From Saprospiraceae bacterium (lineage in GTDB: Bacteria; Bacteroidota; Bacteroidia; Chitinophagales; Saprospiraceae), in NCBI GenBank assembly GCA_020629255.1, contig JAHDDR010000002.1:1-64000 (forward strand): a stretch of 64,000 nt of DNA, written 5' to 3'. Below the pieces are notes generated by a model, which saw only the letters and a list, made by a program, of their open reading frames with translations, was not told where the DNA came from and made no database searches. The position numbers and the translations under genes were made by a program. Positions 1 through 64,000 of the stretch are shown here, piece after piece. Numbering within the stretch: position 1 is the stretch's first letter; each line of letters starts with the position of its first letter.

Positions 1-73
1 TTTTTATCTAAATATAAATGGAGTAAAACAACTTAAAAATAAATCGAATTTTTTATATTCGTTGAAAAAAGTA

Positions 74-2116
74 ATGAAAGAAAAAACAATATACGCTCTT
101 TTAATCGGAATTAATGATTATGCAATCAAACCTCTATACGGTTGTATCAATGATGTATTAGGCATGAAAAAATATCTGGATGAACTTCAAATAAGACAAG
201 ACGAAATTGGAAAGATAGAATATAAATTCCTTCTAGCGCCCCATACAGATTCTGCATCCAACAACATAAAAGAAATGAAAAAAGAAGGAATCGACGAAAA
301 TAATTATTCCTTGCCGACCAGAAATAATATTATTAATGCCTTCGATTTTTTTAATGACGCAACTCAAGAAGATATTTGTATATTATATTTTTCCGGACAT
401 GGTTCTTTTCAGGAAGTGGATGCTCCTTTTCAATATTTAGGAGGTACGGGGCAGTATCAAACTATTGTTGCTCATGATAGTAGGAAAGGGGAAGGGACAA
501 AAGATATCGTGGATAAAGAATTGTCCTACTTGATATGGAAAGTTAAAAAAGACAAACCCAATTTACATTTTGTAAGCATTATGGATTGTTGTTTTGCTGG
601 GACAAATACGATGGATGTAAATCAACCTATACAAAAATGGAGCAATGAAAATGAAAATAAAATTCATTATTCAAAATTTGTAGGTTTTCCTAATGATGGG
701 AATTCTAATGATTTTTATTTTATTAAAAAAAATGATGATGGAAAAATAATTAAAATAGATACGGACATCCCAAGACATATAGCACTGAGTGCTTCCCAAG
801 AAATGAAATCTTCGGAAGAAAGACAATTTCCTTCAGGAAGCCAAGGTTTGTTTACTTATGTTTTATTGGATGCCTTAAATAAAAATGTTGGAAATATTTC
901 TTATGATGATTTGGTAAAAAGGGTTGCTTTTAGATTAAAAAATAATTTTAATGCAAGCCATATCCCTAACCTTTGGAGTTCACCGAATGAAAGTAAGAAA
1001 ATAAATTTTTTAAATTTAGGAAAAATATCAGATAGCAAAGTTTATCCCATAGAAAAAAATAAAGAAAACGGAAATTGGATGTTGTTGGCAGGAGAAATTG
1101 ATTTGATAGTATCTTCAAGAGTGAATCCTACTACCATACAAGTAAAAGGGTTGGATGAAAACGATAATATCATATTTTCAGGCATAGCAAAAATAAAAGA
1201 AATTTATTCTACAGAATCCGTTTTGGAATGGGAACAGAATCCCCCAGAAGAAGAAGGGCTAAGATACAAAGGTGTTATTATAGAAATGAATGCTCCAAAA
1301 GTAGGAATGTCAATAAAAGTCGGATTGTCGAAGAAAGAAATTTTAATATTAAAAACACTATCTTTCGATATCCAATTTTACAAAATATCAGATGTTGATT
1401 CTGATTATACTATAAAGAAAGAAACCGGTTTATTCTTTTTGGTACAAGGAGGAAAGGAATTATTTAATGGAATATCAGAAATAGAAAACTTTAAAAAAGC
1501 ACTCAATGCCTTTGGTAAATGGCATGCCGTTCTGAATTTGAAACCTCATGAAAAAAATAATATTTTTAGAGAAAATATTTCGGTTATTACGAATATAATA
1601 GAAGGAGAAGAAATGGATCTTCAGACCATTCAAAAGGGGACATACCCGATAAGCCGTAATTTAGAAAACCCCAAGCAGCTTCAATTGGGATATCAACCAT
1701 TAAAAAATAATCCCAATAAAAAGGAAAGACCTTTATTACAAATTAAAATGAAAAGCAAAGTAGATCAACAATACATAACTTCCATATTATTGATGTCAGA
1801 AAAGTATGATATCCGAAATTGTTTCGAAGCGAATCGAATCTTTGGTCAAGAAGAAACCTTGATAAAATACGATAGTAAAAAATATGGCCTTGTCCATTAT
1901 CTCCCCTTTGCTTTACCCGAAAATAAAGAAGGAAACCTCGAAATTTATTATCTTAAATTTTTCATCATGAAAAAAGATAATTTTTTCGAATTAGAACATT
2001 TGCAGCAAGAAGCAATAGACAATATGCTAGTGTCGACCATGAATATCGTAACAAGATCCAAAAGAAAGAAAGCCGATTGGATGACTTTTACCATCAAAAT
2101 CGAAGTTTCCCGTTGA
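74..2116 (+). CDS. Caspase-like (C14) cysteine protease, first gene of conflict operon
   Basis: This is a caspase-fold peptidase of 680 residues when started at the ATG at 74; a TTG four codons upstream is less likely. The N-terminus has the strand typical of bacterial caspases (ALLIGINDY). The catalytic dyad is intact: His109 in YFSGHG and the second Cys (173) of DCCFAG. After the protease domain (about 1-310) comes a beta-rich region. It ends in a caspase-associated domain (about 555-680) of a kind common in Bacteroidota caspase proteins, containing RPLLQIKMKS and a SILLMSEKYDI strand. No signal peptide or membrane segment is seen, so it is probably cytoplasmic. It opens a run of five co-directional genes with a second caspase, MoxR ATPase, vWA protein and pseudocaspase. 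I infer that it is an effector or signalling protease of that system. Substrate is unknown. The fold call is strong and the role is inferred. Confidence 0.85.
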   Translation: MKEKTIYALLIGINDYAIKPLYGCINDVLGMKKYLDELQIRQDEIGKIEYKFLLAPHTDSASNNIKEMKKEGIDENNYSLPTRNNIINAFDFFNDATQEDICILYFSGHGSFQEVDAPFQYLGGTGQYQTIVAHDSRKGEGTKDIVDKELSYLIWKVKKDKPNLHFVSIMDCCFAGTNTMDVNQPIQKWSNENENKIHYSKFVGFPNDGNSNDFYFIKKNDDGKIIKIDTDIPRHIALSASQEMKSSEERQFPSGSQGLFTYVLLDALNKNVGNISYDDLVKRVAFRLKNNFNASHIPNLWSSPNESKKINFLNLGKISDSKVYPIEKNKENGNWMLLAGEIDLIVSSRVNPTTIQVKGLDENDNIIFSGIAKIKEIYSTESVLEWEQNPPEEEGLRYKGVIIEMNAPKVGMSIKVGLSKKEILILKTLSFDIQFYKISDVDSDYTIKKETGLFFLVQGGKELFNGISEIENFKKALNAFGKWHAVLNLKPHEKNNIFRENISVITNIIEGEEMDLQTIQKGTYPISRNLENPKQLQLGYQPLKNNPNKKERPLLQIKMKSKVDQQYITSILLMSEKYDIRNCFEANRIFGQEETLIKYDSKKYGLVHYLPFALPENKEGNLEIYYLKFFIMKKDNFFELEHLQQEAIDNMLVSTMNIVTRSKRKKADWMTFTIKIEVSR

Positions 2117-2175
2117 AAGAATAGTAGAATTGGAATAATTTTTTAATTTCACTTTAAAATTGCACTAAAAAACCA

Positions 2176-3951
2176 ATGGGAGATGATGAATTTGGAATAG
2201 AAGAAAAACAAGGGAATTGTTACCTTTTCATGGTAGCCATAAATGATTATTCTCAGTTTCAGCCCAAGCATGGGCAAACAAAACCTATGCCCTTATACAA
2301 TGCTGTAGGGAGTAGTATACATATCCTATACGAGCTAACTAAATATTACACCTATCAACCTCCCCATCATTTTCCTGAATTTACTGAAATAGATATTCCG
2401 GATGTAAGGAAGTATCTTGCTGAAAAATATATACATACAGACATCGATCCGACTCGTTTTGATGATCCCGCCTATAAAAATGAAATCCAACCAAAATTAC
2501 AGACCTATACTTTGTTCGATGAACAAGCAACAGTAGCTAATTTTGAACAACACTTGGATTTTTTATTCGGAATAAATGGGAAACCCTTTTTGGAAAAAGA
2601 AGATAGTTTGTTGCTTTATATCACCTGTCATGGACTTTTCAATCCTAACACTTCTGCCCTGAATTTGATGTTATACGATCAGAGTTATCTGGCCAGTCAA
2701 TTAATAGATATATTCGAACCCAAATTCATCAATGGAAAATTTAAGGAAAAAATAAAAGATGTATTGTTGGTAATGGATTGTTGTAATGCAAGAGGAATAT
2801 CATTAAGCCAAACAGGAATTGGTGATTCACACCTGACGCGAAGATTCATCGCCTCGTCCTCACATGATGGAAAAGCCATAGATAGGAGAGGGACGGAAAA
2901 AATCACGCCTTTTGCCCAATCTTTTTTATCTGCTTTAGGCCAGTATAATAATACGGATGATGAATCTTTATTCCAGAATATAAAAGAGAAATTAAAAGAT
3001 CTGGATATTTCTAATGAACAACAGACAGCTACCAATGGATATATTCCTTGCTCTTCTATAGGAGGAGATTTTTTTTCTTTGAATTTAAAAAATAATTTCT
3101 CTCCTCCTAAAAAGTTAAAAAAGCATCTAAAAGAATTAAATTATACGGTAGAAAAAAGTGAGGTAGAATTAAAAGAATCTGAAAATAAAAATATTGACAG
3201 GTTGTTGTTCTTTACTTGCTATGGTGATTCTTGGGGAACTCATAATTTTGTATATAAATTACTCTTGGATACATATAAGTTCGAACTAGAAGGTTTTTAT
3301 GAAGGGACAAGAATGAAGGGCAAATTCAAAAGAATTGTAATCCCCTTAGGAGATTATTCAGGAAGTATAGGAATAGTTCCATTGCCTTTTAATACTAAAA
3401 TCAGAGGGCAGTTACATTTTTCCAAAGAAGTAAGTGATGAAAAAGTATTCGAAAATATTTATGGGAAATTATTAGAACATAATGTAGTTCTTTTTTGTGA
3501 TTTTGATAAAAGTAGCCTAGAATATTATGAAAGACAAATAAAGGAAATCAAAACATTTATGGATGGTTTTTCAACTTTCGTCCATACTAAAGATAATACA
3601 TTAACAGATACCGTATTTGTATTATTTGTCAGATTTCAGGCCATTAAAACTCCTGTAGGTGGAATCGATTTGTTTGATGAAGATCATTTTTCGAATTTTA
3701 AGGAATTAGAATTGGGGGAAGGGAAATACAATTATTTATCTATTTCCCCAATTGGGGAAATAGAGAGAAGTGATTTGAGAGTTTGGGGGAGAAAAATTGG
3801 TTTCAGTGATACTTATGGCCAGGAATTGGGAGTGAATTCATTATTTACCAAATCACAAACACTGGAAAACACAGTCGGTATTTTGGTCGAAATATTAAAA
3901 TATGATGATGATGCTCAAATGGAATTAAACGATCTTGTTTTTGAAATTTAA
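2176..3951 (+). CDS. Second caspase-like protease fused to a degenerate P-loop (iSTAND-like) domain
   Basis: This 591-residue protein begins with a caspase-like domain. It has an N-terminal strand (LFMVAINDY), catalytic His152 in YITCHG, and catalytic Cys203 in VMDCCNARG. The C-terminal half (about 340-591) is unlike that of the first caspase. It starts with a hydrophobic strand and a P-loop-like turn (FFTCYGDSWGTHNF, about 344-357) that lacks the GK[S/T] needed to bind nucleotide, followed by alternating strands and helices including VVLFCDFD and FVLFVRF. This resembles the inactive STAND (iSTAND) modules described in bacterial conflict systems; that assignment is an inference from sequence character. 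The start is the ATG at 2176, 59 nt after the previous gene, and the stop lies 4 nt before the MoxR start. The iSTAND-like part may sense a trigger or dock partners while the caspase part cuts. Confidence 0.75.
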   Translation: MGDDEFGIEEKQGNCYLFMVAINDYSQFQPKHGQTKPMPLYNAVGSSIHILYELTKYYTYQPPHHFPEFTEIDIPDVRKYLAEKYIHTDIDPTRFDDPAYKNEIQPKLQTYTLFDEQATVANFEQHLDFLFGINGKPFLEKEDSLLLYITCHGLFNPNTSALNLMLYDQSYLASQLIDIFEPKFINGKFKEKIKDVLLVMDCCNARGISLSQTGIGDSHLTRRFIASSSHDGKAIDRRGTEKITPFAQSFLSALGQYNNTDDESLFQNIKEKLKDLDISNEQQTATNGYIPCSSIGGDFFSLNLKNNFSPPKKLKKHLKELNYTVEKSEVELKESENKNIDRLLFFTCYGDSWGTHNFVYKLLLDTYKFELEGFYEGTRMKGKFKRIVIPLGDYSGSIGIVPLPFNTKIRGQLHFSKEVSDEKVFENIYGKLLEHNVVLFCDFDKSSLEYYERQIKEIKTFMDGFSTFVHTKDNTLTDTVFVLFVRFQAIKTPVGGIDLFDEDHFSNFKELELGEGKYNYLSISPIGEIERSDLRVWGRKIGFSDTYGQELGVNSLFTKSQTLENTVGILVEILKYDDDAQMELNDLVFEI

Positions 3952-3955
3952 TGTT

Positions 3956-5023
3956 ATGAATAAAAAATACAAACCCTATTATAAGGAAAATGGAAAATTA
4001 ATTTCCAAATTCAGGAAAAATGAAAATGATGACACCCTAGTACCCAAAGTAGGGAAGGCACCTTATGTCGCCTCCGATGAAATGGTGGAAATAGTCAGAT
4101 TAGCACAAATACTGAATCGACCCATTTTAATAAAAGGTGAACCGGGGTGTGGAAAAACCATGCTCGCAAAATCCATTGCCATGGAATGGTATGCCCAAGA
4201 ATCTGATGATGAAGAAAAACAAAAAGAAGCATGGAATACCTATAAAAATTATTTTTTCGAATGGCATATTAAATCGACTTCTAAGGTTTCTGATGGGATT
4301 TATGAAGTAGATCATGTAAAAAGATTATACGATGCCAACCGAGAAAACCGAAGCCTTAAACCCATAGATGAATATATCAACAAAGGACCTATGGCATTGG
4401 CGTTGGATAAATCCACTGAAGATAATCCAACCATTTTATTAATTGATGAAATTGATAAGGCAGACATAGATTTTCCTAACGACTTATTACTAGAGTTGGA
4501 TGAAAGCCGTTATGAAATTCCAACAGAAAATGATGAGGGTGAGGTTGTTCAGAAACCCGTTGAAGCGAAACATCCCCCATTGGTTGTTATTACCAGTAAT
4601 GATGAAAGGGAATTGCCCGCCGCTTTTTTAAGAAGGTGTTTGTTTCTATGGGTCGAGTTTCCAAAACCAGAAGTTTTAGGACAAATTATCCAGGCTCATA
4701 TGCCAAAATTTCATAAAGAGCATACAGACTTTGTAAAGAAAGCAATTTCTGTATTTAATAAAGTAAAGGAAAACATCAAAACACAAACCAATGAAGAAAA
4801 AAATATTTCTACGTCAGAATTAATACAATGGCTGCAATGCTTTGAATGGCTCAATGATTCTACAGACAAATTTAAAGGAAATACGGATAAATTAATTGAT
4901 CACATTTATGGTGAAAGTGGAGAACTGAGATATTATTCTACCTTATTTAAAACATATGTTTCTTATAAAAAACGCATTGAATTAAGTAAAATAAAAAAGG
5001 ATGAGGGAAAAAAATCATCCTAG
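3956..5023 (+). CDS. MoxR-family AAA+ ATPase
   Basis: This is a single-domain AAA+ ATPase of 355 residues. It has a complete Walker A (GEPGCGKT, 61-68), Walker B (LLIDEID, about 162-167), a sensor-1 strand with TSND (213-216), and paired arginines (RR, 227-228) at the arginine-finger position (FLRRCLFLWVEF). Helix-rich C-terminal residues follow. MoxR ATPases typically work with vWA proteins to remodel or activate partners, and a vWA gene overlaps the 3' end here by 23 nt, suggesting translational coupling. I chose the ATG at 3956, just 4 nt after the caspase stop, rather than an upstream TTG inside that gene. In the ternary conflict systems this ATPase is thought to gate effector activation. 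All catalytic residues look intact, so it should hydrolyse ATP. Confidence 0.88.
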   Translation: MNKKYKPYYKENGKLISKFRKNENDDTLVPKVGKAPYVASDEMVEIVRLAQILNRPILIKGEPGCGKTMLAKSIAMEWYAQESDDEEKQKEAWNTYKNYFFEWHIKSTSKVSDGIYEVDHVKRLYDANRENRSLKPIDEYINKGPMALALDKSTEDNPTILLIDEIDKADIDFPNDLLLELDESRYEIPTENDEGEVVQKPVEAKHPPLVVITSNDERELPAAFLRRCLFLWVEFPKPEVLGQIIQAHMPKFHKEHTDFVKKAISVFNKVKENIKTQTNEEKNISTSELIQWLQCFEWLNDSTDKFKGNTDKLIDHIYGESGELRYYSTLFKTYVSYKKRIELSKIKKDEGKKSS

Positions 5024-6197
5024 GCATATTATCTTTCCCCATTGGGTACAATGGATGAAGTCAAGAATGGGCTATGATGTCGATTTGGATACATACAAGT
5101 TATTTATCAAAGCTATTCTTGATGGCTCCATACCTACCCATAATTTTGATGCATTTGTCCGACATTGTAAATATATGTTTTTACAACAAAATAATCATGC
5201 TGGAAAATTTTCTTTTTTATTGGAAGATATGTTGGAAGAAGAATTCAATCAATTGATAAAATTGTTGGAAATAGAAAATGATGCACCCTTCAACAAAATG
5301 CAAAACGGAGAAAAAAAAGTTCCTTTGGTTGATTCCGGAAAATCAAATAAAAGAAAAAACAAGAATAAAGATTCTGAAAAAAGAAAGCAAGAAAAAGATG
5401 ATTTGAAATTCACAACAGAATTAATTGATGTCGAAACAGAAGAAATTGTTCCTAAATATATCGAGCTAAATCAGATACTTCCTTATATCGACGAAACCAT
5501 AGAAATTGAAGAAGAAAATTTTGTTTATTCGGATGAATATTTTCCGGTGTCCAGAAAACATATGGTGAAGAATTGGAGATATGTTCGGGAAAAAGAACAA
5601 TATGGTTATTCAGATTTAATTGACGTAAAAGCTACTGTAAAGGAAATTGCAAAAATTAATTTTTTTCTGAAACCCATCTTCCAAAAAGGAAAAAGAAATA
5701 AATCCCAATTACTAACAATTTTTGCAGATGTACGAGGAAGCATGTTGGCCTTTGAAAAATGGATAGAACGATTTGTGGAAACGGCTAAAGCAGGGGGTGG
5801 TTTGAAAGGCACAAAAGCCTATTATTTTCAAAATGTTCCTGATGAATATGTTTACGAAAAAATACATATTTCGGAACCAAGGAAATTCCAAGAAGTATTA
5901 GAACAAAAAAAGAATAAAAATTCGGTGGCGGTAGTGATTAGCGATGCGGGAGCAGTAAAAGGCAGGGCATCAGAAGACAAAATAAAATCAGTATTGCGAT
6001 TTTGGAATCAGTTGAATCAACATTATGCTTATGTGGTTTGGCTTAATCCTATGCCTATCCATCGATGGAAAAATACATCCTGTGCAATTATTGCAGAAAA
6101 CATAGAAAGAATGTATCCCTTGATGGACATCGAAATTACCTATTTGCAAAGCGTAATAAAATCATTAATCAATCGGAAAAATGTGGATCTTAGATGA
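5001..6197 (+). CDS. vWA-domain protein partnered with MoxR
   Basis: This 398-residue protein has an N-terminal helical region (about 1-110), a lysine-rich low-complexity linker (about 112-135), and a C-terminal von Willebrand A domain (about 235-398). The MIDAS site reads DVRGSM (about 242-247), so Asp and the second Ser are kept but the middle Ser of DxSxS is Arg. A central strand (VAVVISDAG) and a late strand (AYVVWLNPMP) complete the Rossmann-like fold. The ATG at 5001 lies inside the 3' end of the MoxR gene and gives a 23-nt overlap. The stop overlaps the next start by 4 nt (ATGA). Such vWA proteins bridge MoxR ATPases to their targets in MoxR-vWA ternary systems. The altered MIDAS may weaken metal dependence. 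The fold call is fairly sure and the role is inferred from context. Confidence 0.8.
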   Translation: MREKNHPRHIIFPHWVQWMKSRMGYDVDLDTYKLFIKAILDGSIPTHNFDAFVRHCKYMFLQQNNHAGKFSFLLEDMLEEEFNQLIKLLEIENDAPFNKMQNGEKKVPLVDSGKSNKRKNKNKDSEKRKQEKDDLKFTTELIDVETEEIVPKYIELNQILPYIDETIEIEEENFVYSDEYFPVSRKHMVKNWRYVREKEQYGYSDLIDVKATVKEIAKINFFLKPIFQKGKRNKSQLLTIFADVRGSMLAFEKWIERFVETAKAGGGLKGTKAYYFQNVPDEYVYEKIHISEPRKFQEVLEQKKNKNSVAVVISDAGAVKGRASEDKIKSVLRFWNQLNQHYAYVVWLNPMPIHRWKNTSCAIIAENIERMYPLMDIEITYLQSVIKSLINRKNVDLR

Positions 6198-9100
6198 GTC
6201 GAAGTGATTTAAATATCAATTACTCGAATTTAGGTTTTGCCAATAAGAACCGTCTAAGAAAATTCATCAAAGAATTTACCCAAACTTATTTTGATGAATA
6301 TACAATAGGCCATTTAGTTATGGCCGCATATGCTTCTATCCCTACTTTTATTTATCCCGATTTGTTATACAAATTCCATGCAAATTTTGGAATGTATCAA
6401 TGGGGAGGCAAAAAATATAAAATTCATTTGGTAGCCATTTCAGATGTAATCCAATCCTCTTTTTTGAAAGATGTGGGTTATAATCTATTTGTGATGGACC
6501 CCGAAATAAAAAAAGTATTATCCGAATGGTTGTCGAATGAATTAAAAGCCGGAAACGAAAAAAAATTATATTCATTTGAAACCATTGCCCAGTTCGTAAA
6601 ATCTGATTTGAAATATCAAAGTGCAGACATTGAATTTTGGGGAGGTGATGCTTTTGTGCAAGCCCAAGAATTTGGAGCCAATAAAATCGTGGACACGAAT
6701 ACGGCCTTTAAAAAAATTGTTCGACAAATTCAATTAGCAGATGCTCCGATGGAACAATTGGTTGCATCGAATAAATTAAAAGAAATTCTTGCCCAAGAAA
6801 ATATTACGACCGATCTTTCTCAATTTTATTTGGATACGGAAACAGAAGAAAGTATCGAATTATTAATTACGGAAACCATACAGAAAAAGGCAAATGCTAG
6901 AGTGCCCAAAACTCTTGTAAAAGGAATTTTTATTGCAGTAGATGATCAAAATTTGGGATCTAATATTGCCGAACAGGTTCCAACTAAATTTGCTCCCTCA
7001 GGGTTTAACCCCTTAGGAAATAGCTTCAAGGCAAGGCAATTAATGAAAGCCATTGAAGGAGATGAAATTCTAAATCATAAAAATTATTTTGAGTTTAAAG
7101 AGTTTTTTAATAAGACTGCATCAGATAGGAAAATTTTACAAGAATTAGATGCATGGCAAGATTTAGAAGAGGACGACGTGGCGGTTTTTTATTTTTCAGG
7201 AAAAGTAGAACCCAATTCGTTAGAAAATAATACAGGAGAATTAATGGTGTTGTCTTTGCCTGAATTATCAATAAATATTCAACAAATTCCTGATGGAAAA
7301 ATATTATTATCTCAAGGTCTTGTAGAACAAAAAATATATGAAATCATAAAAAATAAGAAGATTCATATTGTTATGATTTATGATTTCGATTATAGTGATT
7401 ATAATACAGAACCAAGAATATTTAATGTAAATGAAAAATCATTAAGAAATGATTCGGAAATGGAAGGTTCTGCTGTTGTTTTTTATTTGGGAACTCATAA
7501 TAATGACATTAAGCGGCAAGGAGGACTTACGGGTGTATTAGAGAAAATATTTTTACAAGGGGGCTTGTCGAAAACATATAAAGATCTTGGATTCGAAATT
7601 AAAAATGAAATTAATAAATCCAATAAAGGAACAAATAATATAGCGTTAGAGCCCATTCTCGCATTTCCGAAAAATACAGAACATTTTCGTTTTCTAAACA
7701 ATAAAACCAGCCAGTTCGATCATTTAGAATTATTTTTTAATGAAAAAAGAAAAGGTTGGTATTTGAATGCGGGATCGAATTTAGGACTTAATCCTTCCCT
7801 GGGTTTTATGCACACCTTAATCGAAGTGGAATTGCCGGAAGGAAACCAGCTGATTCCTTTAAAACGAATTGGAACCAAAAATTCTTTTTTTTCCGATTTT
7901 AATTATGAAGGATCTGGAAAGAAATTCAAAGCAAAACTTATTCAAAACAGCTTGAATAAAGTTCGATTTTATTTAGATAAATCCTTAGGAAGAAAAGAAC
8001 GGAATGAATTGGAAGATGCACTTCGTGAAAATCAAATTCAACTGATAGAATTATCAAATAATAAATTTGAAACCCATTATATAATTGCTCAAAATGAAGA
8101 ATTTGGATATTTTGCTTATGATCCTTTACTAGGAGAAAGTACGCCGATGGTTCATCTGGAAAATAATTTTTCCCAATTCTTGATTTATTTGGAATACCTC
8201 GCCCAATGGGAAGGCTTGATTCGATATTCCAACCTCAATTCAAAATATAATTATGCTGAAATTTCATATTCTCTTCAATTAACTTTAGATACTGAGTATG
8301 AATTTTATAATCCGGAATATTTCAACATTACCATACAGAATTATTATGATGAAGAATTTATTATTACAATAGAGGTAAGGTCGAAAAATAGAAATGGCGA
8401 ATATGTTTCCGAAACGATAACCCATCGGCAAAAAGGATTTACATTGCCAGAGTTGGATGTGATTCTACATACATCATACCAAGATTTACATTTAACGCCA
8501 TTTTTGTTGGATAATAATATGGCGATCCAAATGTTGCAAGCCGTACCATCCGAAAATCAGCCCGTGCCAGAAAATGATTTTTCGTATGATTTATATCCTT
8601 ATAGTTTTGATTTGTTCAATCAAAGAATGGGAGACAATAATTCTTTTTATTTAAAATTATTTCTGACCGACAAAGCCGTTAATTTCAAGCCCTTCGAGCA
8701 AGAAGGAGTTCAAGAAGGTGTAATTTCAAAAGGGTTGGATTTTTACAGGGGTGAAGAATTTAATTTCCAAAATGCCAATTGGATTTCTTTTACCTTGCCT
8801 ATCCAAATCAAATATGAATTAATGGATGAGTTGCCGGATGACGGAATAGATAGTATTCCTATAGAAAATAATCCTAATTTTACATCAAGCGATGTAAGTA
8901 AAGGAGTAGATGTTAATTTTGAGAAATTAGAGACTCAAGAAGAGTTTGAAAATAAATTAAGTGAAATTTATGGGTCTCTTGAACATTTCGAACTAAAGAA
9001 TGCGTCTTCTCATATGAGAACATTGTTATTGTCTCTAAATTATTCTGATGAAAATGAAATTTGGAAAACATATAATAATCTTGATCGGGAAATCAGTATA

Positions 9101-9502
9101 ATTGATAATTTGCAAGAAGAGGGGAGGATGAACACAAAGGAATATATGAAAGCTTTTTTTGATTTTGAGAAAGAAATAAAGAATCTATTGGATGAAGTGA
9201 AAAAAGAAGATGTTCTTGATTTAGAAAACGAAACAAAAGCAACTTATTTTGCCGAAATAAGAAAACTCCTTGCCGAAAATAAAATGAAGGAACTATTTAA
9301 TGAGTTAGAAAAAATAGCAAAGAGTAATAGTTCATATGGAAACCAACTCATTTTATTACAGTCCCGATACAATAGCCTTCAAAAAAGTATTTTGAATTAT
9401 ACCATTTCTACTGAGCAATCTAATATTTCTATGAATCAAATTAGAGCAGCTATTTTATCTCTTATCAACGATCTAGAAAACGACAAAGACATCCAATTTT
9501 AA
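6194..9502 (+). CDS. Large pseudocaspase protein with N-terminal VMAP-like region and C-terminal EAD11-like domain
   Basis: This 1102-residue protein has several parts. Residues about 1-235 are a helix-rich region of unknown family, in the position held by vWA-MoxR-associated proteins (VMAPs). Residues about 242-500 follow the caspase fold but lack the catalytic dyad: YFSGK (Lys337 where the active proteins have His) and IYDFDYSD (Asp399 in place of Cys). Next come beta-rich segments laid out like those of the first caspase in the operon, suggesting descent from such a protein. The end (about 1018-1102) matches the style of effector-associated domain 11, with helices carrying AEIRKLLAENKMKELFNELE, LILLQSRYN and MNQIRAAILSLINDLE; a similar helical unit may precede it (about 925-1010). 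The ATG overlaps the vWA stop (ATGA). I infer a scaffold or decoy that recruits effectors and activates the live caspases. Its stop overlaps the convergent TraB gene by 4 nt. Confidence 0.78.
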   Translation: MSRSDLNINYSNLGFANKNRLRKFIKEFTQTYFDEYTIGHLVMAAYASIPTFIYPDLLYKFHANFGMYQWGGKKYKIHLVAISDVIQSSFLKDVGYNLFVMDPEIKKVLSEWLSNELKAGNEKKLYSFETIAQFVKSDLKYQSADIEFWGGDAFVQAQEFGANKIVDTNTAFKKIVRQIQLADAPMEQLVASNKLKEILAQENITTDLSQFYLDTETEESIELLITETIQKKANARVPKTLVKGIFIAVDDQNLGSNIAEQVPTKFAPSGFNPLGNSFKARQLMKAIEGDEILNHKNYFEFKEFFNKTASDRKILQELDAWQDLEEDDVAVFYFSGKVEPNSLENNTGELMVLSLPELSINIQQIPDGKILLSQGLVEQKIYEIIKNKKIHIVMIYDFDYSDYNTEPRIFNVNEKSLRNDSEMEGSAVVFYLGTHNNDIKRQGGLTGVLEKIFLQGGLSKTYKDLGFEIKNEINKSNKGTNNIALEPILAFPKNTEHFRFLNNKTSQFDHLELFFNEKRKGWYLNAGSNLGLNPSLGFMHTLIEVELPEGNQLIPLKRIGTKNSFFSDFNYEGSGKKFKAKLIQNSLNKVRFYLDKSLGRKERNELEDALRENQIQLIELSNNKFETHYIIAQNEEFGYFAYDPLLGESTPMVHLENNFSQFLIYLEYLAQWEGLIRYSNLNSKYNYAEISYSLQLTLDTEYEFYNPEYFNITIQNYYDEEFIITIEVRSKNRNGEYVSETITHRQKGFTLPELDVILHTSYQDLHLTPFLLDNNMAIQMLQAVPSENQPVPENDFSYDLYPYSFDLFNQRMGDNNSFYLKLFLTDKAVNFKPFEQEGVQEGVISKGLDFYRGEEFNFQNANWISFTLPIQIKYELMDELPDDGIDSIPIENNPNFTSSDVSKGVDVNFEKLETQEEFENKLSEIYGSLEHFELKNASSHMRTLLLSLNYSDENEIWKTYNNLDREISIIDNLQEEGRMNTKEYMKAFFDFEKEIKNLLDEVKKEDVLDLENETKATYFAEIRKLLAENKMKELFNELEKIAKSNSSYGNQLILLQSRYNSLQKSILNYTISTEQSNISMNQIRAAILSLINDLENDKDIQF

Positions 9503-12500
9503 TAATCATAACCACCACCATAACCTCCTCTATATGTATTCACCCTGCGCCGCTTTTTGTAAAGGACCGCTTCCGTAGCATCCTTTTCAAATTTGTTCAT
9601 TTCTTTGGCATCATCAAAATCCATTTCTGTGTATTTTGATTTTGAATAACTGCTTTTATATTGGATAGGTTTTTCCTTGTCCAATTTATAAGCAATGTAC
9701 TGTATGCCCCATTCTTCAGATTTATTTTCATTACCCGAATACCCATAACCATCATCTTTTTTCTTGCTTTTGAAAAAATAGATAATGTATTCATCTTCTT
9801 CATCTATTAAGACACTGTCTTTTAAAAATACGATACTATCAATAGAAGGATAAGTGGTATAATCATATAAATAAGCCTCTGCAATGGCTTGTTGGTTTTT
9901 GTAAGCTTTCGGAAATTTATCCAGTTGTTTTAATTTTTTTAATTGTCGATATAAATCCAAGCGGGTCTTTGGATTTTCCGCCAACTTCGTCATGATTCTT
10001 GGATCGACATAAGAATTGTGTTTGGCCAATTGTGCCAATAAAATAGTTTTTGTATAAGGGTTTTCTAAAGTTTTTATTTTATTGAACAATTCACTTACCG
10101 CCTCTTCCTTGTGGAAGGGTGCCAACAAAGAAATATATTCATCCAAAAGAGAAGGAGAAGAATTATAACTGCTCCCATAATATCGATCCGATTTTTTATT
10201 CAGCTCGCTGGCTTTTTTCCTTTTATATTCAATTTTCATTTCATTCAATAAAAGCCCTTTGTATTTTTTTAGGATTTTAGTTTTTAAATGACCTTTATCT
10301 TTTAAATGGGCTGCCAATTGGTACACCCAATTTTTATATTCAGGAATAGAAGAATAATCCATTAATTCAGGAAATAAAATATTGCCATATTTTACGGCGG
10401 TCGAATCCATTAATGGACGAAACGTTTCATAAATGTTTCTTTCTGTAGAAAGAGGAATATCTGTCTTTAATAAAGTCAAAATTGATTTGAAATTATTTTC
10501 ACTGGGATTTTTTGCTAAGGCATTGATGACCTCCAATTGTATTAAACTATTGTCTTCGGATTGGATATACTTATTTTTAAGATAAGGAAAAACACGAGGG
10601 TCTTCTATGTTTCCTAATTCTTCCAATAGTCCGATTTTTATTTTCATTTCTTTTTCTTCGAACTCGTAATTTTCGATGGTTTCGATTAAGGGTTGTACAT
10701 CTTTTTTATCAAAAACAATATATTCATACGCCTTTAATGTATTGGCGCGGGTAAGGCTATCGGAACTATGTATATTGTCGAAAAAAATACTCGATTTTTT
10801 ATGAAAAGGACTTCTTCCAATCAATGTATCTGCCAAAATGAAGGTTTGGAAAAAAGTATCTATAAAAGTAGAAAGAGGTTCGTCAGAATAATGATCGTAT
10901 TGTAATAAATACATCACACCATGATTTAAGACATAATAGTTGTGAATGGATTTAGTGCTATTTTTCCGACTTAATTCCATAGCATAAAAAGGCTGGCCTT
11001 TTTTAAGTGTCCCTTTTTCTTTTTTGCTAATGATGTGATCATCTTCCTCCCATTTTCTTTCAATTCTATTCCATATCGAATCTAGATGTTCTACTTCATA
11101 AAAACTATGATACTTATTGTATGAAATATGGATGACTTCCTTGTAAGGTGTTTTAAAACTAGCACTTTGGTATTTGGACGAAAGTGTATCTTTGCTTTGA
11201 CGCATACCGTAAAAATCAAAGTACGGAGGCGATTCTACAGAAGAAATAACTTCGAAAAATAAACTCGTATCAATTTGTAATTCATATTTTTCATCTTTAT
11301 GGAGATAAGGTTTGAACTGGAACGAATCGAAATATTTTTTACTGGAAATACTATCCACTCCCACGGTTCCCATCATATAATAACGAGGTCCTTTTTTTAT
11401 CGAAAATAAATCCATCCTATCCCCATCTTTAGTCGTAGAGGTCGAATAAGAATGAGGGAAAGGGAAATCATCTCTTTGTGCATAAGAATGTATGGATTGT
11501 GCAGAAGTGTCAATTTGGTCATACCATATTTTATGCAAATATTCAAGCTCGAATTTGTCACTTTCCAAATATCTATAATCGTGATAAACCAAAGCTTGTG
11601 CAAAATAAAAACCTCCATCTTTACCCATGCTTTGGATCATCAAAGGACTGCCTTCCGAAGCATAAAGATGGTTGCCGTCCATAATAGGACTACCTGGAAT
11701 TTCTATTTCGAAATCACCATAAAAAGGTTGAACGGTTTTTGAAACATTTTCTTCTTTTTTCAATTTTAGGCTATTAAAATATTTGCTTCCATATTGCAAA
11801 GCATAATCCTTTTTTCCTCCCAATTTGAAAACTATGATTTCCAAAGGGGTTTCAACAATTAAATATTTTTGATGTTCGCCACTCTTTGTTTTATTTTTAA
11901 TTTCTATTGCCGGATATCCTTGGAAATTAATTCTATTTTGTTGTTCTATTTTTCCAGGAATATTTTCATACAGCATATCCTCAATTTCATCCAATCCGAA
12001 TTTATCCTTGTTCAATTTAGAAAAAGTAGGGGTTCTGAAAGAAAGAAAGTATGCACCGTTCGTTATGTCAAGAGAAAGTCCGACTTGTAAACCGTTATAA
12101 CTGAACTCATATAACTGTTCAGGTAAGTCAACCGAATAAAAATTATCAGAAGAAAAATATGTTTGATGCGGTCTATTTAAGAAATTCGTTTCAAAATTAT
12201 CTTTAATGTTTATTCCTTTTGGAGTCAAGTCTCCTTCGATAGCCGTAACCGAATAACCCTCCTCTCTCAAATATTCTATCACGCCTTTTTTTCCCGGTAA
12301 ATGGGCGGCACCAATGCCAACAAAGACTGTTCCCTTCTGCATAACGCTATCCATAGCCTCTACAATATTCCTGTTTCGTTCATAGAGCATATATTCATTA
12401 TACAATTCGGGATAATAATCTTCATTCAAGGAATCAATCAAATCCAGATTTTTATCCCGGTAAGCATCTTCTGTTAATTCTACAATTCCTTTTTTCTGTA

Positions 12501-13113
12501 ATTTCTTTTTCAACCACGGAGAAAATTCCTTTTTATCGTCGTAAGCATTTAATGCCGCTTTTTTTGTAAGCTGATCCGCTTCTTCGATATCTTCTAGGGC
12601 AAGCACCGGTTTTTTCTGTTTGCTCCCTGCCTGAAAAATAAACATATCCAAATAGGTCTCTTCTTGGAAATTTTGTTGGGCATCGCTATTGCGGTATAAA
12701 ATGCCATTCACCAACTCGTTATTTTGTTTTAGGATATATTGGAAATTCTTCTCGTCGGGGAAATGAGGGGCAAAAGAAGAATAAAGTTCATTGTCCATAC
12801 CATACCCACCACCACTGACTTGATCCAACATCAGATCCATCCAATCTTCAGGATTGGTTTCCAATGCCACTTGATCCACTTCTTGCAAGGCCTGATAAAA
12901 TTCATCATTCAAATGATAGGCGATTTTATAACTCACATGCATTGTGCCATACAAATAGGAAGGTTTCTCCATGCCCTTGCCCTCTATTTTCCAGAACAGG
13001 CTTTGGTATTTTTGAACATTCTCCTCCTCTTGGGCTTGTAATGGAAAAAAGCCAGAGGCAAACAATAAGATAAAGAAATAGGATAAATAAGTACGATTGG
13101 ATAAGTATGCCAT
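9499..13113 (-). CDS. TraB/GumN-family protein, very large, with HEAT-like C-terminal region
   Basis: This is a predicted secreted protein of 1204 residues with an N-terminal signal peptide (hydrophobic stretch about 11-27, ending LQAQ). Residues about 35-300 form a TraB/GumN domain, shown by the first motif YLYGTMH and the second motif GIGAAHLPG, which together resemble the metal-site motifs of TIKI-like metalloproteases. The usual family length is about 290 residues, so some 900 residues are extra. The middle (about 320-800) is beta-rich and unrecognised. Residues about 810-1090 are helical repeats of HEAT-like character (for example LIQLEVINALAKN). The tail is glycine- and tyrosine-rich (GGYGGGYDY). 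The gene runs divergently from the ClpA-like gene. Its stop codon shares the bases TTAA (9499-9502) with the stop of the opposing pseudocaspase gene. Function is unknown beyond a possible envelope protease. Confidence 0.72.
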   Translation of the reverse strand: MAYLSNRTYLSYFFILLFASGFFPLQAQEEENVQKYQSLFWKIEGKGMEKPSYLYGTMHVSYKIAYHLNDEFYQALQEVDQVALETNPEDWMDLMLDQVSGGGYGMDNELYSSFAPHFPDEKNFQYILKQNNELVNGILYRNSDAQQNFQEETYLDMFIFQAGSKQKKPVLALEDIEEADQLTKKAALNAYDDKKEFSPWLKKKLQKKGIVELTEDAYRDKNLDLIDSLNEDYYPELYNEYMLYERNRNIVEAMDSVMQKGTVFVGIGAAHLPGKKGVIEYLREEGYSVTAIEGDLTPKGINIKDNFETNFLNRPHQTYFSSDNFYSVDLPEQLYEFSYNGLQVGLSLDITNGAYFLSFRTPTFSKLNKDKFGLDEIEDMLYENIPGKIEQQNRINFQGYPAIEIKNKTKSGEHQKYLIVETPLEIIVFKLGGKKDYALQYGSKYFNSLKLKKEENVSKTVQPFYGDFEIEIPGSPIMDGNHLYASEGSPLMIQSMGKDGGFYFAQALVYHDYRYLESDKFELEYLHKIWYDQIDTSAQSIHSYAQRDDFPFPHSYSTSTTKDGDRMDLFSIKKGPRYYMMGTVGVDSISSKKYFDSFQFKPYLHKDEKYELQIDTSLFFEVISSVESPPYFDFYGMRQSKDTLSSKYQSASFKTPYKEVIHISYNKYHSFYEVEHLDSIWNRIERKWEEDDHIISKKEKGTLKKGQPFYAMELSRKNSTKSIHNYYVLNHGVMYLLQYDHYSDEPLSTFIDTFFQTFILADTLIGRSPFHKKSSIFFDNIHSSDSLTRANTLKAYEYIVFDKKDVQPLIETIENYEFEEKEMKIKIGLLEELGNIEDPRVFPYLKNKYIQSEDNSLIQLEVINALAKNPSENNFKSILTLLKTDIPLSTERNIYETFRPLMDSTAVKYGNILFPELMDYSSIPEYKNWVYQLAAHLKDKGHLKTKILKKYKGLLLNEMKIEYKRKKASELNKKSDRYYGSSYNSSPSLLDEYISLLAPFHKEEAVSELFNKIKTLENPYTKTILLAQLAKHNSYVDPRIMTKLAENPKTRLDLYRQLKKLKQLDKFPKAYKNQQAIAEAYLYDYTTYPSIDSIVFLKDSVLIDEEDEYIIYFFKSKKKDDGYGYSGNENKSEEWGIQYIAYKLDKEKPIQYKSSYSKSKYTEMDFDDAKEMNKFEKDATEAVLYKKRRRVNTYRGGYGGGYDY

Positions 13114-13323
13114 TCTCTAATAATAATTTAAAATAATTGGGAGTTACCCTGATAATTTCAGGAAGGGCAAAATACAATTAATTCTTATTAGTCGCCTGTA
13201 TCCCCACATTAAATTACGAAAATTAATCTTGTCCTTTCAAAAGTGTTGTGGATTCTACATTTTTGATTAATTTTCCGATTCTTTTGGAATTGATCCTTGG
13301 CAGACTCAATAAAGCACAGATTC
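13114..13323. other. Divergent intergenic region (TraB and ClpA-like genes)
   Basis: This 210-bp AT-rich gap separates two divergent genes and must hold promoters for both. On the plus strand the best -7-like match is TACATTTT at 13256, with TTG at 13229. The spacing of 24 nt is longer than the usual 19-21, so this is weak. No convincing TAnnTTTG was found for the minus-strand gene. No repeats or RNA genes were seen. Confidence 0.35.
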
Positions 13324-16300
13324 ATGAGCCAGATTTCGATGGATGTGCCGGTCATTGTACGGCAGGTAAAATTGGAAGGGAAACTGAATTATCAGATTCG
13401 CCCATTGTTCTTTTCTTACCCATCCGTAACCCATCGTCGTTATGAAAAAGCTGAATCCACATTCAAGAATGAACTTAAATTTTATTTCCAGAATTATGTC
13501 CTGAGCCGTCCCGCCTTACCGAATTACTTGTGGTTCCGTTTCCATCCCGATGTCCAATACCAAATCGAACATTTCGAATTCAATTTGGGCAAACAATACG
13601 TGAAAGGAAATTTCGCCTATGCGGTATTCAACATGCAAAATGATAAATATGCCTTTCTTCCCAATATGAATAATTTCATGTTCATGTTGAAAACCAATGA
13701 AAAAGGAAAATATGACATCAAAGAAGGAGTAGGGCAAGTCATAGAATATCTTCTAAAAACATATCGGAAGAATTTAGGTAACTCCCATTTGGAAATAGAG
13801 CCTTATACATCCAACAAAAGCGAATTCAAATCTTCCATAAAATGCAATGTCAAGGTAGACGAGCAACCCTATCCCTTCGAAAATGATTTTGCTTCGATGT
13901 TTTTTGCCGGTTTCGGACAACAATCGGATTTTAACGGGAGTGTTGAAATTTATAAGGTAGGACATGATTTAAATGATAAATTTCCAAGCGACTTGCTAAC
14001 CGCTTGGTATCGGGAAAAAGAAATTTCAAGAATTGGTGAAGCTCTGTTTTCCAAAGAGAATACACCCATCGTACTAGTAGGAAAAGAAGGAGTAGGGAGG
14101 AAAAGTATTCTTCACGAAGTGTTGTATCGTTACCTCAGAGAGAGGGAAGGAACAGAAGATGAACTTCTCAAGAAAGTATGGCACATCGACCCGACTCGGA
14201 TCATAGCTGGTATGAGTATAGTGGGGATGTGGCAGAAACGCTTCGAATCCATTTTGAAATACATTCAGACTCGAAGGAAGAATGTCAAGAAAACCAATGA
14301 TCGTTCATCCGATATTCTATTCTTTGATAATCCCGTCGCTTTACTAAGAATCGGAAAGTCGTCCCAAAACGACATGACACTCAGTGATGTCATGAAACCA
14401 TATTTGGAAAAAAGACTTTTGCAAACCATCATTGTCGCTACGCCAGAAGAATGGAAGGTCGTACAAGAAAAGGATAGAAGATTTTCCGACTTGTTCAGTG
14501 TAGTACGAATGGATGAACCCGATCAGGTGACGGCAGTAAAAATGGTGTTGCAACGTAGAAAGTTATTGGAAGTCGAATACAGTTGCAAAATTTCGGCTCA
14601 TGCCATCTATAAACTGTTTGCCATCCATCGAAACTATTTTAAGAGAAGAGCCTTGCCCGGTGGCGTGATGCAACTCCTCAACCAAATGGCAGTCAAATAC
14701 AAATTCCATTCCATTGATGTAAATGAAATAGAACAGGAATTCGAAGATTATAGCGGCTTGTCTCCTATCCTTACGGATGATACCATCACCTTTGCCGAAA
14801 ACGATGTGAGAAACGAATTGGCACTTCAGCTCGTAGGGCAATCCGATGCCGTTGATGCATTGGCCGATTCTATCCATTCCATCAAAGCGAAACTGGTTAA
14901 CCCGAATAAACCCAAGGCATCTTTTATGTTTATTGGTCCTACAGGAGTCGGGAAAACCCAAGCAGCGAAAGTATTGGCAGAATACATGCTAGGAGGCGAA
15001 CAACAACTCATGCGTTTCGATATGAACGAATATATCGACGCTTCTGCCATTACCCGGCTAATAGGCGATCAAAACAATCCGGAAGGACAATTAACGGGAA
15101 AAGTAAGGTACAATCCTTTTGGAATTGTCTTGTTGGATGAAATCGAAAAAGCACATTCCAAAGTACATGATTTATTATTACAAGTGTTGGATGATGGCCG
15201 CCTGACTGATAGTTTGGGAAGAACCGTTGACTTTTCGAATACCGTCATCATCATGACATCCAATATCGGAGCGGATCAAGTGTATTCCAGAGTGGGTTTC
15301 GAACCCAACCAAAGTGAAATTGATGCGGTATACCGCAAAGCAGTCGAAAACCGCTTCCGTCCGGAATTCATCAATCGAATTGATAAAATCGTCATTTTCC
15401 AACCCTTAAAGCAGAAGCATATTTTGGGCATCGCCCGATTGCAAATCAATGAGCTGCTCAAACGGGATGGTTTTGTAAGGAGAACGACCATACTTAATAT
15501 TTCTGAGGATGCCCTAGCATGGGTCTCTAGCCGTGGCTTCGATGAAAAAATGGGAGGACGTGCCCTGAAACGTCAAATAGAAAAAGACTTGACTGCCCTT
15601 TCTGCCGAACAACTTTTAGAAGCGGATAGCGATACACCGGTCATCATGGATATTTTCCTTAAAAATAATCGACTCTTACCTCGCATCACCCCCTTGGATT
15701 TTACACCCACTGGAGACAGTTCCTGGTTGCCTTCTTTACCCGAAGAGAAAAAAGGAAAGAAATTTTATGGCCATTTATTGAGAACCATAGAACGGGTGGA
15801 AAAAAGCATTCAACGGTACGAAGAAAAACAAAAAGGCAATGATGAAATCATTGTGATTGGTGCGCACAATGAAGATTTGGATTGGCAATACTATGATTTC
15901 AAAGATCGCTTGGTGAATGTCAAAGAGAAGGTCAAGGAAACCATGCTGGGTTTTAGGGATAGTTATTTCAAAGGAGGCCCGGCACTTCCCCTTCGCTTGA
16001 AAGGCGGTGGTTTGGGGAGTTATATCCAGAAAAGCCAAGCCTCCACGAAGGGCTATCGCCAATTATTGAAGGATAAATTATTCCAAAAACAAGCCCTGGC
16101 AGAACTCAACGAATTCTATCGGCTGGCATCGGATCAATTTGATAGTCTGAATACCGAGTTTTTGGACAATTATTTGGATGCCGCATTTTTGAGTTTGCAA
16201 TCCAAGGGCTTCCTGAAGGAACAATCGGATGAGGTAACCTTGGAGTACAGTTCTTGCATCGATGGCAAAGGCAAAAAAGAACTGGATTTCCTAATGGATC

Positions 16301-16653
16301 TGCACAAATCTTATTTTGATGATGCAGAAATCCAATACGAAGAATTTCGAAAGGCAAGAAAAATAGTAGCAGACTCCCATTCATTATATGAATTGATCAA
16401 AGGAGAGAGAGGCATACATTTGTTCTATCGAACACACCAAACACCCTTGCCCTTGCGGGTAGAAATAAAATGCACCGACTATCCTGAAGAAACATCCATC
16501 ATGCGAGTTTTGAGATTATATGATCTCAAAGCAACATTAACGGATTTGAGAACCGGCTTCTCCAATGATGTCAGCATCACACCCAAAGAATTCAAATTGA
16601 TATTATATGCTGGTTTGGATGAAAAAACCAGAAACGAAATTATGAGGGTATAA
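13324..16653 (+). CDS. ClpA/ClpC-like double-ring AAA+ ATPase with dead first ring and unusual flanking domains
   Basis: This protein has 1109 residues from the ATG at 13324; an in-frame TTG lies nine codons upstream. Residues 1-240 are an unrecognised N-terminal domain. The first AAA+ module (about 245-450) has a damaged Walker A (GKEGVGRKS, 253-261, Arg in place of the key Lys) and a Walker B-like strand without the catalytic Glu (LFFDNP). The second module is intact: GPTGVGKT (538-545), LLDEIEKAH, sensor strand IIMTSNIG, and an arginine-rich small domain (GGRALKRQIEK). No ClpB-type middle domain is visible and I see no ClpP-docking loop. The last 360 residues are extra. They contain GERGIHLFYR (about 1027) and LYDLKATLTDLRTG (about 1062-1075), which recall peptide chain release factor sequences on either side of the missing GGQ domain. 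I infer a specialised unfoldase or remodelling ATPase. Confidence 0.72.
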   Translation: MSQISMDVPVIVRQVKLEGKLNYQIRPLFFSYPSVTHRRYEKAESTFKNELKFYFQNYVLSRPALPNYLWFRFHPDVQYQIEHFEFNLGKQYVKGNFAYAVFNMQNDKYAFLPNMNNFMFMLKTNEKGKYDIKEGVGQVIEYLLKTYRKNLGNSHLEIEPYTSNKSEFKSSIKCNVKVDEQPYPFENDFASMFFAGFGQQSDFNGSVEIYKVGHDLNDKFPSDLLTAWYREKEISRIGEALFSKENTPIVLVGKEGVGRKSILHEVLYRYLREREGTEDELLKKVWHIDPTRIIAGMSIVGMWQKRFESILKYIQTRRKNVKKTNDRSSDILFFDNPVALLRIGKSSQNDMTLSDVMKPYLEKRLLQTIIVATPEEWKVVQEKDRRFSDLFSVVRMDEPDQVTAVKMVLQRRKLLEVEYSCKISAHAIYKLFAIHRNYFKRRALPGGVMQLLNQMAVKYKFHSIDVNEIEQEFEDYSGLSPILTDDTITFAENDVRNELALQLVGQSDAVDALADSIHSIKAKLVNPNKPKASFMFIGPTGVGKTQAAKVLAEYMLGGEQQLMRFDMNEYIDASAITRLIGDQNNPEGQLTGKVRYNPFGIVLLDEIEKAHSKVHDLLLQVLDDGRLTDSLGRTVDFSNTVIIMTSNIGADQVYSRVGFEPNQSEIDAVYRKAVENRFRPEFINRIDKIVIFQPLKQKHILGIARLQINELLKRDGFVRRTTILNISEDALAWVSSRGFDEKMGGRALKRQIEKDLTALSAEQLLEADSDTPVIMDIFLKNNRLLPRITPLDFTPTGDSSWLPSLPEEKKGKKFYGHLLRTIERVEKSIQRYEEKQKGNDEIIVIGAHNEDLDWQYYDFKDRLVNVKEKVKETMLGFRDSYFKGGPALPLRLKGGGLGSYIQKSQASTKGYRQLLKDKLFQKQALAELNEFYRLASDQFDSLNTEFLDNYLDAAFLSLQSKGFLKEQSDEVTLEYSSCIDGKGKKELDFLMDLHKSYFDDAEIQYEEFRKARKIVADSHSLYELIKGERGIHLFYRTHQTPLPLRVEIKCTDYPEETSIMRVLRLYDLKATLTDLRTGFSNDVSITPKEFKLILYAGLDEKTRNEIMRV

Positions 16654-16693
16654 TAGAAGATGATTGATGTAAGGAGCAATCATGAAAATCCCA

Positions 16694-17458
16694 TCAAATA
16701 TCCCCTTTCAGCCAATACACAAAAATGCCTACCCATTCCTTGATGAGTGCTTCCCATTTCCATAATATTTTTCCACTCGGTAAGAAAATGCTTCTAGGGC
16801 GGTTCGGTGTCTCTGAAATGAAATCGGTGGGATAAGGAGTAACATCAATGCCTTGATTTTTAAAAAGAGCCCTCGCCCTCCTCATGTGGAAGGCAGATGT
16901 CACTAACAAACATTTTGCATCAGGCAGAATCTGGTTCAAAAGCCGCTTGGTGAATAGGGCATTCTCATACGTATTCCTAGAATCGGGTTCAAGCAAAATA
17001 TCCATTTCAGAAATACCCATTTCAAGAAGAAATCCTTTTGTAAGAATAGCCTCGCTAGGTGTTTTTTCCCAAATATTCCCAGAACCACCACTCATCAGGA
17101 TTTTTTTACCTTTTCTGGCTCGATAAAGCTGTAAAGTAGCAATCAACCGGTTTCCCCTTTCATTGGAGATGTATTGATGACCCAATTGCTTGTTATAACT
17201 AGAGAATCCACCCAATAAAATGATATAATCATAATGGTTCTCCATCGAATCAACTGTTACCATCTTTCCCTCCCAGCCCTTGCATACAATATTGAAAACA
17301 AAAGGGTTGGAAAAGAGAACCAGTATGGATATTCCAAGAGGAATACAATATTTCCGCCATGCCTTTTTCCTGAAAATAAAATACAGGGCAAAACAAAGCA
17401 ATACCCAATTAATAGGAGCCAAAAAGAAATAAATAGCCTTGGATAAATAAAACATCAT
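16694..17458 (-). CDS. YdcF/SanA/ElyC-family (DUF218) membrane protein
   Basis: This 254-residue protein has two N-terminal membrane segments (about 3-28 and 38-58) followed by a DUF218 domain. Family features include the strand YIILLGG (about 81-87), the motif KILMSGGSG, SRNTYENALFTK, and LLVTSAFHMRRARALF, which together form the conserved acidic/polar pocket and the His-Arg segment. Members such as ElyC and SanA act in envelope integrity and peptidoglycan precursor metabolism in other bacteria; the exact reaction is not settled. The gene is convergent with the ClpA-like gene (40-nt gap) and divergent from the giant repeat protein. The start is either of two adjacent ATGs at 17458 or 17455. 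Length and topology match the larger ElyC/YdcF type. Confidence 0.82.
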   Translation of the reverse strand: MMFYLSKAIYFFLAPINWVLLCFALYFIFRKKAWRKYCIPLGISILVLFSNPFVFNIVCKGWEGKMVTVDSMENHYDYIILLGGFSSYNKQLGHQYISNERGNRLIATLQLYRARKGKKILMSGGSGNIWEKTPSEAILTKGFLLEMGISEMDILLEPDSRNTYENALFTKRLLNQILPDAKCLLVTSAFHMRRARALFKNQGIDVTPYPTDFISETPNRPRSIFLPSGKILWKWEALIKEWVGIFVYWLKGDI

Positions 17459-17604
17459 TTCGTTAAAGGGTAAGATTCATGACAAAATTATTAGCATAAA
17501 AATTCATGTCACATTACGGATTTACTATATTTACATGGTTTTCCAAACATAGACACAACATGATTCAGTCTAATATTAAGCAATTCATATCGTTTTCATA
17601 TCAG

Positions 17605-20600
17605 ATGAAGCTACTAAAAATTCTATTGGTTTTTATTGCAGTATTCCTTTTTTCTATGAATGCTGATGCTCAAAAAAGACTTCGCTTAATCATCACGCAA
17701 GTTTGTGTGGATGGTGATAACGATTGTGATGGAGGGCTATTTTCATCAGATAATGACCATTATTGGTCATGGGAGGGTGGTTCAGTAAGTAATGAGTGTG
17801 TAGGATATGACAATACGGCACCGGATTATTGTAGGGCACCCAATAGAACCATTTATGATGAAGAATTTAATTGCCCTTCAGATTGGCCAACGGGTAATTT
17901 GGGTTTCACTTGGTATGTTTCTGAATGTGACGCATGCGGATGTTTGGCAGGTACACTAACGGGCTCAGATGCTAGCATGGGAATTTCTTTCCCTTATCCA
18001 GCTAGTAATGTAGGGGGAGGAAGCACGAATAATACGACGTATACCATTTTTAATGCTCCAGGTTGTTTTGATAATCCAGGTAATTACACCTTTACCATGG
18101 AGTGGGTGGTTTCTGGTTCATATCCGGGAACGGGCAATGATATGTGTGTAGATGCTATAAACTTAGGAACACTGGGTTCTGGAGCAACAATAGGAAATGC
18201 AGGTTTGAGCAATTACAATAATTTTTGTGCCACATCTACTGGAGATCCAGGAGCCTCTTGGTCTAATGAACAAGGGGTCTGGTTTACCTTTACTACATCG
18301 GCTACACCCGGTTCCATCATTACCATAGATGGTTATAATGACCCCCAAAGTTTGGGAGATCAAATAGACATGCAATTGGCTTTATTCGAATCATCTGGTG
18401 GATGTGCCGGGCCTTTTACTCTAATAGAATCCGATTTCGATCCTCTGTTTTATAGTGAGACAATGGAAGTTAATTGCCTTAAGCCCAATACGACTTATTA
18501 TATCTTAGTAGATGGTGATAGTAACCTTGCTAATGCTTTTAATGGTCAAGAAGGTTACTTTGGCATGACTGTGGCAGACAATGGAATTCCTGCTGCTACC
18601 AACGACTTGGTTTGTGATGCTATAGACATGGGAATCCTTCCATTCGGAGGTACTTTAGGTAATTCATCAGTAAGTTCTTACAATAATATCTGCGGTTCCA
18701 ATACGTCAGATCCGAATCCAGCCAATTGGGACAACGAACAAGGCGTATGGTTTTCGTTCACCACTGGAGCACAAGTTGGAACAACAGCAGAAATAGTAGG
18801 AGAAAATGACCCTTCCGGATTAGGTGACAACATGTCGATAGAATTCTCTTTATATGCATCAAGTAATGGTACATGCAGTGGTACATTGACCGAAATTTCA
18901 GATGCGGTAGATATCATCGATTTAGGCTTTGGCGAAAGCATGACAGTTGAATGTCTAGAACCCAACACCACCTATTATTTATTGGTAGATGGTTTCGACG
19001 ATCCCTTTACCGACTTTTTGATAGAAGGGTATTTCGGTTTGAGTATTGAGGACGATGGTACCGTACAAGCAGCAGATTATATTTGCGATGCAGAAGATCT
19101 TGGAGCCGTACCTGATGGAGGTTCAGTGACAACCAATTTCCCAAATCAGTCTAATATTTGTGCTACACCTGCTATAGACGGTATGGGAGGTTTGGATCCC
19201 GTTCCTGGGCAATGGCAATTGGATGACCCCACAGACCAACAAGGGGTTTGGTTTGAATTCACAGCACCTCCAAGTGGTTCTGCCGGAATTTTTATCAATT
19301 CGACTGCGGATTTAAATTTCTTAGACTTAAATGAGAGTATAGATATATATGTGGCTTTGTATCAAACAAATGATAATACCTGTTCAGGTACACTAGATTT
19401 GGTAGAAGAACAACATTCATCTACTTCTCCCTGTGGTTTGGATTTTTCTCCTTCCGATTTATTTGATGAGCAGTTGGATGCCTATTGTCTTAATCCGGGA
19501 CAAAATTACTGGGTCATGGTACAAGGGGATCCCAATTTGCTTTTAACAGATATTGATGGAAGTGTAGATGGAACACAAGGGTATTTTACCATAGATGTAA
19601 CCGATTTAGGCTTCCCTTCCACCCACTATTCTTTAGGAGGTAATGATGATGTTTGCTTTGCAACACCATTAGGTGCTCCAACCGTAGGGGGTGGCCCCAT
19701 TACCTTGACCGACCAAAGCAATCATTGTGCATCAGCAGAGGTTGAACCCAATAACTTTGGTTTTACCAATGAAAGCGGAGTTTGGTATTCTTTTATCGCT
19801 CCTACGTCTGGTATTGTTCAGATTTGGGCATTGAACCAAGAACCATTGGATGGAGTGACTTTATGCCCTCCTCCTGTTCCCTTATATCAAGATGCCATAC
19901 AAATTGAATTAGCTGTTTTTGAAGCGGTAAATGGTATAACTTGTGGAGGTAGCCCTACACAAAACCAAAATGATATCAATTTGGGTAATCCGATTGCTTG
20001 GGATAGCGAAGTCGATCTATTGGATTTCTTGATTTCCAATGATGTTTTAGATGGAGGGATTTCAATAAACGATGCGGCTAATGATGAGTACATGGTTGCA
20101 GAATGTTTGACCCCCGGCCAAACGTACTATATCATGGTGGATGGTAATCCGAATGTATCAAGTGTCCTTCAAAACCAAGATTTGATTGAAGGTATATTTA
20201 CGATTACAATCGAGGCGATAGACCAACCACCACCAACAGGCAATGACCTACCTTGTGATGCCATTGCCTTAGGGCAACCACCCGCCGGAATTGGAGGAAG
20301 CATCGGTGGCACAACCGTTTATAATAACTATTGTGCCACACCGGATAATGAACCTCCTGTTGATGCGTTTGATCCGGATTCTACCGTATGGTTTACATTC
20401 GAAGCTCCGGCAACAGGAAGTGTTATGATAGAAGCCGTTTCTCAAGGTGGTCTATTGGATGATGAAAGTATCAATCTCCAAATGGCCGTTTTCCAATCGG
20501 ATTATGACCCAGCGACCCAACAACCCTGCGAAGGCTCATTTTATGAATTAGTAGGGCAGGATGATAACCTTTCCTTAGATGTGGATATAGAAGAAATTCA

Positions 20601-23600
20601 TTGCTTGGAAGAAGGTGAAACCTATTTCATCTTAATTGATGGTGAACCGGATGGAGTGAACATCACGACTCAAGAAATTGGTGAATTTACCATTGAAATT
20701 ACAACCATCGCTCCCATTCCCACTCAGTCCAACGACTTGATATGTAATGCGGTGGATATGATGACATATGGCGATCCATTTGCTGGAGGTTCTTCATTAC
20801 CCACACAAGAACATAATATCTGTGCGAATGACATAAATGACCCGGGCACTTGCTTCAATACAGACTATACTGTTTGGTATACTTTTGAAACGCCGGCTGC
20901 AGTACCCCCTGGTATGGCATATGCCGTAGACATTACTGTGACCAGTGATTATTTCGATCTCTTTGGGCCTTATGACATGATCATTCCCCAAGTCGCTGTT
21001 TTTGAATCGGATAACAATACTTGTACAGGAGGTTTAACCGAAATGGCCTGCTCAGGTGGAGATATCATTCCAGATGATATTGGAATATTCCCTCCTACTT
21101 TTACATATATCACAGAGTTAGAAGTTCAATGTCTTTTACCCAATCAGACTTATTATGTTATGATAGATGGTCTAACCACCTTCGCGGGTGATATTGGTTT
21201 TGGACAAGGGTATTTTGATTTGGATATCGTTCAAACGGCAGCGAATCCAGCTGCTCAGAACGATGAAATTTGTGACTTCATAGATTTGGGTACAGTTCCT
21301 GTTGGTGGTACGATACCTGCTGGAACCGATTATTATAATTTCTGTGCAGAAACCTCTCCTGGAGAACCTGATCCAGATGCGTTTGGTATCGACCAAACCG
21401 TTTGGTTTACCTTTACAGCTCCGAATACACCCGGACCCAATGCTTCTTCTAGCATTACCATTAATTTAACCAGTGATCCAAATAGTATAGGCGATGAAAC
21501 AGACCTGCAAGTTGCCGTATATGAATCTTCTGATGGTACTTGTAATGGTTCCCTTACAGAAATAGATAGTGAATATGAAGGTCTTGGACTCGTTTACGAT
21601 GAAACAATGTCGTTAACTTGCTTGAATCCGGGACAAACCTATTACATGCAAATCGATGGTGCGGATAATCTCATAGGAGGAATCGAAGGATACTTCCATA
21701 TAGAAATTGTTGATGATGGGGGAGGAGTATTCCCAATCAATGATGATATTTGTTCTCCCATTAGTTTAGGTACAGTACCAGAAACATCAGGAACCATTGG
21801 AGGAAATTATTCGAATCTTTGTGCCACGATTCAGGATGATGAACCCGATCCTGGATTTGGTTTGGGTCTAGATACCATTAATAATACTGTATGGTTTACC
21901 TTTACACCACCTACCTCAGGTAATGTATTTATTGATGCCAACAGCCTTGCGGATAATGTCGATTTACAATTGGCGGTTTATTACTCTGCGGATGGAACCT
22001 GCGATCCGAATCAAATGGTCCCCATCAATCATGAATGGGATGGACTCGGTACGGCTTGGGATGAAGATTTATATGTGACTTGTTTGGATCCGACCCAAAC
22101 CTATTATCTACAAGTCGATGGAGCTACGGGGGCATTGATACCAGAAGCTTTGGCAACGGGAGATTTCTCTTTAGCATTATCCGATGACGGAGGATCAACA
22201 ACTGTACCTCCTAACAACGATGTATGTGATGCCACCGTATTCACCAATTTTCCCACTACGGCATCAGAAACCTTGGCGAACCAAACCAATGAATGTGCCG
22301 ATGTAGAATTAGGGGAACCCGGAATTTTTGATTATGCCCAACATACCGTTTGGTATGAATTTGTAGCGCCACCTTCGGGACACATATCCATAGAAGTGGA
22401 TCCCTCCGGAATATTGGACATCTTACCTGAAATTTATCTGTTTGGTAATCCAAGTGGAACAGGTTGTACCTATTCGGATTTACAGTTAGTGGATTCAGAT
22501 GTGTTCCCGAATACTTCTTTGGACTTCGTATTGGAAACATCTTGTGTCGAACCGGGGCAAACATATTACATCCAAGTAGATGGCCAATTGATCAATCCGG
22601 TAGGAGAATTTGATATCATCCTTACTGATTTATACCCGAATTATGCTGCGACCATCGAGCCGCCGAACAATGATTGTATTGATGCTACTCCATTAACTGT
22701 ACAAAGTGAATCTTGTTTTGTCGGGGATGGAACTTGGTCGAATGAAAATTATGGCCATCCTACCATTTCATTGAATGATGGAATTGTTCAGGGCTGTAAT
22801 TCGAATGGTAATTGTGGTGATACATGGTATTGCTTTACGATGCCGCCGACAGGTGCCGCATTAATAGAAGGGAATGATGATAATGGTCTTTTTGGAGATA
22901 ATGATTTAACGATTATAGCTTACACTGGTGATTGTAATGGTCTCACTCCTGTAGAAACCATTTTGAATACGACTCCAGAAACTGCTTGTGAATTTGGACC
23001 CGAAATTGCTTTCGAAATTGGTCTCGATCCAGGTACGAAAGTATATCTACAAGTATTTGATGGAGCTGGAGATTTCCACGATAATCCATTCGATATTTGT
23101 GTGTCGGAGCAGTGTGGTGCTGATAATTGTTTGAATGCCATAGTCATGGAACCCAATGTGCCCTATTGTTGGAATACCGCTTCTGCAACAGGAGAAACTC
23201 TTGGGGTTAACCCCGGATATCCCGAATGTGGTACAGGTACAGCAGGTACAGACATCAATCCGGAACATTCATTGTATTTTACATTTACATCAGATTGTGC
23301 AGGAGGTACTATTGTCATTGATATTCTGAATGTACTGTATGATGAAAATGATCCGAATTATGCTCCTTGTGGTACTTTAGGAGCATCAACAGATGGGTTT
23401 GCCTTCTCTGTTTATGCTGATAACACAGATATTTGTGATGGTATCTATGATGATCAAGTGATATGTGATTACTACGGTGGTTGCCAAGAAGGAGGGGATC
23501 AGAGCTATCAATATACATTGAATGGTTTGAACCCGAATACCCAATATATCATCATGATAGATGGTGGGGCTTATTATCTCGGTGATGAAGTAGGAGGAAA

Positions 23601-24111
23601 TGTCCAAGGAGAAATCATGATTACGCAATTGTCCAGCCCGGATATAGATTCGATGGTCGTGGTTGATTCTATTGCTTGTTTCGGAGAGACTGGAACAGTA
23701 ACAGCCGAGGTGTCGGGTGGTGTACCTCCTTATTTATTCAATTGGGATGATGTGAGTTCTGATTCTATCTATACCAATGTTAGTCCGGGATGGCATTACC
23801 TAACAGTAACTTCTGGAGCGAATGGGTGTTTTGAAGTGGATTCAATCTTCTTACCAGAACCGCCAGAATTAACGGCTACTATGAATTTTGATCCGGATCA
23901 AATCTGTTATGGTCAGGATGTCGAAGCGGCACCGATTGTTGTGGGGGGAACCCCGGTTTATTCCTATGAATGGAGCAATGGGGAATTAGATTCCCTAGCA
24001 ACAATGCTCGGTGCCGGATTACATACAGTAACGGTTACCGATGATAATGGTTGTACCACAACCGTTGAAGTAGACGTACCCGCAGGGTTCCTTCAATTTA
24101 TCAGAAATTAG
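17605..24111 (+). CDS. Giant secreted multidomain protein with PPC-like repeats and SprB-like repeats
   Basis: From the ATG at 17605 this gives 2168 residues and starts with a clear signal peptide (MKLLKILLVFIAVFLFS...ADAQ). An upstream in-frame ATG at 17560 is possible but would add an odd leader. A unique cysteine-rich N-terminal domain (about 25-170) is followed by about eleven repeats of roughly 150-190 residues resembling bacterial pre-peptidase C-terminal (PPC) beta-sandwiches. They are followed by two SprB-like repeats (about 2015-2160) with PPYLFNW and HTVTVTDDNGC. The protein ends shortly afterwards (AGFLQFIRN) with no recognisable type IX secretion sorting domain, although a strong terminator follows, so the gene end is genuine. 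It is probably a surface or extracellular adhesion or matrix protein, exported by Sec and perhaps retained at the surface. It carries no catalytic motif that I can see. Confidence 0.78.
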   Translation: MKLLKILLVFIAVFLFSMNADAQKRLRLIITQVCVDGDNDCDGGLFSSDNDHYWSWEGGSVSNECVGYDNTAPDYCRAPNRTIYDEEFNCPSDWPTGNLGFTWYVSECDACGCLAGTLTGSDASMGISFPYPASNVGGGSTNNTTYTIFNAPGCFDNPGNYTFTMEWVVSGSYPGTGNDMCVDAINLGTLGSGATIGNAGLSNYNNFCATSTGDPGASWSNEQGVWFTFTTSATPGSIITIDGYNDPQSLGDQIDMQLALFESSGGCAGPFTLIESDFDPLFYSETMEVNCLKPNTTYYILVDGDSNLANAFNGQEGYFGMTVADNGIPAATNDLVCDAIDMGILPFGGTLGNSSVSSYNNICGSNTSDPNPANWDNEQGVWFSFTTGAQVGTTAEIVGENDPSGLGDNMSIEFSLYASSNGTCSGTLTEISDAVDIIDLGFGESMTVECLEPNTTYYLLVDGFDDPFTDFLIEGYFGLSIEDDGTVQAADYICDAEDLGAVPDGGSVTTNFPNQSNICATPAIDGMGGLDPVPGQWQLDDPTDQQGVWFEFTAPPSGSAGIFINSTADLNFLDLNESIDIYVALYQTNDNTCSGTLDLVEEQHSSTSPCGLDFSPSDLFDEQLDAYCLNPGQNYWVMVQGDPNLLLTDIDGSVDGTQGYFTIDVTDLGFPSTHYSLGGNDDVCFATPLGAPTVGGGPITLTDQSNHCASAEVEPNNFGFTNESGVWYSFIAPTSGIVQIWALNQEPLDGVTLCPPPVPLYQDAIQIELAVFEAVNGITCGGSPTQNQNDINLGNPIAWDSEVDLLDFLISNDVLDGGISINDAANDEYMVAECLTPGQTYYIMVDGNPNVSSVLQNQDLIEGIFTITIEAIDQPPPTGNDLPCDAIALGQPPAGIGGSIGGTTVYNNYCATPDNEPPVDAFDPDSTVWFTFEAPATGSVMIEAVSQGGLLDDESINLQMAVFQSDYDPATQQPCEGSFYELVGQDDNLSLDVDIEEIHCLEEGETYFILIDGEPDGVNITTQEIGEFTIEITTIAPIPTQSNDLICNAVDMMTYGDPFAGGSSLPTQEHNICANDINDPGTCFNTDYTVWYTFETPAAVPPGMAYAVDITVTSDYFDLFGPYDMIIPQVAVFESDNNTCTGGLTEMACSGGDIIPDDIGIFPPTFTYITELEVQCLLPNQTYYVMIDGLTTFAGDIGFGQGYFDLDIVQTAANPAAQNDEICDFIDLGTVPVGGTIPAGTDYYNFCAETSPGEPDPDAFGIDQTVWFTFTAPNTPGPNASSSITINLTSDPNSIGDETDLQVAVYESSDGTCNGSLTEIDSEYEGLGLVYDETMSLTCLNPGQTYYMQIDGADNLIGGIEGYFHIEIVDDGGGVFPINDDICSPISLGTVPETSGTIGGNYSNLCATIQDDEPDPGFGLGLDTINNTVWFTFTPPTSGNVFIDANSLADNVDLQLAVYYSADGTCDPNQMVPINHEWDGLGTAWDEDLYVTCLDPTQTYYLQVDGATGALIPEALATGDFSLALSDDGGSTTVPPNNDVCDATVFTNFPTTASETLANQTNECADVELGEPGIFDYAQHTVWYEFVAPPSGHISIEVDPSGILDILPEIYLFGNPSGTGCTYSDLQLVDSDVFPNTSLDFVLETSCVEPGQTYYIQVDGQLINPVGEFDIILTDLYPNYAATIEPPNNDCIDATPLTVQSESCFVGDGTWSNENYGHPTISLNDGIVQGCNSNGNCGDTWYCFTMPPTGAALIEGNDDNGLFGDNDLTIIAYTGDCNGLTPVETILNTTPETACEFGPEIAFEIGLDPGTKVYLQVFDGAGDFHDNPFDICVSEQCGADNCLNAIVMEPNVPYCWNTASATGETLGVNPGYPECGTGTAGTDINPEHSLYFTFTSDCAGGTIVIDILNVLYDENDPNYAPCGTLGASTDGFAFSVYADNTDICDGIYDDQVICDYYGGCQEGGDQSYQYTLNGLNPNTQYIIMIDGGAYYLGDEVGGNVQGEIMITQLSSPDIDSMVVVDSIACFGETGTVTAEVSGGVPPYLFNWDDVSSDSIYTNVSPGWHYLTVTSGANGCFEVDSIFLPEPPELTATMNFDPDQICYGQDVEAAPIVVGGTPVYSYEWSNGELDSLATMLGAGLHTVTVTDDNGCTTTVEVDVPAGFLQFIRN
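18124..23630 (+). repeat. About eleven in-gene PPC-like repeats
   Basis: Inside the giant gene, units begin with a pattern like ND..CDA..LG, continue with N.CA, then VWFTFTAP..G, D..LAVY....GTC.G, and end with CL.PGQTYYIMVDG and a G.F.I.I strand. Unit starts can be seen near 18130, 18600, 19070, 19640, 20235, 20730, 21255, 21735, 22205, 22660 and 23110. The units have diverged at both protein and DNA level, so this is an old expansion and not a recent tandem duplication. The last two units are the most divergent. Confidence 0.75.
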
Positions 24112-24136
24112 TCTAATATTTAAATCTGATTTTTTA

Positions 24137-24168
24137 GAAGGGGTTGAGCCATTTGGCTCAACCCCTTC
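24137..24168 (+). terminator. Rho-independent terminator after the giant repeat gene
   Basis: A 14-bp perfect stem (GAAGGGGTTGAGCC and its complement) with a 4-nt loop lies 26 nt after the stop at 24111 and is followed by a T-rich stretch. It separates the repeat gene from the rpsA promoter. Confidence 0.85.
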
Positions 24169-24195
24169 TCTTTATATTCATCAAAATCAACAATG

Positions 24196-24227
24196 TTTGG
24201 CATAAACCAATAAAAACCGTATCTTTG
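24196..24227 (+). promoter_or_regulatory. Bacteroidota-type promoter for rpsA
   Basis: TTTG at 24196-24199 and TATCTTTG at 24220-24227 are separated by 20 nt, an exact match to the -33 TTTG / -7 TAnnTTTG consensus of primary sigma factors in this phylum. Transcription should start near 24232. That leaves an 80-nt leader containing a GC-richer stretch (24241-24275) that could hold a control element for S1 autoregulation; the latter is only a suggestion. Confidence 0.8.
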
Positions 24228-24313
24228 CACCTCGAAATAAGGAAGGGGTGCTAGGAAAACGGTTTAAGCCTACCATTTCTTTCATTTTTTAACCAAAACT
24301 AAAATTGAACCAT

Positions 24314-26746
24314 ATGATGTTAGATGACGAAAAAAATGTTAACGAAGAAGTTAACGAAACTCCTCAAAATGAAGAGGTGAAAGAAACAGGTGCTAAGGAC
24401 GATTATTTAGAAATTAGTGCTTACCAAGGACACGATCGTGTCGAATCAGATCCGGATTTCTGTGCTTTTGAAGTGGATGGCGATTTTTATTTCGCTATGT
24501 TGGATGCCAATGGCAACGTATTGCTACGTTCCGAAGGTTATTCTTCTGCCAAATCAAGAGATAACGGAATCAAATCCGTAACGAAGAATCGTGAAGTAGA
24601 AAAACGTTATTCTATTTTAAATGAGAATGATCAATACTTTGTTATTCTTAAAGCGGGGAATCACCAAGAAATTGGTAGAAGTGGAGCTTATGCTAAACTA
24701 GAAGATGCTACGGCTAGCCAAAATGCCTGGAAAAAAGAGGAAACTCCTGTAGTAGAGGCAAAAAAAGAAGCTGCTCCGGCAGAAGAAGTAGTAGAAGCTG
24801 AAATCGAAGAAAAAGAAGGTATTGTTCTAATGCAAACCGACGAACCTGAAGAGGAAGTGGTGGAAGAAGTGGTGGAAGAAGATACACCCGATGAAATCGA
24901 GGAAGAAACTCAGATTGTAGTAGATAGAGGGCCTCATGACGACTTTGATTGGTCTTTAGGCAAAAGGAATACAATCACGTATAATGACAGTGATAAAGAA
25001 TCCCTTTTAAAAGATTATAGTGCTTCCTTGAATTCTGTAATAGAGAATGAGGTGGTGAAAGGTCGTGTAAGCGATATTACTAGTGGTGATGTTGTTTTGG
25101 ACATCAATGCTAAATCTGATGGCCTTGTTTCCTTGTCCGAATTCAGGGATATGCCTGATTTGAAAGTAGGAGATATGGTCGACGTATACGTCGAACAACA
25201 AGAAGATGCGAAGGGTCAATTGATTCTTTCTCGAAGAAAAGCCAAATTACTAACGGCTTGGGAAAGTTTAGTAGAATCTTACAACGAAGGTACGATTATT
25301 CAAGGTCTTGTGGTTTCCAAAACAAAAGGTGGTCTTATTGTAGATTGCAATGGTTTGGAAACATTCTTACCCGGTTCTCAAATCGATATCAAACCTATTA
25401 TTGATTATGATTCCTATGTAGGAAAAACAATGGACTTCAAGGTTGTGAAAATCAACGAAGCTATCAAGAATGCTGTTGTTTCTCATAAAGCTCTTATCGA
25501 AAGTGATTTGGCCGACCAAAGAGAACAAATCATCAGTGGCTTGGAGAAAGGTCAGGTACTTGAAGGTTTGGTGAAAAACATTACAGACTTCGGTGCATTC
25601 TTAGATTTAGGAGGTGTAGACGGTCTATTGTATATCACAGATATTTCTTGGGGTCGTATTTCACATCCAAGAGAAGTATTGGAACTGAACCAGAAAATCA
25701 ACGTAGTTGTATTGGATTTTGATGAAAACAAAAAACGTATTTCATTGGGTCTGAAACAACTTCAACCACACCCTTGGGAAGTCTTGGGCGAAGATGTGAA
25801 AGAAGGTTCTGTTGTGAAAGGTAAGATCGTAAATATCGAAGATTATGGTGCATTCCTTGAAATCACTCCAGGTGTAGAAGGTTTGATTCACGTATCTGAG
25901 GTAACTTGGAGCAACCAACCGGTTAATGCAAGGGATTACTTCAAGGTAGGACAAGAATACGATGCGAAAATTGTTACCATTGATAGAGAAGATCGCAAGA
26001 TGTCTCTTTCATTGAAACAAATGAGCAAAGATCCTTGGAGCGATATCGCTGAAAGATACCCGAACGAGAGCCGTCATTCTGGTGAAGTGAAAAACTTGAC
26101 TCCTTATGGTGTATTCGTTGAGTTGGAAGAGGGAATAGGAGGTATGATTCATATTTCTGATTTGTCTTGGACTAAGCGTTATGCCCACCCATCCGAATTT
26201 ACAAAAGTGGGAGACACCATTGAAATTATGGTATTGGATGTTAATCCGGATACTCGTAAAATGTCTCTAGGACACAAGCAATTGGAAGAAAATCCATGGG
26301 ATACATTCGAAACGGTATTCCCTGTAGGTTCTTTCCATGAAGCAACGATTGTAAGAAGAGATGATAAAGGAGCCATCGTATTATTGCCTTATGGTTTGGA
26401 AGCATATGCACCATTGCGTCATGTGAAAAAAGAAGATGGTAATTATGCAAATCCGGATGAGATTTTAATGTTCAAAGTTTTGGAATTCAATAGGGATGAC
26501 AAGCGTATTTTGGTTTCCCATTCACGTTATACTGAGCAAATCCAAAGAGATGCGGATGATGAAGTGAAGAAGGAGCGCCAAAAAGAACAGAAGAAAGTTC
26601 GTAATGTTATCAAGAAAACACAAAAGAACATCGAACTTACTACATTAGGTGATTTGGATGTCTTCTCTGACTTGAAATCTCAATTACAGGATTCTGACAA
26701 AAAAGAGGATGACAAAAAAGAAGATGATAAGAAAGATGATAAATAA
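24314..26746 (+). CDS. rpsA: 30S ribosomal protein S1 with N-terminal tandem DUF1508 (YegP-like) module
   Basis: Ribosomal protein S1 binds mRNA on the 30S subunit during initiation. From the ATG at 24314 the protein has 810 residues, well above the usual 550-650. Six S1 RNA-binding domains span about 245-765, with typical signatures such as ITDFGAFLDLGG, VEGLIHVSEVTW and GGMIHISDLSW. The N-terminal residues 30-139 are a separate tandem module with FYFAMLDANGNVLLRSEGY and YFVILKAGNHQEIGRSGAY, matching the DUF1508/YegP style. An acidic linker (about 145-215, many Glu) joins the parts, and the tail is a Lys-Asp repeat (KKEDDKKEDDKK). The gene has its own promoter and terminator. A TTG start three codons upstream is less likely. 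S1 identity is certain and the fusion is visible directly. Confidence 0.95.
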   Translation: MMLDDEKNVNEEVNETPQNEEVKETGAKDDYLEISAYQGHDRVESDPDFCAFEVDGDFYFAMLDANGNVLLRSEGYSSAKSRDNGIKSVTKNREVEKRYSILNENDQYFVILKAGNHQEIGRSGAYAKLEDATASQNAWKKEETPVVEAKKEAAPAEEVVEAEIEEKEGIVLMQTDEPEEEVVEEVVEEDTPDEIEEETQIVVDRGPHDDFDWSLGKRNTITYNDSDKESLLKDYSASLNSVIENEVVKGRVSDITSGDVVLDINAKSDGLVSLSEFRDMPDLKVGDMVDVYVEQQEDAKGQLILSRRKAKLLTAWESLVESYNEGTIIQGLVVSKTKGGLIVDCNGLETFLPGSQIDIKPIIDYDSYVGKTMDFKVVKINEAIKNAVVSHKALIESDLADQREQIISGLEKGQVLEGLVKNITDFGAFLDLGGVDGLLYITDISWGRISHPREVLELNQKINVVVLDFDENKKRISLGLKQLQPHPWEVLGEDVKEGSVVKGKIVNIEDYGAFLEITPGVEGLIHVSEVTWSNQPVNARDYFKVGQEYDAKIVTIDREDRKMSLSLKQMSKDPWSDIAERYPNESRHSGEVKNLTPYGVFVELEEGIGGMIHISDLSWTKRYAHPSEFTKVGDTIEIMVLDVNPDTRKMSLGHKQLEENPWDTFETVFPVGSFHEATIVRRDDKGAIVLLPYGLEAYAPLRHVKKEDGNYANPDEILMFKVLEFNRDDKRILVSHSRYTEQIQRDADDEVKKERQKEQKKVRNVIKKTQKNIELTTLGDLDVFSDLKSQLQDSDKKEDDKKEDDKKDDK

Positions 26747-26775
26747 TCAGTAGATTATCTTCTTTGAGAATAAAT

Positions 26776-26806
26776 AACGGCTGTTCCGAATTTCGGAGCA
26801 GCCGTT
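26776..26806. terminator. Terminator hairpin after rpsA
   Basis: The stem AACGGCTG.TCCGA pairs with TCGGA.CAGCCGTT, with one mismatch pair and a 3-nt loop, followed by TTGTTTTGG. It lies 30 nt after the rpsA stop and before the convergent oligopeptidase gene, so it may serve both strands. Confidence 0.75.
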
Positions 26807-26839
26807 TTGTTTTGGAAAAGGTGTATTATATAAGTTAGT

Positions 26840-28891
26840 TTATTCTGTAATTCCCATTAAATCCAACATGAACGCATACTGCATAGCGGTTTCTTTATAA
26901 GGAGCAAAACGACCGGAAGCACCTCCATGTCCCGATTCCATATTGCAATAAAAGAGTAGGGGATTATGGTCTGTTTTTTTATCCCTGAGTTTCGCCACCC
27001 ACTTGGCAGGCTCCCAATATTGGACTTGCGAATCGTGATAACCTGTAGTGACAAGAGTAGCGGGATAATCTTTTTCTTCTACATTTTGATATGGACAATA
27101 GGAGTGTATGTAATGGAAGTATTTTTCTTCCTTCGGGTTGCCCCATTCATCAAATTCGCCGGTAGTGAGTGGAATACTCTCATCCAACATGGTATTAATG
27201 ACATCCACAAAAGGAACGGCGGCCAGTACCCCTTTCCAAAGTTCGGGCCTCATATTCATAACAGCTCCCATTAATAAACCGCCGGCAGATCCCCCCATGG
27301 CGAACAACGAATTTTTAGAAGTATAATTTTCTTGTTGCAAAAATTCGGCACAAGAAATAAAATCCTCGAACGTATTTTTTTTATTCAGCATTTTACCATT
27401 TTCATACCATTGCCTTCCCATTTCTTCACCCCCTCGAATATGGGCGATGGCAAAAGCAAATCCCCGATCCAACAAACTCAAACGAACAGAACTGAAATAC
27501 GGATCCATGCTATATCCGTAGCTTCCGTAGGCATATAGTAAGAGTGGTGCTTTTCCATTTTTTTCAAACCCTTTTTTATATACCATCGAAATCGGAATTT
27601 TGACACCGTCTTTTGCCGTTGCCCAAATTCTTTCGGATAAATAATCATCTGCTTTAAAAGTATCAGAAATGACCTCCTGTTGTTTCAATAATTTTTTTTC
27701 CTTTTCATCCATATCATAATCATAGATAGAATTAGGAGTGGTCATGGAAGTGTAACCAAATCTTAAAACAGAAGTATTGAATTCTAAATTAGTAGAAGAA
27801 TAAATTAAATGACTTTTTTCAGAAAAGGAAATATAATGTTCTTCCCCTTCTTTGGGAATAATCCGAATTTCAGTAATTCCATTTATCCGTTCATTCAGCA
27901 CCAAATGGTTTTCGAAAATTTCAATACCTTCTAATAAAACATTTTCTCTATGTGCAATTTTTTCTTTCCAATTTTCTTTTTCGGGTTGTGATACCAAGGT
28001 TTCCATCAATCGAAAATTCTTTGCATCATAATTCGTATGGATAAAAAAACGATCCTTATAATGTTCTACTGAATATTCGTGATCCCTTTCTCTTTCATGT
28101 ATGATTTTGAAATATTCCTTTGGTGTATCAGTATCTAAAAAACGATATTCCGTCATGACAGAATGATAACTGGCAACCATGATAAAACGCCCCGACTTTG
28201 TACGATAAACAACAGTATTAAAAGTCTCGTCTTTTTCGTGGAAAATTTCAACATCGTTTTTAGGGTCGGTTCCTAACTCATGCCGCATGATTTTATAACT
28301 ACGCAGAGTTTTTTCGTCTTTTAGCGTATAAAATAATGTGGTATTGTCATTTGCCCAAGCAACGCTTCCTGTGGTGTTTGGAATTTCATAAGAATAAAAT
28401 TCTCCGGTTTCCAAATTTATGAAACGTATATTATATATCCTCCGACTAAGTGTGTCTTCTCCGAATGCCAAGATTTTGTTATTCGGGCTTACAATTAACC
28501 GAGAGGTGGCATAATAAGATTTTCCTTCAGCTAGTTTATTCTCGTCCAAAAGAATTTCTTCTTGTTCTGTATTTATTTTTTTTCTGCAATAAATGGCGTA
28601 TTCTTTTCCTTCTTCAAAACGATGGTAATACGTATATCCGTTTTTTTGATAAGGCACAGACATGTCTGTTTTTTTAATTCTTCCTTTTATTTCTTCGAAT
28701 AATTTTTTTTGTAAATCATTCGTGTGTTCCAACATTTTATCCTTGTAGTCATTTTCTGCATTCAAGTATTCTAGAACACCTTTGTGATCCCGTTCACGCA
28801 TCCAGAAATAATTGTCTGTCAGAGTAACGCCATGTATGGATTTTTGAGTTTTTATCTTTTTAGCAACGGGTGTAGATATATTTTTTTTCAT
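26840..28891 (-). CDS. ptrB: Oligopeptidase B-like serine peptidase (S9A family)
   Basis: This is a prolyl-oligopeptidase-family peptidase of 683 residues, the usual length for oligopeptidase B (protease II), which cuts short peptides after Arg or Lys in the cytoplasm. An N-terminal beta-propeller (about 70-400) is followed by an alpha/beta hydrolase domain. The nucleophile Ser sits in MGGSAGG, the preceding family motif AHIRGGEEMGRQWYENGK is present, and the catalytic His is near the end in ESGHGG. LYAYGSYGYSMDPYFS is typical of the B type. There is no signal peptide. It is the last gene of a five-gene minus-strand operon, 6 nt after an unknown gene. Identity is confident from the motifs; the basic-residue specificity is inferred from family resemblance. 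Confidence 0.9.
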   Translation of the reverse strand: MKKNISTPVAKKIKTQKSIHGVTLTDNYFWMRERDHKGVLEYLNAENDYKDKMLEHTNDLQKKLFEEIKGRIKKTDMSVPYQKNGYTYYHRFEEGKEYAIYCRKKINTEQEEILLDENKLAEGKSYYATSRLIVSPNNKILAFGEDTLSRRIYNIRFINLETGEFYSYEIPNTTGSVAWANDNTTLFYTLKDEKTLRSYKIMRHELGTDPKNDVEIFHEKDETFNTVVYRTKSGRFIMVASYHSVMTEYRFLDTDTPKEYFKIIHERERDHEYSVEHYKDRFFIHTNYDAKNFRLMETLVSQPEKENWKEKIAHRENVLLEGIEIFENHLVLNERINGITEIRIIPKEGEEHYISFSEKSHLIYSSTNLEFNTSVLRFGYTSMTTPNSIYDYDMDEKEKKLLKQQEVISDTFKADDYLSERIWATAKDGVKIPISMVYKKGFEKNGKAPLLLYAYGSYGYSMDPYFSSVRLSLLDRGFAFAIAHIRGGEEMGRQWYENGKMLNKKNTFEDFISCAEFLQQENYTSKNSLFAMGGSAGGLLMGAVMNMRPELWKGVLAAVPFVDVINTMLDESIPLTTGEFDEWGNPKEEKYFHYIHSYCPYQNVEEKDYPATLVTTGYHDSQVQYWEPAKWVAKLRDKKTDHNPLLFYCNMESGHGGASGRFAPYKETAMQYAFMLDLMGITE

Positions 28892-28897
28892 TCTGAT

Positions 28898-29560
28898 TTA
28901 TTTATATGTTTTCATAGATATTTTGGCACTCACTTCTTGAGGTGATTTTTGATTTCCGCCAAAATAAAAATTAATAAAGGCATTGAGTTTCTTTTTATGG
29001 GTGAATGGCATTTCGTGGGTTACCACATTTTTGCCAACCCTCATTAACCAAATATATTTTTTAGAGATTCTATCAATTTCGAGTTCAAGAAATAATTCAT
29101 CGCCCCGATTTAAGGAAAGCATAGGTCTGAACCAATCCGTGCTGCCCGAAATGTGGTAATACGGAGCTATATCAATTTTATCTTTTATCGGGTCATATTT
29201 CCATCCCATCATGGCTGTATTTTTCCTTGTATTGAACATGTTGTAAAAAACACCACATAACTTATTCCAATCTTTTTGATCAGAATGTATTTCTCCTTTT
29301 TCGTCTTTCATGATATAATTACAATCCTCATTGAAAATTACTCGCCATTGAATTTTTTTTAATTTCCATCCAATTTTAAAAACCCTTGGAAAGGAAAAGT
29401 GTTTTCCTTTTTTTACAGTATAAGTTTTATATGGTATCATGATTTTCTCTTTTTGGATTGACTCAAGTTTTGATGACGGATAGAAAGAATAAAATAAAAA
29501 TATCAACGAAAAAGTTCCGAGAATGAATATTTTATTCTGATGAAATTTTCTGGAATGCAT
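28898..29560 (-). CDS. Membrane-anchored protein of unknown function
   Basis: This 220-residue protein has one N-terminal hydrophobic segment (about 10-28, NKIFILGTFSLIFLFYSFY) and a soluble, basic, beta-rich remainder rich in Trp and Lys. Near the end it has FYFGGNQKSPQEVSAKISM, a pattern also seen at the end of some Bacteroidota extracytoplasmic beta-sandwich proteins. The start at 29560 gives a 29-nt overlap with the 3' end of nnr, and the hydrophobic segment directly after it supports that start. It sits between nnr and the oligopeptidase gene in one operon. I do not recognise the family. A periplasmic lectin-like or carbohydrate-binding fold is possible but not shown. Confidence 0.6.
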   Translation of the reverse strand: MHSRKFHQNKIFILGTFSLIFLFYSFYPSSKLESIQKEKIMIPYKTYTVKKGKHFSFPRVFKIGWKLKKIQWRVIFNEDCNYIMKDEKGEIHSDQKDWNKLCGVFYNMFNTRKNTAMMGWKYDPIKDKIDIAPYYHISGSTDWFRPMLSLNRGDELFLELEIDRISKKYIWLMRVGKNVVTHEMPFTHKKKLNAFINFYFGGNQKSPQEVSAKISMKTYK

Positions 29561-31031
29561 GCTTTAAGTTATCAATAATATCGGAAGCAATCAAACTTTG
29601 TTCCCCTTGTATTTCTTTTGCAAAATCTCCAGCCAATCCATGTACATAAACGCCAATGAAGGATGCAATTGAAGGTGAATGTTTTTGGGCCATTAAACCC
29701 GTAAGAATTCCGGTAAGAACATCCCCGCTTCCAGCCGTTGCCATGCCCGGATTGCCCGTCGAATTAAAATAACATTCTCCATTGGGTAGAGCAATACAGG
29801 TATGTGCTCCTTTTAAAATAATTATCACATTTAATTCTTGAGCTTTTTCTTGGCAAGTATTGAATCTATCCCAATCATGATTGCTATTGCCAAATAATCT
29901 GTCAAATTCTTTTGGATGGGGTGTTAAAATACTATGAGGTGGGATTTTGCCAAAATAGGATTTATTTTCGGATAAAATATTTAGAGCATCTGCATCTATG
30001 ACCATAGGGTCTTTATAAATTTCCAATAAATGAAAAAGAGCCTTCTTCGTTTCTTCGTTTTTTCCAATACCGGGACCGATGCCAATAATATCAAAATTTT
30101 TTAATTCTGGTATTCCACTAAAGTATTTGTCGTTGTTGTCAGAATTGCACATAGCTTCAGGAACGGATGTTTGCATAACATCATTTCCTTTTTTTGGAAC
30201 ATGCGTCGTCAATAAACCACATCCGGAACGGAGTGTAGCTTTTGCGGCCAAAATAGCAGCGCCCATTTTTCCATAGGAACCTGCGATTAGTAAAGCATGT
30301 CCGTAAGTTCCTTTATGAGAAAATTTATTTCTCTTTTTTATCAAATCCGAAATAAATTTATCATGTAACAAATGATTGGAACAAGGCGTTTTTTTTTGAT
30401 ATTCCTGGCTTAAATTAATACTCCGATAAATTAGTTTTCCAACGAATTTGTCATTTTTAGGAATCAAAAAAGCCAATTTTGGAATTTCAAAACTGAAGGT
30501 ATAATCGGCTTGGAAACACTCTTCTTCGGTTCGTTTATCAATAAATAAACCGGACGGAACATCAATAGAAATTTTTACATTTTCTAAAGTATTTAAATAG
30601 GAAATTAATACAATGGAATTATAATCTAATGACCGACTTAAACCTGTTCCAAAAATACCATCAATAATAATATCTTTTTTTTCAAATTTCGGTAGTTGTT
30701 CAAGCTTGATATCGTGAATATTAATTTCTTTGGGTAGCCGTTTTACATTTGCATTGAAATCAGTACTTCCATTTTTATTAAATCTATAAATAAAGACTTC
30801 GACATTGTAGAACTTCCGATATAATAAACGGGCTATTGCCAAACCATCGCCGCCATTGTTTCCAACGCCACAAATTATTTTTATTTTCTGATGGACATGC
30901 GGAAACTGTTCAACAAACCATTCGGTAAAAATATTGGATGCCCTTTCCATTAAATTCAAGGAAGAGATAGGTTCGTTTGCGATCGTATAAGCATCCCATT
31001 CTCTGATTTGCGATGCGGAAAATATTTTCAT
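29532..31031 (-). CDS. nnr: Bifunctional NAD(P)H-hydrate repair enzyme (epimerase + dehydratase)
   Basis: This 499-residue fusion enzyme repairs hydrated NADH and NADPH in the cytoplasm. The N-terminal YjeF_N half (about 1-215) is the epimerase, with GNNGGDGLAIARLL (about 57-70) and DGIFGTGLSR. The C-terminal half (about 225-499) is the ADP-dependent dehydratase of the ribokinase-like fold, with AGSYGKMGAA, IIGIGPGIG, VIDADALNIL, LTPHPKEFDRL and the closing motif AGSGDVLTGILTGLM. Both halves look complete. It lies 26 nt after the 5'-nucleotidase-like gene and overlaps the next gene by 29 nt, consistent with a shared transcript. Identity is certain. Confidence 0.96.
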   Translation of the reverse strand: MKIFSASQIREWDAYTIANEPISSLNLMERASNIFTEWFVEQFPHVHQKIKIICGVGNNGGDGLAIARLLYRKFYNVEVFIYRFNKNGSTDFNANVKRLPKEINIHDIKLEQLPKFEKKDIIIDGIFGTGLSRSLDYNSIVLISYLNTLENVKISIDVPSGLFIDKRTEEECFQADYTFSFEIPKLAFLIPKNDKFVGKLIYRSINLSQEYQKKTPCSNHLLHDKFISDLIKKRNKFSHKGTYGHALLIAGSYGKMGAAILAAKATLRSGCGLLTTHVPKKGNDVMQTSVPEAMCNSDNNDKYFSGIPELKNFDIIGIGPGIGKNEETKKALFHLLEIYKDPMVIDADALNILSENKSYFGKIPPHSILTPHPKEFDRLFGNSNHDWDRFNTCQEKAQELNVIIILKGAHTCIALPNGECYFNSTGNPGMATAGSGDVLTGILTGLMAQKHSPSIASFIGVYVHGLAGDFAKEIQGEQSLIASDIIDNLKHAFQKISSE

Positions 31032-31057
31032 GGTATAGAAATTATGGAAAAGAAAAA

Positions 31058-31813
31058 CTATTGGACGATTTCCATTCGACCCTCAATTTCTGCATCAATA
31101 TTTTTTTCCATTCGAGTCAAATCCTTTACCCGATTAATAAATGCATCGCGAAATAAAATACCAGTTTGGGTTTGTGGCTGCCCTTTGAAAAAAGAACACT
31201 TATCACCACCGTTGGCGACATAATCCGAAATACCGATTTGGTAGGTTTTTTCCATGTCAATAGGATTTCCGTTAATGGTAACGGATCTCAATTCTCCGCC
31301 TTCAGTAAATGAACAGCGAACAGAACTACTTACAGGCCATCCTCCTCGTGCAGCAATACTTTCAAATAATTGTTGGACAATATCTCCCTTTACATTTAAA
31401 ATAACCAACATATTATCGAACGGCATCAATTCGAAAATTTTACCGGTGGTAATATCTCCCTGGGGTAAGGTAGGGATTCGGATGCCTCCCTGATTTACAA
31501 CTGCAAAGTCGATGGGTTTTTTGAATAATTTATTGCATTCTGTGTGGATGGCATCACTAGCCCAATTTCCCAAAGTACATTCGGGAAGTTCCTTCACCAA
31601 TTCTTTTTCTGCATATCCGATGACTTGATTCATCTTGGCATCCAATTCCTTTTTATAAGGAGCAATCATTTCCTCGATTTCATCATCACTTTCGAATTCC
31701 GAAGAAGATGTCATGTCGTATTTTTTAGGCAAGGTATCGACATGGTGGAATACTTTGTTGCAAGATGACAAGACAAAGAAGCAAGGAATAAAAAGGAGGA
31801 TGAATCGTTTCAT
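31058..31813 (-). CDS. Lipoprotein consisting of a 5'-nucleotidase C-terminal domain only
   Basis: This 251-residue lipoprotein has a signal peptide ending in the lipobox LSSC (about 15-18). The rest is the substrate-binding C-terminal domain of UshA-type 5'-nucleotidases, with LGNWASDAI, DFAVVNQGGIRI, GDITTGKIFELMPFDN, and the late motif YQIGISDYVANGGD. The catalytic metallophosphatase domain is absent. In many Bacteroidota this split domain is followed at once by a separate metallophosphatase gene, but here the next gene is nnr. It may therefore work with a partner encoded elsewhere or bind nucleotides on its own. It lies 12 nt after the DUF7935-like gene and 26 nt before nnr. Confidence 0.88.
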   Translation of the reverse strand: MKRFILLFIPCFFVLSSCNKVFHHVDTLPKKYDMTSSSEFESDDEIEEMIAPYKKELDAKMNQVIGYAEKELVKELPECTLGNWASDAIHTECNKLFKKPIDFAVVNQGGIRIPTLPQGDITTGKIFELMPFDNMLVILNVKGDIVQQLFESIAARGGWPVSSSVRCSFTEGGELRSVTINGNPIDMEKTYQIGISDYVANGGDKCSFFKGQPQTQTGILFRDAFINRVKDLTRMEKNIDAEIEGRMEIVQ

Positions 31814-31825
31814 ATCAAATCGGAT

Positions 31826-32359
31826 TTACAAAAAAGTACTGGCTTCTTGGGAAATGGCAGAACGAGCAGTATCCAAAGAAGTGTTTTTTACTTCATTCAG
31901 ATAATTGAAAATGGATTTGCTAAGTTCAAGGCTCGAAGCATTTTCATCTACCGTTTTTGATACCAGATTAATGATATTGATGGTATCATTCTTGGCAAAC
32001 ATAATGATTTTCCATAAATCCTCAGAAACATACACTTGCTGAGAAATATTATGTTCATATTCTTGTTGGATGGCAACCATCATGGCTAACTTCAAATCTG
32101 CAGCAGACATTTTTTCATCCCGGATGCGAAGCATCAAGTTACTAAGCGAAATCCTCTCGCAGAAAAGGGCGAGCCTTTCATAGGCTTGCATCTTGAAAGG
32201 AAAAGACATACTCTTGTTTTCCTTCCTCATTTGAATGGCATTCTTACGTTGTTCGTTTTCCATATAGGTTTTGAACATGTAAAAAACGGTTAAGAAAACA
32301 ATGAGAGCCGGCAGTGTAACCTTGATGATTTCTAGAAAAACTTCTAATGCGGTAACCAT
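31826..32359 (-). CDS. Conserved Bacteroidota membrane-anchored helical protein (DUF7935-like)
   Basis: This 177-residue protein has one N-terminal membrane helix (about 8-30, IIKVTLPALIVFLTVFYMF) followed by a charged all-helical domain. FPFKMQAYERLALFCERIS is the most conserved-looking stretch and resembles a family found widely in Bacteroidota (DUF7935, from memory). No catalytic motif is visible. The ATG at 32359 is the first in-frame start. It opens the minus-strand operon running to the oligopeptidase gene and is divergent from the Fe-S carrier gene. Function is unknown. Confidence 0.7.
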   Translation of the reverse strand: MVTALEVFLEIIKVTLPALIVFLTVFYMFKTYMENEQRKNAIQMRKENKSMSFPFKMQAYERLALFCERISLSNLMLRIRDEKMSAADLKLAMMVAIQQEYEHNISQQVYVSEDLWKIIMFAKNDTINIINLVSKTVDENASSLELSKSIFNYLNEVKNTSLDTARSAISQEASTFL

Positions 32360-32448
32360 AGTGATGAATAATTTAGTGACAAAAATACGATTTCAATTCT
32401 TTTAAATAATGCTAAAGTGAATAAAAAGCCACATTTTCGAAACTTCAA

Positions 32449-32480
32449 TTGCTTTGATGGCGTTATTATTCTTAAATTTG
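32449..32480 (+). promoter_or_regulatory. Promoter of the A-type Fe-S carrier gene
   Basis: TAAATTTG at 32473-32480 is an exact -7 match, and TTG at 32449-32451 lies 21 nt upstream as a -33 element. The start codon is 25 nt downstream. Confidence 0.65.
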
Positions 32481-32505
32481 CCCTAATACTTAAATCCATA
32501 ATATC

Positions 32506-32859
32506 ATGGGAGATAATAAGAATGTGATACAAGATCCGATTACGCTGACCAATGGAGCCGTAGAGCAGTTGAACCGTCTGATGAAAGAAAAAGATGTACC
32601 GGAAGGTCATTTTTTGAGAGTGGGCGTCAAAGGGGGAGGATGCGCCGGGTTTTCCTACATCTTAGGTTTTGATGTACCTAAAGAAAATGATCAAAAATTC
32701 GAAATCAATGGTATTGATGTAGTCATGGATAAGGCACATGCAATTTACCTCATTGGTATCGAAATAGATTTTGTACAAGGTTTGAATAATCGTGGCTTTA
32801 CATTTAATAATCCGAATGCCAAAGAATCCTGTGGATGCGGGACTTCTTTTTCTGCATAG
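32506..32859 (+). CDS. A-type iron-sulfur cluster carrier (HesB/IscA/ErpA family)
   Basis: This 117-residue protein carries the three invariant cysteines of A-type carriers: one in VKGGGCAGFSY (about 39-49) and two in the closing motif SCGCGTSF. These proteins accept and pass on [2Fe-2S] or [4Fe-4S] clusters in the cytoplasm. The length is normal for the family (105-120). The gene stands alone, with its own promoter upstream and a perfect palindromic terminator downstream, and no isc or suf genes are adjacent, so I cannot say which of IscA, SufA or ErpA it corresponds to. Confidence 0.93.
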   Translation: MGDNKNVIQDPITLTNGAVEQLNRLMKEKDVPEGHFLRVGVKGGGCAGFSYILGFDVPKENDQKFEINGIDVVMDKAHAIYLIGIEIDFVQGLNNRGFTFNNPNAKESCGCGTSFSA

Positions 32860-32883
32860 AGATTGTTTCTAATATATCGTTGA

Positions 32884-32917
32884 TTGACCCTGATGGCAGT
32901 ACTGCCATCAGGGTCAA
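32884..32917. terminator. Loopless perfect palindrome, likely terminator
   Basis: TTGACCCTGATGGCAGT is followed directly by its exact reverse complement, giving two 17-bp arms with no spacer, then TTTTGTT. It lies 24 nt after the Fe-S carrier stop. As RNA the central bases would form the loop. An intrinsic terminator is the simplest reading. Confidence 0.75.
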
Positions 32918-32966
32918 TTTTGTTAAAACAGAAGGTTGGAAGCCTTTCATTAACTATCTATTGGGA

Positions 32967-32998
32967 TTGACTTTGTTAAAGTCAGTTAAATAAGTTTA
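32967..32998 (+). promoter_or_regulatory. Candidate folB promoter with overlapping inverted repeat
   Basis: TTG (32967-32969) and TAAGTTTA (32991-32998) are 21 nt apart, a near match to the phylum consensus with the last G replaced by A. An inverted repeat TGACTTT-GTT-AAAGTCA (32968-32984) overlaps the -33 element and the spacer, so it could be an operator. Both readings are tentative. Confidence 0.4.
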
Positions 32999-33032
32999 CT
33001 TTAGCACTTCATTAGAGTCTAAATAAAGGAAA

Positions 33033-33548
33033 ATGAGCGTTATTGCGTTAGAAGGAATGCGTTTTTTTGCCCATCATGGCGTGTATGATGAAGAACGGAT
33101 TCTTGGAGGTGAATATTTGGTGGATGTCTTAATAGAAGCCGATATTGATGGAGCGGCAGAGGAAGATGATATCAACCAAACCGTAAATTATGAGATGGTT
33201 TATACCGTTTGTGAAATCGAAATGAGTAAACCATCCGATTTGATAGAAACTGTCCTACAGCGGATAGTATGGAGAATCAAGGAAAATTCTAGGATGATTC
33301 AGGAAATTACCATCAAGGTAACGAAACTGGAACCTCCTTTGGGAGGCAGAGTGAAATCCGCCTCGATAGAATCTTCTTTTGATTTTACAACACAATGTGG
33401 GCGTTGTGGAAGAGGAATGGTCTGTTATGGGGATGTAACCTGTTGGTGTACTGAAGCCAAAACAGTTCATCCTAGAACGGCAGAATTGGTACAGCAGGAA
33501 CACGGTTCTTGTGTTTGTGCCAATTGCTTGAATTATTATGCTGGATAA
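33033..33548 (+). CDS. folB: Dihydroneopterin aldolase fused to a cysteine-rich (CWC-type) tail
   Basis: Residues 1-118 form dihydroneopterin aldolase of folate synthesis. The start strand (IALEGMRFFAHHGVYDEER), the glycine turn GGEYLVDV, NYEMVY, the DLIETVLQRI helix and the C-terminal lysine motif VTKLEPPLGG are all in place. Residues about 119-171 are an added domain with eight cysteines (122, 125, 131, 137, 139, 160, 162, 165), including CGRCG and CWC, matching the Cys-rich_CWC style and probably binding zinc. Free-standing FolB is about 120 residues, so this is a fusion. The gene is followed 32 nt later by a DUF4197 gene. The aldolase call is firm; the role of the tail is unknown. Confidence 0.9.
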   Translation: MSVIALEGMRFFAHHGVYDEERILGGEYLVDVLIEADIDGAAEEDDINQTVNYEMVYTVCEIEMSKPSDLIETVLQRIVWRIKENSRMIQEITIKVTKLEPPLGGRVKSASIESSFDFTTQCGRCGRGMVCYGDVTCWCTEAKTVHPRTAELVQQEHGSCVCANCLNYYAG

Positions 33549-33580
33549 AACTTTATTTACTATAATCTAAATGTATAATC

Positions 33581-34303
33581 ATGGTAAGGAAATTTGGAAT
33601 CATCTTGATGCTATTTGCTAGCCTTTCATTTTATTCTTGTGCTGAATTGGCGGGTATTGCCGGTTCTGTATTAGGAGGAGACGGAGCTTTGACTTCGGCT
33701 CAAATAGGACAAGGACTCAAACAAGCCTTGGAAATAGGAATTACTCAAGGTGCCAATAAGCTCTCGTTAAAGGATGGATATTATAAGAGTATCTATAAAA
33801 TCTTACTCCCCGAAGAGGCGAGAAAAGTAACCGATAGATTGAAAATAATCCCAGGTTTTGACAAAGCAGAAGAAGTGCTGCTCGAAAAAATCAATAGGGG
33901 AGCAGAAGATGCTGCCAAAAAAGCGGCTCCGATATTTAAGACAGCTATTACGAGCATGACATTTTCGGATGCCACCAATATTTTGATGGGATCGGATAAT
34001 GCGGCTACCAATTACTTGGAAGGAGCAACAAAAAGTAAGCTTTACAACGAGTTCAATCCGGTAATTGTAAATTCTTTGAACAAGTTCGGAGCCATCGAAT
34101 ATTGGGAAAAGGCCGTAACGAAATACAACTCCATTCCTTTGGTGAAAAAGGTAAATCCTCGTTTGGATGACTATATCACCCAACAAGCTTTAACTGGGCT
34201 TTTTAACATGGTAGAAAAGAAAGAAAAAGGTATTCGTACTAATATTAGCGAAAGAACTACCGATTTGTTGAAACAGGTATTTGCTAAGCAAGATAATAGA
34301 TAA
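33581..34303 (+). CDS. DUF4197-family lipoprotein
   Basis: This 240-residue predicted lipoprotein has a hydrophobic signal ending in the lipobox-like FYSC (about 17-20). It continues with the DUF4197 pattern: LTSAQIGQGLKQALEIGITQ, YYKSIYKILLPEEARKV, an all-helical middle with SDATNILMGSDNAATNYLE, and a final DYITQQALTGLFNMVEKKE. The length is usual for the family. Function is not established for any member that I know of. It is probably co-transcribed with folB (32-nt gap) and ends at a clear terminator. Confidence 0.9.
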   Translation: MVRKFGIILMLFASLSFYSCAELAGIAGSVLGGDGALTSAQIGQGLKQALEIGITQGANKLSLKDGYYKSIYKILLPEEARKVTDRLKIIPGFDKAEEVLLEKINRGAEDAAKKAAPIFKTAITSMTFSDATNILMGSDNAATNYLEGATKSKLYNEFNPVIVNSLNKFGAIEYWEKAVTKYNSIPLVKKVNPRLDDYITQQALTGLFNMVEKKEKGIRTNISERTTDLLKQVFAKQDNR

Positions 34304-34330
34304 TCATCATTATATTTGATAAATAGCCTG

Positions 34331-34365
34331 TGGCCGGATCTTTAATATAAGATACGGCCATTTTT
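34331..34365 (+). terminator. Terminator after the DUF4197 gene
   Basis: The stem TGGCCG-ATCTT pairs with AAGAT-CGGCCA around a short AT loop, with one opposed G/A pair, and is followed by TTTTT. It lies 27 nt after the stop codon. Confidence 0.8.
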
Positions 34366-34401
34366 AACAGTTCATTTATATACCCAATGCATAAACTACG
34401 T

Positions 34402-34409
34402 TAAATTTG
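34402..34409 (+). promoter_or_regulatory. -7 element upstream of the TlpA-like gene
   Basis: TAAATTTG matches the -7 consensus exactly and lies 42 nt before the start codon. No good TTTG was found at the expected -33 distance, so the promoter may be weak or use another factor. Confidence 0.5.
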
Positions 34410-34451
34410 TAGTAGGGAACCAAGTCAGACAGAAAGACAAAAATTAACTGT

Positions 34452-35885
34452 ATGTATAAGAAAATATTCTACCTTTTCATCATAAGTTTTATTAGCATTC
34501 ATTTTGTTCAAGCAGAAAAAACAGCTTACAAAATAGACTTGGATATCAAGAATTTTTCTGGAGATGAAGTAATCTTGGCTTCTTACTATGGAAATAGTAA
34601 CACCATTGTAGACACATTTCCACGATCTCCCAAGGGTAAATTCTTACTAAAAGGAGACGAACAGTTGGAAGGTGGGGTCTACTTGGTCATTATGCCGCCC
34701 GCCAATAATTTTTTCGAATTAATCATTGATAAGGAACAAATTTTTACAGTTACCTGCGATACAGTAGATTTTGTAAAAACAATGGAGATCAATGGTTCTG
34801 AGGAAAACAAGATTTTTTACGATTATTTACGTTTCATAGGGCAGAAAAGAAAAGAGGCAGAAGCGCTCAATAAAGAACTGGAGACAGCTAAAGAAAAAGA
34901 CAAGGAAAAAATACAAAAAAAGAGAGATGTTCTGGATGATGAAGTAACTGCTTATTTCAATAAGATTACAGAGAATTACCCAAGAAGTTTGAATACTAAT
35001 ATCATCAAGGCGGCACAACCCGTCAAAATGCCGGATGAACTCCAAAAACCGGATGCGGATGATGGGGAACGATACAAATACTATAAGCAACATTATTTTG
35101 ATAATTTGGATTTATCGGATGATCGAATGTTGAGAACCAACTTCCTTTTTAAGAGGATAGAATATTACATGAACAAACTTACCCCCCAAATACCCGATTC
35201 TATCAATCTCTCTATTGATAGGATTTTGACGCCCATGCGTAAGGATGGTGATATGTTTAAATATTATCTGGTTCACTTCTTGAATCATTATGCCAAGTCT
35301 AAGGTTGTAGGGATGGATGCTGTTTATGTCCATATTGTGAAAAAATACTACGAACAAGGATTGGCTCCTTGGACGGATGAAAAGACATACAAGAAAATTA
35401 TAGATAATGCCAAGTCGTTAGAACCAATATTAATTGGAAAGATTGCCCCCGACTTCAGAATGAAAAAGAGAGATGGAACACCCATTACATTAAGTGAAAT
35501 CGAAGCGGATTACATCTTACTCTATTTTTGGGATGCCGATTGTGGTCACTGTAAAAAGGCATCTCCACAAATGAAGGAATTCTACAAGAAATATAAGGAC
35601 AAAATTCAGATGTTGGCGATTTGTACCGAAGTAGGGGAAGAAGTTAAAAAATGTTGGGAAACCATTGACGAAAGAGAATATGAATGGATGAACATCGTTG
35701 ATCCTTTCCTCCAATCTCGTTATAAGCAGAATTATTACATTAAATCCACACCTCAAATTTTTATCTTGGATAAGGATAAGAAAATCATCATGAAACGTAT
35801 CGGGGCAGAACAATTGTCCGATGTGATGGATAAAATCATCGAACGGGATCAAAAAAAATGGGAAGAGAAGAATAAAGAAAACTAG
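34452..35885 (+). CDS. Periplasmic TlpA-like thioredoxin with N-terminal DUF4369/DUF5106-type region
   Basis: This 477-residue protein has a signal peptide (about 1-21, ending VQAEK) and should act in the periplasm. Residues about 25-130 form a beta-rich domain of the DUF4369 kind, which often precedes thioredoxins in Bacteroidota. A charged helical middle (about 130-310) follows. The C-terminal thioredoxin fold (about 325-470) carries the redox motif WDADCGHCKKASP (CGHC) and the cis-proline strand STPQIFILD. This supports thiol-disulfide reductase or isomerase activity. The CxxC is complete. The gene is single, with a -7 element upstream, and is followed 69 nt later by a vWA gene. The natural substrate is unknown. 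Confidence 0.88.
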   Translation: MYKKIFYLFIISFISIHFVQAEKTAYKIDLDIKNFSGDEVILASYYGNSNTIVDTFPRSPKGKFLLKGDEQLEGGVYLVIMPPANNFFELIIDKEQIFTVTCDTVDFVKTMEINGSEENKIFYDYLRFIGQKRKEAEALNKELETAKEKDKEKIQKKRDVLDDEVTAYFNKITENYPRSLNTNIIKAAQPVKMPDELQKPDADDGERYKYYKQHYFDNLDLSDDRMLRTNFLFKRIEYYMNKLTPQIPDSINLSIDRILTPMRKDGDMFKYYLVHFLNHYAKSKVVGMDAVYVHIVKKYYEQGLAPWTDEKTYKKIIDNAKSLEPILIGKIAPDFRMKKRDGTPITLSEIEADYILLYFWDADCGHCKKASPQMKEFYKKYKDKIQMLAICTEVGEEVKKCWETIDEREYEWMNIVDPFLQSRYKQNYYIKSTPQIFILDKDKKIIMKRIGAEQLSDVMDKIIERDQKKWEEKNKEN

Positions 35886-35954
35886 ATTTTCATTTTCTTC
35901 TTTTCATGCATGTTTCTCATGAACCTTTCTTAATGCCTTGCCGTTTCTTTAATA

Positions 35955-37076
35955 ATGATTGGATGGCGATTTTCAGAATATAAAGCTAGGAACGAAGGGA
36001 AAACACCCTTCGAACAATTGTTGGATTTATTCCAGCAACTACTTCTCCATACCTCCGGCGATGTAGACGAAGCCTTGAGTTGGCTTACCGAATTGGATAA
36101 AGAACATAATATCACAAGTGAAGATTATGGTATTGCGGACTTTATCAAAGATTTGGAAGATAAGGGATATATACAACCCAGAAATCGAAGGGAAGGAGAA
36201 GGTTCCGGATTTACGCCTACCGCAAAAATGGAAATCCAACTACGGCAAAATGCATTGAAAGATATTTTCGGAGACATCAAAAAATCTAAAAGGGGAAACC
36301 ATAATACGAAGCATGGCGGTTTGGGCGATGAGCAAACCTCCGAAATCCGACCCTACCAATTTGGAGATAGATTGGATCACATTGCTTTATCAGAATCTAT
36401 AAAGAATGCACAAATTAATCATGGCATCGATCAATTCAAATTGACCCAAGATGATTTGGAAATCAGGGAAACCTTTTATCAAAGCCAGATGAGTACCGTT
36501 TTGATGATCGATATTTCCCATTCCATGATTCTTTATGGCGAAGATCGCATCACTCCGGCAAAGAAAGTGGCGATGGCGCTATCGGAATATATCACCACCC
36601 AATTTCCAAAAGATACCTTAGACATTATTGTTTTTGGCAATGATAGTTGGCGGATTGAAATCAAAGATTTGCCTTATCTGCAAGTAGGACCTTACCATAC
36701 GAATACCGTTGCTGGTCTTGAACTCGCCATGGACATTCTACGGAAAAGAAGAAATCCCAATAAGCAGATTTTCATGATAACGGACGGGAAACCCACTTGT
36801 ATCAAAAGAGGAAAAAAATACTATAAGAATTCTTGGGGCTTGGATAAGAAAATCATTAATCGGACATTGAATCTTGCCATGCGTTGCAAGAAATTGAATA
36901 TTCCTATCACTACATTCATGATTGCCCAAGACCCATATCTAGTTCAATTTGTTGAGCAATTTACCGCAGCCAATAACGGCAAGGCTTTTTATTCGAGTTT
37001 ACGAGGATTGGGTGAGTTTGTTTTTAGGGACTATAAGCAAAATAAATCCAATCGGCGTCGAAGAGGAAACCGCTAA
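35955..37076 (+). CDS. Stand-alone vWA-domain protein
   Basis: This 373-residue cytoplasmic protein has a helical N-terminal part (about 1-165) and a vWA domain (about 170-350). The MIDAS motif is complete: DISHSM (about 183-188, DxSxS). Later acidic strands include DIIVFGNDSW and the FMITDGKP strand. The C-terminus is basic (NRRRRGNR). N-terminal stretches such as YQFGDRLDHIALSES resemble vWA proteins that work with MgChlI- or MoxR-like AAA+ ATPases. No such ATPase is adjacent, so the partner must be elsewhere, perhaps not the MoxR of the caspase operon at 3956, which already has its own vWA protein. The start is the ATG at 35955. Confidence 0.82.
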   Translation: MIGWRFSEYKARNEGKTPFEQLLDLFQQLLLHTSGDVDEALSWLTELDKEHNITSEDYGIADFIKDLEDKGYIQPRNRREGEGSGFTPTAKMEIQLRQNALKDIFGDIKKSKRGNHNTKHGGLGDEQTSEIRPYQFGDRLDHIALSESIKNAQINHGIDQFKLTQDDLEIRETFYQSQMSTVLMIDISHSMILYGEDRITPAKKVAMALSEYITTQFPKDTLDIIVFGNDSWRIEIKDLPYLQVGPYHTNTVAGLELAMDILRKRRNPNKQIFMITDGKPTCIKRGKKYYKNSWGLDKKIINRTLNLAMRCKKLNIPITTFMIAQDPYLVQFVEQFTAANNGKAFYSSLRGLGEFVFRDYKQNKSNRRRRGNR

Positions 37077-37118
37077 TCTGCCTTGATATTGAACTTGTTT
37101 AGCACTACATAAATTGCT

Positions 37119-37151
37119 TTTGTTTTAGTCACTAGGAGTTTCTTATATTTG
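37119..37151 (+). promoter_or_regulatory. Promoter abutting the CotH-protein start codon
   Basis: TTTG at 37119-37122 and TATATTTG at 37144-37151 are 21 nt apart, an exact consensus match. The ATG at 37157 lies only 5 nt after the -7 element, so transcription should begin at or next to the start codon, implying a leaderless mRNA. Confidence 0.6.
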
Positions 37152-37156
37152 TAGTG

Positions 37157-39532
37157 ATGGATCATTGGAGGGATAAATCAAAAAATGTAACGTTGTTACA
37201 AAAAATAATAAAATGGAATCTGGTAGCAGTACTACTTTTTTTCCCGTTTATCTTATTTTCCCAATCTCAACTTTTGCACCCACAAGAAGTTGTTTTCGAA
37301 CCTCAAGGCGGTTTTTATGAAGGGAAAATAGAAGTCGTACTTTCGCATTCGGAAGAAAATACAGAAATATATTATTCATTGGATGGCTCCGAACCCAACA
37401 CATCTTCTATCCGATATAAATCTCCTTTATCTTTTGATACCACAACGTTGATACGAGCAGTCGTGTATCATCCTGGAAAAAAGGAATATTCCAGAATAGA
37501 ATCTTCGACCTATTTTATCAACGAACCGCATACCGATTGGATGGTGGTTTCTTTGGCCATCGAACCCAAAATGTTATTTGATACCATTTACGGACTTTTC
37601 GAAAAAGGGGTGAACAATGATTTACGGGGGATTGCTAATTATGGTGCCAATTTTTGGGATCGGAGGGAACATTTCATGAACGTCGAACTTTTCGAATCGG
37701 ATAGTACAACGGTGTATCGGAGTCCATGTGGTTTCCGTTTGTTTGGTGGTATGAGCCGTACGTTCCCTCAAAAATCCATGTTGATGATTTCCCGTTTGCG
37801 ATATGGGGAAAAAAGATTCAAGCATCGTTTTTTTGAACAAACCAAATTAAAAAAATTCAAATATCTGATTCTTAGAAATGCGGGAAGTGATTGGGGTAGG
37901 GCACATGGTCGAGATGCCATTATCAATGGAATGGTCGATGATTGGAAAATAGACAAACAAGCCTATCGGCCTTGTCATGTATATTTGAATGGAAAATATT
38001 TTGGTGTTTATTATTTGAGGGAAAAAATCAATTCTTATTTTGTTGCATCCCATCATCGGGCAGTGGATCCGGATACCTTGGATTTAATTGAACACAGACA
38101 TGCCTTGCGAAAAGGGAGCAAAAGTGGCTACCTCAAAATGATTCAATTTTTGGAAGAGGAAGATATGTCCTTGAAAAAAAATTATGACTTCCTCAAAAAA
38201 TTAATGAATGTCGAAAATTATGCAGATTATAAATTGCTGCAAATTTTTATTGATAATTCGGATGCCGGAGGGAACATCAAATTTTGGAGAACGGATAGTT
38301 ATGACAAGGGTCGTTGGCAATGGATTTTATACGATACAGATTGGGGATTCGGTTTAATGAAAACCAAAGCTTATTTACATAATAGTTTGGAATTCCATAC
38401 CAAAGAAGATGGTCCCGATTGGCCCAATCCACCTTGGAGTACTCTCATCCTTCGGAAATTATTAGAAAATAAAGAATTCGAACATCTTTTTCTCAATCGT
38501 TTTTGCGATCGTTTAAATACGACTTTTTTATCGGATACGATGGTGGCACAAATAACAGCCCATCAAGAAATGTTAGACCCGGAAATGCCCCGCCAGTTTC
38601 AACGTTGGAACCATAGCAAGCGGGTTTGGAATATCCATTATAATAGAATGAGAAAGTTTGCCAAGGAACGTCCGGCTATCATGTGGAAACATTTAATGGA
38701 TAAATTTGATACAGGCAAAAAAGTAAAAGTAGAATTAACGGCAACCGGAAGGGGAAGGGTCTGGATGAATGAAAATATAAAGGTGAGTTATGTAAAACCA
38801 CTTACCGGTTATTATTTTGAAAAAATTCCCATAACGTTACATGCACAACCCCGTTTGGGTTTTAAATTTTCTCATTGGGAAGGTTTAGAGTCGACAAAAC
38901 CATTTGTTTCTGTGAAATTAAAAGGGAAGGAAATCGAAAAAATAAAAGCGGTTTTTGTTCCGGTTACCACTTCATTACAAGATTCGATTGTATTTAATGA
39001 AGTGAGTTGCTACAACAAACAATCCGGTGATTGGGTTGAAATCCATAATTTGACAAAATCGAATATCAATGTTTCGAATTGGATCGTCAAGAATAAAAAA
39101 AAGGAATATAAATTACCTGATTTTTGGCTCAGCCCGGATGGCTATGTTGTGATTGCAAGAGATACGGCAAAATTCAAGCAGGCATTTCCTCAATATAGCA
39201 ATCGGGTACTTGGAGATTTTGATTTTGGATTGGACAAAAAAGCGGATAAATTAGAACTTTATACTTATAAAGGAGCTATGGTCGATACTTTTTCCTATGA
39301 GATTTCTACACCGGGAACAGCATTTACCATTGATTTAAAATCACCGGGAATAGATAATGGAAATCGGGATAATTGGGAAGTGAAATATGGTGTTGGAACA
39401 CCGGCTGAACACAACCCTTCCTATTTGGCGGTATTGGCACATAAAGCCCAAATGCATTGGCTCACCATCGGAATGATTTTCGGAATCATTATGGTTTCTA
39501 TTTTTATTTATTTGGCGAATAGGAGTGGATGA
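37157..39532 (+). CDS. Secreted CotH-kinase-family protein with chitobiase-like and lamin-tail domains
   Basis: This 791-residue exported protein has a hydrophobic signal segment (about 17-36). Domains in order are: a chitobiase/hexosaminidase C-terminal-like repeat (about 45-120, with IYYSLDGSEPNT); a CotH kinase domain (about 150-520, with CHVYLNGKYFGVYYLREK and ILYDTDWGFG containing the acidic metal-binding residues); a short beta domain; a lamin-tail domain (about 605-720, with IVFNEVS and SGDWVEIHNL); and a C-terminal membrane helix (about 765-787). CotH-type proteins phosphorylate spore-coat proteins in Bacillus. In Bacteroidota they are surface proteins of unclear substrate. The domain set is typical, but the terminal membrane helix in place of a type IX sorting domain suggests cell-bound display. 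The GTG one codon upstream is less likely as the start. Confidence 0.88.
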   Translation: MDHWRDKSKNVTLLQKIIKWNLVAVLLFFPFILFSQSQLLHPQEVVFEPQGGFYEGKIEVVLSHSEENTEIYYSLDGSEPNTSSIRYKSPLSFDTTTLIRAVVYHPGKKEYSRIESSTYFINEPHTDWMVVSLAIEPKMLFDTIYGLFEKGVNNDLRGIANYGANFWDRREHFMNVELFESDSTTVYRSPCGFRLFGGMSRTFPQKSMLMISRLRYGEKRFKHRFFEQTKLKKFKYLILRNAGSDWGRAHGRDAIINGMVDDWKIDKQAYRPCHVYLNGKYFGVYYLREKINSYFVASHHRAVDPDTLDLIEHRHALRKGSKSGYLKMIQFLEEEDMSLKKNYDFLKKLMNVENYADYKLLQIFIDNSDAGGNIKFWRTDSYDKGRWQWILYDTDWGFGLMKTKAYLHNSLEFHTKEDGPDWPNPPWSTLILRKLLENKEFEHLFLNRFCDRLNTTFLSDTMVAQITAHQEMLDPEMPRQFQRWNHSKRVWNIHYNRMRKFAKERPAIMWKHLMDKFDTGKKVKVELTATGRGRVWMNENIKVSYVKPLTGYYFEKIPITLHAQPRLGFKFSHWEGLESTKPFVSVKLKGKEIEKIKAVFVPVTTSLQDSIVFNEVSCYNKQSGDWVEIHNLTKSNINVSNWIVKNKKKEYKLPDFWLSPDGYVVIARDTAKFKQAFPQYSNRVLGDFDFGLDKKADKLELYTYKGAMVDTFSYEISTPGTAFTIDLKSPGIDNGNRDNWEVKYGVGTPAEHNPSYLAVLAHKAQMHWLTIGMIFGIIMVSIFIYLANRSG

Positions 39533-39857
39533 GGTCACAAATTTACTTGTTTTTTCAAAAAGCCTTTCGTCGTTAGAAGATTTGATTTGACAGCGAGAAA
39601 TAATTTTAACCGTCTAATAATGATGTTTTAAAGACTTCATTCGGCATTTCACCTGCAAGAACAAAAAAACATTGTGCTATATATCGGTTTTGATATAAGG
39701 ATTTAAGGGTTAATATGTTTTTTTGTTCTGTTACAGATTTATCCTCGCCTATTTTTTTCGTTGACCTACATCAAAATCCATTTAATATAATTTTTCTAAT
39801 TGCCTCCCATTATTTCTAGAACTTGTAGATATAATCATTTACAAAATTAATGAGGTT
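39533..39857. other. 325-bp intergenic region before the STAS gene
   Basis: This is AT-rich non-coding DNA with no convincing open reading frame, RNA gene or strong hairpin. A possible promoter is TTGACC (39761-39766) with TATAAT (39786-39791) at 19-nt spacing. The spacing and type are unusual for Bacteroidota, so this is weak. The long leader before the STAS gene may carry post-transcriptional control, but nothing specific was seen. Confidence 0.4.
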
Positions 39858-40217
39858 ATGGAAAATTTGAAATTGAATTCGCAGTTAATTGTTCAAGGAA
39901 CGTTTACTAAAAAGATTTATTCTTTTAAAGGAGCCATGAAATCTACATCAGCATTGTTGATGAAAAAAAATATTCAGAATTGGTTTGATACAAGTGTGTC
40001 AGAATGTGTTCTGAATTTGAAAAATATAAATGAATTGGATATCGTTGGCATTAATTTGTTGGTTCAGTTAAAAATGATTGCCCGTCGTCATGGAATACGA
40101 TTTATGATTCAAGCGTCTTATAAAAAAGAAATTGTTGAAACGTTCAACGATACAGGCATGAAAGAAATTCTAGGCGTAACCTATAGGATAGAAAATGTGG
40201 CAAGAAAAGTGGCTTGA
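39858..40217 (+). CDS. Small STAS-fold protein lacking the usual phosphorylatable serine
   Basis: This 119-residue protein fits the STAS fold of anti-sigma-factor antagonists: a strand ECVLNLKNINELDIVGINLLVQL, a helix, then the strand IRFMIQ and a C-terminal helix. In antagonists such as SpoIIAA the loop reads D-S-S/T-G with a phosphorylated Ser; here it reads LDIVGI, so Asp and Gly remain but the Ser is replaced by Ile-Val. It may therefore be constitutively able or unable to bind a partner switch kinase, or serve as a docking module. No anti-sigma kinase or phosphatase is adjacent. A strong palindromic terminator follows. Confidence 0.72.
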   Translation: MENLKLNSQLIVQGTFTKKIYSFKGAMKSTSALLMKKNIQNWFDTSVSECVLNLKNINELDIVGINLLVQLKMIARRHGIRFMIQASYKKEIVETFNDTGMKEILGVTYRIENVARKVA

Positions 40218-40248
40218 AATATAAAGTGTAAACTAGGAAATTATGGAT

Positions 40249-40288
40249 AAAAAAATCGCAAGACTTAATTAAGTCTTGCGATTTTTTT
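40249..40288. terminator. Bidirectional terminator between STAS and GT4 genes
   Basis: The perfect palindrome TCGCAAGACTTAA and its reverse complement without spacer is flanked by A7 on the left and a run of T on the right. It lies between two convergent genes and can end transcription from both sides. Confidence 0.88.
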
Positions 40289-40308
40289 TTATGTATGGTA
40301 AAATGTTT

Positions 40309-41517
40309 TCAAGCAGATACAATAATTTTAGCATTCGTATTCAGCTGTCCACAAATTGAAGCAAAATGCAAATAATACCAATCGGCCATTTCTGACATGG
40401 GAAGAGAAGTGGCGGCTAAATAATTTTGTTTTCCTAAGTGGGCTCTATATTCATCGTCCATGATTACTTTTTCAATGGCTTCAGACATACTTTCGGCATT
40501 GCCGGGTTCGAAAAATGCACCTTCGTAACCTTCTTCTTCAATCAATTTTTCTAAATCTCCAATATTGGGCAGAACAACGGCTTTTCCATAACTTCCTGCC
40601 TGATGAAGAATGCCGGAGCTGCCGGTAGTGCCGGTATAAGGGAAAACAGCAACCGTGCTATTGTAGAATAAATCTGGAATATCTTCTTCGGCTACATAAC
40701 CTGTAAAATGAACGTTAGGTATATGAGCATATTCTTTTTTTACTCTTTCCAAATATCCTTTGTTGTTGGGATTGTCTGATCCAGCAATGACAATCTTGAT
40801 TTCTTTGTCCGTTCTTTTTCTTACCATATCTACAGCTTCAATCATGGGCTCTACTTTTTTGTAGGTTCCGAATTTTCCGAATGCCATAACAGAGTAGGGT
40901 AGTTTCGTTTTTGAAAAATCGGGCATAGGAGGAATTTCAAAGCTACCATGAGGAACTAGGGCGATATTTTCTTTCTGATATTTTTTCTTCAAAACATCCA
41001 CATACTTCGATATCGTTACTGTTAGTAAATTCGATTTTAATAAACAGGATGTAAGGAATGTTCCTATAAGATTAAATAAATAATTCAAAATTTTAATATT
41101 AGATATGCCGGCACTATCTAGGTCAACTTCTTCCAAAATATTGTGGAGCAGAACGACAGAAGGAATTTTTTTCCACCTTAAAAACATGGGAAGCATAAGC
41201 CCTAATGCAGCAGGAATTTTTTTATCTCCGAAAGAGAGAAATTGTATATTGAAGAAAACAACATCCGGTTGTAATTCTTTAATTTTTTTATAAATGTTCC
41301 TGAAATTCGAATACGAATTAAAGTCCCAACAAGGATGGAAATTAACTTTTTCACCGAGTTCTCCCAAAGGGTATTTTTCACCATCAGGTAGGTGATCGGT
41401 TATTAAATCAATACGAGAAAATTCTTCCTTGTCTTTAAAATGATTAACCAAGTGAAAATTATACTCATTAAGAGTTCCTTTACTAGGTGGATATGCCGAT
41501 ACGATAGCTACTTTCAT
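40309..41517 (-). CDS. GT4-family glycosyltransferase
   Basis: This 402-residue enzyme has the GT-B fold of family 4 glycosyltransferases. The N-terminal acceptor domain starts at VAIVSAYPPSKGTLNEY. The C-terminal donor domain carries KIVIAGSDNPNNKGY, the strand NVHFTGYVAEEDIPDLFYNS, and the nucleotide-sugar motif SSGILHQAGSYGKAVVLPNIG followed by the acidic region EGAFFEPGN. It should transfer a sugar from an activated donor in the cytoplasm during glycan synthesis. It is the last gene of a minus-strand group with a GH5 enzyme, a lipoprotein and a GT-C-like membrane protein, 35 nt after the GH5 gene. Donor and acceptor cannot be read from the sequence. Confidence 0.9.
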   Translation of the reverse strand: MKVAIVSAYPPSKGTLNEYNFHLVNHFKDKEEFSRIDLITDHLPDGEKYPLGELGEKVNFHPCWDFNSYSNFRNIYKKIKELQPDVVFFNIQFLSFGDKKIPAALGLMLPMFLRWKKIPSVVLLHNILEEVDLDSAGISNIKILNYLFNLIGTFLTSCLLKSNLLTVTISKYVDVLKKKYQKENIALVPHGSFEIPPMPDFSKTKLPYSVMAFGKFGTYKKVEPMIEAVDMVRKRTDKEIKIVIAGSDNPNNKGYLERVKKEYAHIPNVHFTGYVAEEDIPDLFYNSTVAVFPYTGTTGSSGILHQAGSYGKAVVLPNIGDLEKLIEEEGYEGAFFEPGNAESMSEAIEKVIMDDEYRAHLGKQNYLAATSLPMSEMADWYYLHFASICGQLNTNAKIIVSA

Positions 41518-41552
41518 ATTTGATGTATTTATATACTGAGAGGTGTATTTTT

Positions 41553-43256
41553 TTACGATGTTTTTTGTGAAAAGATTCTTTTTATTATCTTAAATAAAAT
41601 GCTCATTGATAAAAGTATTAAAAGGCATGTGAAATAGAATGGTTTTCTAAAAGATTCAAAAATGAGATTTTTTGTGGCGATATGCTTTTCAGGGTCAATC
41701 AAAATTTTTGCCGAAGGTTTTAATGTTCCTTCTAGGTTTATTATTCCGTAATTTTTTTGAGGTCTTTTTCTCCAAGGCAATGGACTGAAAATTTCATTTG
41801 GAATATCTTCGAAATCGTATAGGGTCCAAGCTAAGAAATGGGTGCCTTGATAATGGTTCAAAGTATTTAATATGTCAGAAAAATATTTTTCTTGTTCTTT
41901 TCCAGTTTTTGAAAAAGGGAACCAAAATGAATTATATGTACTTTGACCAAATTCTCCCAGCATAATGACTTTGTTGGGATGATGTTTTCTTATCTGTTCT
42001 ATTCCTTTTTTCAAAGTTTCAGTATCTTTATAATGATGGAAAGAAATAAAATCCAAATGTTCTCCGAGTAAGTCTGCAACATTCGTACTGCTCCATCCAA
42101 TGGTAATAAGATGATTCGGATCATATTTTTTTGTTCGTTCAATCATGAATTCCAACCAAGCTAATACATCTTTCTTTTTATGATTTTCAAAATCGAGGTC
42201 GGGTTCGTTTTTTATGTCCCATGCTAAAATTTGAGGGTGATTTTTGTATCGGTTTAAAAGATGTTCCAATTGTCTGTCCGAGGCAGCCCAATTAGATAAA
42301 TGGTAGTTGTGAATAAAATCAAATAGGGTAGGAATAACGTATAGATTGTTCTCCTGTGCAATTTGTAATAATGAATCGAGTTGTTGTAGGTGATATTCTT
42401 CCGTATGCCCTTTACCGAATTCATGGAAAGGAACGAAAATTCGAACCGTATTTAAACCCAAAGAACGGATTAATTTAAAATCTTTTTGAAGAGTATCAGT
42501 AGAAAATTTTTTCCACATATCCCAAGAAGCATGTTGAGGATAATAATTTATTCCTTTGGATTTAAATGGAATTCCATTTGAAACGAATTCCCCTTTTTTA
42601 TTAATACTAAATATTTTTTTTGTTTTATTTTTTTGAGTTTGTTCTTTTTTTATTTTCCTGGGCACAACATGTTTGATTTGCCAGGATTCGTCTTTATAAA
42701 TCATCACAACATCTTGTGTGATTCTATATTTTCTTACGAAGGATAATTGATTATTTTCATCCCTGATCTTTTCAATAACCAATGCGGCTGTATCTGTAAA
42801 TGAAACGATTTGTCCATCTAATGAGTATAAGTGAAAATCTAAATTATGTTCAATATCTATTCGTTCAATTTTTCTTTTTTTATCTTCATTTATTTTTTCA
42901 AATTTTTTAAAGTATTTAATTTTATCATTTGCAAAAAACATTTCACTGTTTTCTAAATGTCCCTGATCGTGAAATAAATTATGGTAATACCAAGCATTGG
43001 CATAATCAGAAGAAATTCTTTGCTTGGCATAGTCTTCAACTTTTCTGCCTTCGTTGCCATTATCTATCCAACGGAAAATAGGTGTGTGATCTGAAATTCC
43101 CTTTTCGGCTTCTAATAAAATATCTTTTTTACTAGCACCAGTGTTAAAATAGGCAAAAGCAGTAGAAAACAATCCAAGAGAAAATACATAAAGAATCAGA
43201 GTTCCTATTGCAAGAAGAATTAAAAGGTTTTTATGTTCTTTTTTTTCGGGGTTCAT
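41553..43256 (-). CDS. Membrane-anchored glycoside hydrolase family 5-like enzyme
   Basis: This 567-residue protein has a membrane helix at each end (about 10-36 and 538-558). Between them lie an NTF2-like region (about 50-210) and a GH5-type TIM barrel (about 220-520). The barrel has GINYYPQHASWD, LGLNTVRIFVPF, the acid/base Glu in AWDIKNEPDLDF, HHYKDTE, and the nucleophile Glu in VIMLGEFGQS; HFLAWTLYDFED closes the barrel. Both catalytic glutamates are present, so it is probably an active beta-glycan hydrolase. Two membrane anchors and the position in a glycosyltransferase operon point to trimming or release of a self-made polysaccharide rather than to foraging. The ATG overlaps the stop of the upstream lipoprotein gene (ATGA). 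Confidence 0.86.
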   Translation of the reverse strand: MNPEKKEHKNLLILLAIGTLILYVFSLGLFSTAFAYFNTGASKKDILLEAEKGISDHTPIFRWIDNGNEGRKVEDYAKQRISSDYANAWYYHNLFHDQGHLENSEMFFANDKIKYFKKFEKINEDKKRKIERIDIEHNLDFHLYSLDGQIVSFTDTAALVIEKIRDENNQLSFVRKYRITQDVVMIYKDESWQIKHVVPRKIKKEQTQKNKTKKIFSINKKGEFVSNGIPFKSKGINYYPQHASWDMWKKFSTDTLQKDFKLIRSLGLNTVRIFVPFHEFGKGHTEEYHLQQLDSLLQIAQENNLYVIPTLFDFIHNYHLSNWAASDRQLEHLLNRYKNHPQILAWDIKNEPDLDFENHKKKDVLAWLEFMIERTKKYDPNHLITIGWSSTNVADLLGEHLDFISFHHYKDTETLKKGIEQIRKHHPNKVIMLGEFGQSTYNSFWFPFSKTGKEQEKYFSDILNTLNHYQGTHFLAWTLYDFEDIPNEIFSPLPWRKRPQKNYGIINLEGTLKPSAKILIDPEKHIATKNLIFESFRKPFYFTCLLILLSMSILFKIIKRIFSQKTS

Positions 43257-44497
43257 AAGGTTATTTTTTTCACTATGGTTTTATCCGAATATCTGGCAAG
43301 GACTTCGAATTCTTGACTTGAAATAAATAATTCTTTCAGGGGGATAAATGCCATACCATCCTTAAGTATAGCCTTCATGTTTTTTTCTTTTTTATTTTCT
43401 TCTTTTATTCGGAATAATACCTCGTGTCCATCGGGTACGTATTGACCTAAATATGTGGTGATAGGACCCACGATTATTTTTTGTTGTTCAGGTATGTAAG
43501 CGATTTCAAAGTTATTAATGATGCTTTTGAATATCATTCGAATGGTATTGCTCTTTGCATTTCCACTAAGGGCTTGGATTTTATAAATTTCTGAAACAAT
43601 TGGATTTTTAAATTGGATTTTTGCAACACCCTCTACGGTGACGCCTGTGTATTGGCTTATTTTATTTTTATTATTGATGATTGAAAACGTAACGATGGTT
43701 CCATCCATTACAAGGTTTCCAATTTTATCTTTTATCGGATTTGTTTTTATCGTTGTGAAATGATTCCCATCTGATAAATTTGAAAAAGAAGGATTGTCTA
43801 TTTTAATTTCATGGGGCCAACCTGGTTCTTCGTCAACATATTTTTCTTTAGAAATAGATTGGTCGCATTGTATGGCACAAAGTGTTTTTCCTGTTTTTTC
43901 TTGCGAATAAAAAGTATGGTGAGAAATTAAATGATTTATTTTTATTTCATGATGTTCGATAGATTTGTTAGGGCGTATTAATTTATAATAATTTGGTGTG
44001 TTTTCTTCAGGAGGATTCTTGAACTCGTCGGTAGGCATAGCGATGAGCATAGCCGGTTCGGATGTTGTAGTTATGATGGATTTCGGACCAATGTATGATT
44101 GCATTTTATCAACAGCCTTTCCAGGACGAATCGTTATTTCTTTTTCGAAAAGTAATTGATCCTCTTGATATAATTCAAGAAAAAGGATGCCTGATTTCTG
44201 CGTGATTATTGAGTCTAGAGTTATCTTCTTTTTTTTGATTTCTAGAATGTCACTACCCACCATCGATGTTGAAACGAGTAATAAATTTTCAGGTATTTTT
44301 TCACTCGATAAATTTAGATGTAACGTTAATATTTCTCCGGCAATTAAAGTATTGGGAGATGAAAAATCAAGTGACTCTATTTTGGTATATTCTTTTGTTT
44401 CTTCTTGTTTCTTTTGGCAAGAAGAAACAAATATTAAAGATGTTATCAAAAATAGAATTGAATGATATAGGATACTATGTTTTTTAGATACTCTCAT
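43253..44497 (-). CDS. Lipoprotein with Ig-like domains, glycan operon
   Basis: This 414-residue predicted lipoprotein has a signal with lipobox VSSC (about 24-27). The remainder is beta-rich, with repeated Ig-like features such as DGTIVTFSII and GVTVEGVAKIQFKNP, resembling invasin-type or big bacterial Ig folds (about 230-330), followed by one more similar unit. No catalytic motif is visible. Its start overlaps the stop of the upstream membrane protein by 1 nt and its stop overlaps the GH5 start by 4 nt, so the three are translationally coupled. It may scaffold or gate polysaccharide export at the outer membrane. The family is not recognised. Confidence 0.7.
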   Translation of the reverse strand: MRVSKKHSILYHSILFLITSLIFVSSCQKKQEETKEYTKIESLDFSSPNTLIAGEILTLHLNLSSEKIPENLLLVSTSMVGSDILEIKKKKITLDSIITQKSGILFLELYQEDQLLFEKEITIRPGKAVDKMQSYIGPKSIITTTSEPAMLIAMPTDEFKNPPEENTPNYYKLIRPNKSIEHHEIKINHLISHHTFYSQEKTGKTLCAIQCDQSISKEKYVDEEPGWPHEIKIDNPSFSNLSDGNHFTTIKTNPIKDKIGNLVMDGTIVTFSIINNKNKISQYTGVTVEGVAKIQFKNPIVSEIYKIQALSGNAKSNTIRMIFKSIINNFEIAYIPEQQKIIVGPITTYLGQYVPDGHEVLFRIKEENKKEKNMKAILKDGMAFIPLKELFISSQEFEVLARYSDKTIVKKITL

Positions 44498-47400
44498 TAG
44501 AATAATGAAGGGATTCCGACAAAAGAATTGACCCCTAATTTTATTTTATAATCTTTATTTTGAATAAATAAATCATTGCAAGATTCAATTCCTCTGCCCT
44601 TGAGGAAAACACTTTGTTGCAGGCCGTTGACATATCGATCCTCTTGTTCGATTTCATCTATGATAATAATTTCATCTAATTCTTGGAGAGAATGAGAGAA
44701 GGACGTGTTTCTTTGTGGGCGAACCGATTTTGTAACGAATTGATGTTCCACCCAAATCACTTCACAATTGTCATTATGGTACGAAACAATTAATTCGGGA
44801 ATCGTGATTTCATCGACGCCTGTATTTACGATAGAACCATCAATAGATGTTTCTTTTGTTTGTTCATTGAAATGATATTGATCAATTTGACCATACTTAA
44901 AAATATAATTATTTTCTGCCACTGCTTTTGTAAATAGTTTACAAGTTATTTTATCAGATTCAAAAATGAAAGGATGGAATTCGTCCGGATTTAAAATGTC
45001 GGGTTTCTTTTCATGATCTTCTCTCCAGGAAAGTTTTTCAAATTCTATATTGAAAGCCGTTTTTTCTTTGGGTAATAATTTGTGTTGAACTCCGAATTTT
45101 GAATTATAAGAAATAATCTTTTCTCCTTTTTCATCAAATATTTCTGCCGTAATTGTAATGTGAGCTGGAAGGTTATCTGTGTTTTGAATTTCTCCTACTA
45201 CATAAATCAAACTATCTTTTCTGACAACCTTTGCACTATGTATATATAATTCAGGGCGATCTACCACATCTTCGGGAACGGTGGACAGCGTTGATACCCT
45301 TCTTTTTCCTTGTTTGAAAAATCTTACTTCCGGTTGACTGATAAATTGATCTGGAGGAAGAGAGATGTCAAATTTTTTAGCTTTGATATACCATTTGTTT
45401 TTTATTTTTTCTAAAAAAAAGATATCTTCTTTTTCAAATTTTTCCAAAGGTGTAATCCAATGGGTAATGGTTTTTATTTCTGCAGTATTTTCAGTTTGTT
45501 GGATTACTTCTTGTTGAATCCCGTCCATTTTTCCATATGAACTGAAAATGCCATCATCTACAGAAACTTCCAGAATATATTGTTCATAACTTAAACTGTC
45601 GTTGGGATTAAAATAAGAGTGAGCCTCTTTAAATCTTTTGAAATCCAAAGCATCATAATAGGATTCTATTGTTTTTTCTGGAGTGACTTGAAATTTTTTG
45701 AAAAATACATCCTGTCCCGACCACCATATCATTATGATGGGTACGATAAGGATGGCAGGGATAAGTCCTAAAAATGGTTTTGATGTTTTCGAAATATTTA
45801 TTTTTGAGGTATAGGAGGGGTCGTTATGTTTTCCTTTTATTCTGAAAATCCAAATTCTCAAATAAAAATTAATGAGTATGGCAATAAATAAACACAATAA
45901 GGGTAATACACCCCACATAATTCTTTGGTATAAGGGAATTTGTTTCATGGGTAATCGGGGCGGAAGATTTTTTACATCTTGTTTTTCCCAAACCATAATC
46001 CCGTTTTCCAATCGTTGAACCCGATGCCAACCGGCATAATGTAAAAGAGGATCATAGAATTTATCATTCGAAAAAATAAATTTCAAATGATATTTTTCTG
46101 GAACCGTTAAAAATTGTTGAAGGGAACCCAAACCTTCCAAACCATTGAATTTACTATTCTCCAACCGTTCGACGGCCCTTGAAGTTAGTTCGGGAACTCT
46201 CCGGGCAGAATGATAATTTCCATCTATGGATTTGGCTTCAGTATTAGCAGAAAGCCAAGCCACCTGATCGCCAAAACCCAATGTGAGGTATCGCCATTTA
46301 TAATGTTCGTCCCGTTCTAAAAATGAAACAATAGGTGATACATCTATGCTTGCAGGTTGTAAAGGGCGGAGTTGATGTAAATTGACAATTAAAATAGTTT
46401 GAATGATAAAATAAGAGAAAATCAACATTTGTACACCCAACTTAGCAAGCCGTCCTACTTTTTGTTCTAATGCCCAATCATAGTCTCCGGAAAATAAGCG
46501 GAGGAAAAATTGTCCAACAAAAGGAATTGCCATGACCGATGCCCAAAATGTAAAACGATCCAGTGTTAGGATATTGAAAGCGGTTTCTCCTAATAATAAT
46601 TTAGGTAAAGGAGTAGTGCCTCCGGTTCCTAGTAATACTAGTAATGCAAAAGACATTCCTATAAAAAAATTCCGACCCGTAAAAAATTGTTTAAATAAAT
46701 AAGGTAAAAGGGGAAGTGCTATTCCCCAAGGGATGATAAAAAAGACAATACCACTGCTTTTTACTTGTAAAAAATTATCTCTTGAACCATGTGGTATGGG
46801 TATTTGATTAATGGGATCTGTTTTAGACCAATACCAATAAGGGAACATCACGAATATCAAAAGGAATAAAAACGCAGCACCAAAAAGAATAAATTTGTAA
46901 CGATATTTCCAAATCTCCAATAAGAATTTCTTTATCGGTTCCCATCTGAATTCTACTTTTTCGATTCCACAGCGATCCATGAGTGCGGTAAGGATAACCG
47001 GAGCTACAAAAAATATCATTCCGAAAATGGTCGTGACATGATGTGCTGCTACTGTCACTGCAAAGAGTGAAAGTGCAGAAATTAAATAAAATCTTTTATT
47101 GTATCGTATCCATTTATAGACTTCGGTGGTTCCATGTAATAAAAAACCGATTCCGGCAATGGTGGGTAATTGCCCAAATACATGAATGGCCTCGACGATG
47201 GAAGGAGCAAGAATAGCAAATGATGCTGCGACTAAAGCTGATTTTTCGTCGACCCATATTTTGGAATAGCGATAAATGGCCATCACAAAATTGCAAATGA
47301 CCAAAATCCAAACCAGCATCATCGCTGTTTTTAATCCTATGATTTTAGAAAACAAAGCACCTAATTGATGAACCAAGGGTGGATAAGAAGTGGTCGTAAA

Positions 47401-47601
47401 ACCGGTGTACCAACGAAACTCCCAAGGTTCGAACCAAGATCTTCTATAATGATCGGCAAAAAAGGTATGTACGAAATTGTCGTAGGTATTGGGAAAGGAG
47501 TAAACAATCATGTTCCCATGTAGGATAAACGTCAAAAAAACGATACCCATGAGAATAGCATTGCTCGAAATTTGTCTTCTATATGTTGTTGTAAGTTCCA
47601 A
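44497..47601 (-). CDS. GT-C-like polytopic membrane protein with C-terminal periplasmic domains
   Basis: This 1034-residue protein has about ten or more membrane helices in residues 15-600. The first periplasmic loop (FPNTYDNFVHTFFADHYRRS, then WYTGFTTTSYPPLVHQLG) is of the kind seen in PTPS-related and GT-C glycosyltransferases, with acidic residues near the membrane. After a helix at about 632-652 comes an NTF2-like domain (about 660-770, TIESYYDALDFKRFKEAHSY) and a beta-sandwich region (about 790-1000). I infer transfer or polymerisation of lipid-linked sugars at the inner membrane. The only start that covers the full first helix is a TTG at 47601, since an in-frame stop lies just upstream; the ATG at 47550 is the alternative. 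It leads the minus-strand glycan operon. Confidence 0.72.
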   Translation of the reverse strand: MELTTTYRRQISSNAILMGIVFLTFILHGNMIVYSFPNTYDNFVHTFFADHYRRSWFEPWEFRWYTGFTTTSYPPLVHQLGALFSKIIGLKTAMMLVWILVICNFVMAIYRYSKIWVDEKSALVAASFAILAPSIVEAIHVFGQLPTIAGIGFLLHGTTEVYKWIRYNKRFYLISALSLFAVTVAAHHVTTIFGMIFFVAPVILTALMDRCGIEKVEFRWEPIKKFLLEIWKYRYKFILFGAAFLFLLIFVMFPYWYWSKTDPINQIPIPHGSRDNFLQVKSSGIVFFIIPWGIALPLLPYLFKQFFTGRNFFIGMSFALLVLLGTGGTTPLPKLLLGETAFNILTLDRFTFWASVMAIPFVGQFFLRLFSGDYDWALEQKVGRLAKLGVQMLIFSYFIIQTILIVNLHQLRPLQPASIDVSPIVSFLERDEHYKWRYLTLGFGDQVAWLSANTEAKSIDGNYHSARRVPELTSRAVERLENSKFNGLEGLGSLQQFLTVPEKYHLKFIFSNDKFYDPLLHYAGWHRVQRLENGIMVWEKQDVKNLPPRLPMKQIPLYQRIMWGVLPLLCLFIAILINFYLRIWIFRIKGKHNDPSYTSKINISKTSKPFLGLIPAILIVPIIMIWWSGQDVFFKKFQVTPEKTIESYYDALDFKRFKEAHSYFNPNDSLSYEQYILEVSVDDGIFSSYGKMDGIQQEVIQQTENTAEIKTITHWITPLEKFEKEDIFFLEKIKNKWYIKAKKFDISLPPDQFISQPEVRFFKQGKRRVSTLSTVPEDVVDRPELYIHSAKVVRKDSLIYVVGEIQNTDNLPAHITITAEIFDEKGEKIISYNSKFGVQHKLLPKEKTAFNIEFEKLSWREDHEKKPDILNPDEFHPFIFESDKITCKLFTKAVAENNYIFKYGQIDQYHFNEQTKETSIDGSIVNTGVDEITIPELIVSYHNDNCEVIWVEHQFVTKSVRPQRNTSFSHSLQELDEIIIIDEIEQEDRYVNGLQQSVFLKGRGIESCNDLFIQNKDYKIKLGVNSFVGIPSLF

Positions 47602-47892
47602 TTTTTATGGTGATATCTTTATTTACATCCATATGTATGCCACAATCTCCTAACTTTTTAAATATTTATTTATTTCCCTCGATAGTTGTACGACTCAAAC
47701 CTTCTAAAGGTTGATTTCTGCAGATAAAAGTTGTTTTTACAAGGTTTTTGTGACTAAAGCTCTTTTTAATTCATTCACCGATACATCGAACCATTTCACC
47801 GACATAAAGTATAGATGTCACCTTTTCTTTGGTACGGGATTCAGGAAAAGGGCACAAATTGAGGTCATCAATCAACCATAAACATTGGCGAT

Positions 47893-48726
47893 ATGAAAAG
47901 TTTTAATACTGTAGGTCTTGTAATTCCCTGTTATAATGAAGCGGAACGTTTAGATGTTGGAAAGTTCATTTCGTTCCTTTCCGGACAGGATGATATCCAT
48001 ATCATTTTTGTAAATGATGGAAGTAAGGATCATACAATAGATGTATTGAAAAATATTGAAAACGTGGTTCCGAACCAAGCTTCAGTTGTTGATATGGAAC
48101 AAAATGGAGGAAAAGCGGAAGCAGTGAGACAAGGGGTGTTATATGCTTTGAACCATCTTCCGGTACATCATATCGGTTTCTTGGATGCTGACTTAGCAAC
48201 GACTCTAGAAGAGATGGAGCAAATGGTTGAATTCGCCCAACGAAATTCTTACTACCAAGTAGTAATGGGCTCTAGAATGACTCGAATTGGTGCAAATATC
48301 ACTCGAAAATTTTCTAGAAAAGTGTTTTCTGCAGTAGTGGGAATGATGATCCAGACGGTATCTCAACTACCAGTAAATGATACACAATGTGGGGCGAAAT
48401 TGTTCTCTAGGGAAATTGCTGAGCAAATCTTTGCAGATTCATTCAAATCAGATTGGTTGTTCGATGTGGAATTGTTAGTCAGAATTCGTCAGACATACGG
48501 AAAAAATTATGCCACCCAACGAATCTATGAATATCCATTGATGCAATGGATTAATGCGGATGGTTCTAAAGTGGGATTGAAAGAAATTTATAGGACACCC
48601 ATTATGATTGCTAAAATCGGTTTGTTATATCATTTACCGATAGAAACGATGATCGAGGGGATGGGCAGTTATTTTGCAATGATGAGCCAAAGCTTATCGG
48701 GTGTCGAAATGGTAGAAGCTTTATAG
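47893..48726 (+). CDS. GT2-family glycosyltransferase, dolichyl-phosphate glucosyltransferase-like
   Basis: This 277-residue GT-A fold enzyme has the nucleotide-binding start VGLVIPCYNEAERL, the FVNDGSKDHT segment, GGKAEAVRQG, and the metal-binding DADLATT. VMGSRM and NDTQCGAKLFSREIAEQIF are typical of the branch that makes polyprenyl-phosphate sugars from nucleotide sugars. No membrane helices are present, unlike the GtrB-type members. It is divergent from the GT-C-like operon (291-nt gap). It probably supplies lipid-linked sugar for that membrane protein; this functional link is inferred. A terminator hairpin lies 36 nt after the stop. Confidence 0.88.
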   Translation: MKSFNTVGLVIPCYNEAERLDVGKFISFLSGQDDIHIIFVNDGSKDHTIDVLKNIENVVPNQASVVDMEQNGGKAEAVRQGVLYALNHLPVHHIGFLDADLATTLEEMEQMVEFAQRNSYYQVVMGSRMTRIGANITRKFSRKVFSAVVGMMIQTVSQLPVNDTQCGAKLFSREIAEQIFADSFKSDWLFDVELLVRIRQTYGKNYATQRIYEYPLMQWINADGSKVGLKEIYRTPIMIAKIGLLYHLPIETMIEGMGSYFAMMSQSLSGVEMVEAL

Positions 48727-48761
48727 ACTTGAAAGGATAATTACTAGGTGCTTTTCATATG

Positions 48762-48792
48762 GGGGATGTTTGGAGGGACATCCCCTTTTTTT
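48762..48792. terminator. Terminator between GT2 and sbcC
   Basis: The stem GGGGATGT pairs with ACATCCCC around an 8-nt loop, followed by seven T. It sits after the GT2 gene and touches the stop of the convergent sbcC gene. Confidence 0.8.
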
Positions 48793-51700
48793 ATCCGACG
48801 ATTTTTAAACGACTAAAACCATTTCCTTTTTGTTGTACTTGTATTTGGACATGGATTCTTTCTTTGAGGGGCTCTACGTGGGAAATGACCCCAATCGTTT
48901 TTCCGGTATTTTGTAAACGTTCTAAAGTTTGGAGTGCCATTTCTAAGGTGTCAGGATCTAAAGTACCGAAACCTTCGTCGATAAACAGGGAGTTGATTTT
49001 TGTTTTTCTTCCTGCCAAATCGGAAAGTCCCAATGCCAATGCCAAACTGACAAGAAAACTTTCACCACCGGACAATGTATTGACCGAACGGGCGTGGTTG
49101 GCTTGATAGGTGTCTATGATTTCAAGTTCCAAATCTACGGTTAACGGCTTGTGTATGATGTATCTGTCATTCAGTGTTTGTAAATGACGATTGGCGAGCA
49201 GGGTAAGTCGTTTTAATGTAAGCCCTTGAGCAAAAACCCGGAATTTTTTACCATCAGCCTGACCAATTAAATCGTTTAATTTAGACCATCTCAAACATTC
49301 TTTCTCTTGTTTTTTCTCAGCTTGGGTCAAGGTTTTGCTATTCTTTTTCCTTTCGTTATTTTTTTCGATTCTTTCTTTTAAACGCCCAATGGTTTCCTTC
49401 GATTCATCATGTTGGATATCCAATGAATTTTGCTGTTCTTTTAGTTCTTCTAAGTCCCATTCTTCGTCAATCTCTGATTCTATTTTTTCGAGTTCTTCTA
49501 TTTTTGTTTTTTCCGCCTGTTGGATTTGGGTGAAAGCAGTGTCCAAATCCTTTTTGTCTTTTTCGATTTTTGATAATTCCTTTTCGGATAGAATACTAGA
49601 GGTTAATTTTTCGAAAGAATCTATTTTATTTTCTTTTATAAACTGATTCAATAATTTTTCGGTCGCATCCAATTTTAATAATAAAGAGTTTCGTTGTTTT
49701 TCTTTTTCCTGAATAGATGCTTCTGTATTTATTTTTTCTTTTTGTGTTTTTTCTAACAAACTTCGTTGCTGCTCGAATAAATGTTCTAATGATTTTAATT
49801 CTTGATGGAAATTTTCACGTTCTTGTTCCGGATTTTTTTCTGCAGGAAGAATGTCATTTCTTTTGTTAGTTAATTCTTGAACGAGTTCCCTTTCTTCAAT
49901 AATTTTTTCTTTTAATTCATCCAAACGTTCCTTCATGTCTTTTTCATCTTCCAACATGTTTTTAATTTCATTTTCCAAGACTAATATTTGATTGTCGTAT
50001 TCTTCTTTCGCCTTGATTTTGGATTGGTAGTTCTTTTCTCTTTGCTGGAGAGTGGAAAAAAGTTGGGGATCGAAAATATCTGTTTTTATTTGGTATTTTT
50101 TTAAGTATTTTTGAATACCCTTTGTTTCATTTTTTATTTCATTTTCGATATCGTTTATTTCGGATGAAATTCTTTTTTTATTCATTTCTTCTTGTAGGAG
50201 GGTCAACTCGAGTTCACGAATATTTTGTTCCAAAGTTTGGGTGTCTTCTTTGGATCGGTTGATTTTTTGAGCCAATTTCATGACCTTCTCCAACGTGTTT
50301 TTCTTAAACTTTATCTGCTGGGATAAATCCCTCATTTGTTCATGAATCACGCCGGTATCCAAAAGCTCCTGACCTTTCGCCGATAATTTTTTAAGGATAC
50401 CAGATATTTTCGATTCATAGTCCAACATTTTTTGAGTTGTTTTGTTGATTTCCCCCAATATTTGCTGTCCATTCCCTACCAGGAATTCCTTTCTTTCCTT
50501 GATACGTTCTAGTGCATTTTTTTCTTTGTCGTATAATTTTTGATATTGTTCAAGTTGTCGTTCAACCCGTTCCAATTCTTCTTGGGCAAGGTCGGGTCTA
50601 GGATTGAAATGGTGACTTTCTAGCTGGTGTTCGGTAGAAAAACACAAGGGGCAAGGTTCTCCTTTTTTTAATTCGAAACGTTTGACCTCCATAATTTTCA
50701 AGGCTTTTTGTTGCTCATAAATGCCTTGTTTATATTGGTGTAATTCTTTGATGGAATGGAGCTCGTCTTCCCTGCTGAATAAATCCTTGATTCGGGCAAA
50801 TTCTTCCCGATCCAGATTTTCTTTTTCCTCGTCATAGTCATCCATTTCCTGGATGGCTTTTTTATATTCCCGATTCAAATCGGATAATTGTTGGAGATCC
50901 CTTAAAGATTCGTTGTGATCCTCAATATCTTTTTGGAGCTGGTTAGAAATATGATGCCCTTGGTAACTATTGTCATCTGGATCGAAATTAATATATTCCT
51001 CAATTAATTTTTTTGTATTTTTATTTTTTTCTTGAAAAGTTTTTTGGGAGGTTTCCAGTTTCTTTTTTTTACCGTCTAGACTTTGATTTAATATGTGTAA
51101 TCCTTTTTGCTTCTCCTGTATTTTTGTATTGGATTTTACAATAATGGATAATGGGATTTCTATTTTGGGTAAATCTCCGGTAAGGGATTCGTCTGTGATA
51201 TGAGTAGTAATATAATCCTGTAAATCTTGTATGTGGGATTTTATTTCTTTTAATTCTTTTTCTGTATTAATTCTTTTTTCTTCTTCTTTTTTTCTTTTTT
51301 CTTCTAATGTTTTCCATTCTATTTTTTTTGGATTCAATGATTGGTTTCTAGTATTGATTTCCGTATCAAACTCTGTAACAGTTTGCAATTGTTTGAAAAA
51401 ATCCTTTTGATTATCTTTTTTTAATTCAAATTCTTTTTGTGTTGATTTGAAATTAATCTGAATCTCCTTTTCTTGTAGTTGCGTTGATTTTAAATTTGAT
51501 TTTTGCTGAATGATTTCATCTAATAATTGAGTGGAATGTGTATCCAGATGATTCCGTTCTGAAATCTGAGTATGAACCGGGCGAGTCTGGGTATGGAATT
51601 CTAAACGAGCCAAATCAACTTGGGCCTTTTCTTTTTTGACAGACCATTCTGCCATTTCATTTTGGATGACCGATAATTGTTTTTCGAAGAGTTGTTGTTG

Positions 51701-52447
51701 TTCGAGTAATGAAATTTGTTTCCTTTTTTCTTGAAGGGAAGAAAACAAATTTTCAGTTTCAACCTGAAGTTCTTCCTTCTCTTTTTTTAATTCGGATAAT
51801 TCTTCATCCGTTAAAATTTCAAGGCTTTTTAATCGAAATTGAATTTGTTCCAGAGCCGCTTCTTCTTCCTTGAATTTTTGAAAAGCTGAAGAAGAAATCC
51901 GACTATAAATTTCTGTACCGGTAATTCGTTCCAATAATAAACTCCGATCTTTTTCTCCCGATTGTAGAAAAGCGGCAAAGTCTCCTTGCGATAATAATAC
52001 CGATCGACAAAACCGACTAAAATCCAGCCCGGTGATGTTGTCAATTTGCTCGTCGACCTCCCTTATCTTTTCGGCGATGATATCATATTCGCCTTTTTCA
52101 TTTTTTTTGGCAAGTTCTCTTTTCGGCCCTTGTAGTTTACCGTCGGATTTTTCTCGGGCCCGCCAGACCGTCCATTTAGCTCTATATTGTTCCCCTGAAG
52201 TTTCAAATTCTACTTCGGCAAAAGCATGTACCGAACCGTAGGTCATTACTTCGAATACATTTTTATTACGGTGTATGCGACCATATAAAGCCAGTGTAAT
52301 GGCATCCAAAATAGTAGACTTGCCGGCTCCTGTTTTTCCGATAATGGCAAAGAGCCCCACATCAGCAATCGGACTGCTTTCGAAGTCAATAAAATTTTCC
52401 CCTTCGAGCGAATTGAGATTCCTTAATTTTACATTGAGGATTTTCAT
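48791..52447 (-). CDS. sbcC: SbcC-type SMC-like nuclease ATPase subunit
   Basis: This 1218-residue protein is the large subunit of the SbcCD (Rad50-Mre11-like) nuclease that cuts hairpins and protein-blocked DNA ends. It has an N-terminal Walker A (IGKTGAGKST, about 36-45), long coiled coils (about 180-600 and 650-1030), a central zinc hook CPLC (in GEPCPLCFSTEH), and a C-terminal ABC signature (NTLSGGESFLVSLALALGLS) with Walker B (NSLFIDEGFGTLD). All ATPase parts are intact. sbcD normally lies just upstream in the same operon, but here the upstream gene is gamma-glutamyltransferase and the downstream gene is a convergent GT2, so the partner must be elsewhere. The start ATG at 52447 directly precedes the conserved first strand MKILNVKLRNLNSLEG. 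Confidence 0.94.
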   Translation of the reverse strand: MKILNVKLRNLNSLEGENFIDFESSPIADVGLFAIIGKTGAGKSTILDAITLALYGRIHRNKNVFEVMTYGSVHAFAEVEFETSGEQYRAKWTVWRAREKSDGKLQGPKRELAKKNEKGEYDIIAEKIREVDEQIDNITGLDFSRFCRSVLLSQGDFAAFLQSGEKDRSLLLERITGTEIYSRISSSAFQKFKEEEAALEQIQFRLKSLEILTDEELSELKKEKEELQVETENLFSSLQEKRKQISLLEQQQLFEKQLSVIQNEMAEWSVKKEKAQVDLARLEFHTQTRPVHTQISERNHLDTHSTQLLDEIIQQKSNLKSTQLQEKEIQINFKSTQKEFELKKDNQKDFFKQLQTVTEFDTEINTRNQSLNPKKIEWKTLEEKRKKEEEKRINTEKELKEIKSHIQDLQDYITTHITDESLTGDLPKIEIPLSIIVKSNTKIQEKQKGLHILNQSLDGKKKKLETSQKTFQEKNKNTKKLIEEYINFDPDDNSYQGHHISNQLQKDIEDHNESLRDLQQLSDLNREYKKAIQEMDDYDEEKENLDREEFARIKDLFSREDELHSIKELHQYKQGIYEQQKALKIMEVKRFELKKGEPCPLCFSTEHQLESHHFNPRPDLAQEELERVERQLEQYQKLYDKEKNALERIKERKEFLVGNGQQILGEINKTTQKMLDYESKISGILKKLSAKGQELLDTGVIHEQMRDLSQQIKFKKNTLEKVMKLAQKINRSKEDTQTLEQNIRELELTLLQEEMNKKRISSEINDIENEIKNETKGIQKYLKKYQIKTDIFDPQLFSTLQQREKNYQSKIKAKEEYDNQILVLENEIKNMLEDEKDMKERLDELKEKIIEERELVQELTNKRNDILPAEKNPEQERENFHQELKSLEHLFEQQRSLLEKTQKEKINTEASIQEKEKQRNSLLLKLDATEKLLNQFIKENKIDSFEKLTSSILSEKELSKIEKDKKDLDTAFTQIQQAEKTKIEELEKIESEIDEEWDLEELKEQQNSLDIQHDESKETIGRLKERIEKNNERKKNSKTLTQAEKKQEKECLRWSKLNDLIGQADGKKFRVFAQGLTLKRLTLLANRHLQTLNDRYIIHKPLTVDLELEIIDTYQANHARSVNTLSGGESFLVSLALALGLSDLAGRKTKINSLFIDEGFGTLDPDTLEMALQTLERLQNTGKTIGVISHVEPLKERIHVQIQVQQKGNGFSRLKIVG

Positions 52448-52534
52448 ATATACAAACCTAACGAAAAGAAGCAGAATAGAAAAGTCTGCCTATGAATTTG
52501 CATCATCAAAATAAGAATAATCCATAATATGATT

Positions 52535-54250
52535 TTATAAGCCCTCGGCATGATCCTCTCCTCTATTGTCCGCAACACCTTCTAATCGACCATCGGGTAA
52601 AACCATAATAGCATCCACTCGCCCAATCGGTTTTCGAACTTCTACTACATGACCCATCCCTTCTAATTCTTTTATGACGTTTTCTGTAAGTGATCCTTCC
52701 TCAATAAAAATCTTATCGGGCAACCATTGCGAATGAAACCGTTTGCGGTGAACAGCATCTTTTAGTCCCATACCGAACTCAGCCACATTGCAAAAGGTTT
52801 GGAAAACTGAAGTAATAATGGTGCTTCCCCCTGGGGTTCCCAACACCATGAATAATTCATCATTTTTAGTAATGATGGTCGGAGTCATCGAACTCAACAT
52901 TCTTTTTTCTGGTTCTATGGCATTGGCTTCGTTGCCCACCAATCCAAATTGGTTCGGTACACCAGGTTTGGCAGAAAAATCATCCATTTCATTATTCAGG
53001 AAAAAACCGGCATCGCCTACTACAACTTTAGAGCCATAGTTCGAATTAATAGTCGTTGTTACGGAAACCGCATTTCCTTCAGGATCAACAATCGAAAAAT
53101 GAGTGGTTTCTTCACTTTCTGGAGGGGCAATATTTCCGGCTTGGATAGAATCGCTGGGCGTGGCTTTGTTGGGATCGAAATTTTCCATTCTTTGGGCAAG
53201 GTAAGCTTCATCCAATAATTGTTTTCGAGGAACCGTCCAGAAATCACTATCGCCCAAATGGGTAGCCCGGTCGGCATACACCCTGCGTTCGGCTTCTGTT
53301 ACCAAATGAACATGCTCCTTTGATTGGAATTCCATATCAGAAATCGAAAAAGCTTCAACAGTGTTCATGATTTGGCACAAGGCAATACCTCCACTAGAAG
53401 GCGGTGGCATGGAAATGATTTCATATTCCCGATAGGGTTCCTGGAATGGTTTTCTCCAAACGGCATCGTATTGTTTCAAATCTTTGTGGGTAATGATACC
53501 ATTATTTCTTTTCATTTCTTGAATAATGAGATCCGCTGTTTTTCCTTCATAAAATCCCGCTTTACCCTCTTTCATGATTCTTTCAAGAACTTCTGCCAAA
53601 TCATTTTGGATGAGTGGGTCTCCTTTTTTAAAACCTGTTTCATTGGTGAATACATTTTTTTGGGTATTCAATGTTTGAAAATCTTCTTGGAATTTATTGT
53701 AATGTTCGGCTTCACCTTGTGTGATGAGGATGCCTTCTTTGGCCATTTTATATGCAGGGGCAACCAAATCGGCAAAAGGCAATTTTCCATATTTCTGATG
53801 AGCTTTCACCATACCATCTACAACACCCGGTACACCGACCGAAAGGTGTCCGTCTTTGCTCAACCCATCAACGACATTTCCAAGGGAATCCAAGTACATA
53901 TCCCGATGGGCAGCAAGGGGCGCTTTTTCACGAAAATCCAAGGCGGCAATATCTCCATCCTTGCCTCTATAAATCAAAAAACCACCTCCGCCAATATTTC
54001 CGGCTCTCGGATAAACCACCGCCAATGCGAATTTTACCGCAACGGCAGCATCAATGGCATTTCCTCCTTTTTTAAAAACTTCCAAGCCCGCTTGTGTTGC
54101 CAGAGGATGAGCCGTTACGACCATTGCTTTATCAGAAATGCTCTGTTTTTGAATCGGGTAGACCGCTGGATCAGTTCCTGACTGACAAGAAAAAATCGTA
54201 ATACACAAAAGGGTCATTAAGAGGCTGTGATAAATTATGTTTTTTTTCAT
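52535..54250 (-). CDS. ggt: Gamma-glutamyltransferase (glutathione hydrolase), lipoprotein form
   Basis: This 571-residue enzyme cleaves or transfers gamma-glutamyl groups, typically from glutathione, in the periplasm. A signal with lipobox FSC (about 20-22) suggests lipid anchoring. Family features are MVVTAHPLATQAGLEV, GNAIDAAVAVKFALAVVYP, GNIGGGGFLIY, the autoprocessing and nucleophile Thr in EETTHFSIVDPEGNAVS, NNEMDDFS, and the late glycine motif LGTPGGSTI. Large and small subunits would form by self-cleavage before that Thr. I prefer the ATG at 54250 over the GTG at 54259. The C-terminus (RGEDHAEGL) is normal. It is a single gene. Confidence 0.95.
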   Translation of the reverse strand: MKKNIIYHSLLMTLLCITIFSCQSGTDPAVYPIQKQSISDKAMVVTAHPLATQAGLEVFKKGGNAIDAAVAVKFALAVVYPRAGNIGGGGFLIYRGKDGDIAALDFREKAPLAAHRDMYLDSLGNVVDGLSKDGHLSVGVPGVVDGMVKAHQKYGKLPFADLVAPAYKMAKEGILITQGEAEHYNKFQEDFQTLNTQKNVFTNETGFKKGDPLIQNDLAEVLERIMKEGKAGFYEGKTADLIIQEMKRNNGIITHKDLKQYDAVWRKPFQEPYREYEIISMPPPSSGGIALCQIMNTVEAFSISDMEFQSKEHVHLVTEAERRVYADRATHLGDSDFWTVPRKQLLDEAYLAQRMENFDPNKATPSDSIQAGNIAPPESEETTHFSIVDPEGNAVSVTTTINSNYGSKVVVGDAGFFLNNEMDDFSAKPGVPNQFGLVGNEANAIEPEKRMLSSMTPTIITKNDELFMVLGTPGGSTIITSVFQTFCNVAEFGMGLKDAVHRKRFHSQWLPDKIFIEEGSLTENVIKELEGMGHVVEVRKPIGRVDAIMVLPDGRLEGVADNRGEDHAEGL

Positions 54251-54293
54251 GTTTGGCACAGAATTGGTATTTATCGTTATAGCATTGCATGGT

Positions 54294-54326
54294 TTTGAAT
54301 CTGCAATGATGTTTTTTATAAGTTGC
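54294..54326 (+). promoter_or_regulatory. Candidate promoter of a small membrane-peptide gene
   Basis: TTTG at 54294-54297 and TAAGTTGC at 54319-54326 are 21 nt apart. The -7 element keeps TA and the first two T of the consensus but differs at the end. The small start codon is 24 nt further on. It lies inside the divergent gap next to ggt. Confidence 0.4.
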
Positions 54327-54350
54327 GTTTTTCATACACACACACATACT

Positions 54351-54464
54351 ATGAGAAATTTTTATGTTACACTAAAGAAGTTGAAAAACTTCAGAATTGC
54401 CCTAATTGTTATTCTCATGTCTTTGGTTTTTGTTTATACGATAACTACGGGGCTTCATCCTTGA
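54351..54464 (+). CDS. Possible 37-residue single-span membrane peptide
   Basis: ATG at 54351 opens a 37-codon frame with a basic start (MRNFYVTLKKLKNFR) and one hydrophobic helix (IALIVILMSLVFVYTI), ending GLHP. The layout, with positive residues before the helix, is that of a small inner-membrane protein. A plausible promoter lies upstream and a shared terminator hairpin downstream at 54596. No family is recognised, and at this length chance cannot be excluded. Confidence 0.4.
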   Translation: MRNFYVTLKKLKNFRIALIVILMSLVFVYTITTGLHP

Positions 54465-54595
54465 AATAGTCAATTTATTAAAAAATATATGTTTAAAAAT
54501 CTGTAAATGATGTTTTTGGCATGTATTTTGCAAATAAAATTATAGAGAAACAAAAGATTGATTCGGTTAATATTTCATGGTTATGTTGTTTTTAT

Positions 54596-54622
54596 AACCG
54601 GACCCATTAAATGGGTCCGGTT
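54596..54622. terminator. Bidirectional terminator hairpin
   Basis: AACCGGACCCATT and AATGGGTCCGGTT form a 13-bp perfect stem with a 1-nt spacer. TATTTTTTTC follows on the plus strand. It overlaps the stop of the minus-strand cyclase gene and can serve that gene and the plus-strand small frame. Confidence 0.75.
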
Positions 54623-56553
54623 TATTTTTTTCTAAGAACTCTATACGTTTTTATCGTGTTTTTCTTTCCTTTTAAAAATACTTCTTCCAAAGGTTCTATT
54701 TCAACAATAGCAGAAACTTTATTATAAATCCGTTCACTAATAATGATGGAATTGGGCATGTTTTTGGTCAAGCCTTCCACCCGTTTAGCTGTATTGACCG
54801 TATCACCAGAAACGGAGTAGCCCATTTTTTCTTCTGATCCCAAATTTCCCGCCACTACTTGACCAGCATTCATTCCTATTCCGATTTGAATGGGTCTTTT
54901 GAAACGAGCTTGATATTTATCATTCAGAAACTGAACTTTTTCTACCATTTCGAGGCTGGCAAGAACAGCTCTTTGTTCATTATTGGTTGTTGAGAGTGGA
55001 GCACCAAAAACGGCAAATATTTCATCTCCAATAAATTGATTGACGGAACCACCATATTTTTTTATCACAATCGTCATGATGGAATAAAAATCATTGAGGA
55101 AAGAAACCACTTCTTGGGGGCCTAATTCTTCACTGATAGTGGTAAATCCTCTAACATCGCAAAACATGGCTGTTACATATCGAATTTCACCATCGAACAT
55201 ACTTTCTTCGGATTTGTTCAAGGCTTTGGCTACAACAGGTTCTGGAACATATCTCATAAAAAGCCGAAGGGTTTTTTCTTGTTCATTGACCTTCTTCCTT
55301 AGTTGGGTAACGAGATCTTCATTCTGTTTTTGTAATTCGAAAACCAAATTGGCATCACGTCGAGTCTTGAATCCCAATCCCATCGAGAATAAAATAATTT
55401 GCCCGATAACTCCCACTTGAATAAGATGCTCCGCCCAAGAAAGATCGAACACCCCAATTAATCCAAAGATGGTGAATAGAGCCATAATGGCCAAAAAGAA
55501 TGAACCAATGGCAAAGTAATAAGCGACCTTATCTTTTTTGAACAATAAAACAATGCAGATGAGAAATAATAATCCGAAATCGAAAAGAAAAACATAATTG
55601 AGAAGAGTATCGCCTTGTAAGTATTTGGTATTGGCATAAATGAGTATGGGTAATAATAGCGTTTTGAGGACGATCCACCAAGTAGTGATTGTATTGAGTA
55701 CTGGGATTAATTTTTTAGTGTTCAGCAACTTTTGCATGAACAAGAAATAAAGGATAATGGATACTTGTGCGGTAGCAATCTCCAAGAAGTGCATGTGTAT
55801 CGGATATTCTGCTAAGAAAGTAAGTACATGATAATGGATTTGATCATGTAAAAAGAAAGCAAAAGATAAAATAGACATATACAAGGCATAATAAAGGTAT
55901 GCCCGATCCTGAATCGATATCCATAAAAATAAGGTATAGAATATCATCATCCAAATAGCAGCGTGGAACAAGGCTTGGATGCCCAATCGCTTGAATAACA
56001 TTTCGTATTGATAATGTTCTGCCTCTTGGACAAATAAATTAATCCGTGGAGGGAAATTTGTCACATTCCGTATTTTGACAAATACAGTTGCTTCTTCATT
56101 TTTCTCAAATCTTATTTTTGCAGACTTGGATATATGTTTTACATCAGATTGCGATCGAGGGGTAAATTCTCCTATTTTTTTTTGTTGGATAGAACCATCC
56201 TGGCGTATTACATAGACAGAAATATATTCTCCTTTCCCGAAATAGAAATAATAATCACCAGGGAATTTGCATTTGAAATGATACTTCGCCCAATAATCAG
56301 TTTTGTGTTGTAAGGTTTTTTTTGATAGGGTAGAATAAGGTTGGAATTTGGTCTCAATAATTTCTTGTATCCCTCTTCCCTGTAGGTCCTCTAGTACTTC
56401 AATACTTTCAGATTTATTGAAAATGATTTTGTCTTTTTCTAAAATTACAGTTTTGGGATGGGCAGATAAGGAAATACCAAAAATAAGGAATAGTCCAATC
56501 AGGATATTCCTAAGTAGATAGGTACAGCTTGGTTTTTCTTGTTTTCTCATCAA
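54622..56553 (-). CDS. 7TMR-DISM receptor class III nucleotide cyclase
   Basis: This 643-residue protein has a signal segment (about 12-30), an extracellular 7TMR-DISMED2-type beta domain (about 35-175), seven membrane helices (about 190-395), a coiled coil (about 398-425), and a C-terminal class III adenylate/guanylate cyclase domain (about 445-640). Metal-binding aspartates are present in MFCDVRGFTTISEE and in IGDEIFAVFG, and the transition-state Asn/Arg segment (GDTVNTAKRVEGLT) is complete. The residue before FIGD that is Lys in most adenylate cyclases is Gln here (VNQFIGD), so the base preference is unsure. It probably couples an extracellular ligand to cyclic nucleotide production. The gene is divergent from the exonuclease gene. 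Confidence 0.88.
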   Translation of the reverse strand: MMRKQEKPSCTYLLRNILIGLFLIFGISLSAHPKTVILEKDKIIFNKSESIEVLEDLQGRGIQEIIETKFQPYSTLSKKTLQHKTDYWAKYHFKCKFPGDYYFYFGKGEYISVYVIRQDGSIQQKKIGEFTPRSQSDVKHISKSAKIRFEKNEEATVFVKIRNVTNFPPRINLFVQEAEHYQYEMLFKRLGIQALFHAAIWMMIFYTLFLWISIQDRAYLYYALYMSILSFAFFLHDQIHYHVLTFLAEYPIHMHFLEIATAQVSIILYFLFMQKLLNTKKLIPVLNTITTWWIVLKTLLLPILIYANTKYLQGDTLLNYVFLFDFGLLFLICIVLLFKKDKVAYYFAIGSFFLAIMALFTIFGLIGVFDLSWAEHLIQVGVIGQIILFSMGLGFKTRRDANLVFELQKQNEDLVTQLRKKVNEQEKTLRLFMRYVPEPVVAKALNKSEESMFDGEIRYVTAMFCDVRGFTTISEELGPQEVVSFLNDFYSIMTIVIKKYGGSVNQFIGDEIFAVFGAPLSTTNNEQRAVLASLEMVEKVQFLNDKYQARFKRPIQIGIGMNAGQVVAGNLGSEEKMGYSVSGDTVNTAKRVEGLTKNMPNSIIISERIYNKVSAIVEIEPLEEVFLKGKKNTIKTYRVLRKK

Positions 56554-56736
56554 TTTTTAATAGCCTCTATGAAAGTAGTAAAATTTGATTTCTTTTTGAA
56601 ATGACGAGTCATTCAATTTAATTCACTTCTATAAATAACCTTATATTATGATATTATTTTACTCATTTTAAATTTTCTTTAAAATAAAATGCCTCGTTTA
56701 ATTTCAAATCACATTTCTTTTTAAGACATTTGGATA

Positions 56737-58137
56737 ATGTCTCAACTATTTGCCATAGTAGATCTAGAAACCACTGGAGGAAGAGCCGATAGAGAACGAA
56801 TTATCGAAGTGGCGATCGCATTGCACGATGGCAAAAAAGTAATAGATGAATTCGAAAGCCTTATCTATCCCGAAAGGACAATTCCCTATAACATAACTCG
56901 TATTACAGGAATCACCAACGAAATGGTAAAAGATGCTCCCAAATTTTTTGAGGTAGCCAAACGAGTTGTAGAAATTACGGAAGGAGCCGTATTTGTAGCC
57001 CATAATGTCCGCTTCGATTATTCCTTTCTAAGACATGAATTCCAACAATTGGGATTCACATATACCCGCAAGCAGCTTTGTACTGTAAAAATGAGCCGGA
57101 AGGCTTTCCCTCAATTAGAAGGAGGGTATAGTTTAGGCAATCTCATCAAGCAATTCGAAATTGAAGTGGGGGCTCGTCACCGGGCAATGGCCGATGTGAA
57201 AGCAACCGTAGATGTATTTGATCGCATTATTCGGATGAATGGCAGTACCGATTTTACAGAAATGATGAAAAAGGGTATCAAAGAAGCCATTTTACCGCCG
57301 GGTTTGGAACGCGAAAAATTAGAACAACTCCCTAATAAAACCGGGGTATATTATTTTCATAATGAAGACGGGGACATCGTATATGTGGGAAAGAGTATCC
57401 ATATCAAAAGAAGGGTATTCGAGCATTTCCGGAATAAGAATCACAAGGGAGCAAAAATGGAACGCTATGTACGTGATGTCTCCTGCGAATTAACTGGAAG
57501 TGAACTGGTGGCTCTTCTAAAAGAATCCCACGAAATTCGAGAATATAATCCTGTTATTAATAAATCACAAAAAGGAAAAGGAAAGAAAACTGGTATTTTA
57601 ACCTATCATAACCAAGAGGGATATATTTGTTTCAACCAAGTGAAAATTGGAGAGCGGAACAAAAATCATCCTAGTATTATTGCCCAATATGATAAGGCAA
57701 GTTTTGCTGCGATGGCTTCTTATCGGGTTAAAGTAGATTTCGAATTGTGTGATTGCCTGATGAATGGAAAAACCGGTGAGAATTCCTGTATGTACCAGCA
57801 AATCGGGCAATGCATTGGAGCGGGTGTAAAGAAAGAATTGCCTGAAGAATACAACGAAAGGGCACAAGAGGCAATCGATAAAATCCAACTAGCTTATGAT
57901 TTTGATTGCTTGATTTTAGATGAAGGAAGAAATGAAAATGAATGTGCCATTGTTCTAATCGAAGATGGTATGTACCAGGGATATGGTTATTTTGATGGCG
58001 AAATAGAGCAAGCAAATATTGAAGATTTAAAAAATTGCATCAAAAATTATCCAAATAATTCGAATATTCCGAGTATTATCAGAACATTCATATCTTCGAA
58101 CCCGAATATAGAAATCATTAAATTAGACGAAGAATGA
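56737..58137 (+). CDS. DnaQ-like exonuclease fused to a UvrC-type GIY-YIG nuclease
   Basis: Residues 1-175 of this 466-residue protein form a DEDDh 3'-5' exonuclease like the polymerase III epsilon subunit, with AIVDLETTGG (DxE), AHNVRFDYSFL and HRAMADVKAT (HxxxxD). Residues about 195-290 form a GIY-YIG domain (TGVYYFHNEDGDIVYVGKS, then IKRRVFEHF, as in UvrC and Cho). The remaining 170 residues resemble the C-terminal part of similar fusion proteins and contain several cysteines (CDCLMNG, CMYQQIGQCIG). It probably acts in DNA repair. The start is the ATG at 56737, and the stop overlaps the aldo/keto reductase start by 4 nt. Confidence 0.9.
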   Translation: MSQLFAIVDLETTGGRADRERIIEVAIALHDGKKVIDEFESLIYPERTIPYNITRITGITNEMVKDAPKFFEVAKRVVEITEGAVFVAHNVRFDYSFLRHEFQQLGFTYTRKQLCTVKMSRKAFPQLEGGYSLGNLIKQFEIEVGARHRAMADVKATVDVFDRIIRMNGSTDFTEMMKKGIKEAILPPGLEREKLEQLPNKTGVYYFHNEDGDIVYVGKSIHIKRRVFEHFRNKNHKGAKMERYVRDVSCELTGSELVALLKESHEIREYNPVINKSQKGKGKKTGILTYHNQEGYICFNQVKIGERNKNHPSIIAQYDKASFAAMASYRVKVDFELCDCLMNGKTGENSCMYQQIGQCIGAGVKKELPEEYNERAQEAIDKIQLAYDFDCLILDEGRNENECAIVLIEDGMYQGYGYFDGEIEQANIEDLKNCIKNYPNNSNIPSIIRTFISSNPNIEIIKLDEE

Positions 58138-59174
58138 AATATGCCTATTTAGGTAAAACCGATATCAAGGTGAGTAAGATTTGTTTAGGAACCATGACTT
58201 TCGGTGAACAGAATACAGAAGCAGAAGGTCATGAACAAATGTCTTATGCCCATGAACAGGGTGTCAATTTTTTTGATACTGCCGAAATGTATGCTGTACC
58301 CGGAAGGAAAGAAACACAAGGAGATTCGGAACGAGTAATAGGTACTTGGTTGAAAAAAACGAAACTGAGGGATAAGATCATTGTTGCCACAAAAATTTCA
58401 GGTCCATCTGCCGGATTAAAATATATTCGTAATCCCCTCAATTTTTCTAAGTCATCGATTAATGAAGCTGTAGAAGGATCGTTGAGACGACTCAAAACGG
58501 ACTATATTGATTTATATCAATTGCATTGGCCCGAACGGAATGTGAATTGTTTCGGACAATTGGATTATGTCCATGATGACAACGAAAAATGGACGGATAA
58601 TTTTCTAGAAATACTCCAAGCTTTTGATGAAAATATAAAAGCGGGGAAAATTAGAACCATCGGTATTTCGAATGAATCTCCTTGGGGCATGATGCGTTTT
58701 CATCATCTATCCAAACTACATAATTTGCCTAAAATGGTGACCATTCAAAATCCGTATAGTTTACTCAACCGTAGTTTTGAAGTCGGTAGGGCAGAAATTG
58801 CCATGCGAGAAAAAATAGGATTGATGGCTTATTCTCCTTTGGGTTTCGGTGTGCTTACCGGAAAGTATCTACTAAAAATGGATAAGGAACGGGACCGTTT
58901 GAACCGCTTCCCACAATTTGCCCGGTATAGTGGAAATACAAGTACCCAAGCCACTCAAAAATATTTGGACATTGCCACAAAAAATGGCTTGTCATTAACT
59001 CAAATGGCTTTAGCTTTTGTAACAGACAGACCATTTACGACAACCAATATTATTGGTGCAACGACCCTCGAACAACTCAAAGAAAATATTAATTCCGTAC
59101 ATTTGGATCTCAATGAAGATATCATCAAATCAATAAATGATGTACATCGTGAAATTTCAAATCCGGCACCATAG
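58134..59174 (+). CDS. Aldo/keto reductase, Tas-like
   Basis: This 346-residue NADP(H)-dependent reductase of the (beta/alpha)8 aldo/keto reductase type is closest in style to Tas. The N-terminal strand KTDIKVSKICLGTMTFGEQ, the catalytic Asp and Tyr in NFFDTAEMYA, the catalytic Lys in VATKISG, and His in YQLHWPER make the tetrad complete. GIMAYSPLGFGVLTGKY-type sequence (LMAYSPLGFGVLTG) and the cofactor-binding end (IIGATTLEQLKENI) are in place. It is translationally coupled (ATGA) to the exonuclease gene. The physiological substrate is unknown. Confidence 0.93.
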   Translation: MKYAYLGKTDIKVSKICLGTMTFGEQNTEAEGHEQMSYAHEQGVNFFDTAEMYAVPGRKETQGDSERVIGTWLKKTKLRDKIIVATKISGPSAGLKYIRNPLNFSKSSINEAVEGSLRRLKTDYIDLYQLHWPERNVNCFGQLDYVHDDNEKWTDNFLEILQAFDENIKAGKIRTIGISNESPWGMMRFHHLSKLHNLPKMVTIQNPYSLLNRSFEVGRAEIAMREKIGLMAYSPLGFGVLTGKYLLKMDKERDRLNRFPQFARYSGNTSTQATQKYLDIATKNGLSLTQMALAFVTDRPFTTTNIIGATTLEQLKENINSVHLDLNEDIIKSINDVHREISNPAP

Positions 59175-59195
59175 AATGGATTTATAAGACTCAAA

Positions 59196-59246
59196 GATTT
59201 AGAGATATTTAGATTATAATTTTTCTAATCTAAATATCTCTAAATC
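59196..59246. repeat. AT-rich inverted repeat with 21-bp perfect arms
   Basis: GATTTAGAGATATTTAGATTA (arm 59196-59216) is matched exactly by its reverse complement at 59226-59246, with a 9-nt spacer (TAATTTTTC). Each arm contains smaller internal repeats of TTTAGA/ATTTAGA. It lies between the aldo/keto reductase and PPK2 genes. The stem is almost free of GC, unlike the other terminators in this window, so it may be a dispersed repeat or regulatory hairpin. Confidence 0.8.
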
Positions 59247-59278
59247 TAATTTTCTAAGCATCTAAAAAAATATAAATC

Positions 59279-60019
59279 ATGATACGATTAAGTGAAATAC
59301 CTACGAAACCACCTAAAGGCTTAGATCGGGACAAAGCAGAAAAACAAACCAAAAAATGGGCAAAAAGAATTGGTGAATTACAAGAGTTAATTCATGCGGA
59401 AGGTAAACACTCCTTATTGGTCATCATGCAAGGAATGGATGGTTCCGGAAAGGATGGGGGAGTGAGAAAAGTTTTTAATTATTGCCATCACGGAGGGGTG
59501 AATGTTTATTCTTTCAAAAAGCCTACGGATGAAGAATTCGATCACGATTTTTTGTGGCGGGTACATAAATTGGCTCCAAGAAAAGGAATGATTCGGATTT
59601 TTAATCGTTCGCATTATGAAGATATTTTAATTCAACGAGTACATGGTTGGATTGATGAAGAACGGGTAGAAAAAAGAATGGCAGCCATCAATGCTTTTGA
59701 AGATTTATTACAATTCGATAATAATACTTTAATTCTAAAATTCTATTTGCATATTTCCCATGACCAGCAAAAATTAGAATTGCAAGAAAGAATCGACGAA
59801 CCGGATAAACACTGGAAACATAATGCCGGCGATTGGAAAGAACGGGAACATTGGGATAAATATATGGATTGTTATGAATACGCCATTAATAATTCAAAAT
59901 TGCCCTGGCACATTATTCCTGTAGATTCCCGATGGTATCGCGATTACGTGATGTCGAAAATTGTTGTGGATGAATTGGAAAAATTAAATATGAAATATCC
60001 CCCATTGGAAGAAGAATAA
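59279..60019 (+). CDS. Polyphosphate kinase 2 family enzyme
   Basis: This 246-residue PPK2-family kinase transfers phosphate between polyphosphate and nucleotides. The P-loop is MQGMDGSGKDGGVRKVF (about 45-61), the second conserved block is DHDFLWRVHKLAPRKGMI, and the lid contains RIFNRSHYEDILIQRVHGW. Late motifs (KHWKHNAGDWKERE and the AINNSKLPWHIIP strand) fit the family. Single-domain length agrees with the class I or III enzymes; which nucleotide (AMP, ADP or GDP) is used cannot be told from what I see. It lies 104 nt after the aldo/keto reductase gene, past the inverted repeat, and ends at a strong terminator. Confidence 0.93.
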   Translation: MIRLSEIPTKPPKGLDRDKAEKQTKKWAKRIGELQELIHAEGKHSLLVIMQGMDGSGKDGGVRKVFNYCHHGGVNVYSFKKPTDEEFDHDFLWRVHKLAPRKGMIRIFNRSHYEDILIQRVHGWIDEERVEKRMAAINAFEDLLQFDNNTLILKFYLHISHDQQKLELQERIDEPDKHWKHNAGDWKEREHWDKYMDCYEYAINNSKLPWHIIPVDSRWYRDYVMSKIVVDELEKLNMKYPPLEEE

Positions 60020-60024
60020 AAAAC

Positions 60025-60058
60025 AAAAAAAGCGGAAAATTAATTTTCCGCTTTTTTT
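60025..60058. terminator. Bidirectional terminator between PPK2 and accD
   Basis: A7, then the palindrome GCGGAAAATTAATTTTCCGC, then T7. It lies 5 nt after the PPK2 stop and 22 nt from the stop of the convergent accD gene, so it can end both transcripts. Confidence 0.9.
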
Positions 60059-60080
60059 GTTTTATTCCGAAACGAATGAT

Positions 60081-60941
60081 TTATTCAGCTGCCGGAGGAT
60101 TGGAAAAATAATCTAATAAATCAGAAATTGTATTTTTTAAATCTTTTCTATCCACGATGAAATCCAAGAACCCATGCTCCAATAAAAATTCTGATGTTTG
60201 GAACCCTTCCGGTAAATCTTTCTTAATGGTTTCTTTGATGACCCTTGGTCCGGCAAACGCTATCAATGCTTCTGGCTCCGCAAAGTTAATATCACCCAAC
60301 ATGGCAAAAGAAGCCGTAACTCCTCCTGTGGTCGGATCGGTCAGTAGCGAAAAATAAGGAATACCAGCTTTAGCTAACCTCGTTAGCGTAGCAGAAGTTT
60401 TCGCCATTTGCATCAGAGAAAAAGCAGATTCCATCATTCGGGCGCCTCCGGATTTGGAAATCATCAAAAAAGGCGTTTGGGTTTCTAATGAACGTTCTAT
60501 GGCGAGTGTGATTTTTTCTCCGACCACAGAACCCATAGAACCACCAATGAATGAAAAATCCATAGCAGCGATAACCAGAGGCTTCTTGTTCACTTTTCCT
60601 TCGGCAACGGCGAGTGCATCTACCAAATCCGTTTTTTCTTTGGCACTCACTAATCGTTCATTATAAGGTTTCAGATCGGTGAATTCCAAGAAATCCTTAG
60701 AAGCCAAATCCTTATATAATTCAGTGTACTTGCCATTATCAAAAATCAGTTCGAAATAATCCTCCGAACCTATCCGAATATGATAATTACATTTAACACA
60801 CTTATAATTGTTTTCTTTGATTTCCTTAATCGTATTGGCATGTTTGCACGACTTGCACTTATGCCAAACACCATCAGGCACTTCTTTTTTATTCTTTGTA
60901 TTTGTTTGAATTCCTTCTCGAAGTCTTTTAAACCAACCCAT
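60081..60941 (-). CDS. accD: Acetyl-CoA carboxylase carboxyltransferase subunit beta
   Basis: This 286-residue subunit works with AccA to move the carboxyl group from biotin to acetyl-CoA, the committed step of fatty acid synthesis. The zinc finger is CKSCKHANT followed by YKCVKCNYH (two CxxC). The crotonase-like core has SFIGGSMGSVVGEKI, FLMISKSGGARMMES, LTDPTTGGVTASFAMLGD, IAFAGPRVI and the family ending (VDRKDLKNTISDLL). Length is standard. It is a single gene here, with accA elsewhere. Start ATG at 60941. Confidence 0.97.
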   Translation of the reverse strand: MGWFKRLREGIQTNTKNKKEVPDGVWHKCKSCKHANTIKEIKENNYKCVKCNYHIRIGSEDYFELIFDNGKYTELYKDLASKDFLEFTDLKPYNERLVSAKEKTDLVDALAVAEGKVNKKPLVIAAMDFSFIGGSMGSVVGEKITLAIERSLETQTPFLMISKSGGARMMESAFSLMQMAKTSATLTRLAKAGIPYFSLLTDPTTGGVTASFAMLGDINFAEPEALIAFAGPRVIKETIKKDLPEGFQTSEFLLEHGFLDFIVDRKDLKNTISDLLDYFSNPPAAE

Positions 60942-60990
60942 AGTGTTGAGACATTTTCATTTCTCGCAAATGTACGAACCACAAATCTAT

Positions 60991-61025
60991 AAAAAAAGGT
61001 TTCTACGAATCATTCGCAGAAACCT
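60991..61025 (-). terminator. Terminator after ilvE
   Basis: Read on the minus strand, AGGTTTCTGCGAATG pairs with a near-complementary arm (one mismatch, GTAGAAACCT) and is followed by T7. It lies 36 nt past the ilvE stop. Confidence 0.8.
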
Positions 61026-61060
61026 CTAAGATTGTTAGGTCTTCTAACCTAAACAAGGTG

Positions 61061-62140
61061 TCATAATTTCTTAATCCAACCGAAACGATCTTCTACAACA
61101 CCCGTTCTGATGTCATTCAATTCACGTTTCAGCATATTTCCAATCCTTCTTTCCTCTACTGGTGGGAGTACCATTTTGTACCCCTTGTGTGTCAATTCCG
61201 ATACATGAGATGCCACAGCAGCTGTTCCAGAACCAAAAATTTCCTTTAATTCTCCGGTTTTATAAGCTTCCACTATTTCATCAATGGTGATGTCTCTTTC
61301 TTCTACAGGAATGCCTTTGTCCTTTAGGATATCAATGAAACTCTTCCGAGTGATACCTTTCAAAATGGCTCCATTGATAGCGGGAGTGACAACTTTATCT
61401 CCAATAACGAAGAATAAATTCATGGTTCCCACTTCTTGGATATATTTGAATTCATTGGCATCCATCCACATTACTTGGTCATATCCCTTGTTATTGGCTT
61501 CCCTCATAGGGAGAAGGGATGCTGCATAATTTCCGGCAGCTTTGGCTTCTCCAACCCCTCCGACCACGGCTCTCACATATTTTTCAGCGGTAACCAAAGT
61601 AACCGGTTTTGGGTAATATGGTCCCACCGGACAAGTGAAAATAATGAATTTGAATGTTTGGGACGGTTTTACCCCCAAATAACCATCCGTTCCGATAAGG
61701 AAAGGGCGGATGTAAAGAGAAGCTCCTTCAAAGGTCGGAATCCAATTCCTGTCCAAGCTGATGATTTTTTCGATGGCTTCGCAAAATAGTTCTTCTGGAA
61801 CCTCAGCCATGCACAATCTTCTGGCAGAAGCATTGAACCGTTTGGCATGTTCCTCCAATCTGAAAAGAACAGGAGTTCCATCTTGGTATTTGAAGGCTTT
61901 CATCCCTTCAAAGATGGCTTGGCCATAATGAAGGACGTTGGATGCGGGGTGCATACTCAAATTTCCGAAAGGTTGGATTTCGCAATTCTGCCATTGGCCA
62001 TCTGCAAAATCTGCGGTGAACATATGGTCTGAGAAAACCCGACCAAAAACTAAAGAATTAAAATCAACTTCGTTAATCCTAGATTGGTTAACTTTGTTCA
62101 TCTTAATTTCATGCTGTGTTTTTACTTCTATCCTTTCCAT
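61061..62140 (-). CDS. ilvE: Branched-chain amino acid aminotransferase
   Basis: This 359-residue PLP enzyme of fold type IV makes or degrades Val, Leu and Ile by exchange with glutamate. It has the type II (eukaryote-like) BCAT layout: FGRVFSDHMFTADF near the start, LHYGQAIFEGMKAFKY, FLIGTDGYLGVKPS, the PLP-binding Lys in GGVGEAKAAGNYAASLLP, and LKEIFGSGTAAVASHVSEL at the phosphate end. Length is normal. The ATG at 62140 adds a short leader; an ATG at 62101 is a possible alternative. The gene has a possible -7 element upstream and a terminator downstream, and no other branched-chain genes are adjacent. Confidence 0.95.
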   Translation of the reverse strand: MERIEVKTQHEIKMNKVNQSRINEVDFNSLVFGRVFSDHMFTADFADGQWQNCEIQPFGNLSMHPASNVLHYGQAIFEGMKAFKYQDGTPVLFRLEEHAKRFNASARRLCMAEVPEELFCEAIEKIISLDRNWIPTFEGASLYIRPFLIGTDGYLGVKPSQTFKFIIFTCPVGPYYPKPVTLVTAEKYVRAVVGGVGEAKAAGNYAASLLPMREANNKGYDQVMWMDANEFKYIQEVGTMNLFFVIGDKVVTPAINGAILKGITRKSFIDILKDKGIPVEERDITIDEIVEAYKTGELKEIFGSGTAAVASHVSELTHKGYKMVLPPVEERRIGNMLKRELNDIRTGVVEDRFGWIKKL

Positions 62141-62157
62141 TGGTGTGAAATTTTATA

Positions 62158-62165
62158 CAAAAATA
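62158..62165 (-). promoter_or_regulatory. -7 element upstream of ilvE
   Basis: On the minus strand this reads TATTTTTG, an exact TAnnTTTG match 17 nt from the start codon. No clear TTTG lies at the usual -33 distance. Confidence 0.4.
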
Positions 62166-62263
62166 AGGGATTTTAGATTAATATTTTATGTTTCTTTGGT
62201 TTTTTTTGATATTATTTTGTTTTGTTCGGTGTATTAATTAAATACCAAATTATATTTTGATTT

Positions 62264-62686
62264 ATGATTCGGAACCATAACATCTATTCTTTGGTCGAAC
62301 CCAAGGAATTAACAAGCCTTACTAGGGGAAGCAACCAAAAAGGGGTTTTACTCGTCTATCATGTGGATGATAAAGATCATCTTGACTTTTTAGCTAAAAT
62401 CATATCTTCTATCCATTTAAAAATGGAAGAAGTGATGCTTCTAGAGTTGAAAGAATTCCAAGTGGCAAATCTCTCAACATTCATACAAGAAAACGAATTG
62501 ACTTCCATTATTATTTTTGGATTAGAATTAAAAAATCTTTGTCTGAATGTTGATGCCCTGAAATATGATGTTTTCAGAATAGGTGTATCCCAATATTTAT
62601 CAGCTGATTCCCTTTGGCAAGTTTCCCAATCTAAAGAAAAGAAAAAAAATCTATGGTTGGGATTGAAAGAAATCTTTGGAGTATAG
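62264..62686 (+). CDS. Unknown small protein, possible DNA polymerase III psi-like subunit
   Basis: This 140-residue cytoplasmic protein has a strand VLLVYHVDD, a helix, another strand EEVMLLEL, the strand IIIFGLEL, and a final helix with SLWQVSQSKEKKKNLWLGLKEIF. The overall order recalls the short Rossmann-like psi subunit (HolD) of the polymerase III clamp loader, which also ends in a helix with the pattern L..N...ALW. This is a faint similarity judged by eye and no symbol is given. The stop lies 13 nt before the rdgB start, so the two are probably co-transcribed. It is otherwise an unrecognised conserved-looking protein. Confidence 0.6.
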   Translation: MIRNHNIYSLVEPKELTSLTRGSNQKGVLLVYHVDDKDHLDFLAKIISSIHLKMEEVMLLELKEFQVANLSTFIQENELTSIIIFGLELKNLCLNVDALKYDVFRIGVSQYLSADSLWQVSQSKEKKKNLWLGLKEIFGV

Positions 62687-62699
62687 TTATCTTAAAGGC

Positions 62700-63272
62700 A
62701 TGGAAATGCTTTTTGCTTCAAGTAACCAAAATAAGATTCGGGAGATTTCCGAAATGCTAGGGGACAGATTTCAATTGTTGGGATTGGAAGATGTGCAATG
62801 TTATGAAGAAATTCCAGAAACATCAGGAACGATAGAGGGCAATGCGATACAGAAAGCCATGTATGTATATGATAAATATGGCTTGGATTGTTTTGCAGAA
62901 GATACCGGATTAGAAGTAAAAGCTTTGGATATGAGACCGGGGGTTTATACGGCGCGATATGCCGGCGAAGCTAAAGATCCGGAAGCGAATATGGCTAAAG
63001 TATTGGCAGAATTATCCGGAAGGGGAGATAGAATGGCAAGATTTAGAACGGTTATTGCTTATGTAAAGAAAGGGGAAGTGATGACTTTCGAAGGCATAGT
63101 GGAGGGAAACATAGCTTTGGCGAAACAAGGGGAAAAAGGATTCGGTTATGATCCGATTTTTTTACCGGAACAGAACCAACGTTCCTTTGCACAAATGGAG
63201 CCTCATGAGAAAAATGCCATCAGCCATCGGGCAAGGGCATTCCGGAAATTCATGGAATTTTTGAAAATTTGA
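62700..63272 (+). CDS. rdgB: XTP/dITP diphosphatase (non-canonical purine NTP pyrophosphatase)
   Basis: This house-cleaning enzyme hydrolyses dITP, XTP and ITP to monophosphates. From the ATG at 62700 it has 190 residues. Family motifs are LFASSNQNKIREI at the start, ETSGTIEGNAIQKA, CFAEDTGLEVKALDMRPGVYTARYAG with the catalytic acidic pair, GEKGFGYDPIFLP, and the end ISHRARAF. The frame can be read back to a TTG at 62676, but that would overlap the previous gene and add residues before the conserved start. An ATG two codons later is also possible. It probably shares an operon with the preceding small gene. Confidence 0.95.
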   Translation: MEMLFASSNQNKIREISEMLGDRFQLLGLEDVQCYEEIPETSGTIEGNAIQKAMYVYDKYGLDCFAEDTGLEVKALDMRPGVYTARYAGEAKDPEANMAKVLAELSGRGDRMARFRTVIAYVKKGEVMTFEGIVEGNIALAKQGEKGFGYDPIFLPEQNQRSFAQMEPHEKNAISHRARAFRKFMEFLKI

Positions 63273-63346
63273 AAACTACATTCAGATTTATTTCTGAATC
63301 ATACTATAAAAAATACTAAGAGAAAACATTTAACCAATATTGTATA

Positions 63347-63904
63347 ATGGCAGAATTATCCTATAACAAAAGTTGGGTCTTAACCGACAATGTCATACAG
63401 GACTGTATAGCCGGTAATCGGACTAGCCAAGAACGATTGTACCGCTATTTCGCTCCAAGAATGTATGCCATATGCCTAAGATATGCCAATGATCGCCAAG
63501 GGGCTGAAGATATCCTCCAAGAGGGTTTCATTAAAGTCTTCAACAACTTGGATAAGTTTCGGGGAGATGGCTCTTTCGAGGGATGGATGAAACGGGTTTT
63601 CGTCAATACTTCGATAGAACATTATCGGAAATCTGTGGTGAACCAAAGATTTGTCGATATCGAATCGGCGTATCATGTTAGTTGCAAGACCGAAAGTGCA
63701 GTAGAAAAACTATCCAGAAAAGATTTACTGCGATTGGTTCAGCAATTACCCATAGGATATAGGACTGTATTCAATTTATATGCCATTGAGGGATTCACTC
63801 ATAGAGAAATCAGCGCACAATTGGGGATTTCGGAAGGAACGTCCAAATCCCAACTCGCAAGAGCCCGAGCTATGTTGCAAAAAATGTTAAAGAGTTTAAA
63901 ATGA
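63347..63904 (+). CDS. ECF-type RNA polymerase sigma factor
   Basis: This 185-residue sigma-70 factor of the extracytoplasmic-function type has region 2 (about 25-95), with MYAICLRYANDRQGAEDILQEGFIKVF and GSFEGWMKRVFVNTSIEHYRK for promoter melting and -10 binding, and region 4 (about 125-180), with LPIGYRTVFNLYAIEGFTHREISAQLGISEGTSKSQLARAR, the helix-turn-helix for -35 binding. The next gene starts inside its stop codon (ATGA), the usual arrangement for a sigma factor with its anti-sigma partner. The regulon is unknown. Confidence 0.93.
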   Translation: MAELSYNKSWVLTDNVIQDCIAGNRTSQERLYRYFAPRMYAICLRYANDRQGAEDILQEGFIKVFNNLDKFRGDGSFEGWMKRVFVNTSIEHYRKSVVNQRFVDIESAYHVSCKTESAVEKLSRKDLLRLVQQLPIGYRTVFNLYAIEGFTHREISAQLGISEGTSKSQLARARAMLQKMLKSLK

Positions 63905-64000
63905 GCAAAGAGAATAACCATATAGACGATCTGTTCAAAGATGCTTTCGACAATTGGGAAAATGAACCCCAAAAGGATTTTTGGTCGGATATAGCAGAAG
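63901..64000 (+). CDS. Partial gene coupled to the ECF sigma factor, likely anti-sigma-like protein
   Basis: The ATG at 63901 overlaps the sigma-factor stop (ATGA), and the frame stays open to the window edge: 33 codons are visible. The start (NHIDDLFKDAFDNWENEP, then FWSDIAE) is acidic and matches the short N-terminal segment common in Bacteroidota proteins that follow ECF sigma genes and are thought to be membrane-bound anti-sigma factors. The rest of the gene lies outside the window. Confidence 0.6.
   Translation, partial: MSKENNHIDDLFKDAFDNWENEPQKDFWSDIAE

Follow-up and report, generated by a model that had tools for sequence, protein, structure and literature searches.

The 30S ribosomal protein S1 encoded in the stretch of DNA analysed here (positions 1 to 64,000 of contig JAHDDR010000002.1 from a Saprospiraceae bacterium; hereafter the window) carries a tandem DUF1508 (YegP-like) unit close to its N-terminus, and the relationships among the repeats suggest that membrane-anchored proteins with DUF1508 repeats were the source from which it was captured. 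The unit may serve as an adaptor hung from ribosome-bound S1 on a flexible acidic tether, a reading to which we give an even chance. DUF1508/YegP proteins are widespread and have no agreed function. With the domain now being found on the essential and well-studied S1, apparently more than once, as well as on anchored arrays, it becomes testable in these settings. An origin from envelope-anchored arrays and a repeated capture appear to us more interesting than the points raised in a preliminary description of this DNA.

Results

The S1 gene (810 aa; 24314..26746; all features given here lie on the forward strand) was delimited by its open reading frame and by Pfam and NCBIfam matches. That S1 is fused to a tandem DUF1508, as first described, is borne out by a Pfam match with E=1.6e-17, by an NCBIfam NF004953 (30S ribosomal protein S1) match of 792.8 bits over aa 207-770 (curated equivalog cut-off: 720 bits) and by a single stop-free frame running from the DUF1508 unit into S1. 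The S1 repeats at 25043..26623 are covered by five Pfam S1 stretches and by NF004953. At E<=1e-120 a single S1 match each was obtained in the window genome (G000, a draft of 271 contigs) and in the 100% complete genome G007 of the same genus. The fused protein is thus the only S1 found in either genome and represents the S1 of the cell rather than an extra paralogue.

The gene stands by itself, with a terminator-like hairpin on either side. The first one (24136..24169; stem of 15 pairs, 9 of them G-C, followed by a T-rich tail) belongs to the upstream gene and separates S1 from it, the second one (26776..26806; stem of 14 pairs) lies 3′ of S1. A promoter-like site, TTTG-N20-TATCTTTG, is located at 24196..24227, 86 nt 5′ of the ATG. 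It matches exactly the pattern TTTG-N20-TAnnTTTG, which we take to be the Bacteroidota-type consensus, yet 3.65 such sites are expected by chance in the window. Further upstream (17506-24111) a 2201-aa protein with many diverged repeats is encoded, which is probably a secreted surface protein.

In Saprospiraceae, S1 usually opens with the start peptide M[LS]D[DE]K[ND], after which come an acidic tail, which is variable, and an HDDFDW-like motif. In the window protein a start peptide of this kind precedes the DUF1508 unit, and the acidic tail comes after it. The first 29 residues (MMLDDEKNVNEE..., 24314..24400) resemble in alignment the start peptide of the tail in unfused Saprospiraceae S1s, one of which, from the same genus (L049), starts with MMLDDEKDPIEEVNENP. 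The HDDFDW motif itself, with which the S1 core begins in most S1s of the Saprospiraceae, is found at 24935..24952.

The unit comprises aa 30-141 (24401-24736) and matches Pfam PF07411 (DUF1508) with 63.5 bits, well above the gathering score of 22; the profile match on which the preliminary description depended does therefore exist. An N-terminal cap, DDYL..Y.GH (aa 30-46, 24401..24451), was defined by alignment and by the model helix 6-9, and in alignment it also recurs in the repeats of the OmpA-tailed arrays described below. Copy 1 (aa 47-93, 24452..24592) is supported by Pfam (aa 55-93) and by the strands and helix of the model, and is the only copy of the window protein which passes Pfam as a separate stretch. 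Copy 2 (aa 100-141, 24611..24736) is delimited by the phmmer span, by the repeated fold and by the same-genus orthologues in G001, G005 and G007, where both copies exceed the Pfam cut-off. Over both copies, phmmer aligned the unit with SO_3888 (2k49; E=1.4e-12) and with E. coli YegP (2k8e; E=2e-10). In the AlphaFold model of the unit (pLDDT 96.4) the order strand-strand-strand-helix occurs twice, and YegP (E=3.7e-7) and SO_3888 (E=2.3e-6) were its top Foldseek matches in the PDB (TM 0.67-0.72), so that the unit has the tandem YegP fold. The third Foldseek match was chain AD of 7b5h (E 7.8e-3, prob 1.00, TM 0.60), a baseplate protein of the thylakoid-anchored contractile injection system of Anabaena. 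A viral structure library gave no match at E<=0.001.

The acidic linker (aa 142-207, 66 residues; 24737..24934; low predicted confidence) joins the pair to S1. It sits 3′ of the pair and not between the copies, and thereby keeps unit and S1 core apart. In a predicted model built from a shallow alignment of five sequences, pLDDT is below 50 over aa 143-249 and secondary structure is absent before residue 228. As this five-sequence model scores the S1 part low too, flexibility of the linker is indicated but not established. A helix is predicted at aa 228-242 (24995..25039), at the position of the E. coli S1 N-terminal helix, which sits on uS2, and residue 21 of E. coli S1 aligns with aa ~245 of the window protein. 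Both observations place unit and linker outside the part of S1 that is shared with E. coli. Docking on the 30S platform, as envisaged in the preliminary description, is therefore not indicated for a unit held upstream of this part by an acidic tail of 66 residues that is predicted with low confidence. The unit could nevertheless bind the 30S platform or mRNA directly and alter initiation in these Shine-Dalgarno-poor bacteria, given that S1 has been proposed to replace Shine-Dalgarno pairing in Bacteroidetes (PMC6847099). Apart from the low-confidence tether and the position outside the E. coli-equivalent core, this idea is opposed by the nearest relatives of the unit, which are envelope-anchored and not ribosomal proteins, and by most Bacteroidota S1 working without any such unit. 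We consider direct docking very improbable.

Nine genomes of the window genus were available, in seven of which S1 could be read. The unit is present in five of the seven (G000, G001, G004, G005 and G007) and lacking in G006 and G008, which implies that it is dispensable over evolutionary time. Fused and unfused S1 inside one genus thus form a set of natural variants. Some 120 different S1 N-termini (107 recognised by their motif and roughly a dozen with variant motifs) were read from the named genome contigs and from further Saprospiraceae genomes, a sample that is biased to relatives of the window protein, and 12 of them contain the unit. Five of these belong to lineage A, the window genus, three to lineage B (L092, L099, L100) and four to lineage C (L081, L082, L143, L144), B and C being two other Saprospiraceae lineages. 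In a sample of 396 Bacteroidota genomes, only the window S1 aligned with the body of the unit among the best 150 S1 matches; all others aligned from query residue 91 or later, except for G305, whose alignment starts at residue 65 and runs through five stops. The fusion, for which the preliminary description had asked whether it was standard in the phylum, is consequently limited to a few lineages and non-standard, with no other carrier among the matches listed for the 396 genomes. Bacteroidota S1 reading frames of 863-899 aa with long N-terminal extensions were seen in G536, G575 and G599. All named carriers of the fusion are metagenome-assembled drafts. As the fusion recurs in independently assembled genomes, an assembly artefact or a wrong frame was ruled out. 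No paper on DUF1508 within S1 was found in the open-access literature.

The view that DUF1508 proteins are normally small and free-standing does not hold for the window genus, where the domain mainly occurs as repeats of a ~1000-aa, OmpA-tailed protein with a single transmembrane (TM) segment, and where the S1 unit nests among these repeats. In the window genome (contig C107, L038:2335-5307) such an array protein is 990 aa long and combines six DUF1508 pairs with one hydrophobic segment and an OmpA domain (Pfam E=1.9e-17); the S1 protein has no Pfam OmpA match. Arrays are present in G000, G001, G004 and G007, and also in G006, and proteins combining DUF1508 with OmpA are spread over at least three families of the order. 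The OmpA domain is periplasmic. With one hydrophobic segment and no signal peptide seen, the array repeats probably face the cytoplasm. Of 57 array units, 45 have both of two cysteines (DYLxC and RSC), 11 lack both and one has a single one; the S1 units of lineages A and B (S1_A, S1_B) have neither. The pair looks like a contacting one (disulfide, metal or redox). No shared gene neighbourhood was found across the array-bearing loci. A DEAD-box helicase gene adjoins the array on the same strand in G000 only and was dropped as a clue to the arrays, as it is not common to their loci.

In lineages B and C the unit is also found on helix-hairpin-helix proteins, on a protein with a histone-H1-like tail and on TM-OmpA proteins. 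In L305:3062-3721 and L307:2038-2682 a YegP pair is fused to a long (AVAKK)n tail, which in L305 has a Pfam match to the histone H1-like HC2. In L293, L294, L298 and L299, proteins with DUF1508 units also have a hydrophobic segment at the N-terminus and helix-hairpin-helix-like domains (EGIGPKI motif). In the proteins of L291, L297 and L304 (~1000-1200 aa) the DUF1508 pairs come after 'IKEVPVEVIKEVEV' repeats that extend over hundreds of residues.

A tree of 76 units was calculated from 112 columns, which limits the resolution of the capture history. In it, S1_A nests with array repeat 5 of the window genus (90/80), S1_B groups with another type of repeat (95/87, starred), and S1_C is placed elsewhere in the tree. 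A single clade of all S1 units was rejected by the AU test (p=0.0031), as were the pairs B+C (0.0135), A+C (0.033) and A+B (0.0185), which rules out a single ancestral capture. In the S1 tree, lineages B and C group together (98, starred). Taken together, the AU rejections and the S1 tree indicate at least two captures and probably a third one, or else a replacement within B+C.

The unit is under purifying selection, as judged from substitution patterns. For close pairs of lineages B and C (omitting the pair L081/L143), pairwise NG86 omega is lowest in the S1 core (0.01-0.05), intermediate in the unit (0.07-0.15) and highest in the linker (0.22-0.49). In lineage A, where dS is near saturation, only the order of the pN values is usable (unit 0.18-0.28, core 0.07-0.12). 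The weaker selection on the unit than on S1 would fit with the variable acidic S1 tail being a permissive site, at which a unit is tolerated and only its fold is selected. In unfused S1s this tail varies freely in length, the array repeats offer numerous donors, and just 12 of the ~120 N-termini contain the unit. On the other hand, the same domain family was captured two to three times at the same place, five species of the window genus have kept it despite their divergence, and it is clearly more constrained than the adjoining linker. A mere passenger therefore appears rather unlikely.

Discussion

The fusion to S1 suggests a role of the unit near the ribosome, and the repeated capture and the purifying selection strengthen this suggestion. 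The tethered adaptor is the simplest reading of the repeated capture, the constraint and the reuse of the unit on other proteins of lineages B and C, the latter being expected of an adaptor. The captured YegP-like pair would be a self-contained recognition domain, in which the tandem arrangement may replace the homodimer formed by single-copy members of the family. Displayed from ribosome-bound S1 via the flexible acidic tether, it could bring a putative DUF1508 ligand or partner to the S1-bearing 30S subunit and mRNA, or carry these to the ligand or partner, and it would not be an additional ribosome-docking or mRNA-binding domain.

As the array repeats are probably cytoplasmic, a coupling of ribosomes to the envelope can be envisaged, in which a common ligand of, or direct contact between, the units of S1 and those of the arrays would hold ribosomes or mRNAs at the membrane. 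S1 and the arrays carry the same unit, S1_A is nearest to the fifth array repeat, and arrays occur in four of the genomes with fused S1. Moreover, the unit is common to nucleic-acid-binding and TM-OmpA proteins in lineages B and C, and the order of TM segment and OmpA domain in the arrays would imply cytoplasmic repeats. Yet G005 has the S1 fusion and no other DUF1508 match (in an assembly that is 88% complete), G006 has arrays without the fusion, and a tandem pair, which is probably already a closed pseudo-dimer, would not be expected to pair with another module. We regard such a coupling as improbable. Even more doubtful appears a wider DUF1508 connection system of the Saprospiraceae, in which TM-OmpA arrays would share a ligand or contact with DUF1508-tagged nucleic-acid-binding proteins (S1, helix-hairpin-helix and H1-like proteins) and thereby position ribosomes, and perhaps DNA, at the envelope.

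The fused S1 can be compared with several known systems. The tandem DUF1508 fold of the S1 unit is that of the YegP/UPF0339/DUF1508 proteins (YegP, 2k8e; SO_3888, 2k49; HVO_2922). These are small stand-alone proteins, whereas the window unit is part of an 810-aa fusion with S1 and has the additional N-terminal DDYL..Y cap. Published links for YegP are few; its homologues were found after capK/capS in 57 cases (PMC13373217). The repeats of the multi-DUF1508 TM-OmpA array (L038:2335-5307) are 50-62% identical to the S1 unit, but S1 contains a single unit and neither a TM segment nor an OmpA domain. With ordinary Saprospiraceae bS1 the window protein has the core, the HDDFDW motif, the acidic tail and the start peptide in common, the difference being the DUF1508 unit. 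An unrelated domain also precedes S1 in the bifunctional IspH-S1 protein (NCBIfam NF000907), a precedent that belongs to another phylum and in which the extra domain is an enzyme instead of a DUF1508 pair.
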